Positions 1 to 32,250 of a DNA stretch of 32,250 nt are shown one piece after another. How positions within the stretch are numbered: position 1 is the first letter of the stretch; every line of letters begins with the position of its first letter. The translations under genes and the position numbers were made by a program. The notes under the pieces are model-generated. The model was not told the DNA's origin, did no database searches, and saw nothing but the letters and a program-made list of their open reading frames with translations. Source of the stretch: Phycisphaeraceae bacterium (lineage in GTDB: Bacteria > Planctomycetota > Phycisphaerae > Phycisphaerales > Phycisphaeraceae); the NCBI GenBank assembly GCA_020831765.1, contig JAFIFY010000103.1:1-32250 (forward strand). The letters run 5' to 3'.

Positions 1-3000
1 CTGCCGCGAAGAATCGTTGTGGATGCCTTGCGGAGCCAGACGGGCCTTGAGGTGGAGATTCAGTCCCTGTCGGTCAGTTGGTGGGGCCGAACCCGGGCCG
101 AAGGCATCGCCATATCCCTTCCGCTGAGTAATGTGCCGCTGGTTGAGGTTCCACGGTTAGAGGCTGAACATGCGAGCCTCCACTGGATTCTCATCACCGG
201 GCTTGATCTGGCCAAGGTCCGGATTGAGTCACCGGTGGTGACCGCCCATCGCGCGGAAGATGACGAAACCTGGTCGCTCATGCGGGCATTGTCCATCATC
301 GAGCAGCGACAGCGGACCACCGACCCGGCGCCGCCACCGCTCTTGATCCCCGAAGTGCGGATTACCGACGCTACGCTTCGGCTCGATGATCGCGGCAGGC
401 GCGCCGAGCTTGATCTGCCGGCGATCACCGTCAACCCCGTGGGCGCCGGCGCCGCCGAATGGAACATTGACCTTGGCGATATCGGCCGGGTGACGGGCAG
501 GGGTCTGGTGACCGGCGACATGCCACACCAGTTGCACCTTGTCTTGGTCGATGGCAAGCGTCTGGCCGGGTTCACGGGCCTTGGGCTCCTCGAGGCGCTG
601 CGGGCCGACCTGGAGTGGTTTGGCCGCGTGGAGCAAGGCCGGCTGATGGGAAAGGCCAAGATCGGTTCATTGGAGCATGGTGAAGTTCGGCTGGAGGGCC
701 AATGTCTGGTGGAGGCGGGAGCTGATGGCCTGAAGGTCGATGTCGCGGGGCTTCGAGGTGCCATGAAGGGAGAGCGCCCCGTGGACGTGGCGCTGCTGGG
801 CGGTCGGATCATGGCCGATCCAGCCAGGGTCGAACTTGTCGAGGTGCTTGCGCAGACGCATGGCATGATCTTCGGGATCGATGCGGATGTGGACCCGGTC
901 ACGCTGCAATCCACGGCGACCATCGGCTGGCGGACCGCCGACGAATCATCATCCGATCGGATGGAGGGTTCGCTGGAACTGGCTGTCGGGCGTGCCACGG
1001 AGCCTGGTTTGCGCCGGGTGGTGGCCAAGCTTCAAAGCAGCGGGAGGTTGGAGCAAGCGGAATGGGATACCCGGCTTGAGTTGCTGGCCATCGGCGACCT
1101 TGGCAAACCGTGGCAATGGAAGGTGACCGATGCCCAAGGCTGGGTGAGTAGCGATCAGGTTCTCGGGCAGGTGGAGAGCGTTGCGGCGTCGGGTCGGATT
1201 GTGGGACTGGAGCTCGTCATGGAAGAAGCGTTGGTGGCGATCCGTTCCCAGGATCGCCGTGGGACGATTCAGGCCCGAGCGCGAGCCGAGGTGATTCCTC
1301 CAAACACGGACCTGGACCGTAATCCCGGAGAGAACGCCATCGTGGACTGGGGAGCGGGACTGATCGTCTCGGACCTCTATGTTCCCTGGCTCAACCAGAA
1401 GCTCGACCGCGCCGTCGTCGAGCTGCGCGGCGATACGACCCAAGCGCGGTTCGAACTGGTCGAGGCCGTCATGGGCGAAGGCGTGGCAACGCTGGAGGGC
1501 GAGATTCATCTGACCGACGGCATGAAGCTTTCGGCGACCTACAACGCCACACATCCGGCCATCCACGCGCGCCTTGACGAGCAGGTCGTACTTTCCATGC
1601 GTCAAGTCAAGGCATCAGGCGGACTCGAAGGAAGCCTGATGCCGATGGACGTCGAGCTCGACGGTCGGGTGGAGGGGCGGTTCTCCAGTTCGCTCAAGCC
1701 GGAGTATGATCAGAATATCACGGTTCCCATCCATGGAGGCATCAAGGATCAGGTTGTTCAGATTCGAACCAATCCATTCGACCTGTTCAACGGCCGGGTG
1801 ACTCAACTGGAGGCCCGCCATGATCTGAGTGCCGTCGAGTCCACGGCGAAGCTGGAATTACAGGATATTGACCTTGCGGAGATCGACGGATTGGTGACAG
1901 CGCCGATGGGATTGACCGGTCGCGCCAGCGCGGACCTGACGGTGCAACTCAAGCCCACGGCGGCACCGGAAGGGGTGGTTGATCTGGTCACCATGACCGA
2001 AGAGGCCCGGCGAGCAATATGGATGGACCTTTCGGCGGATGGGTACTGGCGGGTTGACGGTCGCGCTCTGCCCCAGTTCGAAACGACCCGGGTCGGGGGA
2101 AAGATCAGCCTTAGAGATGGCCGGATCGAGCTCGGTCAGATCGAAGCGCAACAGCCCGGTGATGGCCGCGCTACCGGTCAGATCACGATCGAGTTGGCGC
2201 GACTTGATGAAGCGGACATCGTCCTGAGTTTGGAGAACTGGCAATTCATCCTCGAGCCACCCCCGGGCCCCGCCCCCGCCCCGGGAAGCGCCGCCGCCGC
2301 GGAGCCAGTGGACTCGACAGCCCCTCGCGATCGAACGCCGATGGATGAAGGTGCGATGGAGTGGAATGTCGCCGCGCTGCCCGTTCCCGCGGAACTGCCT
2401 CGCGTGGCGCTGAAAATCAACGGCGATACGCAGTTCGCCGCCCGTCTGGGTGAGGGTGGGATCGGGAGCATCAAGCTGCATGGTCCGGTTGGCCTTGAAA
2501 TGGAAGGGGTACTCGGCGAAGCCAGTCCGCTGTCCGTCAATATCAGGGGCGATCTGGATGGACGTGAGTTTCGAACCTCTGAATTGAGTGGAACCCTGTT
2601 AGGTGGGCGATGGTTCGGGACATTGACTGTTCCGCTGGATGACCCGCTGGACAGCCGGGCATCGATCGAGTTTCGGGAGCTTGACGGCGTGGCCATCGAT
2701 CCATTGCTGCCTGGTCTGGCGGGTTTCGGTGGCCGATTGAGTGGCAGACTGACGACGCAACCCGCCACGGGACGCCGTGATCCAGCTCCGTACAAAATCA
2801 TGCTGGATGTCGAGCCGGTTGATGGTTCCTGGCGGCGTGTGGATATGGGCAACATCTCGCTGATTGTCTTTCACGATGGCCGCCGATTCCTGCTCGATCG
2901 TCTGAATGCCGGATTGGCCGATGGCGATGTCGAGATATGGGGCCGTGCCGTCCCGCGCGACGGCGTCTATTTCGCCTACATGAACCTGCGGTGGGAGCGA

Positions 3001-3657
3001 ATCAGCATCCCTCAGCTTGCTCAGCTTCTGCAACTACCCAAGGCCGATGATGATCACATTCCCGAGGAAGTTGATCTGGCCGGCCGGGCGGCCGGTAGTC
3101 TCCGGGTGACCGTGCCGATCAATGACTGGTTCGCCGGCTCAGGCCAGGGCGAACTTCGCCTGAGCGAGTCGGATCTTGTTCGACTTCCTCTGTTCAGTTC
3201 GCTTTACGATGTGATGAACCTGCGCGTCCGCGGCGCTGCGCCGCAGGGTCATGGTGATGCCCGATTCCGTATCGAGGGACGGCGTTTTGTGCTTTCCAAC
3301 CTCGCGTATGAGGAACGCGGGGCCAATATCAGGGTGACCTTGGAGGTCAGCGATCTCGAGCAGGGGCCCGCCAGCCCGATCACCGGCCGCGCCATGGCAA
3401 CCGTCAATCCGTTACCCATACTGCCGTGGATTCAGGAGTACATCGACGCCTTGCTCGATTACAAGGGCGACATCACCACGGTTGAGATCGGTGGAACGAT
3501 CCAGGAGCAGAGTATTCGCCCCATCCCGTTCTCGCTATTCCGTGAACTGGGCGCTGCTGTGCTGCCTCGTTCAGCCCCGGAGGAGGATCAGTCTCCGGAA
3601 GCCGATCCCTCCCCGGAATCCGTGCCGCCTCCGGAATCCGTTCCGGAATTCGACTGA
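1..3657 (+). CDS. AsmA-like large envelope protein (5' partial)
   Basis: The reading frame is open from base 1, so the true start and the expected N-terminal membrane anchor lie upstream. The GTG at 19 is probably an internal codon. About 1,218 residues are visible. They are dominated by alternating short beta-like stretches (V/L/I every second residue, many G and D turns) of the kind seen in AsmA/DUF3971/TamB-like proteins, which in other bacteria bridge the inner and outer membranes and act in lipid transport or outer-membrane assembly. A Pro/Ala-rich linker lies near residues 745-765 (from about base 2250). The last ~250 residues (from about 2900) look most like the AsmA C-terminal region. 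The tail is a Pro/Glu/Ser repeat (PESVP-like units). No enzymatic motif is visible. The family call rests on overall composition and C-terminal resemblance; the exact role is unknown. It converges on the glycosidase gene to the right. Confidence 0.75.
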   Translation: MPRRIVVDALRSQTGLEVEIQSLSVSWWGRTRAEGIAISLPLSNVPLVEVPRLEAEHASLHWILITGLDLAKVRIESPVVTAHRAEDDETWSLMRALSIIEQRQRTTDPAPPPLLIPEVRITDATLRLDDRGRRAELDLPAITVNPVGAGAAEWNIDLGDIGRVTGRGLVTGDMPHQLHLVLVDGKRLAGFTGLGLLEALRADLEWFGRVEQGRLMGKAKIGSLEHGEVRLEGQCLVEAGADGLKVDVAGLRGAMKGERPVDVALLGGRIMADPARVELVEVLAQTHGMIFGIDADVDPVTLQSTATIGWRTADESSSDRMEGSLELAVGRATEPGLRRVVAKLQSSGRLEQAEWDTRLELLAIGDLGKPWQWKVTDAQGWVSSDQVLGQVESVAASGRIVGLELVMEEALVAIRSQDRRGTIQARARAEVIPPNTDLDRNPGENAIVDWGAGLIVSDLYVPWLNQKLDRAVVELRGDTTQARFELVEAVMGEGVATLEGEIHLTDGMKLSATYNATHPAIHARLDEQVVLSMRQVKASGGLEGSLMPMDVELDGRVEGRFSSSLKPEYDQNITVPIHGGIKDQVVQIRTNPFDLFNGRVTQLEARHDLSAVESTAKLELQDIDLAEIDGLVTAPMGLTGRASADLTVQLKPTAAPEGVVDLVTMTEEARRAIWMDLSADGYWRVDGRALPQFETTRVGGKISLRDGRIELGQIEAQQPGDGRATGQITIELARLDEADIVLSLENWQFILEPPPGPAPAPGSAAAAEPVDSTAPRDRTPMDEGAMEWNVAALPVPAELPRVALKINGDTQFAARLGEGGIGSIKLHGPVGLEMEGVLGEASPLSVNIRGDLDGREFRTSELSGTLLGGRWFGTLTVPLDDPLDSRASIEFRELDGVAIDPLLPGLAGFGGRLSGRLTTQPATGRRDPAPYKIMLDVEPVDGSWRRVDMGNISLIVFHDGRRFLLDRLNAGLADGDVEIWGRAVPRDGVYFAYMNLRWERISIPQLAQLLQLPKADDDHIPEEVDLAGRAAGSLRVTVPINDWFAGSGQGELRLSESDLVRLPLFSSLYDVMNLRVRGAAPQGHGDARFRIEGRRFVLSNLAYEERGANIRVTLEVSDLEQGPASPITGRAMATVNPLPILPWIQEYIDALLDYKGDITTVEIGGTIQEQSIRPIPFSLFRELGAAVLPRSAPEEDQSPEADPSPESVPPPESVPEFD

Positions 3658-3711
3658 AGCATCTCACGGGCACGATTCTTGAGCAGGCCGCCCAGCGTCA
3701 TCTTCACCGAT

Positions 3712-3728
3712 GAATGGCGAGGCCATTC
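3712..3728. terminator. Hairpin between convergent genes
   Basis: GAATGGC, a 3-nt loop and GCCATTC form a perfect 7-bp inverted repeat in the 92-bp gap between the convergent AsmA-like and glycosidase genes. There is no T-tract on either side, so a canonical intrinsic terminator is not shown. The position suggests a bidirectional 3'-end structure. Confidence 0.35.
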
Positions 3729-3749
3729 GACACGGAATGAACCGGGGCC

Positions 3750-5762
3750 TCACCCGGTGGCCGTGGCGACGATGCGAATGGCTTCGAAGGCGTCCAGGCG
3801 GGGGATGTTGATGGTCAATGTTCCGGACTCCCATCGATGGGGGATGGATTGGCCGGTGACCAGGCTTTGGACACCTACGGGCGATGCGGCCAAAGGAAAC
3901 GTCAGGTGCGGATCGACGATGGGCAGGGGCGCATGGAAACTCAGCCCGAAGTGGCCGGAATAGTTCACCAAGTGCACCATCTCATCGCCGTGGGCGTTTC
4001 TTGATCGGGTGACTTCCACCGTCGGAGGAAGGTTGCCGCCGACGGGCTGCGCTTGGGCCAGGGATTCAAGGCATTCGGCCATGAGATCGGCGGTATTCGG
4101 ATAGCCCTGCCGATGGTACAGCGTGCCGGGAAGCCAGGGCAGGTAGATCGCGCGGCCGGAAGGGACATCGTGGATCAACAGACCGGGTTCATCGCTGACC
4201 ACGTTGTAGTAGCACCGTTCCGGTGGGCCGAAATGGTGGGGCGGAATAAGCTTATAACGCTTCTTGACCGAGGGCACATACTCAGCCTCGACGTAAAGGC
4301 CGTCCAGAAATACCAGATCGCAATCGGCAAAGCGGGTCAGATCGCCGCGCGAATCGAGCTTCAGATAGCTGGAGCGCATGTCCGTTCTAACCTCGCGAAC
4401 CCTGCTGATGCCCAGGCAACGCAGGGCGGGCTCGGGTCGGGGCTCGAAATCCTCATCGCACCAGCCTGGCCGCCCGCTGGCAATCAACCGGCCGCCGTCA
4501 CGGACGAAAACATCCAGCTTTGAAGCCAGCTCATCACTGATCGCCCGAACATCCGGAAGGATGATCAGGTCATACCGTTTATGGTCGATCAGATGCTCCG
4601 ATTCGGCCTGTACCACATCGAAAAGCCAGTGCCCCTCGGCCAGCACGCGAAACCAGCCCCTGTACTCATCGGAACTGCCATGGCGACCACGAACAAGGGC
4701 GATTCGGGCCAGTGACCGGACCCCGCGATAGTGCGCCTGATTCCTGGCGTGATAGGCGAACATTTCCCGGACGGGCTCAAAGCCGGTTCTGTCCTCGTGG
4801 TTGTCGATGCGCCCGATGAGGTACCAGTCCAAGGCGCCGCCGTTGGCCAGAGAAGCGGCAAGGCGAAGTCTCTGAAGATGGGGTGATACGGTTACATGCC
4901 GGTAGGGGAAATCGATGAAATCCACCGTCGTGTTGCTGCTGACCATGTCGGGGTGATTGATGGTCGCCCACCGGGTGTTATCCGATGCATCGTAGGGCCA
5001 ACGAGGCAGTGGACGATCCACGGCGGTGTTCGACTCCATTCGTATGAAACCACGACCGGCTTGATGGTGGTTGGCAATGCAAAGATCAGGCCGTAGCGAT
5101 GTCAGATGCGCGTAGACCCGCTCGCCGTGCTCCTGAACCACCTTACGGCGGAATCGCTCATACTTTCGTGAGATGGGATCGGCCAGGTCCACGCGACGGG
5201 GAATGGTGCAGCCGCACATCGCTTCGAAGCGATCCACACAGGATCGGCAATGGCAAGGGCCATAGTCGTTGCCCGAGTAATCGCGGGTCTGAAAACCACC
5301 CATGTTGAAGAAGATGCCATCAAAGTCATGTGTGGTCATCAGTTCGGTCAGGATATCGAGCGCATATCGGCTTTGGTAGGGGCCGGAGATACAGACATGC
5401 ACATCGCCGTTGTAATCGACGATTTCGCCCGATGCGGTGCGATAGGCCCAGTCTGGATGTGCTTCATGAATCTCCCGGCGAACCTTGGAAAAATCAGTGC
5501 GGGCGATGACCCGGATTCCGCGCGCATGACACTGGTCAATGATCGTCTTGAGTGAGTCGCCGGTCAGGTACGGGCTTTGGAAGTGGTAGTCGAGGCTGGT
5601 CGGGTAGCTTGCGATAATGCCCGCGGCGTTGATCATCACAACCGTGGCTTTGAAGGATACAAGGTCATCGACGTATCGCCGGGCATCGATATCGGCCATG
5701 TCGATTTCCCGGAGATTGGTCTGAATGAGCCGCCATGGGTAATCTGTCCACCAGTCCGTCAT
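3750..5762 (-). CDS. Putative glycoside hydrolase (GHL6 / beta-galactosidase-trimerisation-like)
   Basis: A 670-residue protein resembling the hypothetical glycosyl-hydrolase group GHL6: a TIM-barrel-like N-terminal half followed by a Rossmann-like region of the beta-galactosidase trimerisation type (around residues 380-560, with the phrase YDLIILPDVRAIS) and a beta-rich C-terminus. Barrel phrases include GIRVIARTDFSK, DFDGIFFNMGG and a Cys-rich CHCRSC segment typical of these relatives. The substrate is unknown. There is no signal peptide, so it is probably cytoplasmic. I chose the ATG at 5762 because AGAGGG lies about 9 nt upstream; a longer start at 5849 would overlap the preceding gene. 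It sits 46 nt behind the aldo/keto reductase as the last gene of a leftward run, which suggests paired sugar oxidation/reduction and hydrolysis. Catalytic residues cannot be assigned from sequence alone. Confidence 0.72.
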   Translation of the reverse strand: MTDWWTDYPWRLIQTNLREIDMADIDARRYVDDLVSFKATVVMINAAGIIASYPTSLDYHFQSPYLTGDSLKTIIDQCHARGIRVIARTDFSKVRREIHEAHPDWAYRTASGEIVDYNGDVHVCISGPYQSRYALDILTELMTTHDFDGIFFNMGGFQTRDYSGNDYGPCHCRSCVDRFEAMCGCTIPRRVDLADPISRKYERFRRKVVQEHGERVYAHLTSLRPDLCIANHHQAGRGFIRMESNTAVDRPLPRWPYDASDNTRWATINHPDMVSSNTTVDFIDFPYRHVTVSPHLQRLRLAASLANGGALDWYLIGRIDNHEDRTGFEPVREMFAYHARNQAHYRGVRSLARIALVRGRHGSSDEYRGWFRVLAEGHWLFDVVQAESEHLIDHKRYDLIILPDVRAISDELASKLDVFVRDGGRLIASGRPGWCDEDFEPRPEPALRCLGISRVREVRTDMRSSYLKLDSRGDLTRFADCDLVFLDGLYVEAEYVPSVKKRYKLIPPHHFGPPERCYYNVVSDEPGLLIHDVPSGRAIYLPWLPGTLYHRQGYPNTADLMAECLESLAQAQPVGGNLPPTVEVTRSRNAHGDEMVHLVNYSGHFGLSFHAPLPIVDPHLTFPLAASPVGVQSLVTGQSIPHRWESGTLTINIPRLDAFEAIRIVATATG

Positions 5763-5808
5763 GATTGTTTGCCCTCTCTGGCCATGGCATGGCCTGCTTC
5801 GATTCGAT

Positions 5809-6768
5809 CTATTGACCGGAGATCGAATCCAGGTGTCCGAATAACTCAATCAACCTGCCGCGGAGCGAACCGCTCAGGGGTGGTCGGCACAGTGCGGCAT
5901 GGTTGGCTCGAAGGTGGTCGGGGTTTCCGGTCCCACTGAGGACGACATGCACGCCCGGCTCATCACGGGCAAAGCGATAGGCCGCGTCGGGTATCGATTC
6001 GACCCCCGGCTCGCCGAGAAGAAATCCAATCCAGCCATCACCGCTCAGCGTGCCGGGATCCATCCTGCCCTCTTCAATCAACCGACCAATGGCATGGAGA
6101 AGTGAATCGGGACTGCCCAGCGCACGGCGAACGGCGAACATGTCCAGGACTCCGAGGTCTCGATGCGCAGCGCGAGGAAGTATCGTCGTTCGCGCGGACT
6201 GGTTGAGCATGTTGAATCCGACCATAATGACATCCCAGCAGTCATCTTCGACGGCGAGCTTGAGCATTTCGTGCGTGGTATCACTGGCGAAGGCCTCGGT
6301 GATGCCGAGGAAGCGGATTTTGCCCTGATCCCGCGCACGGAGCATTTCCGGTACGAGCGATTCGACACAAAACCGATAGTCACGCGCATCGATCCCGTGC
6401 AGATGGTAAATGTCCACGTGATCCATCCGCAGGCGTCTAAGCGAGTCATCGAGGCCTTGTTGAAACTCCGCCGCGGTTATCCGCCGCTGGCTGTGATGGA
6501 TAAGCTTCTTGCTGCTGAGAACGACCGCATCGCGGTCCATACCGGCCTGAAGGGATTCCCGCACCGCATGGCCCACGATCGGTTCGGTCTTGTAGGCTTC
6601 GGCGGTGTCGATGAAGTTGATGCCCAGGTCAAGCGCCTGGCGGACGATGGCGATCGATTCACCGGTACTTTTTCCGGTGCTTTGTCCCAGCCGGCTGTGC
6701 CCTCCGGCGCCCAGGCCCATGACCGTGACTTCAAGTTGCGTGCGTCCAAGTTTTCGGCGTTCGAGCAT
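5809..6768 (-). CDS. Aldo/keto reductase
   Basis: A 319-residue (alpha/beta)8 NAD(P)H-dependent oxidoreductase, full length for the family. The catalytic tetrad is readable: Asp54 and Tyr59 in FIDTAEAY, Lys87 in SSKK, and His124 in IYHLHGID. The N-terminus has the usual beta-hairpin opening (RRKLGRTQLEVTVMGLG) and the first barrel strand. These enzymes reduce aldehydes and ketones, or oxidise sugars and alcohols; the natural substrate cannot be read here. It lies 36 nt after an uncharacterised membrane-protein gene and 46 nt before the glycosidase-like gene, so co-transcription and a sugar or sugar-derived substrate are plausible. No strong ribosome-binding site is visible before the ATG, which fits reading within an operon. 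Confidence 0.9.
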   Translation of the reverse strand: MLERRKLGRTQLEVTVMGLGAGGHSRLGQSTGKSTGESIAIVRQALDLGINFIDTAEAYKTEPIVGHAVRESLQAGMDRDAVVLSSKKLIHHSQRRITAAEFQQGLDDSLRRLRMDHVDIYHLHGIDARDYRFCVESLVPEMLRARDQGKIRFLGITEAFASDTTHEMLKLAVEDDCWDVIMVGFNMLNQSARTTILPRAAHRDLGVLDMFAVRRALGSPDSLLHAIGRLIEEGRMDPGTLSGDGWIGFLLGEPGVESIPDAAYRFARDEPGVHVVLSGTGNPDHLRANHAALCRPPLSGSLRGRLIELFGHLDSISGQ

Positions 6769-6804
6769 CGAGTCAGAATAACAGACCGGCGGAGAGTGCC
6801 CGAT

Positions 6805-7512
6805 TCATTCAGGTTGGTCGGGGTACGATGGTCGGCCGAATCGTCGGGAGCGGTAGGGCCCATCGCCGTATTCCAGATTGAGCATCTCAGCCCGTTGCGC
6901 ACGCAACTGCTGGCGAAGGATGGGATTCCATGTGGATTCGAACAGCCAGACCTGACCATCTCGCCCATCAATCAGGCAGATGCGGATCAACTTCAGGTCA
7001 TCATCGAGTTGCGTTTCCCGCATGCAGACCCATGCACTGAAATACTGGATGCCGTCGGAGCGCAACCCGATCGCGTGATCGTCGAAAACATCCATGATCG
7101 CTTCGTTCTGGGCTTCGGAAATGTCCATGAAACGCATCCATTGCGAATCATCCCAGAGCGGAGATTGGCGAAGCTGCCGCGCCGAATCCAGGCCGGCTTC
7201 GTGTACCAGAATGAAATGCCCGCCCGCGTTGGAGGCATACTCGGCTTCCGACGCGAAGTGAATCAACGAATCCGGAGCGAGTTCCTGGCCGGTCAGTTCC
7301 GCATACCGCTCAAGCAGTCGAGGATCGACCGGTCGGCCGGATGCCATTCGCGGACGCGGTTCCAGCCACAGCTCGATCCGGTCGATGAGCGGAGGGCTGA
7401 TCAGGGCCAGCACCAGAAGCAACAGCAGCCATTCCATCGGCCGGACCTGCCTGAGATGTTTCCAGAAGCCTTGCACGTTCAGGCGTTCTCCGTATTGGAT
7501 CCGATCAGCCAT
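6805..7512 (-). CDS. Uncharacterised single-pass membrane protein
   Basis: I do not recognise this family. It is 235 residues from the ATG at 7512. There is a short basic N-terminus, then one transmembrane helix (around residues 26-44, MEWLLLLLVLALISPPLI) followed by a ~190-residue soluble domain without repeats or metal-binding clusters. A start at 7542 would lengthen it by 10 residues and enlarge the overlap with the macrodomain gene from 34 to 64 nt; an ATG at 7437, just before the helix, is also possible. None has a convincing Shine-Dalgarno sequence. The overlap suggests translational coupling to the macrodomain gene. The soluble domain contains DDHAIGLRSDGIQYFS and is acidic to neutral; topology is probably N-in with the domain outside. 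Confidence 0.65.
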   Translation of the reverse strand: MADRIQYGERLNVQGFWKHLRQVRPMEWLLLLLVLALISPPLIDRIELWLEPRPRMASGRPVDPRLLERYAELTGQELAPDSLIHFASEAEYASNAGGHFILVHEAGLDSARQLRQSPLWDDSQWMRFMDISEAQNEAIMDVFDDHAIGLRSDGIQYFSAWVCMRETQLDDDLKLIRICLIDGRDGQVWLFESTWNPILRQQLRAQRAEMLNLEYGDGPYRSRRFGRPSYPDQPE

Positions 7513-8150
7513 TCCGGTGCGCGGCGGCGACCGGTCGTCCATTGCCGCCGGGTTTCAATCACCCGCCGATAAATCTCAAGGTCCTCATGGCTGAAACAGC
7601 AGAAAACCACTTTCCGCGGCAGTTCATGTGCGTTCAGCCAACCCAGCACGTGCCCCACGGCGACCTTGGCCGCGCGCTGGGCCGGGAACCCATATACCCC
7701 CGTGCTGATCGCCGGCAAGGCAAGGGTCTGAATCCCGTGGCGCTGGGCAAGTTCCAGGCTCCGCAGATAACAGGACGCCAGCAGGACATCTTCATGCGTG
7801 TTGCCCAGTGAAGCGGCCTCATCGCCATGCCATACCGGTCCAACGGTGTGGATGATCGCCTTGATGCCGCGCTTTTCCAGGTCAAATGCGGGTGTGAGGA
7901 CGGCCAGCCCCGTCGGGCAGCCACCCAGCGTCCGATTGTGGGCCTTCAGTCGCGGGCCGGCGGCGCGATGCACGGCACCATCAACCCCGCCCCCACCCAG
8001 CAGTGACTCGTTGGCCGCATTGACGATGGCATCGACGGCAAGCTCGGTGATGTCGCCGCGCACACATTCGATTCGCTGGGCCAACTCCGATGACAGGACA
8101 TCGTTCAAAGGATTACTCCGGAAAGTAGACGGCGGGCTCGACCGGGCCAT
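7479..8150 (-). CDS. Macrodomain protein (ADP-ribose / O-acetyl-ADP-ribose hydrolase type)
   Basis: A 223-residue protein with a full macrodomain of the MacroD/YmdB type. Visible motifs are GDIT (32-35), the catalytic NAAN (44-47) with GGGGVDGAVHRAAG (52-65), GGCPTG, and ISTGVYGFP (148-156). Family members hydrolyse O-acetyl-ADP-ribose or remove mono-ADP-ribose from proteins in the cytoplasm. The Asn and Asp/Gly-loop residues needed for hydrolysis are present, so it is probably active. The C-terminal ~35 residues past the domain are basic and variable. It follows the proline-rich membrane-protein gene by 24 nt and overlaps the next gene, placing it mid-operon. No ADP-ribosyltransferase partner is visible nearby. 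GGAGG lies about 16 nt before the ATG, a little far. Confidence 0.92.
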   Translation of the reverse strand: MARSSPPSTFRSNPLNDVLSSELAQRIECVRGDITELAVDAIVNAANESLLGGGGVDGAVHRAAGPRLKAHNRTLGGCPTGLAVLTPAFDLEKRGIKAIIHTVGPVWHGDEAASLGNTHEDVLLASCYLRSLELAQRHGIQTLALPAISTGVYGFPAQRAAKVAVGHVLGWLNAHELPRKVVFCCFSHEDLEIYRRVIETRRQWTTGRRRAPEWLIGSNTENA

Positions 8151-8174
8151 CCATCTTCACTGTCCGCCTCCCGC

Positions 8175-8969
8175 CTAGCCCTCATAGCCGAACGTCAGCG
8201 GGCGCATGGCGCGTGGAGCATCGAGCACTTCCTTCATCAGCCAGGCTCGTCGCAGCGCCTCGCGATCCTCTCCGATGCTGATCGCACCCGTACCGGAACC
8301 CCCGGGGACGGTCGTCTGGCCATGAGAGGCAAGGCGGGGCAAGGCGGCAAGGGACGGAATGGAAGGCATGGTGAACGGGTCTTCGCTCAGTCCGGCCTCC
8401 GTCATTTTATCGACGAGCGACTGGGAGCGGCGTTCCATCGAAGAAAAAGACTTGAAATCGCTGACCGACGCTCTGGTGCGCGTTTTGGCTGCTTCGGGCG
8501 GCCGACGTCGAACGGGGGTCGGATCGGCGGCGCGGGTTCGGCTCGTTGAAGCGGTGGGACGACGCTGGGGTGGGGTGGTCGTCCGCGAGGTAGTGGGCGG
8601 TGGAGGTGGGGGCGGTGGCGCGGCGGTCCGCTGGGCACGAGGGGTTGACCTGGTCTGACCCGTGAGCGGGGTGGACTGGCCGGTTGATGAGCTGGCCTGC
8701 TGGCGGGCCGCAGCGCGGCGCAACGCCTCGACACGCTGCTGATACAGAATCCGAGCCTGCTCCCGCTCAGTGCGCTCTTCGGCCAGCGGATCGCCCATTC
8801 GACTACGGTCCCGGCTCGAAAACTCCCGCCCGGTGGCCTCATCATCCGCGTCGAGCGATGCATTGGGCCTCGCCGGTCCCCGAACCTCGTTCATCTTCTT
8901 GATGGCCTGGAAAATCCAACTGAAGACCACGATGACCACGATGAGGATGGTGATGATGTCTGATGACAT
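8175..8969 (-). CDS. Proline-rich single-pass membrane protein with planctomycete-type C-terminal motif
   Basis: A 264-residue protein of unknown function. Residues 4-22 form an N-terminal transmembrane helix (IITILIVVIVVFSWIFQAI). A charged helix with Glu/Arg (about 55-95) follows, then a low-complexity Pro/Thr/Ser/Arg linker (about 96-165) with a run of eight or nine prolines. The folded tail ends in DREALRRAWLMKEVLDAPR. That tail resembles a short motif (hydrophobic-rich, ending in a Pro-x-x-x-R context) that I associate with many small planctomycete membrane proteins; this is memory-based, not searched. GGAAG precedes the ATG. Its position between the ABC ATPase and the macrodomain gene suggests one transcript. 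Confidence 0.72.
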   Translation of the reverse strand: MSSDIITILIVVIVVFSWIFQAIKKMNEVRGPARPNASLDADDEATGREFSSRDRSRMGDPLAEERTEREQARILYQQRVEALRRAAARQQASSSTGQSTPLTGQTRSTPRAQRTAAPPPPPPPPTTSRTTTPPQRRPTASTSRTRAADPTPVRRRPPEAAKTRTRASVSDFKSFSSMERRSQSLVDKMTEAGLSEDPFTMPSIPSLAALPRLASHGQTTVPGGSGTGAISIGEDREALRRAWLMKEVLDAPRAMRPLTFGYEG

Positions 8970-9033
8970 GCTGCTGCTTCCGTGTCGGTTTCTTCGAGCT
9001 TCTGTTCCTGCGTAACGCTCGTGATCACTAAGT

Positions 9034-9852
9034 TTACCCCTCCGGGAGTCGCGTGGCGAACCAGGGGCGGGGCTCGTCGAATCCCTCGGGTCCGGCGTGG
9101 GGAATCATGGCCAGGCGAACGCCGTAGATCGGCTCGAGCACCTCCGGACGCAGGACATCCTTCCAGGGGCCATGTGCCGCCAGACGCCCGCTCTCCAGCA
9201 GCCACACTTCATCCGCGTATCGGGCCGCGAGGTTCAGATCATGCACGCTGACCAGCACCGCCAGGCCGTTCGAGGCCTGGTGTCGCAGAATATTGAACGC
9301 TTCGAGCATGTGCCGAAGGTCCATCGCGCTGGTGGGCTCATCCAGCAGCAACACCGGCGCATCCGTGCTCCCGATCGGCGTGGGGCACCCGACCTGAGCC
9401 AGGGCGCGGGCCAACAGAACCCGCTGCTGCTGCCCGGCCGAGAGCGTGGGAAACAGGAGATGCTGCTGCCGACCGAGGTCGCATTGGCGGATCGCCCAAT
9501 CGATCCGTTCGGCATCGGGAGGCAGTGCGTGGCGGCCCAGCTCGACCACCTCGCGGACCGAAAAAGCCAGGGGTGTGGATGTGGATTGAGGGACCAGGGC
9601 CGCGATCCGGGCGATCTGGCGGCGGGCCAGCCTTTCCAGAGGTCGATCGTGGAGCAGAATCCGCCCGCGGTCGGGCCGAAGAACACCCAGCAGCAGTCGA
9701 AAAAGCGTGGACTTGCCCGAGGCATTGGGGCCGAGCATCGCGGTGATGCGGCCCGGGGCCAAACGAGCGGAGCACTGTTGGATGGCATGCGGGCCATTGG
9801 GATAGGTGAAATCAAGGTCCGATATTTCGTAGGTGGCTGAATTATCGGACAT
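9034..9852 (-). CDS. ABC transporter ATP-binding protein (FecE/BtuD-like)
   Basis: A 272-residue nucleotide-binding subunit of the iron-siderophore/cobalamin/haem import type. Motifs in order: Walker A GPNASGKST (41-49), Q-loop Gln89, signature LSAGQQQR (137-144, Ala in place of the usual second Gly), Walker B VLLLDEP (167-173), D-loop SAMD and H-loop His204 in VSVHD. All residues needed for ATP hydrolysis are present. Such subunits normally work with a FecCD-type permease and a periplasmic binding protein; neither is adjacent, so the partner must be encoded elsewhere, or the permease was lost. The ATG at 9852 is preceded in frame by a GTG at 9855. It heads the leftward gene run and is divergent from the coiled-coil gene. 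Confidence 0.9.
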   Translation of the reverse strand: MSDNSATYEISDLDFTYPNGPHAIQQCSARLAPGRITAMLGPNASGKSTLFRLLLGVLRPDRGRILLHDRPLERLARRQIARIAALVPQSTSTPLAFSVREVVELGRHALPPDAERIDWAIRQCDLGRQQHLLFPTLSAGQQQRVLLARALAQVGCPTPIGSTDAPVLLLDEPTSAMDLRHMLEAFNILRHQASNGLAVLVSVHDLNLAARYADEVWLLESGRLAAHGPWKDVLRPEVLEPIYGVRLAMIPHAGPEGFDEPRPWFATRLPEG

Positions 9853-9880
9853 CACGGGGCTTCGGACAGGTCACGCCAGA

Positions 9881-9915
9881 GCGGCTGGAGCGGGGTTGGA
9901 GCGGGGTTGGAGCGG
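9881..9915. repeat. 11-bp tandem repeat in a divergent intergenic region
   Basis: Two perfect copies of GCGGGGTTGGA (9890-9900 and 9901-9911), flanked by partial units (GCGGCTGGA before, GCGG after). They lie about 30-60 bp upstream of the ABC ATPase start in the 231-bp divergent intergenic region. No regulator binding site is recognised. The rest of that region shows only a weak TTGCCA box at 9955-9960 and no good -10. Confidence 0.6.
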
Positions 9916-10083
9916 ACCAGGGCCATGGTGGCCGGGGCATCGGAAAAATCGCGTTTGCCAACGACGTCTCTGTCCGATCATACCAATACCTGACCCGCTG
10001 ATGGCTTGTTAGCGCCATCCGCCCCCCAGCCCGTGTCGCACGCAGGCCGCGATTCACTCGTGGCCTGACTGCGGGAGTCGAGT

Positions 10084-13000
10084 ATGTCCTCAAGCCCAAC
10101 CCACTCCCCATCGGAATCCGGCCAACGCTCCAAGCTGCCCGATCCCACCCAGGTGCTGAGCATGCTGGCTCAGGTCGAGCAGCAGCTTGGCGATATCCGT
10201 CAGTGGCAGAGCGAAAATGATCGCCAGGCGGCCGAACTGGGCCGAATGGCCGAGGAGTTGGAGCGCAAGCGGATCGGGATCGAAGACGAGGCGCGGCGGA
10301 ACGAATCGCGTCGCCACTCGATTCGCAAGACCGTTGGACGCCTGCGCCAGCAACGTGACCGGATGCGTGAACTCGAGGCCGAGCGTGCCGAGCGATCGCT
10401 TTCACTGGAGAAACTCCAGGAAGAGCTGGAGGGGCGGCGACGGCAGCTTGATCAGGAGCGTCAGTCCCTGACGGAATTGAGAGCCCAGATCGACCTTCGG
10501 GGCGGCGAGATCGAGCAGCGCGAGCTTGAACTGACTGAACGCGAGAGCGATATCGCGGCGCTGGAGAGTCGCCTCCATGAGCGCGAAGGCGAAATCAATG
10601 TCAAAGAAGGTGAGATCAAGCTCTGGCATGAGGAGATCGAGCAGCAACGCAAGGCTCTGAATCAGGAGCGGGAATCGCTGGAATCGGGCAAGGCTGAGCT
10701 TGATGCGCTTGATGCCGAACTGAAGTCGATGCGTCAGGAGTTGGACGAGCGCGAGGCCGAGTTGGTTCGCCGCGATGAGGAATTCGAGCTTCGCGCATCA
10801 AAGATCGAATCGCTTGGCAACGAGCTCGAAACCCGGAAGGCGGAGCTTGACGAGCAGTGTCAAGAGATCGAAACTTCGCGCGCCCAGATTCAGCAGCGTC
10901 AATCCGATCTCGATGCCCAGGCATCGGAGATCGAGGCCCAGGGCGCCGAACTCGAAGCTCGCCAGCAGTCGCTGGACCAGCAGCGGCATCAACTCGATGA
11001 AGCCCGCGCCGCCCAGCGGGCTGATCGCCAACAACTCGATGAAATCCGCGCCTCGATTGATGAGGAACGCGCGGCCCTGATGGCCCGGAAGCAGAAGTTT
11101 GATCATCGCAGCGCCGATCTGGACAACCGCGAGGCTCAGCTTCAAAGCCGTGATGAGGATATCGAGGCCCGGATCGCCCGCGCTGAGAGTGACTTTCACA
11201 ATCGGGAAAAGCAACTCAATGAGCAGCGGAACCTGCTCGATACCCGGAAAGCGCAACTCGACAGGAACGATGAAGAGCTGCGATCCCGCGCCGAGCAATT
11301 GGAGGCCGATCGCAAGGAATTCGATGCGCTGCGCGCACGAATGGGATCGGAGCGCGATGCGCTGGATCAACTGCTCAAGACTTCAGCCCAGCGAGAGAAG
11401 GAACTGGACCAACGTAAGGCGGAGCTGGATCGGTTCGAGACCGAGCTCCTCGAAGCGCAGGAGAACTGGGAGCATGAGCGGAAGCAGCTTCAGGCCAGAA
11501 TCGAGCATCTGACCGCCGAGGCGGGTGATGTCGGCCGCTCACAGGACGAGGCTCTGGCCCAGATTCAGGAATGGCGTCTGAAGGCCGAACAGGCTGAGAA
11601 GCGAGTCGGGCAGATCGAGCAGGACATCGAGCAATGGCGCGACCGGCTCAGGGACGCTGAAGAATCCGATCGGCAAAGCCAGGAACGCGCTCAGGCCATG
11701 GAAGCGCGGCTGAGCGAATTGAAGGCGGAACTGGATCAGGCCCACCAGCAGGCCGGCGAAAACCAGCGAACCATCGAGGAACTTCAATCGGATGTGGCCC
11801 TGCTGCAATCCGAATTGCAGGAAGCTCGCCATGCGGTGGAGAAGGCGGCCCGGCAGGCCGAGGATGGCGATCCGCAACAGCGGCAGGCGCTTCAGGAAAA
11901 GCTGACCGATGCCCAGAAGCGGATCAAGTCGCTGGAGAACGAACTGCGGAACCGTGAGGAGGAACTGAGCGAGCAGCAGGCACGGGTTGATGAAAAGCAG
12001 AAACAGGCCGATGCGCTCAAGGCCCAGTTGCAGGAACAACAGGAGGCCCTTGAGCAGAGCCGGCTTGCGGCCGTTCAGGCTTCAGGTGGTCAACGCGCTC
12101 AAGAGGTTGAAGCGCGATCACGGGAACTTGACCAGCGGGAGAACGAACTGAAGGAGACCGTGGCCGCGGCCCGCGAGAAACTCAACAGCGAGCGGGAAAA
12201 ACTCAAGCAGGCCGAAGCCGAGCTTGCCCAGCGGGAGGCGCGGCTTGCCAGCGCGGCGGACGGTTCGGGATTCGTCGAAGGCATCGCACCCGAGGAGATT
12301 CGAAAGCAGGAAGCGGAAATCGCAGCGCGGCGTACCAAATTGCACAAGTATCGGGACATTCTTCGAGAACGCGCGGCGGCGATTCGCGAGGCCCAGACTT
12401 CTCTGGCATCCGCCCATGCCCAGTATCAGAAGCTGCTCCAGCACCGCCAGGTGCTTCAGGATGTCAAGCAGTTTCTGGCAGGCACCGAATCGGAGATGGT
12501 GCGTCGCTGGTCCACGCAGCGCGCGGCGGGCACAATCGCCGGGTTGATCTTCGCCGTCGTCCTGCTGGGGCTGACCAGCTATCTGGTCGGCCACAAGCTT
12601 GTGGAGCCGGTCTGGAGAGCCACAACCACCATCGCCCTGGACCCGATCCCCGGTCAGACGCTGGGTCAGTGGCGACAGTCCCAGCAGCGGGCGTTGCTGG
12701 CCGATCCGGTACTTCGCGAGACGGAAAATCAGCTCGCCCAACGCCGCTTGCGGCCGTACGACTCGGTCCAGGCCATGCGCGCCGGTCTTGAACAGTCGCT
12801 GACCGTCTCGTTCCCGCAGCCCGACCGTATGGAACTGGAGCTTCGGAAGACGGATAAAGACATCGCAACCTACACGCTGGAATTCCTCGCCCGGGCATTT
12901 GTCGGCCACTATCAGCAGGAGCCCACCGCCCCGAGGATCGAATCGCCCGCGTCCCATGACATCCTGCCGGTCAAGGATTTGCGACTTGCCGCCTCAGCCT

Positions 13001-13209
13001 CGTGTTTCGGTATCCTGCTGATTCTCGCCGCGATCGGATGGTGGGTGATCCGACGACGATTGGCCAATGCCCAACGCGTGCTCGATCTCGATCACGATAT
13101 ATTCCAGCCGGTGGACGATCAGTCCCAATGGCCCGATAGCCCGATCGAGCGGCTGGATGCTGAGTTGCTCGAGCAGGATACCCAGGCACCCATGCGGGAT
13201 GCCGGTTGA
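10084..13209 (+). CDS. Giant coiled-coil protein with C-terminal Wzz-like membrane module
   Basis: A 1041-residue protein. Residues 22-800 are almost entirely charged alpha-helix. Hydrophobic residues recur every seven positions from Leu115 to Ala367 (only Gln311 breaks the series), then after an 11-residue step again from Leu378 to Met420. A short Gly-containing break occurs near 738-745. Two transmembrane helices (about 814-836 and 968-990) bracket a ~130-residue segment resembling the Wzz/polysaccharide co-polymerase domain: an early VWRATTTIALDP strand, and a late segment with SLTVSFPQPDRMELEL and then FLARAFVGHY. A ~50-residue acidic cytoplasmic tail follows. GGGAG stands 6 nt before the ATG. 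Wzz-type proteins set chain length in O-antigen or exopolysaccharide export, and the dehydratase gene behind it fits that. The huge cytoplasmic coil is not part of classical Wzz. The Wzz resemblance is moderate; an SMC-like annotation would be misleading. Confidence 0.8.
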   Translation: MSSSPTHSPSESGQRSKLPDPTQVLSMLAQVEQQLGDIRQWQSENDRQAAELGRMAEELERKRIGIEDEARRNESRRHSIRKTVGRLRQQRDRMRELEAERAERSLSLEKLQEELEGRRRQLDQERQSLTELRAQIDLRGGEIEQRELELTERESDIAALESRLHEREGEINVKEGEIKLWHEEIEQQRKALNQERESLESGKAELDALDAELKSMRQELDEREAELVRRDEEFELRASKIESLGNELETRKAELDEQCQEIETSRAQIQQRQSDLDAQASEIEAQGAELEARQQSLDQQRHQLDEARAAQRADRQQLDEIRASIDEERAALMARKQKFDHRSADLDNREAQLQSRDEDIEARIARAESDFHNREKQLNEQRNLLDTRKAQLDRNDEELRSRAEQLEADRKEFDALRARMGSERDALDQLLKTSAQREKELDQRKAELDRFETELLEAQENWEHERKQLQARIEHLTAEAGDVGRSQDEALAQIQEWRLKAEQAEKRVGQIEQDIEQWRDRLRDAEESDRQSQERAQAMEARLSELKAELDQAHQQAGENQRTIEELQSDVALLQSELQEARHAVEKAARQAEDGDPQQRQALQEKLTDAQKRIKSLENELRNREEELSEQQARVDEKQKQADALKAQLQEQQEALEQSRLAAVQASGGQRAQEVEARSRELDQRENELKETVAAAREKLNSEREKLKQAEAELAQREARLASAADGSGFVEGIAPEEIRKQEAEIAARRTKLHKYRDILRERAAAIREAQTSLASAHAQYQKLLQHRQVLQDVKQFLAGTESEMVRRWSTQRAAGTIAGLIFAVVLLGLTSYLVGHKLVEPVWRATTTIALDPIPGQTLGQWRQSQQRALLADPVLRETENQLAQRRLRPYDSVQAMRAGLEQSLTVSFPQPDRMELELRKTDKDIATYTLEFLARAFVGHYQQEPTAPRIESPASHDILPVKDLRLAASASCFGILLILAAIGWWVIRRRLANAQRVLDLDHDIFQPVDDQSQWPDSPIERLDAELLEQDTQAPMRDAG

Positions 13210-13380
13210 TGGCCGAGCCCTCCTGACTCCACGACCTTATCCCCGCGTTGGGAGACGGTATGATCTGGCGTTTGGTCGTCGCGGGCTTGCCCGAGCCGTA
13301 CTGGCTGTCCGCTGGCGATGCCGGTGCGGCCCGAGTGGCCAATCGCCCCGGAGGCAAGCGGCATCGAGTGGAGAACCCTC

Positions 13381-14997
13381 TTGGCAACAGACAGCGGTCC
13401 AGCCCCCCAGCCATCGACCTTCCGTGAAGATCGATTGGCCGAGCGCAGACTGCGCACGCTCATCGTTGGGACAACGGCGACGGTTCCTCAGATTGCCCAG
13501 ATGCTCAAGTACGCTCAGCCGCCGCGCGACTTGATCGGCTGTGTGCTGCCGCAGACCCGCCAGGACGCGGTGGACGGTGAGATCGCGGTGCTGGGCGGGT
13601 TCGAGGAAATGGACCAGGTGTTGCTCCGGTTCGGTGTTGAGCAGGTGCTGGTGAGCTTGCCGATCGCGGCAGAACGGCAGGCGAGGAGTCTGCTGTCGAC
13701 CATCGAACGGGCTGGCATCACCTGGCGCTGGATGCCGGCGCTTGCGGACCAACTGGCTGGTGATGTTCGCCCGCCGTTTCAGTTCCGCTCGAGCCTGCCG
13801 CCCAGTGGCGAGGACATGCCGATCGGCCCGCGATCTCCGCTGGGGCTCTATGGTGTGATCGCGCCCGAGAAGCTCCTGGACCGCACGCCCAGGCCGTTGG
13901 ATGAAGAGTTGATCGGCGGGATCATCAAGGATCAGGTCGTCATGGTCACGGGGGCCGGCGGATCGATCGGTTCGGAGCTGGTCCGGATCGTCTGCCGATT
14001 CTCTCCGGCGCAGGTGGTGTTCGTGGAACGGGCGGAAAGCCCACTATTCGAGATCGATCGCGAGGTCGCGACCGACTTCCCCGCGCTGCAGCGCGGGGCG
14101 GTTCTTCTTGATATCACCGACCGACAGCGCGTGCTGACCACCATGAAGCGATATCGCCCTCACCTGGTTCTACACGCCGCGGCGCTCAAGCATGTGGGAT
14201 TGATGCAGGACCGGCCGGCCGAGGCGATCGAAAGCAATATCCTCGGAACACGCGCTGTCGCGGAGGCCGCCTCCGAGTGCGAGGTCCGAAGGTTCGTGAT
14301 GATCTCCACGGACAAGGCGGTCTATCCGCATTCGGTCATGGGATCGACCAAGCGACTGGCCGAGATTTTCGTTCAGCACCTCAATCAGCGGTGTCCAACG
14401 ATCATGTGCATGGTACGGTTCGGCAATGTGCTGGGCTCGGTGGGAAGCGTGCTGCCCATCTGGTCCAAGCAACTGGCCGCCGGGCTTCCGCTGACGGTCA
14501 CCGATCCGGAGATGACCCGGTATTTCATGACCATTCCCGAGGCGGCCGGGCTGGTGCTTCAAGCGGCCGCGATGTCCGGTGGCGCGGGCGCCGGTCAGGC
14601 CGATTCATCGGCCGGCCCGGAGGGCCCGCGCGGCGGTGGTGAGGTGTTTCTCCTGGATATGGGCGATCCGGTGAACATTCTCGAAATGGCCCATCGATTC
14701 ATCCGGGCTCACGGCCTCGAGCCCGACCGCGATATTCCCATCGTCATCACCGGCGCGCGACCGGGCGAAAAACTCCATGAAGAACTGCTCTACGATCGCG
14801 AAACCCTCACCCCGACCGCGCATCCATCCATTCGCCTTCTCCATGCCCAGGTCCCCGGGGATGAACGGGTCCTCGAGATGCTCAAAGCCCTCGAAGCGCT
14901 ACGCGCCGCGGGCAACGGCTTTCCGTGGCAGTATGCCGATCGCGATGAGTTGATCAGCCTTCTCCGCCACCATGTGGAGAAACTGGGCGCCGGATGA
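13381..14997 (+). CDS. CapD/WbpM-like nucleotide-sugar 4,6-dehydratase, soluble form
   Basis: A 538-residue enzyme of the polysaccharide biosynthesis CapD family (UDP-GlcNAc 4,6-dehydratase-like, extended SDR). An N-terminal Rossmann-like CoA_binding_3-type domain spans about residues 25-100. The catalytic SDR domain starts at TGAGGSIG (190-197). The active-site phrase STDKAVYPHSVMGSTKR (309-325) carries Met where small FlaA1-type enzymes have Tyr, as in the large WbpM/PglF type. RPGEKLHEEL is also present. Unlike WbpM, it has no N-terminal transmembrane helices. A Gly/Ala/Ser-rich insert at about 399-420 is unusual. I prefer the TTG at 13381, with GGAG 7 nt upstream; the ATG at 13318 lacks a ribosome-binding site and would add 21 residues. 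It follows the Wzz-like gene by 171 nt, suggesting a shared role in surface polysaccharide. Confidence 0.87.
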   Translation: MATDSGPAPQPSTFREDRLAERRLRTLIVGTTATVPQIAQMLKYAQPPRDLIGCVLPQTRQDAVDGEIAVLGGFEEMDQVLLRFGVEQVLVSLPIAAERQARSLLSTIERAGITWRWMPALADQLAGDVRPPFQFRSSLPPSGEDMPIGPRSPLGLYGVIAPEKLLDRTPRPLDEELIGGIIKDQVVMVTGAGGSIGSELVRIVCRFSPAQVVFVERAESPLFEIDREVATDFPALQRGAVLLDITDRQRVLTTMKRYRPHLVLHAAALKHVGLMQDRPAEAIESNILGTRAVAEAASECEVRRFVMISTDKAVYPHSVMGSTKRLAEIFVQHLNQRCPTIMCMVRFGNVLGSVGSVLPIWSKQLAAGLPLTVTDPEMTRYFMTIPEAAGLVLQAAAMSGGAGAGQADSSAGPEGPRGGGEVFLLDMGDPVNILEMAHRFIRAHGLEPDRDIPIVITGARPGEKLHEELLYDRETLTPTAHPSIRLLHAQVPGDERVLEMLKALEALRAAGNGFPWQYADRDELISLLRHHVEKLGAG

Positions 14998-15010
14998 TGG
15001 GACTTGAGCC

Positions 15011-15697
15011 TCAGTTCAGTGGGTAGCCTTCGTCGGACTTGCCCGAGCCGAACTTGCCCGCGAGCACGAGCGTTCGCTTCAGCCCCAGAAGTTGCTCGAT
15101 CAGCAATTCAGCGCGGCGGTGAACGCAACATTCCTCCAGCAACCGATACCGCTTCTCACCATCCTCGCACAACGTCATCGATGCCAGATCGAAGAGCGCC
15201 ACGGTGGGGATGTCGTCGCTCAGCCAGTTCTGGATCGCGTTGACCGTCGCCAGCTTCTTGACCTGCTCATGGTTCAGGAGACGCTCGATCTCGCTCCGCT
15301 GGTCGGCGAGCCGGGCATCATCCACGGGCGCCGACTCCAGCGCGGCGAATCTGGCTCTGCGATAGGGCTCGTACGGCTCTTCCTCGACGATCTTTGCCCG
15401 AAGCAACCCCTGGAGCAGGATGTTGTAGCAGCCATTGCCGAGGGTGTGGTGCTGAACGATGTATCCGATACAGGCCGTGGGGCGGATCGGAGGTGATCCT
15501 TCGTATTCGGTGCGCCAGCGCGAGCCCTTGAAGCACGCCATGGCGATCAGTCCGTGGGAGTCCAGCGAATCGGCGACCATGGTTCGATAGCGGGGCTCGA
15601 AAATGTGCAGCGGAATGGTGGCGTGCGGCAACAGCACGCACTGCGGCAGCGGGAACAGAGGTATCGGCTTGGAGAAATCAATGATGCGTTCAGGCAT
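15011..15697 (-). CDS. LON substrate-binding-domain protein
   Basis: A 228-residue stand-alone protein with the LON N-terminal (substrate-binding) fold. It opens with IPLFPLPQCVLLPHATIPLHIFEPRYR, the classic strand pattern of the domain (residues 12-38), followed by SRWRTEYEGSPPI and GYIVQHH. There is no AAA+ or protease domain, so it is not Lon itself. Single-domain relatives are common in bacteria and their function is poorly defined; substrate or peptide recognition in protein quality control is inferred. A C-terminal helical bundle follows. It converges on the dehydratase gene with only 13 bp between stops. Upstream it is separated by 132 bp from the porin gene; that gap holds a small CCGGG/CCCGG hairpin at 15710-15722 without a T-tract. 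No strong ribosome-binding site precedes the ATG. Confidence 0.9.
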   Translation of the reverse strand: MPERIIDFSKPIPLFPLPQCVLLPHATIPLHIFEPRYRTMVADSLDSHGLIAMACFKGSRWRTEYEGSPPIRPTACIGYIVQHHTLGNGCYNILLQGLLRAKIVEEEPYEPYRRARFAALESAPVDDARLADQRSEIERLLNHEQVKKLATVNAIQNWLSDDIPTVALFDLASMTLCEDGEKRYRLLEECCVHRRAELLIEQLLGLKRTLVLAGKFGSGKSDEGYPLN

Positions 15698-15829
15698 GCT
15701 TAATGATATCCGGGTTGCCCGGCACCGTCATGCGGACGCGTGGCTGATGGGCGAATCGATTGGGTCCGAGGCGCGCGGCCGCATCCAGGAATGGAAACGC
15801 AAAGCCGCGATGCCGCCCAGCGAAATGGG

Positions 15830-17332
15830 TCAGAATGTGAAGGCAACCTGCAGATAAAAGAAATCCAAGCCGCGCCCGGGGCCACTTTCGCGGATGAATG
15901 CGCCGGGGAAGAATCGGCAGTAACCCGCTTCGAGGGTCAGGTTCTCGGTCGCGCGGTAGCGGACCAGGAGGTCAAACTCCGTGCCGAGATATCGTGAACC
16001 GCTCGCCGCCGGGTCGCGAAACCGGGCGCCGGCGAGGTTGTAGGGACCATCATCGCCACTGGCGCGCCAGAACAGATGGACCGAGGCGATGATGTCCCAT
16101 CGTGCATCCGGATGAAGCGAGATGCCGGGATTGACCGCGATGATGTTCTGCCGTCCCAGGATATCCGCCCAGCCCAGGTAGGCATGCCCCAAGGGAAAGA
16201 GGTGGTCGAAGGTCTCGATGGTCGAGCCCGAGCCGCGTGTCCCCGATGCATAGTCAAAGCCGACGAACACGCGCGGCCGCCAGTCAGCGTCGGCGAATCG
16301 ATAGCCGATCTGGGATGCGAGCATCCAGGCGCTTATGTCCGAATCGCCCAGGGTGCCGAACTGGTAAGCGCTTTCGACATCCACGTCAAAGCCGGAATCG
16401 CCAATCGGCCCGTGCAGGCGGGCTCCAAGCGTGTGACGCTGATGTTCCCCGGTGACGCCGGCGAATGTCGCCTCGTTTTCGTACAGCCCGAACCAGTATC
16501 CCTCGGCCTTGAAATTTGAGCCGGGAATGTCGAATCGGCCGTGAACGCCGCAAAAATCCCGGCTGTTGTCGGTGGTGTTGAATTCGTACTTGCTGATCTC
16601 CACCGGACGGCTCAGAAACCCGGTGAACGCAAAACCCGGGCCTTCAAGAATCCCCGAGATCGCATCGAAAGTCCGCCGCGTGTTGGACCAATCCAAGGGG
16701 CTCACCAACCTCTGGCTTCCAAGCAGCATCTCCTGCCTTCCGACTCGCAGTGTGAAAGCCGCTGAATCCCCAAGGGGAACGCGCAGGTCGGCGAAGGCGT
16801 TCTGCAACGCGAAGGTGTCAACATCCAGCACCCGACGGCCACCCGGAAGATTGCGCTCAGTGGCATGGGAGCTTTTCAGCTCCACGAAGAACCGCACCGC
16901 TTCCTCCAGTCGCAGGTCGCCGTGCAGACCAAGACGATGGAGCGTAAACACATCATTCTGATCGCCATCGAAACCGAAGTTGTTCCACCCCTCAACGCGG
17001 AAGCGATACTGCCCGCCCAGAGTCAGGTGGATGTCCGGCTCTCGATGAATGGTGATCCACTTGATCGGATCGAAAAAGTCCGCCGGAGCATCATCCGGCC
17101 GCGCGGCCATCGTTGACCAATCCTCGGCGTAGCGCGGAACCCGGTAACCAGGCCGTGTCCAGGGAACCGGCGCCGCCTCAGGTTCGGTAGTGGTCTGATC
17201 GACGCCCACGACTTCCGATGAAGGGGTCGCATCGCCGATTTCCTGGGCGGATGCTTCATTCGCCACCAATCCCGAGCCCGTAAAACACAACACGAAGGTA
17301 ACGATCCAGCACACCGTGAATGTGTTGTTCAT
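15830..17332 (-). CDS. Alginate-export-type outer-membrane porin
   Basis: A 500-residue beta-barrel protein of the alginate-export (AlgE-like) family. It has an N-terminal signal peptide (about residues 1-30, hydrophobic core then AxA-type end ANEASAQ), a short acidic linker, then long alternating amphipathic strands from about residue 105. Examples are LTLGGQYRFRVEGWNNFG and FTLRVGRQEMLLGSQRLV, the family-typical stretch where a charged strand meets the first barrel turns. The protein ends in aromatic Phe (LQVAFTF), the usual outer-membrane insertion signal. Members export anionic polysaccharide or act as general diffusion porins; no alginate genes are adjacent, so the substrate is unknown. 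The ATG at 17332 has GGAG exactly 6 nt upstream; the one at 17338 touches that sequence and is a worse start. It implies a Gram-negative-type outer membrane. Confidence 0.85.
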   Translation of the reverse strand: MNNTFTVCWIVTFVLCFTGSGLVANEASAQEIGDATPSSEVVGVDQTTTEPEAAPVPWTRPGYRVPRYAEDWSTMAARPDDAPADFFDPIKWITIHREPDIHLTLGGQYRFRVEGWNNFGFDGDQNDVFTLHRLGLHGDLRLEEAVRFFVELKSSHATERNLPGGRRVLDVDTFALQNAFADLRVPLGDSAAFTLRVGRQEMLLGSQRLVSPLDWSNTRRTFDAISGILEGPGFAFTGFLSRPVEISKYEFNTTDNSRDFCGVHGRFDIPGSNFKAEGYWFGLYENEATFAGVTGEHQRHTLGARLHGPIGDSGFDVDVESAYQFGTLGDSDISAWMLASQIGYRFADADWRPRVFVGFDYASGTRGSGSTIETFDHLFPLGHAYLGWADILGRQNIIAVNPGISLHPDARWDIIASVHLFWRASGDDGPYNLAGARFRDPAASGSRYLGTEFDLLVRYRATENLTLEAGYCRFFPGAFIRESGPGRGLDFFYLQVAFTF

Positions 17333-17349
17333 GATCATCTCCAGGAACG

Positions 17350-17370
17350 AAAAACGGTACGGCCGTACCG
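17350..17370 (-). promoter_or_regulatory. Perfect 16-bp palindrome followed by a T-run in the porin leader
   Basis: CGGTACGGCCGTACCG (17355-17370) is perfectly self-complementary. On the minus strand it is followed at once by TTTTT, about 18 nt before the porin start. It could be an operator, or a leader attenuator/terminator hairpin (6-bp stem, GGCC loop). The remaining 17371-17584 shows a TTGACA at 17482-17477 on the minus strand without a recognisable -10. Confidence 0.45.
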
Positions 17371-17584
17371 GGCACCCGATCGGGCTGCTGGAGTCATTCC
17401 ATCGCGATGAGTGTATCCGATGATGTCGTGTTCGCCAGCACGATGGTGCTCATCCGTGAGCAACGATCAAGAGAATGTCAACGCGGGACGATGGCCAGTA
17501 TCGATCAAAAGTCCGTTGATCAATGCCGGAGCCGACACGCCGTGGGGTCGGAGACTGTTGCCGCGCTTAGCGTTGTGGCTGAAA

Positions 17585-18529
17585 TCAGGGTTTTCCCGCG
17601 CGGCGGGAGTCCTTGGGGGGTCGGGAGGTCAGGTCGGGTAGGTTCATCGTGACCGTGTGGCCGGCCGGGACGCTGCTGGTGATGAATACCGAGCCCCCGA
17701 TGGTGGCACCCTTGCCGATGACGGTTTCGCCGCCGAGGATGATCGCTCCGCCATAGATCGTCACATCATCCTCGATGGTTGGATGACGCCGACGGCCGCG
17801 CCATGCCTGCCCGCCCTTGGTGCTCAATGCACCGAGCGTCACGCCCTGGTAAATCTTGACTCGACTGCCGATGCGGGTGGTTTCGCCCACGACCACGCCG
17901 GTGCCGTGATCGATGCAGAACGAACGGCCGATCACAGCGCCCGGATGGATATCGATGCCCGTCTCATTGTGGGCATATTCGCTCATGATCCTCGGAAGCA
18001 GCGGCACCTCAAGCACATGAAGCTCATGGGCGATGCGGTGGATGAAGATGGCATCGATGCCGGGATAGCAGAAGATGGCCTCATCGAGGCCGGTCGCCGC
18101 CGGATCGCCCTCGAAGACCGCCTCAACATCCAGATTGAGCATCCGGCGCACGTTGGGCAGGCGTCCCATGAACGCGCTGGCGATCTGGGCCGCCTTCTGG
18201 TCGCAATCGGCGCATTCGCTTCCCGAGCCCTCCTGCATGACGTTTCGCTGATAGCGGATCGACTCGCGAACCTGGAGATACAGCTTCTGGTGAGTGTCAA
18301 CAAGGAGCTTGCGCAAATGGCTATTGATGTTCTCCCTGGTCAGGCGGATTTCATCGAAGAACCCCGGAAACATGACGCGCCGAAGGCCTTCAACGATCTC
18401 GATCGTCCGATCGCGGTTGGGCAGAAAAGGTGAATCGAGATGGCTGGTGCGGGGCTCAGCGCGATAGTCGGCGATCAACCCTTCGACCACCGCATCGACT
18501 GTGGGAAATTCGGGATGGGGTACGGTCAT
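17585..18529 (-). CDS. cysE: Serine O-acetyltransferase (CysE/EpsC-like)
   Basis: A 314-residue enzyme making O-acetylserine from serine and acetyl-CoA, the first step of cysteine synthesis, in the cytoplasm. The helical N-terminal domain (about 10-150) is longer than in E. coli CysE and resembles the EpsC type. The left-handed beta-helix runs from about 190 to 290, with hexapeptide phrases DIHPGAVIGRSFCIDHGTG and VVVGETTRIG. Likely catalytic residues are Asp159, Asp193, His195 (acceptor pair) and His208, matching the Asp/His pattern of the family. A CADC pair (106-109) in the N-terminal domain is unusual. The start at 18529 is supported by GGAG 9 nt upstream; the frame extends to 18601 but the added residues look non-coding. 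No cysK is adjacent. The gene lies 252 bp upstream of the porin gene. Confidence 0.93.
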   Translation of the reverse strand: MTVPHPEFPTVDAVVEGLIADYRAEPRTSHLDSPFLPNRDRTIEIVEGLRRVMFPGFFDEIRLTRENINSHLRKLLVDTHQKLYLQVRESIRYQRNVMQEGSGSECADCDQKAAQIASAFMGRLPNVRRMLNLDVEAVFEGDPAATGLDEAIFCYPGIDAIFIHRIAHELHVLEVPLLPRIMSEYAHNETGIDIHPGAVIGRSFCIDHGTGVVVGETTRIGSRVKIYQGVTLGALSTKGGQAWRGRRRHPTIEDDVTIYGGAIILGGETVIGKGATIGGSVFITSSVPAGHTVTMNLPDLTSRPPKDSRRAGKP

Positions 18530-18589
18530 GAAAAATGACTCCATCGAACCGGATGAAGTCCAGCGGACGCGGCCGGTTGGTTGGCCGGG

Positions 18590-18595
18590 ATTATA
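18590..18595 (-). promoter_or_regulatory. Putative -10 box for the serine acetyltransferase gene
   Basis: A perfect TATAAT (within TATAATCC) on the minus strand, 60 nt from the ATG at 18529. No matching -35 hexamer is visible 16-18 bp further out. The same TATAATC core, also 60 nt from the start, precedes the FloA gene. Confidence 0.5.
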
Positions 18596-18601
18596 AAACA
18601 C

Positions 18602-19028
18602 TCTCCATCCGCTTGGGACGGACCGGAGGTTCTGCTCGAACCCCAGTTGAAGGTGGGTGCCGCGCCAGGTCGTCCCGGCCTTCCACTCATGGAGGCTTGG
18701 CCTTCGCGCCCGGTCTTGGCTCCCTTGGGGTTCCTATCGGTTCGAGCACATATACAACTCCGGGGGATCGTACCCCGCAGACGGAGAGTGGTTTTTCACT
18801 TGCTCATTCATCTTATGGCATTGCCATCACCCGCACCACATTCTTCGGTCAGGCTAACAGTCGGTGATGAGGGTTTGGCTTGGGCCGGGCCAAATGGACG
18901 CGGCCTGCACCGAATCGATCGGCTGACCGTTCCGGCGAGCCGGGCACTATGGCTGATCCGCGAAGGTGATGTCAAGTCCGGTTTTCACACCCGTGCGGCG
19001 CGGCGGGTTGGGGGATACGTCGGGATGG
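18602..19028. other. Long divergent intergenic region without a recognisable gene
   Basis: Between the divergent cysE and fumC starts lie about 600 bp. The open frame running into fumC from 18581 reads as low-quality Arg/Pro-rich translation and is not conserved-looking. I see one hairpin, TTTGGC / GCCAAA (18874-18894), and a GGGG/CCCC pair near 18764. No tRNA, riboswitch signature or repeat family is recognised. Confidence 0.6.
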
Positions 19029-19056
19029 TTTACGCGCGGCGGATTTTTCCTATAAT
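19029..19056 (+). promoter_or_regulatory. Promoter of the fumC-led operon
   Basis: TTTACG (19029-19034), a 16-bp spacer and a perfect TATAAT (19051-19056) form a good sigma-70-like promoter about 70 nt upstream of the fumC ATG. It is the best-matched promoter I found in the window and could drive the whole fumC-to-phosphorylase run. Confidence 0.6.
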
Positions 19057-19126
19057 TCAAGTCATCGTTGACTTTTTATCCCGAACTCCGCCCCCATCCC
19101 ACACAACCAAGGTGAAACAGAGGATC

Positions 19127-20536
19127 ATGAGCGACCAGGCCTGCCGTATCGAAAAAGATTCCATGGGTGAAATGAAAGTGCCGGACTGGGCATTGTGGGG
19201 AGCCAGCACCCAGCGCGCGGTGCGGAACTTCCCCGTCAGCGGTCGGCCGGTGCCCCCGGCGGTGATCCATGCCTTTGGTCTACTCAAAGCCGCCTGCGCC
19301 AAGGTCAATCGCGACCTGGGCAAGCTCGATGCCAAGCTGGCCGAGGCGGTGATCGATGCCGCGATGGAAGTGGCCCAAGGTAAGCACGATCGACATTTTC
19401 CCGTCGATGTGTATCAGACCGGTTCAGGCACCAGTTCGAACATGAACGCCAATGAGGTGATCGCGAATCTGGCCAATCAGCGCCTCGGCCAGCCCATCGG
19501 CACCAAGAGTCCGGTTCACCCCAATGATCACGTGAACATGGGTCAATCCAGCAACGACACCTTTCCCACTGCCATGCATATCGCAGCCGCCGTGACCATC
19601 GATCGAGACCTCCTGCCCGCCCTCAAGGCCATGCAAGCGGAGCTGGAGAACAAGTGTCGGCAATGGGATTCGATCATCAAGATCGGCCGCACGCACCTCA
19701 TGGATGCCACGCCGATCCGGGTCGGTCAGGTGTTCGGCGGTTACGCGGCCCAGATGGCCGAATCGATCCGGCGAGCAAGCTGGGCCAGGCAGTGCATGGA
19801 GCCGCTGGCCATCGGCGGCACGGCGGTCGGCACCGGCATCAATACGCACACCGAATTCGGCCGCCGCGTCGCGGAGGAATTGTCGGCCCGGACGGGGCTG
19901 AAGTTCACGGAGGCGGAGAACCACCCAGAGGCCCAAGCCGCCAAGGATGCCTATGTGCAGTCCAGCGGCCACCTCAAGACCATCGCCGTGTCGCTTTCCA
20001 AGATCGCCGGCGATATCCGGTTGCTGGGCAGCGGCCCTCGATGTGGATTATTTGAGCTTTTGCTCCCCGAGACCCAGCCAGGAAGCTCGATCATGCCGGG
20101 TAAGGTCAACCCGGTGATCTGCGAATCGCTGATCATGGTGACCACGCGGGTCATCGGCAACGATCAGACCATCACCCTGGCGGGCATGGGCGGTATCGGA
20201 TCGCTGATGGAATTGAACGTCGCCATGCCCGTCATGGCCGATGCGTATCACGAAACCGTGTCGCTGCTGGCCAATGGGTGCCGCATGTTCACCGATAAGC
20301 TCCTCGTCGGCTTGCAGTGCAACGAAAAGCGTTGTGCGGATCTGATCGATCAGTCGCTGATGATGGTCACCAGTCTGGCCCCGGAGATCGGATATGACAA
20401 CGCGGCCAAGCTCGCCAAACAGGCGTTCAGCGAAGATAAGACCATCCGACAGCTTTGTCTGGATCAGAAACTGATCGCGCCGGACCGCCTCGATGAGTTG
20501 CTCGATCCCGACAGCATGACCCGTCCGGGTGAGTGA
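19127..20536 (+). CDS. fumC: Class II fumarate hydratase
   Basis: A 469-residue fumarase of the citric-acid cycle (fumarate + water to malate), soluble and typically tetrameric. Landmarks: TGSGTSSNMN (98-107), the substrate-binding SPVHPNDHVN and GQSSND (139-144), catalytic His190 in GRTHLMDATPI, and the superfamily signature GSSIMPGKVNP (319-329) with the loop serines 320/321. Length and motifs fit FumC rather than aspartase or argininosuccinate lyase. The start MSDQACR is chosen because AGAGG lies just upstream and homology begins there; the frame is open 182 codons further but that part is not convincing. Unusually, the methyltransferase of the polyketide cassette begins only 15 nt after its stop, so fumC appears to lead that operon. 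Confidence 0.95.
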   Translation: MSDQACRIEKDSMGEMKVPDWALWGASTQRAVRNFPVSGRPVPPAVIHAFGLLKAACAKVNRDLGKLDAKLAEAVIDAAMEVAQGKHDRHFPVDVYQTGSGTSSNMNANEVIANLANQRLGQPIGTKSPVHPNDHVNMGQSSNDTFPTAMHIAAAVTIDRDLLPALKAMQAELENKCRQWDSIIKIGRTHLMDATPIRVGQVFGGYAAQMAESIRRASWARQCMEPLAIGGTAVGTGINTHTEFGRRVAEELSARTGLKFTEAENHPEAQAAKDAYVQSSGHLKTIAVSLSKIAGDIRLLGSGPRCGLFELLLPETQPGSSIMPGKVNPVICESLIMVTTRVIGNDQTITLAGMGGIGSLMELNVAMPVMADAYHETVSLLANGCRMFTDKLLVGLQCNEKRCADLIDQSLMMVTSLAPEIGYDNAAKLAKQAFSEDKTIRQLCLDQKLIAPDRLDELLDPDSMTRPGE

Positions 20537-20551
20537 TCGCCGGCGACGTTG

Positions 20552-21292
20552 ATGGCCATGCGGCTATCATGGAGCGTGTTGCGGTCCCTTGATCAACGTC
20601 GATGTGCGCCCGAGTGGATGGATGACCCGAATCTGGATGCGGCGATGCATCAGCAGGCGTTGGCCGGTCTGGCGCGCATCGGACGGCTCAGCGGGACGGT
20701 TGTGCAATTCTGGAAGCGACTGCGCGCGATCCATCTGCGTGAGGGCGGACGGCGGCTGCAAGTTCTGGACCTGGCCACGGGTGGTGGTGATGTGGTGATC
20801 GCGCTGGCCCGCCGCGCTGCTTCCGAGCGAATTCCGATGGGGTTTACCGGTTGTGACAATCGCCAATTGTGCCTCGAACGGGCGGGACGGGAATCGGCGA
20901 GCATCGGGGTCAAACCCAACTGGGTATGTGCTTCGCTGCCCGATTGGCGGCCCTGGCAACCGTTCGATGTGGTGATCAGCAATCTTTTCATTCATCATCT
21001 GCCCACACCGGCGGTCGCCGACCTGCTCAAAGCCATGCCTTCTTACGGTCGATACGGCCTGATCTGCGACCTTGACCGCAGCTATCTGGGGCTGGCCATG
21101 GCGTGGCTGGGCTGCCGTGTGCTATCCCGATCGCCGGTGGTGCATGTGGATGGTCCCCGGTCCGTTCACGCGGCACTGACGGCCGGCGAGATTTCGGCCC
21201 TGGCCCGGAACTCTGGGTTGACCGCGGCGCGGGTGACTAAGATCTGGCCGCAACGCTGGATGCTTTCCTGGACCCCGATGAGCCCGTCGTGA
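20552..21292 (+). CDS. SAM-dependent methyltransferase of the type III PKS cassette
   Basis: A 246-residue class I methyltransferase. Motif I is VLDLATGGGD (about residues 71-80), motif II ends in GCDNRQLCLERA, and the post-I acidic/aromatic region is DVVISNLFIHHLP. The N-terminal RRCAPEWMDDPNLD phrase resembles methyltransferases found beside type III polyketide synthases; that is recalled, not searched. It would methylate a hydroxyl or carbon of the polyketide product, but the substrate is unknown. Three closely spaced start codons (TTG 20549, ATG 20552, ATG 20558) lack a clear ribosome-binding site. It starts 15 nt after fumC, and its TGA overlaps the GTG of the next gene (GTGA), so these are almost certainly co-translated. 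Confidence 0.87.
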   Translation: MAMRLSWSVLRSLDQRRCAPEWMDDPNLDAAMHQQALAGLARIGRLSGTVVQFWKRLRAIHLREGGRRLQVLDLATGGGDVVIALARRAASERIPMGFTGCDNRQLCLERAGRESASIGVKPNWVCASLPDWRPWQPFDVVISNLFIHHLPTPAVADLLKAMPSYGRYGLICDLDRSYLGLAMAWLGCRVLSRSPVVHVDGPRSVHAALTAGEISALARNSGLTAARVTKIWPQRWMLSWTPMSPS

Positions 21293-22524
21293 TCACCATC
21301 GCCAACGAGAAAAACTTGGATTCTCAGGAAATTGTTGGGTCCGGCCGCCGTCCGGACGGCACGGGGCGGACCGATCAGGTCTGGGATGTGGTGGTGGTGG
21401 GCGCTGGGCCGGCGGGCGCGGTATCGGCCTTTCTGCTTGCGGGCATGGGATTTCGCACGTTGGTGGTGGAGCGATCACCCTGGCCCCGCCCCAAGCCGTG
21501 TGGCGGCTGCCTGAGCCATGCCGGCGTTCATCTGCTGGAGCGGATCGGTCTGTCTGGTGTGCTTGAAGAGGTTGGAGCCGCCGCGACCGATCGGTTTGTC
21601 CTGGAGTGGCAAGGCCGCCGCGCATCGGTTCCCCTGGCGGCCGGCCGGGCGTTCGGACGCCGGCGTTTCGATGAGGCGGTGATGAAGCAAGCGATGGCGG
21701 CCGGAGCATGCTTTGTGACGCGGGCCAGGGCGTCATTGGCCGCCGTCGATGGGGACCACCGACGGGTTCGGCTTGAGTGCGATGGAGCAACCCGGGAAGT
21801 ACGCGCCAGTCTCGTGCTGGCGTGCGATGGCTTGCACGGAAGGCTCATGGCGGGCATCAGCAATCAGGCGCGGTGGATCAACCCCAATAGCTGGATCGGA
21901 TTGGGCGCTGCCATTCCTCCGGGTGTGGTTGAACTGGAGCCCGGTGAGATTCGCATGGTTTGCGCTGATCGGGGCTATGTCGGTCTGGTGCGGATCGAGG
22001 AAGGTGCCGTTGATATCGCCGCGGCGTTGGACCCGGCTTTGATCCGGGAACGGGGCTCGCCATATACGGCGATTCAGTCCTGTCTTGACCAATCCGCCGA
22101 TCGTGATCTCGTTCACGCCGTAACCGCGGAGCTGGGCAGGTCTGAACCCCTGCGGGGCACGCCGGCGCTGACGTGGCGATGCCAACGCGCTTGGGAGAAT
22201 CGAGTCCTGGCCGTTGGTGATGCCTGTGGTTATGTCGAACCATTCACCGGCGAAGGGATGAGTTGGGCGATTCTGGGTGCCGTGGCGGTGGCGAGATCGG
22301 CTCGAAAGATTCTTGAACGGGGCTGGTCGGAGCAATTGGGACAGGATTGGGACCGACGACGCGGCCAAGGTGTCGTTGCGCGGCGGATTGGATGTGGATT
22401 GATCAGCCATGCATTGCGGTATCCGAATCTGGCCTATGGCATTGTGAGCGGCCTTGCTCGATTTCCCCGACTGGCCCGATCGGTGACCGGACGATTGCAC
22501 CGGCCGTGGCGGGTGAACATATGA
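21289..22524 (+). CDS. FAD-dependent oxidoreductase (geranylgeranyl-reductase/FixC-like)
   Basis: A 411-residue flavoprotein. The FAD-binding Rossmann motif VVVGAGPAGAVSAFLL begins near residue 35, RSPWPRPKPCGGCLS (about 63-77) is the family's second signature, and the FAD-ribityl motif LAVGDACGYVEPFTGEGM is near 305-322. This places it with geranylgeranyl-reductase-like and halogenase-related flavin enzymes. It probably oxidises or reduces the polyketide product; no Trp-halogenase WxWxIP motif is seen. The first ~30 residues look disordered. The GTG start shares four bases with the methyltransferase stop, and the gene's stop overlaps the next ATG (ATGA). These overlaps point to tight stoichiometric expression with the synthase. 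Confidence 0.9.
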   Translation: MITIANEKNLDSQEIVGSGRRPDGTGRTDQVWDVVVVGAGPAGAVSAFLLAGMGFRTLVVERSPWPRPKPCGGCLSHAGVHLLERIGLSGVLEEVGAAATDRFVLEWQGRRASVPLAAGRAFGRRRFDEAVMKQAMAAGACFVTRARASLAAVDGDHRRVRLECDGATREVRASLVLACDGLHGRLMAGISNQARWINPNSWIGLGAAIPPGVVELEPGEIRMVCADRGYVGLVRIEEGAVDIAAALDPALIRERGSPYTAIQSCLDQSADRDLVHAVTAELGRSEPLRGTPALTWRCQRAWENRVLAVGDACGYVEPFTGEGMSWAILGAVAVARSARKILERGWSEQLGQDWDRRRGQGVVARRIGCGLISHALRYPNLAYGIVSGLARFPRLARSVTGRLHRPWRVNI

Positions 22525-23639
22525 ATGCGCAGCATGGTGATGTAGGAATCCTGGGGCTGGGCACGGCCACTCCGCGAGGAAGGCTCAGTCAGGAGGACGC
22601 CGCGCACTTTGCCGTCAAGCGATGTGCTCGTAATGAACAGGAATCGCGCTGGCTGTTGCGACGATACGGCCAATCCGGTGTTTCGCGGCGACATGTCGCG
22701 GTGCTCGATGCCGATTCATCTTCCCAGGAAAATGCTCAGGAAGCCTTCATCCGCTTCTACCCCGAGCCTGGCTCGTCGGAGGCTAACTCCGGTCCGAGCA
22801 CCGAAGCGAGGATGCGGCTCTATGAGCGATCGGCTCCAGCGTTGGCCGCCGAGGCGTGTCGCGAGGCGATCGAAACGGCGGGAGTGGAGGCGGATTCGAT
22901 CACCCACCTGATCACCGTTTCCTGCACCGGCGCGGTATCACCGGGTCTGGGGGAACGGCTGATCCCGCAACTGGGCCTGTCGGCAACGGTCGGACGTGCT
23001 TCGCTGGGATTCATGGGTTGTCATGGCGGCTTCAATGCCGTGCAGGTGGCCCGTAAGCTGATTGAAGCCGATGCGCGGGCGTGCTGCCTGATCTGCTGCG
23101 CGGAGCTTTGCTCCCTTCATTTTCAGTACGGATGGGATCCTCAGGCCATCGTGGCCAATGCCCTGTTCGGCGATGGTGCTTCATCGATGGTCATCGGCAC
23201 TGCGCAGCCGGTTGGATCGATGCGGATTGTTCATGGCGCCAGCCGCTTGATCGCCGGAAGTGGCGATGCCATGACCTGGCGGATTGGTGACCATGGGTTC
23301 CGGATGACGCTCTCACCCGAGGTGCCCAAGCTCATCGAAACACACCTGCGAGTCTGGGTTGAAAAGGAGCTGTCAAGCCGCGGCCTGTCGATCGATGATG
23401 TCGAACAGTGGTTAAGCCATCCGGGCGGCCCGGCGATCCTGGAGGCCGTGGAAAGGTCACTGAAGCTCAAGCCCGAGGTCCATGCGATCTCCAGACAGGT
23501 ATTGGATGATCACGGGAACATGTCGTCGGCGACGCTGGGGTTTCTCCTTGAGCGAGGCGGGGTGGGGAAGAAGCTGACCGTCGCCCTGGGGTTCGGGCCG
23601 GGATTGGTCGCCGAGCTTCTGGTCTTGCATGGCGGATAG
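22521..23639 (+). CDS. Type III polyketide synthase (chalcone/stilbene synthase-like)
   Basis: A 372-residue thiolase-fold homodimeric ketosynthase that extends an acyl-CoA with malonyl-CoA without an acyl carrier protein. The catalytic triad is readable: Cys167 in GFMGCHGGFNA, His300 in LSHPGGP, and Asn333 in HGNMSSAT. VSCTGAVSPG (133-142) and ALFGDGASSM are also typical. The product (alkylpyrone, alkylresorcinol, quinone or other) cannot be read from sequence. The ATG at 22521 overlaps the preceding stop by four bases and starts at the conserved N-terminus; the longer open frame from 22347 lies inside the oxidoreductase gene. A 32-nt gap separates it from the phosphorylase. A phosphopantetheine-independent small-molecule pathway is therefore encoded here. 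Confidence 0.95.
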   Translation: MNAQHGDVGILGLGTATPRGRLSQEDAAHFAVKRCARNEQESRWLLRRYGQSGVSRRHVAVLDADSSSQENAQEAFIRFYPEPGSSEANSGPSTEARMRLYERSAPALAAEACREAIETAGVEADSITHLITVSCTGAVSPGLGERLIPQLGLSATVGRASLGFMGCHGGFNAVQVARKLIEADARACCLICCAELCSLHFQYGWDPQAIVANALFGDGASSMVIGTAQPVGSMRIVHGASRLIAGSGDAMTWRIGDHGFRMTLSPEVPKLIETHLRVWVEKELSSRGLSIDDVEQWLSHPGGPAILEAVERSLKLKPEVHAISRQVLDDHGNMSSATLGFLLERGGVGKKLTVALGFGPGLVAELLVLHGG

Positions 23640-23671
23640 CCTTGTTTTGATCTTGTGATTAAGATCGCGGC

Positions 23672-24508
23672 ATGATCGAAGGCGATTCGAGAATCGATCT
23701 GCTGGTTATCGCATCGATGGCGCGTGAGCTTGGGCCGGTGGCATCAAGACTGGGCTGGAGCCGACCGCCCGAGGGTGCGCGGATTGTGCGTGCGTCTGCG
23801 ATGGGCGATTCGCGGTCAGCCTGTCACCGGCTCTCGGGTCGCTGGAAAGAATCGCGAATCGCGCTGGTGGTGACCGGCATCGGGCGTGGCTCGGTGGATG
23901 GCCTGCTTCCACGACTACTCAGGGGATTATCGCCGCGCGGCGTGCTTCTGGTCGGGCTTTCCGGCGGGCTCAATCCGCGCCTCGACGGCGGTGAGGCGCG
24001 GCGGATTGATCGCGCGATGGCCGGGGGACGGCCCATGCTTCTCTTGGGCGAGGATGGAAGTGTGCGGGAATCGCCCAATGAGCGGAGCGAATCATGGTCT
24101 GCCGAAGCCGTTTCAGTCCTGACGGTGGACAGGCCGTCCATGACACTGGCCGATAAGTCAGCGCACCATCACGCCACGGGAGCCGATCTGATCGATATGG
24201 AAACGTATCACGTGGCATGGCATGCGTTACGCCAGGGCGTTGCCTTCTGGTGTTTTCGGGGGGTCAGCGATCCGGCCGATGCCGGGCTGCCAGCCGGCCT
24301 TTTGCATCATGTCGGCCCGGACGGCCGCGTGAATGTCACCGGATTTCTTGGATGGCTGGTGTGCAACCCAAGAGAATGGGGCACGCTATGGCGCCTGGGG
24401 CGTGACAGCCGCCGGGCCGTCGCATCGGTAGCCGGGATGGTGGAGGCATGGGCGGGCAACCAGCCTTGGCTGAGCGTCGGATCAGGAAGAACTTCCGCAC
24501 TTGACTGA
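23672..24508 (+). CDS. Nucleoside-phosphorylase-superfamily protein (HpnG/MTAN-like)
   Basis: A 278-residue member of the PNP/UDP phosphorylase fold. Seen are VVTGIGRGSV (66-75), the ribose-contacting Met176-Glu177 in DLIDMETYHVAW, and the base-contacting Ser199-Asp200 in FRGVSDPAD; these fit the methylthioadenosine/S-adenosylhomocysteine nucleosidase and hopanoid HpnG branches. The FRGVSDPAD ending is most like HpnG-type proteins. The possible reaction is cleavage of an N-glycosidic bond in an adenosyl compound. Two readings compete: breakdown of S-adenosylhomocysteine left by the cassette's methyltransferase, or a hopanoid/adenosyl side-chain step. It lies 32 nt behind the polyketide synthase, without a good ribosome-binding site, so co-transcription is likely. 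Confidence 0.82.
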   Translation: MIEGDSRIDLLVIASMARELGPVASRLGWSRPPEGARIVRASAMGDSRSACHRLSGRWKESRIALVVTGIGRGSVDGLLPRLLRGLSPRGVLLVGLSGGLNPRLDGGEARRIDRAMAGGRPMLLLGEDGSVRESPNERSESWSAEAVSVLTVDRPSMTLADKSAHHHATGADLIDMETYHVAWHALRQGVAFWCFRGVSDPADAGLPAGLLHHVGPDGRVNVTGFLGWLVCNPREWGTLWRLGRDSRRAVASVAGMVEAWAGNQPWLSVGSGRTSALD

Positions 24509-24528
24509 TCGCTATTGCCGATAAGAAT
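24501..24528 (+). promoter_or_regulatory. Possible promoter for the GH130-type gene
   Basis: TTGACT (24501-24506), a 16-bp spacer and AAGAAT (24523-24528) lie at the end of the phosphorylase gene and in the 106-bp gap, about 86 nt before the next ATG. A moderate match only; the gene may simply be read from upstream. Confidence 0.3.
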
Positions 24529-24614
24529 TGAGCGGTAAGTGGTCACGCGTTCGTATAGACCGGTTCCTGAGGGTTGGTGACGGCCGGCGACGCGATTTAA
24601 GGGAATAACAACCC

Positions 24615-26123
24615 ATGCCCAGCACGAAACTACAGGTTCTGCCCACCTCTCCCGACGGATTGCGCGCTGAAATTCAGCGGTTGCCCCTCAAGCTCGAACG
24701 TGATGATTCTCGTGTCATCACACTGCCGTTCATGCTGGACCGGGGCGATCGGATCGCACTGCTCTTTCAACGGGTATCGCTGCTCAGCGATGAGGAAGTC
24801 GAGCAGGCGAGGGCGCGGATGTGCGATCTGTTCTCAAGACGTCACCGCAAGATCACCGAGCTGTTCGAAGAGCATTACCACATCGCCGCCCGCCAGATTG
24901 GTCATGAAGACGGGATGCCCGAGCCCCGGAGGCAGTTGATCGGCTCGTTGCTCACGATGGAGTATTCCATATCCTCGGCGGCGCTGTTCAATCCCTCGAT
25001 CGTCCCGCATGTGGATCAATCGGGGCTTGAAAAGGGGTCGATCCGATTTCTGATGAGCCTGCGCGCGACCGGTGAGGGGCACATCTCCTCGATCGTCTTT
25101 CGCACCGGAGTTCTGGACAGCGAAGGCCTGGTGAAGATTGATGAGGCACCGCATCATCTCAGCCAGCCCACCCGCAGCGATGACCGGCACTACCACAAAG
25201 CGCTGCTGCGCCGAAAACTCATCGATGAACTCAAGGTCCCGTCCGAGGCCGTGGACACCTTCCTCAGTCGGGTGCGCGACCGGTTCACGCGTGCCCATCT
25301 CGACCGGGCCGTGAGTGAGATTTGCGACGAAAAGGGGCTTACCGAGGTCCAGCAACGCGCTGTGGATACGCTGATCTGGCTGATCGAACAGAATTACCAG
25401 ATTCGCCTGAAGCCCGAGACCACGATCGGTGATGTGGTGCTGTTTCCGCGTTCGGCCAGCGAATCCCGCGGCATCGAAGACCTTCGCCTGGTGCGATTCG
25501 TCGATGATGATGAGTCGGTGACCTACTTCGGCACTTACACAGCTTACAACGGTTTCCAGATCATGCCGATGCTGATGGAAACGACGGATTTCCAGACCAT
25601 CGACATGCACACGCTCAATGGCGCCTGTGCGAGGAACAAGGGCATGGCGCTGTTTCCGCGGCGGATCGGCGGCCACTACGTGATGTGTTCACGCATCGAT
25701 GGCGAGAATCTATTCATCATGTACTCAGATCTGGTTCACTTCTGGGAATCAGCCAAACTGCTGACGGTACCCGTCCATCCGTGGGAGTTGATGCAGATCG
25801 GCAATTGCGGCTCGCCGATCGAAACCGAGGAGGGATGGCTTCTTCTGACGCACGGTGTCGGGCCGATGCGGCGTTACTGCATCGGGGCGATGCTTCTGGA
25901 CTTGGATGATCCGTTGCGGATCATTGGCCATCTTCCCGAACCCCTGCTCGTGCCCGCCGAGGATGAACGCGAGGGGTATGTCCCCAACGTGGTCTATTCA
26001 TGCGGTTCCATGGTCCATCGTGGCCAGCTCTTCCTTCCCTACGCCAGCAGTGATACGACCACGCGCCTGGCGACGATCTCCATGGATCAACTGCTAAATC
26101 GGCTGTTGGATTCACGGGGCTGA
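24615..26123 (+). CDS. GH130-type glycoside phosphorylase/hydrolase with N-terminal extension
   Basis: A 502-residue protein. The C-terminal ~290 residues form the five-bladed propeller of GH130 (beta-mannoside phosphorylases and hydrolases). The likely catalytic Asp289 is in IEDLRLVRF. Strongly family-like phrases include YFGTYTAYNGFQ, NKGMALFPRRIGG, GNCGSPIETEEGWLLLTHG and EGYVPNVVYSCG. Phosphorolysis would act on beta-1,4-linked mannosyl sugars, but hydrolases exist in the family too. The first ~230 residues, mostly helical, are not part of the minimal domain; I do not recognise them. No signal peptide, so cytoplasmic. AAGGGA stands about 10 nt before the ATG. Its last 37 bp overlap the convergent phosphatase gene. 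Confidence 0.85.
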   Translation: MPSTKLQVLPTSPDGLRAEIQRLPLKLERDDSRVITLPFMLDRGDRIALLFQRVSLLSDEEVEQARARMCDLFSRRHRKITELFEEHYHIAARQIGHEDGMPEPRRQLIGSLLTMEYSISSAALFNPSIVPHVDQSGLEKGSIRFLMSLRATGEGHISSIVFRTGVLDSEGLVKIDEAPHHLSQPTRSDDRHYHKALLRRKLIDELKVPSEAVDTFLSRVRDRFTRAHLDRAVSEICDEKGLTEVQQRAVDTLIWLIEQNYQIRLKPETTIGDVVLFPRSASESRGIEDLRLVRFVDDDESVTYFGTYTAYNGFQIMPMLMETTDFQTIDMHTLNGACARNKGMALFPRRIGGHYVMCSRIDGENLFIMYSDLVHFWESAKLLTVPVHPWELMQIGNCGSPIETEEGWLLLTHGVGPMRRYCIGAMLLDLDDPLRIIGHLPEPLLVPAEDEREGYVPNVVYSCGSMVHRGQLFLPYASSDTTTRLATISMDQLLNRLLDSRG

Positions 26124-26896
26124 TCGCCGTCGGTTCCATCGCCGCGGGTGCCAAGCAACAATCGTTGAGGCGCACGACTCATCAGACGTTGGACCACCTC
26201 CGGGCCATAGTCCAGCTCGACCAAACCGATTCCCGACAGCCGGTCGTCCAGTGAATCGGGACGGTGCATATCCAGCGCCAGTGCCGTAAACGCATCTTCG
26301 GCCAACATGGCCCTGAACGCCTGGCAGGCGGCAAAGCCGTTCTGTCCCATGATGGAGCCGACGTTGCCTTGCAGGAGTACGCCCTGTTGCCGCAAGCGGA
26401 CGGCCAGTTTCGCCATCGCGGCTGGATCAAGGTTCAAGCGCTCGGGATGCGCCAGGATCACGGTGTATCCCCGGTCCATGAGCCATTGAATCGTCCGATC
26501 GGCGTGGCGGGGCCATGATGGATCCCAGATGTCCGCCAGCACATGCCGGGAAGGCCCCAGGGTCGGAACGCCGTTCGCTTCCAGGAACGGCACGATGTTT
26601 GGCTCCAACCTCACCTCCCCGCCCGGCCAGAGGGCGTGGTCGATCCCCTCGCTCAAAAGTAATTTCCTGATGCGCTCGACATGGCGGGCGATCGAATCCG
26701 GCCGGTTATCGGGATACTGTGTCGGCCAGACGTGCGGTGTGCAGATCGAGCCCACGAAACCGGCGACCTGAAGTCGTCGAACGCATTCAAGCACCTCCCG
26801 GTCATCCCGGCAACCATCATCCACGCCCGGAAGCAGATGGCTGTGGATGTCGATCAGTCCGGTTGTGGATTGAATGGGGGGTGTGGGCTGGGGCAT
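26087..26896 (-). CDS. CpsB/YwqE-like PHP-domain tyrosine phosphatase
   Basis: A 269-residue metal-dependent phosphatase of the PHP fold. Likely metal ligands in order: His18 and His20 (DIHSHLLPGVDDG), His55 (CTPHVW), Glu94 (GGEVRLEP), His150 (ILAHPERLN), and Asp209/His211 (ALDMH); the set matches CpsB, which dephosphorylates tyrosine kinases that control capsule export together with Wzz-type co-polymerases. No such kinase is adjacent, but a Wzz-like protein is encoded 13 kb away. The activity is inferred from family. It overlaps the GH130 gene at its 3' end and starts 36 nt after the CinA stop, so it is the last gene in a leftward run. No strong ribosome-binding site is visible before the ATG. 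Confidence 0.88.
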   Translation of the reverse strand: MPQPTPPIQSTTGLIDIHSHLLPGVDDGCRDDREVLECVRRLQVAGFVGSICTPHVWPTQYPDNRPDSIARHVERIRKLLLSEGIDHALWPGGEVRLEPNIVPFLEANGVPTLGPSRHVLADIWDPSWPRHADRTIQWLMDRGYTVILAHPERLNLDPAAMAKLAVRLRQQGVLLQGNVGSIMGQNGFAACQAFRAMLAEDAFTALALDMHRPDSLDDRLSGIGLVELDYGPEVVQRLMSRAPQRLLLGTRGDGTDGDQPRESNSRFSS

Positions 26897-26932
26897 GATT
26901 GCGGTCAGGCGTGGGCGGGGGAAGTTGAAGAA

Positions 26933-28255
26933 TCAGGCTGGCCAGGTCACCGATCGCGATGGGCCTCCGATCCGAACCCAGGAAAGCAGCTCCAGCGGCT
27001 GACCGATCAGGGCCAGACGAGCCATCTGCATCGCGGTCTTGGCGGCACGGTCACGGTTCAGGAGGCGGTCGCCGCTGAGGTGCGATTGGGCTGTCCAGAC
27101 CGTCGGCGGCGCTTGGGCCTCGCGGATCGCCAAGGCCATCCAGATCGTGCCCACCGGCTTCTGTTCGGTGCCGCCTTCCGGTCCGGCCACCCCGGTGACG
27201 GCCAAGGCCAGGTCGGCGTGACCAAGCTCCAGGCTCCGCATCGCCATGGCCGAAGCGACCGGTTCGCTGACCGCCCCGTGCAAGAGGATGATTTCCGGAT
27301 CGATGCCAAGCTGCTGAATCTTCATCTCATTGCTATAACAGATCCATCCGCCGTTGTACGCCGCGCTGGAACCGGGGATACGGGTGATCATCTCGCCAAG
27401 TCCGCCGCCGGTGCAACTCTCAGCCGTGACCAACTTGAGGTTGCGCTCCAGCAGAATCGTGAGCAGCGCGCCTTCAAGAGTCTGGTCATCACGTCCGAAA
27501 GCCATCGGATTGAGGCATGATTCGATCTCTTCGGCCGTGGCTTCAAGATGTGCCTCGGCCACGGTACGGTCAGAGGCCTCACTGCGAATCCTCACGGCCA
27601 CGATGCCGTCGGAAATGGTCGTCCCGACCCGCGGGTTGCGCTTTCGATCCATCAAAGTCCCCAGGCGGCGGCCCACATCACTCTCACCCCATCCAAAGGT
27701 GTTGATTCGGCTGGTCAGGATGAACCCCGGCCCGTCGGGCTGATCGGCCGTGAGTCGGGGTAGCACCAGGTTGCGTAACATCGGCCGCATCTCGGCGGGG
27801 ACGCCGGGCATCGCGGCGATCCGACAGCCATTAATGGTCACCAGAAGACCCGGCGCCGTGCCGTGCGGGTTCTCCAGTGACTTGTGGCCGCGCGGGACCA
27901 TGGCCTGTTTGCGGTTGCGCTCGGGCATCGTTCGACCGCGGTCGGTGAAAAACCGCTCGAGGCGATCCAGAGCCACCGGATCGATCTCCAGAGGTCGGCC
28001 GCACGCCTCGGCCAGTGCTTCCCGCGTCAGATCATCATCGGTCGGCCCCAGGCCACCGGTCAGGATCAGCCAGTCCGCCCGCGTCACTTCTTCCTGAATC
28101 GTTCGCGTGATCGCGGCCAGATCATCACTGACCGTCACGTGCTGCGCGACGGAAATGCCCTGCTCGATGAGCGTGGCGGCGATCCAGGCGGAATTGGTAT
28201 CGACCGTCTGGCCGAGCACCAACTCATCGCCGATCGAGATAATCACCACTTGCAT
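26933..28255 (-). CDS. cinA: CinA family protein (two-domain)
   Basis: A 440-residue protein with both CinA domains. The N-terminal MoaB/MogA-like domain (about 1-170) has GDELVLGQTVDTN and GGLGPTDDD (67-75). The C-terminal nicotinamide-mononucleotide amidohydrolase-like domain (about 258-415) has AESCTGGGLG (278-287) and LALAVTGVAGPEGG. Known family activities are NMN deamidation and ADP-ribose pyrophosphatase in pyridine-nucleotide recycling; the link with competence in some Firmicutes does not transfer automatically. Length (~415-440) is normal. It starts 7 nt after the sensor-kinase stop, implying co-transcription. A macrodomain protein is also encoded in this window, a second ADP-ribose-related function, but in a separate run. 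Confidence 0.95.
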   Translation of the reverse strand: MQVVIISIGDELVLGQTVDTNSAWIAATLIEQGISVAQHVTVSDDLAAITRTIQEEVTRADWLILTGGLGPTDDDLTREALAEACGRPLEIDPVALDRLERFFTDRGRTMPERNRKQAMVPRGHKSLENPHGTAPGLLVTINGCRIAAMPGVPAEMRPMLRNLVLPRLTADQPDGPGFILTSRINTFGWGESDVGRRLGTLMDRKRNPRVGTTISDGIVAVRIRSEASDRTVAEAHLEATAEEIESCLNPMAFGRDDQTLEGALLTILLERNLKLVTAESCTGGGLGEMITRIPGSSAAYNGGWICYSNEMKIQQLGIDPEIILLHGAVSEPVASAMAMRSLELGHADLALAVTGVAGPEGGTEQKPVGTIWMALAIREAQAPPTVWTAQSHLSGDRLLNRDRAAKTAMQMARLALIGQPLELLSWVRIGGPSRSVTWPA

Positions 28256-28262
28256 GGCCGGA

Positions 28263-30272
28263 TTATAGTCCTATGGCTTGAGCCGGCGAGGCGGGATTGG
28301 GGAGGTTGATCGTAATGGTCATCCCGCCGGGGTCGAGTTTGAATGCCACTTTGCCGCCGATTTCATGTTCGACCAATCCCCGGATCAACCGAATCCCGGT
28401 ACCTTCGGCCAGGGTGGAGGTGAGCGGTCGAGCTCCTTCGGCAAGATGTTCGCGCCAGATCAACGTCAGATGTCCGTCCTTGACGGCCCATTCTAGATCG
28501 ACGGTGCCCTGGTGGTCGCGAAAAGCCCCGTGCTTGACGCCGTTGGTGAATAGTTCCTGCAAGACCAACGCGAGTGGCGATGCGATACGGGGAGCGATCG
28601 TGATCTCCGGGCCTCGGGATCGCAACTGGGGATCGAACGGCAGGGTGCGGGCCAGAGCCTCGGCGACATTGCACACGATCGACTGAAAGTCAAGATCACG
28701 CCACTGTGATCGGCTGAGCATTTCGTGAACCCTGGACAACGCAAGAATGCGATTCTCCAGGTCGGATGCGAATTGCCGGGCATCGGAAGCCTGATGCGCT
28801 GTCATCGAAACCAGCCCCAGGATGCTGGCCAGGTTGTTCTTGGTGCGGTGATTGACCTCGTTGAGCAGACGCCGGTTCGATTCGGCGACACGGCGATAGC
28901 CCGCTTCACTTTCACTCAGTCGCTGCTCGGCCACGATACGCTCCGTGAGATCCGAGACCAGAAATAGAATGTGTCGACTTCGATCATCATCGCGGTCCAA
29001 ACGAGTCGCATTGACCCGCGCCCAGATGGTTGTTCCGTCCCTGGCGACATAGCGGCGGTCTCGAATGACCACCTCTTCTCCGAGTGTGGCCAGTAGGCCG
29101 GACATCCGTCGTTCAACCGGCTCATCCTCCGACAAACCAAATTGAGCCGGGGGCTTACCCATGATCTGATCCACGGGAAGACCGAGCATCCGGGCCATTG
29201 CCGGATTGGCCTGCACGATCAGGTCTTCATCGGGCGAGTAAATGAAGATGCCCTCGCCGCTGCTCTCGAAGATCGCGCGGAACCTCGCCTCGCTTTCCCG
29301 AAGCGCTGCCTCGGCGAGTTTCCGGGCTTCGATGTTGCGCTTGCGCATCATCAGCTCGACGACCTGGCCGGTCTTCGGATCCCGGATCGGCGTGCCGGCG
29401 ATCTCCGCCCACACATGCCGGCCATCAGCACACAATCTTCGAAACTCGGCCAGCCCGGAATTGGCTCCCGCCATGGCCTCCTCCTTGAGTCGGCGGACCC
29501 GGCCCACATCCTCGGGATGAATGAATTCCCAGATATGTCGGCCGATCAGTTCATCCGGCTTCTGTCCGAAGTGGCGGCGAACCGAATCGGAGATGAACAG
29601 ATAGCGCCCCTCGGGGGTACACCGGGTGATGACATCGTTGGATTGCTCGGCCAGCCATCGATACCGCTCCTCGGCGGATCGGCGTATATCTTCCTCAAGC
29701 TGCCGGTTGATCGCTCCGGCAAAGATGTCGGCGGCGATCTTGAGGATCGTCATTTCGGATTCGGACCAGGTTCTCGGGCGGGTGCAATCATCGAATCCGA
29801 TGAAGCCCCAGCACGCTCCACGGACCATGATCGGAAAAACTGCAAGCGACTTGATGTCCTGTGGTTCGAGGACTTCGCGCTCGGCGGCGGTGAGTTGGTC
29901 GACACGGCCGGCGTAGGGTTGACCCCGGCAATGCGCGGCAAACAGAATCGCGGCCGCATCGTCGCGGATGGACAGGTTCTGCAGAACCGGATTGTTGATT
30001 TGCGGCTTGATTCCCGGTGCGGCCCATTCGTACCGCTGGCGCATGACCAGTTCCGAATCCTGAACCGAAATATACTCAAACAGATAGGCCCGGCTGACTT
30101 CCACGGCGCGGCCGAGATGACTCAGCGCCTCCTGGGCACCCGTTTCCCACGATTGCCTTTGAAGGAGGCACTCAACCGATGCCTCCAGCGCGTTGAGTAC
30201 ACGCCCTAACGAATCTCCCCAGCCGAATGTATGGGGTACCGAGACTGAGCTTGGGGGAGGTTGATCGCCCAT
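28263..30272 (-). CDS. GAF/PAS/PAS sensor histidine kinase (HisKA_2/HWE type)
   Basis: A 669-residue cytoplasmic-looking sensor kinase without transmembrane helices. A GAF domain covers about 35-190 (SLAVFPIMVRGACWGFIGFD). PAS 1 spans about 205-320 and PAS 2 about 330-445, each with its C-terminal PAC. The dimerisation/phosphotransfer domain follows with His475 in NEVNHRTKNN, the HisKA_2 hallmark. The ATPase domain begins near 565 with the N-box ELFTNGVKHG and ends with the G-box-like EGTGIRLIRGLVEHEIGG. These kinases sense ligands or redox state and signal to response regulators; none is adjacent, so the output is unknown. The ATG at 30272 is preferred; the open frame starts with a GTG at 30380 but its first 36 residues are not convincing. 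Between this gene and the FloA gene there is a tandem duplication of CATGGCCGAT (30385-30404). Confidence 0.88.
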   Translation of the reverse strand: MGDQPPPSSVSVPHTFGWGDSLGRVLNALEASVECLLQRQSWETGAQEALSHLGRAVEVSRAYLFEYISVQDSELVMRQRYEWAAPGIKPQINNPVLQNLSIRDDAAAILFAAHCRGQPYAGRVDQLTAAEREVLEPQDIKSLAVFPIMVRGACWGFIGFDDCTRPRTWSESEMTILKIAADIFAGAINRQLEEDIRRSAEERYRWLAEQSNDVITRCTPEGRYLFISDSVRRHFGQKPDELIGRHIWEFIHPEDVGRVRRLKEEAMAGANSGLAEFRRLCADGRHVWAEIAGTPIRDPKTGQVVELMMRKRNIEARKLAEAALRESEARFRAIFESSGEGIFIYSPDEDLIVQANPAMARMLGLPVDQIMGKPPAQFGLSEDEPVERRMSGLLATLGEEVVIRDRRYVARDGTTIWARVNATRLDRDDDRSRHILFLVSDLTERIVAEQRLSESEAGYRRVAESNRRLLNEVNHRTKNNLASILGLVSMTAHQASDARQFASDLENRILALSRVHEMLSRSQWRDLDFQSIVCNVAEALARTLPFDPQLRSRGPEITIAPRIASPLALVLQELFTNGVKHGAFRDHQGTVDLEWAVKDGHLTLIWREHLAEGARPLTSTLAEGTGIRLIRGLVEHEIGGKVAFKLDPGGMTITINLPNPASPAQAIGL

Positions 30273-30384
30273 CACATCGTCTTGGTTTTGCTCGGACAAA
30301 CGCCGAGCCCATGGGGCGAAGATTCCGCCGCTAATCAGCGGCCGGGGAGTTTGCCGAGGCCTGTGTCCGCCGTTCAGCACCGAC

Positions 30385-30404
30385 CATGGCCGATCATGGC
30401 CGAT
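30385..30404. repeat. 10-bp tandem duplication
   Basis: Two adjacent perfect copies of CATGGCCGAT in the ~170-bp gap between the FloA and sensor-kinase genes. Significance unknown; slippage or a regulator site are both possible. Confidence 0.6.
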
Positions 30405-30446
30405 CTAAGGAGCGTTTGCCGCCCAGCGCGCTGGGGTGGTCGATCA

Positions 30447-31457
30447 TCAGGACCCGCTCGAACCCGACGACGATTGGCCGCTGGGGCCGCTCAAGCTGGT
30501 TCGCATCGCGGTGTCCGACTGGATGTTCTGCATCCGGTAGTAGTCCATGACGCCCAGCTTGCCCGTGCGCAACGCCTCGGCCAGCGCCTTGGGCACTTCG
30601 GCCTCGGCCAGAACCACCAGGGCCCGGTTCTTCTGAACTTCGGCTTTCTGTTCCTGCTCGGCCGCGATGGCGCCGGCGCGTCGCTTTTCAGCCTCGGCCT
30701 GGAAGCGGCGCTTGTCGGCTTCGGCCTGATCGGCCTGCAACTTGGCCCCAACGTTCTCGCCCACGTCGATGTCCGCGATGTCGATCGAGAGAATCTCGAA
30801 CGCAGTGCCCGCGTCCAGGCCTTTCTCGAGCACCACCTTCGATATTCGATCCGGGTTCTCCAGCACGCTCTTGTGCGAGGTGGCCGAGCCGATGGTGGTT
30901 ACGATACCTTCACCGACTCGGGCGATGATCGTCTCTTCGGTGGCACCGCCGACCAGGCGTTCGAGGTTGGCCCGTACCGTGACGCGGGCTCGAGCCTTGA
31001 GCTGGATACCGTCCTGCGCCACGGCATCGATCGTGCTCCGACCACTGTTGCTCGAAGGCACATCGATCACCTTCGGATTCACCGAAGTCTGAACGGCTTC
31101 CAGAATGTCGCGACCGGCCAGGTCGATGGCACAAGCGTTGTCCCATGGAAGGGCGATCTTGGCGCGATTGGCCGCGATCAGCGCACGGACCACGCGTTGC
31201 ACATCGCCGCGGGCCAGGTAGTGCGTTTCCAGTTGATTGGTGGAGATGCCCAGGCCGGCCTTGACCGCCTGAATTCGAGAGAAAACGATGATCTCGGGCC
31301 GTACCTTACGGAACTGCATCATGATCAGTTGCAGAAACCCGACTTTGGCGTCGCTGAGCAGTGCCTGAAGCCACAAGCTGAAATACTTGAAGAAAAAGGC
31401 GAAGAACACCACGACGACGATGATCGCGATGATGATCGGAATCCAAATCCAGTCCAT
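30447..31457 (-). CDS. floA: Flotillin-like FloA (SPFH-type membrane scaffold)
   Basis: A 336-residue bacterial flotillin-like protein. A hydrophobic hairpin/helix at residues 3-24 ([20 protein letters not shown]) anchors it at the inner membrane. An SPFH-like domain follows (about 45-210, with [18 protein letters not shown] and [13 protein letters not shown]). Then comes a Glu/Ala-rich coiled segment (about 230-290: [17 protein letters not shown]), where flotillins oligomerise. The C-terminus is Ser/Gly-rich. FloA organises membrane microdomains in Bacillus; here it probably does likewise. Length matches the family (~330). It is preceded by a TATAAT box 60 nt upstream. The 174 bp after it leads to the histidine kinase, so the two may share a transcript. 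Confidence 0.95.
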
Positions 31458-31517
31458 GATGCTGTTCCTTGAGCAAAGCGTTCGGAAACGCGGCCCGAAA
31501 TGGACCGACTTGCCGCG

Positions 31518-31523
31518 ATTATA
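31518..31523 (-). promoter_or_regulatory. Putative -10 box of floA
   Basis: Minus-strand TATAAT within TATAATCG, 60 nt before the floA ATG, the same distance as the box before the serine acetyltransferase gene. No good -35 is visible. Confidence 0.5.
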
Positions 31524-31620
31524 AGCGGAAGCGTCAGGGCATGCACGATTTAGGCTGGATTGAGGCCGCTTCCATGCGGTCCCAGAGGACCGGTGAACAC
31601 GGAAACCGCCCCTATGGAGC

Positions 31621-31636
31621 GTTCGGCCGGCCGAAC
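31621..31636. repeat. Perfect 16-bp palindrome upstream of floA
   Basis: GTTCGGCCGGCCGAAC is perfectly self-complementary. It is followed by a second small inverted repeat (CACCT/AGGTG, 31635-31649). It lies in the 346-bp gap between floA and the transposase gene; the rest of the gap (31650-31730) holds only short imperfect hairpins. Function unknown; operator or insertion-site feature are possible. Confidence 0.5.
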
Positions 31637-31734
31637 ACCTCAGGCAGGTGGCTGAATTCTTACGTGCGAGTAATCACCGCGCCGTCTGAAGGCGGCACCC
31701 AATCGGCCTCCACACTTCAGGCACGGTAGTATAG

Positions 31735-32250
31735 TGAGGCATATTTCCTGCAATGAATAGGTCGTCTTTGGCGTTGTTCTCTGTACCGACGGAGAATAAG
31801 GCCATGCGCATCGCACCATCGATTACACTCACGGACGAACAACGCAAGACATTGGAAGCTTGGTCGCGCGGCCGACGCATCTCGGTACGCCTGCAACAGC
31901 GATCCAGGATCGTCCTTCTGGCGGCGCAGGGTAAGCAGAATACACAGATCGCTGAGCAGGTCGGTGTCGATGTGACCACTGCGGGCCGATGGCGAAGCCG
32001 ATTCGCCCAGCATGGACTGGCGGGCATCCAGAAGGACCGGCCCCGTGGTGGTCGCAAGCCGACCAAACAAATGGCGATCACGGCAAAGATCATCGAACTG
32101 ACTACGCAGCAGACTCCGACGAACGCCACGCACTGGAGCACCAGGACGATGGCCGAGGCGACGGGCGCATCGCAGTCGATGGTCAGCCGGGTATGGCGGG
32201 CTCATAACCTCAAGCCGCATCTGATCCGGACGTTCAAGCTGAGCAACGAT
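31735..32250 (+). mobile_element. Left part of an IS630-family insertion sequence (boundary uncertain)
   Basis: The element contains the transposase start at 31804. Its left end must lie before that, most likely between about 31640 and 31790, where base composition becomes less GC-rich than the host genes. The terminal inverted repeat cannot be identified because the right end is beyond the window. A TA dinucleotide target duplication would be expected for this family. Confidence 0.4.
31804..32250 (+). CDS. IS630-family transposase, N-terminal part (3' cut by window)
   Basis: The frame is open from the ATG to the last base without a stop: 149 residues. It has the N-terminal winged-helix/helix-turn-helix region of IS630/Tc1-type transposases (VRLQQRSRIVLLAAQGKQNTQ-like region, then IAEQVGVDVTTAGRWRSRF, then GLAGIQKDRPRGGRK). 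It ends with the second DNA-binding domain phrase SMVSRVWRAHNLKPH and LIRTFKLSND, right where the DDE catalytic domain begins. GGAG lies 9 nt upstream of the ATG. It moves the IS by cut-and-paste. It is transcribed away from floA. Whether the gene is intact cannot be told here. Confidence 0.9.
   Translation, partial: MRIAPSITLTDEQRKTLEAWSRGRRISVRLQQRSRIVLLAAQGKQNTQIAEQVGVDVTTAGRWRSRFAQHGLAGIQKDRPRGGRKPTKQMAITAKIIELTTQQTPTNATHWSTRTMAEATGASQSMVSRVWRAHNLKPHLIRTFKLSND

Follow-up and report, generated by a model that had tools for sequence, protein, structure and literature searches.

The coil-dome gene and its surroundings

The window analyzed in this study, that is, the whole stretch of 32,250 nucleotides from a Phycisphaeraceae bacterium, carries on its forward strand a gene in which a long cytoplasmic coil is fused to a membrane hairpin with a periplasmic dome. 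The features of the gene and its two flanking neighbors are as follows:

9034..9855, reverse strand: ABC ATPase of the FecE/HmuV type, divergent and upstream, a neighbor in Phycisphaeraceae
10084..13209, forward strand: whole gene, cytoplasmic coil plus membrane hairpin with PCP-type periplasmic dome (1041 aa, reading frame open throughout)
10147..10218, forward strand: conserved N-terminal cap, residues ~22-45 (TQVLSMLAQVEQQLGDIRQWQSEN), the distal tip of the rod (from the alignment)
10174..11343, forward strand: single-hydrophobic heptad rod, residues 31-420, with a single 11-residue stutter at 360-371 (from register analysis)
11344..12483, forward strand: coil part 2, residues 421-800, with predicted helix breaks near 481-486, 595-596 and 727-735 (from the model)
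12424..12516, forward strand: conserved pre-membrane motif, residues ~781-811 (LLQHRQVLQDVKQFLAGTESEMVRRWSTQRA) (from the alignment)
12535..12591, forward strand: TM1, residues 818-836 (hydrophobic helix; AlphaFold model)
12601..12969, forward strand: periplasmic PCP dome, b-a-a-a-b-b-a-b, residues ~840-962, with linker Pro962 (from profile and model)
12970..13026, forward strand: TM2, residues 963-981 (hydrophobic helix; AlphaFold model)
13027..13206, forward strand: cytoplasmic tail of ~60 aa with a conserved ...L..LD...W(S)P motif (Trp1016) (from the alignment)
13318..14997, forward strand: CapD-like nucleotide-sugar dehydratase (PF02719), a downstream neighbor in this genome only

The cap residues E32, L35 and Q42 were invariant and Q23, L27, L28 and W41 nearly so in a 15-member alignment, and Pro962 before TM2 was invariant among 15 members and near-invariant among 40. 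The members read full-length share the cap consensus LLxxLExRLGQLKxWQ, a QRQxLxEVKxFLxxSExEMxRRW motif leading into TM1, an A...PVxDxRLxxAGxxFG motif leading into TM2, and LD..xxW(S)P in the tail. The length of the coil between the cap and the pre-membrane motif varies widely among members, from 250 to 930 residues.

Several observations were made on other genes in the window. The CapD/WbpM-like dehydratase (13318-14997) comprises the CoA_binding_3 part, shows no evident N-terminal TM helices, and is apparently soluble. The gene that follows the ABC ATPase, at a place where one might look for a permease, encodes a small charged protein with a single TM helix and no Pfam match (8175-8969, reverse strand), and a similar pair of ATPase and small protein recurs divergently upstream in several family loci. 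An AlgE-like alginate export porin (PF13372) is located at 15830-17338 on the reverse strand, with no other alginate genes recognized nearby. In addition, a methyltransferase, an FAD-dependent oxidoreductase, a type III polyketide synthase and a phosphorylase-superfamily gene stand in a row at 20549-24508 on the forward strand, possibly forming a small polyketide cluster.

Register and geometry of the heptad rod

The first-pass annotation, made from the letters of the sequence, described Leu, Ile or Phe at exact seven-residue spacing from residue 115 to 367, with Q311 and A367 as exceptions, and our counts bear this out. The positions 115, 122 ... 367 are occupied by 21 L, 12 I and 2 F, giving 35 hydrophobic residues in 37, and the best register of the shuffled 115-367 stretch had no more than 20 in 20,000 shuffles. 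The residue after each heptad hydrophobic is D or E in 24 of the 37 cases and the residue at +3 is R or Q in 21, as had also been noted; LIVFM residues account for 16% at +3 and 5% at +4 within this stretch, which leaves one hydrophobic core position per heptad, again in agreement with the annotation. The step of 11 residues from 360 to 371 and the resumption of the series up to 420 are likewise seen in the sequence (F371, L378, L385, L392, L399, L406, F413 and M420). By a 90% criterion, the register runs without a break for 48-49 heptads and starts at residue 31, inside the N-terminal cap.

At the DNA level, the gene shows no tandem repeat, either with a period of 21 or with any long unit. 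A recent expansion of a DNA repeat was therefore rejected, and the heptads are maintained at the protein level. Across the family, in which the heptad reads L-[DE]-x-[RQ]-[RQ]-A-[EQ], unbroken single-hydrophobic registers reach 66 heptads, and 22 of the 40 members have at least 20, against a maximum of 9 in shuffled coils. Several members, belonging to some of the families, are weakly regular, with runs of just 4-14 heptads, indicating that the rod need not be very regular.

The alignment gaps show how the coil changes in length. Counted over pairs of related proteins, which are not all independent, 14 of 19 gaps inside the heptad run were multiples of 7, compared with 23 of 107 in the rest of the coil and 11 of 67 for simulated random-length indels aligned identically. 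The rod gaps relative to the two closest relatives measured 7, 28, 21, 7 and 7 residues. As the gaps are mostly whole heptads, the length of the coil drifts while the register is held. With Leu placed at d, the g-e' pairs were 11 attractive versus 3 repulsive, and with Leu at a, 5 versus 8; the former charge pattern, as read from the sequence, is compatible with self-association of the chains and suggests that they are parallel and in register.

The full-length AlphaFold model was helical between residue 23 and TM1, apart from breaks near 481-486, 595 and 727-735 and a further, doubtful break at 196-219, all of low confidence, and its mean pLDDT of 67.9 is too weak for coil geometry. Taking 0.15 nm per residue for a fully helical chain, residues 23-800 would span ~115 nm and the strict rod ~58 nm. 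The long cytoplasmic rod that the annotation had envisaged is supported. The NCBIfam matches of the coil to SMC, Rad50 and others were far under the cut-offs and reflect coiled-coil composition.

A PCP-type dome in a family of the Phycisphaerales

The C-terminal part had been described as a Wzz-resembling segment enclosed by two TM helices. Both helices were recovered, whereas the limits of the periplasmic segment had to be corrected to about residues 840-965. Searches of Pfam, NCBIfam and PDB with the single C-terminal sequence gave no Wzz match over threshold, and the window protein scored 12.8 bits against PF02706 (gathering score 25.5; E 0.15). Although the window protein thus lies below the cut-off, 14 of the 40 members match PF02706 weakly (best E 7.8e-5), and the family profile matched Wzc in PDB with an E of 4e-4.

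Structure prediction of the monomer gave a PCP-type fold. The AlphaFold model of residues 762-1041 (pLDDT 87.8) consists of TM1, a strand, three helices, two strands, a helix, a strand and TM2, and the top Foldseek matches of the dome model were KpsE, Wzc and Wzz. The VIA-align Z scores were 16.4 for Wzc (174 residues), 11.8 for KpsE and 8.0 for WzzE; since unrelated folds reach 8.8, Wzc and KpsE stand clear, while WzzE by itself would not. The 189 residues of the model correspond to a 437-residue span of Wzc. In Wzc numbering, motif 2 covers residues 110-206 and motif 3 residues 268-402 (PMC8285477). In all 40 members, helix alpha4 and the linker Pro are 30-45 aa apart, within a periplasmic part of 118-138 aa, which leaves no room for counterparts of these two motifs, and the crown or hairpin is missing in 40 of 40. 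Therefore, the periplasmic part is a true PCP dome, but the dome only, with the crown/hairpin, Wzc motif 2 and the kinase gone; the claimed likeness to Wzz holds for the dome and not for the remainder of Wzz. The matching dome, or motif 1, makes the octameric ring contacts in Wzz, Wzc and KpsE (PMC8285477, PMC7809406, PMC11041684), and the linker proline P293 of WzzB is required for function (PMC7809406). Judging by its position, Pro962 is probably the equivalent of P293.

Using the C-terminal part alone as the query, the family was found in 76 of 121 genomes, and using the family profile in 88 of 121 (E<=1e-10), distributed over Phycisphaeraceae and five other families of Phycisphaerales and usually in single copy per genome. 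The long N-terminal coil was present in every intact member read. An assembly error was rejected, as the coil-dome fusion recurs in dozens of independent genomes; the fusion is old and has been maintained across the order. Two findings had been named beforehand as speaking against the proposed fusion protein, namely a lack of profile similarity to Wzz-type domains and the absence of the fusion from relatives; instead, Wzz/Wzc-type similarity was found, and relatives conserve the fusion. As about a quarter of the good genomes do not have the family, the protein is not essential. Elsewhere in the phylum, the profile matches were mostly Wzc-type BY-kinases with TM helices near 60 and near 450, and no coil fusions were found among them. 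The weak matches at three loci of the phylum outside the order (L112, L114 and L116) were discarded for want of the coil-plus-dome architecture, as was a chance match in Microbispora (L100). The family thus seems confined to Phycisphaerales.

Some members deviate from the common pattern. Two family members lie side by side in G071:C1:445560-448004 (the L055 region), and second copies occur in G059 and G075, both Phycisphaeraceae. In G066:C2 (L066/L132), the gene is split over overlapping frames of 540 + 204 aa, owing to a frameshift, a pseudogene or a sequencing error. The member at L127:1752-4853 (G009) has an Ala/Glu-rich insert of ~50 residues after dome strand 1, and its coil is interrupted by several acidic linkers.

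Six further proteins or fragments without a dome, several per genome, were found only in two genomes (G032 and G012):

L122:668-3730, dome-less paralog
L122:16563-17627, dome-less paralog
L123:1-603, dome-less paralog
L124:4203-5726, dome-less paralog
L125:3990-6398, dome-less paralog
L126:5778-6845, dome-less paralog

These paralogs keep the coil (~930 aa in one of them), the pre-membrane motif, the two TM helices and a similar tail, while a loop of ~20 residues replaces the dome; in those that are full-length, the N-terminal cap is present too. No shared theme was evident among their neighborhoods. Since cap, coil and membrane hairpin are kept when the dome is not, the coil and its anchor form the lasting unit, and the paralogs give the strongest hint that the functional core is the coil plus the membrane hairpin.

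Possible function and comparison with known systems

The first-pass annotation suggested that the rod couples polysaccharide assembly to a cytoplasmic scaffold. The corresponding explanation is a fourth, minimal PCP class, in which the dome ring would control a Wzy-like or synthase-type polymerase and the coil would gather cytoplasmic glycosyltransferases or report state; we regard it as possible but unlikely. The dome fold and topology match those of PCPs, the linker proline is retained, and the CapD-like gene lies directly downstream in the window. However, a CapD-like downstream neighbor occurs in one of the 38 loci with a downstream gene, so that, of the expectation that relatives carry the fusion beside such a gene, the fusion held (88 of 121 genomes) and the adjacency did not. 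Housekeeping genes are found instead, the commonest downstream neighbor being ribosomal protein L13 (7 of 38 loci), and an MqnC-like radical SAM gene occupies the ATPase's upstream place in other families. Neither an operon partner conserved across families nor recurring polysaccharide genes near the family loci were found, and the same genome has a separate locus for Wzc (GNVR, Wzz, P-loop), Wza (Poly_export, SLBB) and a glycosyltransferase. The missing crown weighs in the same direction, as the periplasmic helical bundles of Wzc were reported to be essential (PMC8285477), and so do the dome-less paralogs. Neither the neighborhoods nor the anatomy of the protein thus lend support to the coupling to polysaccharide assembly. 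It is very improbable that the dome ring surrounds or supports a transporter using the divergently encoded ATPase next door, as KpsE would. KpsE is the second-best structural match, and in 21 of 25 Phycisphaeraceae loci the ATPase gene is found upstream in divergent orientation. The ATPase, however, is of the FecE/HmuV type and not KpsT/Wzt, no permease adjoins it, and its pairing with the rod gene, not seen in the other five families that have the protein, may reflect no more than local synteny.

The coil itself could stay monomeric, as a single alpha-helix that forms no bundle and serves as a spacer fixing the distance of the cap, which corresponds to the charged single-helix tether of the annotation. 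Charged residues and Q abound in the coil, and its second core position is polar; yet the strict hydrophobic stripe, up to 66 heptads long and with whole-heptad indels, would be unneeded by a lone helix. The opposite-charge i,i+4 pairs (14 + 13 in 253 residues) are in no clear excess over those at i+3 (11 + 14) and i+5 (9 + 22). Given the strict stripe and this modest pairing, the rod departs from ER/K single alpha-helices and has the hydrophobic heptad register beyond chance of a coiled coil, and a single helix is accordingly the less likely form and, as an explanation of the protein, quite unlikely.

We give about an even chance to the explanation we favor, namely a membrane-anchored, mostly parallel coiled-coil rod that is oligomerized by the PCP dome, bears a conserved distal cap, and serves as a tether or scaffold. 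From the observed sequence, family, fold and register, we infer the oligomer, the coil orientation and the function as follows. The domes and TM hairpins would self-associate, as in the rings of Wzz, Wzc and KpsE, and the ring would gather several chains, whose coils would form bundled rods extending ~55-115 nm into the cytoplasm. Through its conserved cap, the far end of the rod may bind a partner or another rod, and the protein would tether or space something relative to the inner membrane; candidate partners are the nucleoid, a fold of an internal membrane, an enzyme and a second rod. The dome would then be an oligomerizing anchor and not a chain-length regulator; since nearly all members keep it, it must do something that plain oligomerization may not explain.

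A bolder form of the tether explanation, which is rather improbable, makes the reduced PCP ring the foot of a ~100 nm cytoplasmic coiled-coil tether that keeps the nucleoid, a fold of an internal membrane or a macromolecular complex at a fixed distance from the inner membrane, as a bacterial counterpart, in architecture, of golgin-type tethers. Should the tether or scaffold explanation be right, a PCP ring has been reused to anchor a scaffold in the cytoplasm. Across the order, the helices outside the membrane have been lost and a rod several times their length is found on the inner side, and some relatives have dropped even the dome. The gene would offer a concrete subject for study in planctomycetes, whose cell organization is poorly explained.

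Three PCP classes have been described, and all of them, to our knowledge, work via long helices outside the membrane. Like PCPs, the family has a periplasmic alpha/beta dome between two TM helices, and the linker proline; it has no extended periplasmic helices, and its genes lie in no polysaccharide polymerase or export locus. As the crown, the PF02706 gathering score and the genetic context all fall short, the family should not be counted among the working PCPs; it is a divergent relative that has the dome in common with them. A literature search with incomplete coverage returned no description of a PCP that carries a cytoplasmic coil.

Among the known systems, the class-2 PCP Wzc, a BY-kinase (7nhr, PF02706 + PF13807), is the best structural match to the family dome and shares the topology and fold of TM1, motif 1 dome and TM2, as well as the proline before TM2. 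In contrast to Wzc, the family has no motif 2 jellyroll, motif 3 helices, kinase or Tyr tail (Pfam and NCBIfam scans showed no P-loop kinase domain of BY-kinases and no Tyr-rich tail) and instead bears an N-terminal cytoplasmic coil of 250-930 residues. The class-3 PCP KpsE (8tsh) shares the dome fold and two TM helices, whereas the family is without crown helices or a KpsMT partner gene and adds the cytoplasmic coil. The class-1 PCPs WzzB, WzzE and FepE (8bhw, 3b8o, 3b8m) share the dome fold, TM topology and a proline near TM2, but the family has neither their 100-angstrom helical barrel nor a Wzy/O-antigen locus, and its cytoplasmic part is large. Golgins have a long N-terminal cytoplasmic coil and a C-terminal membrane anchor; the family resembles such tethers in architecture, by analogy only, and differs from them in its two TM helices and periplasmic dome.
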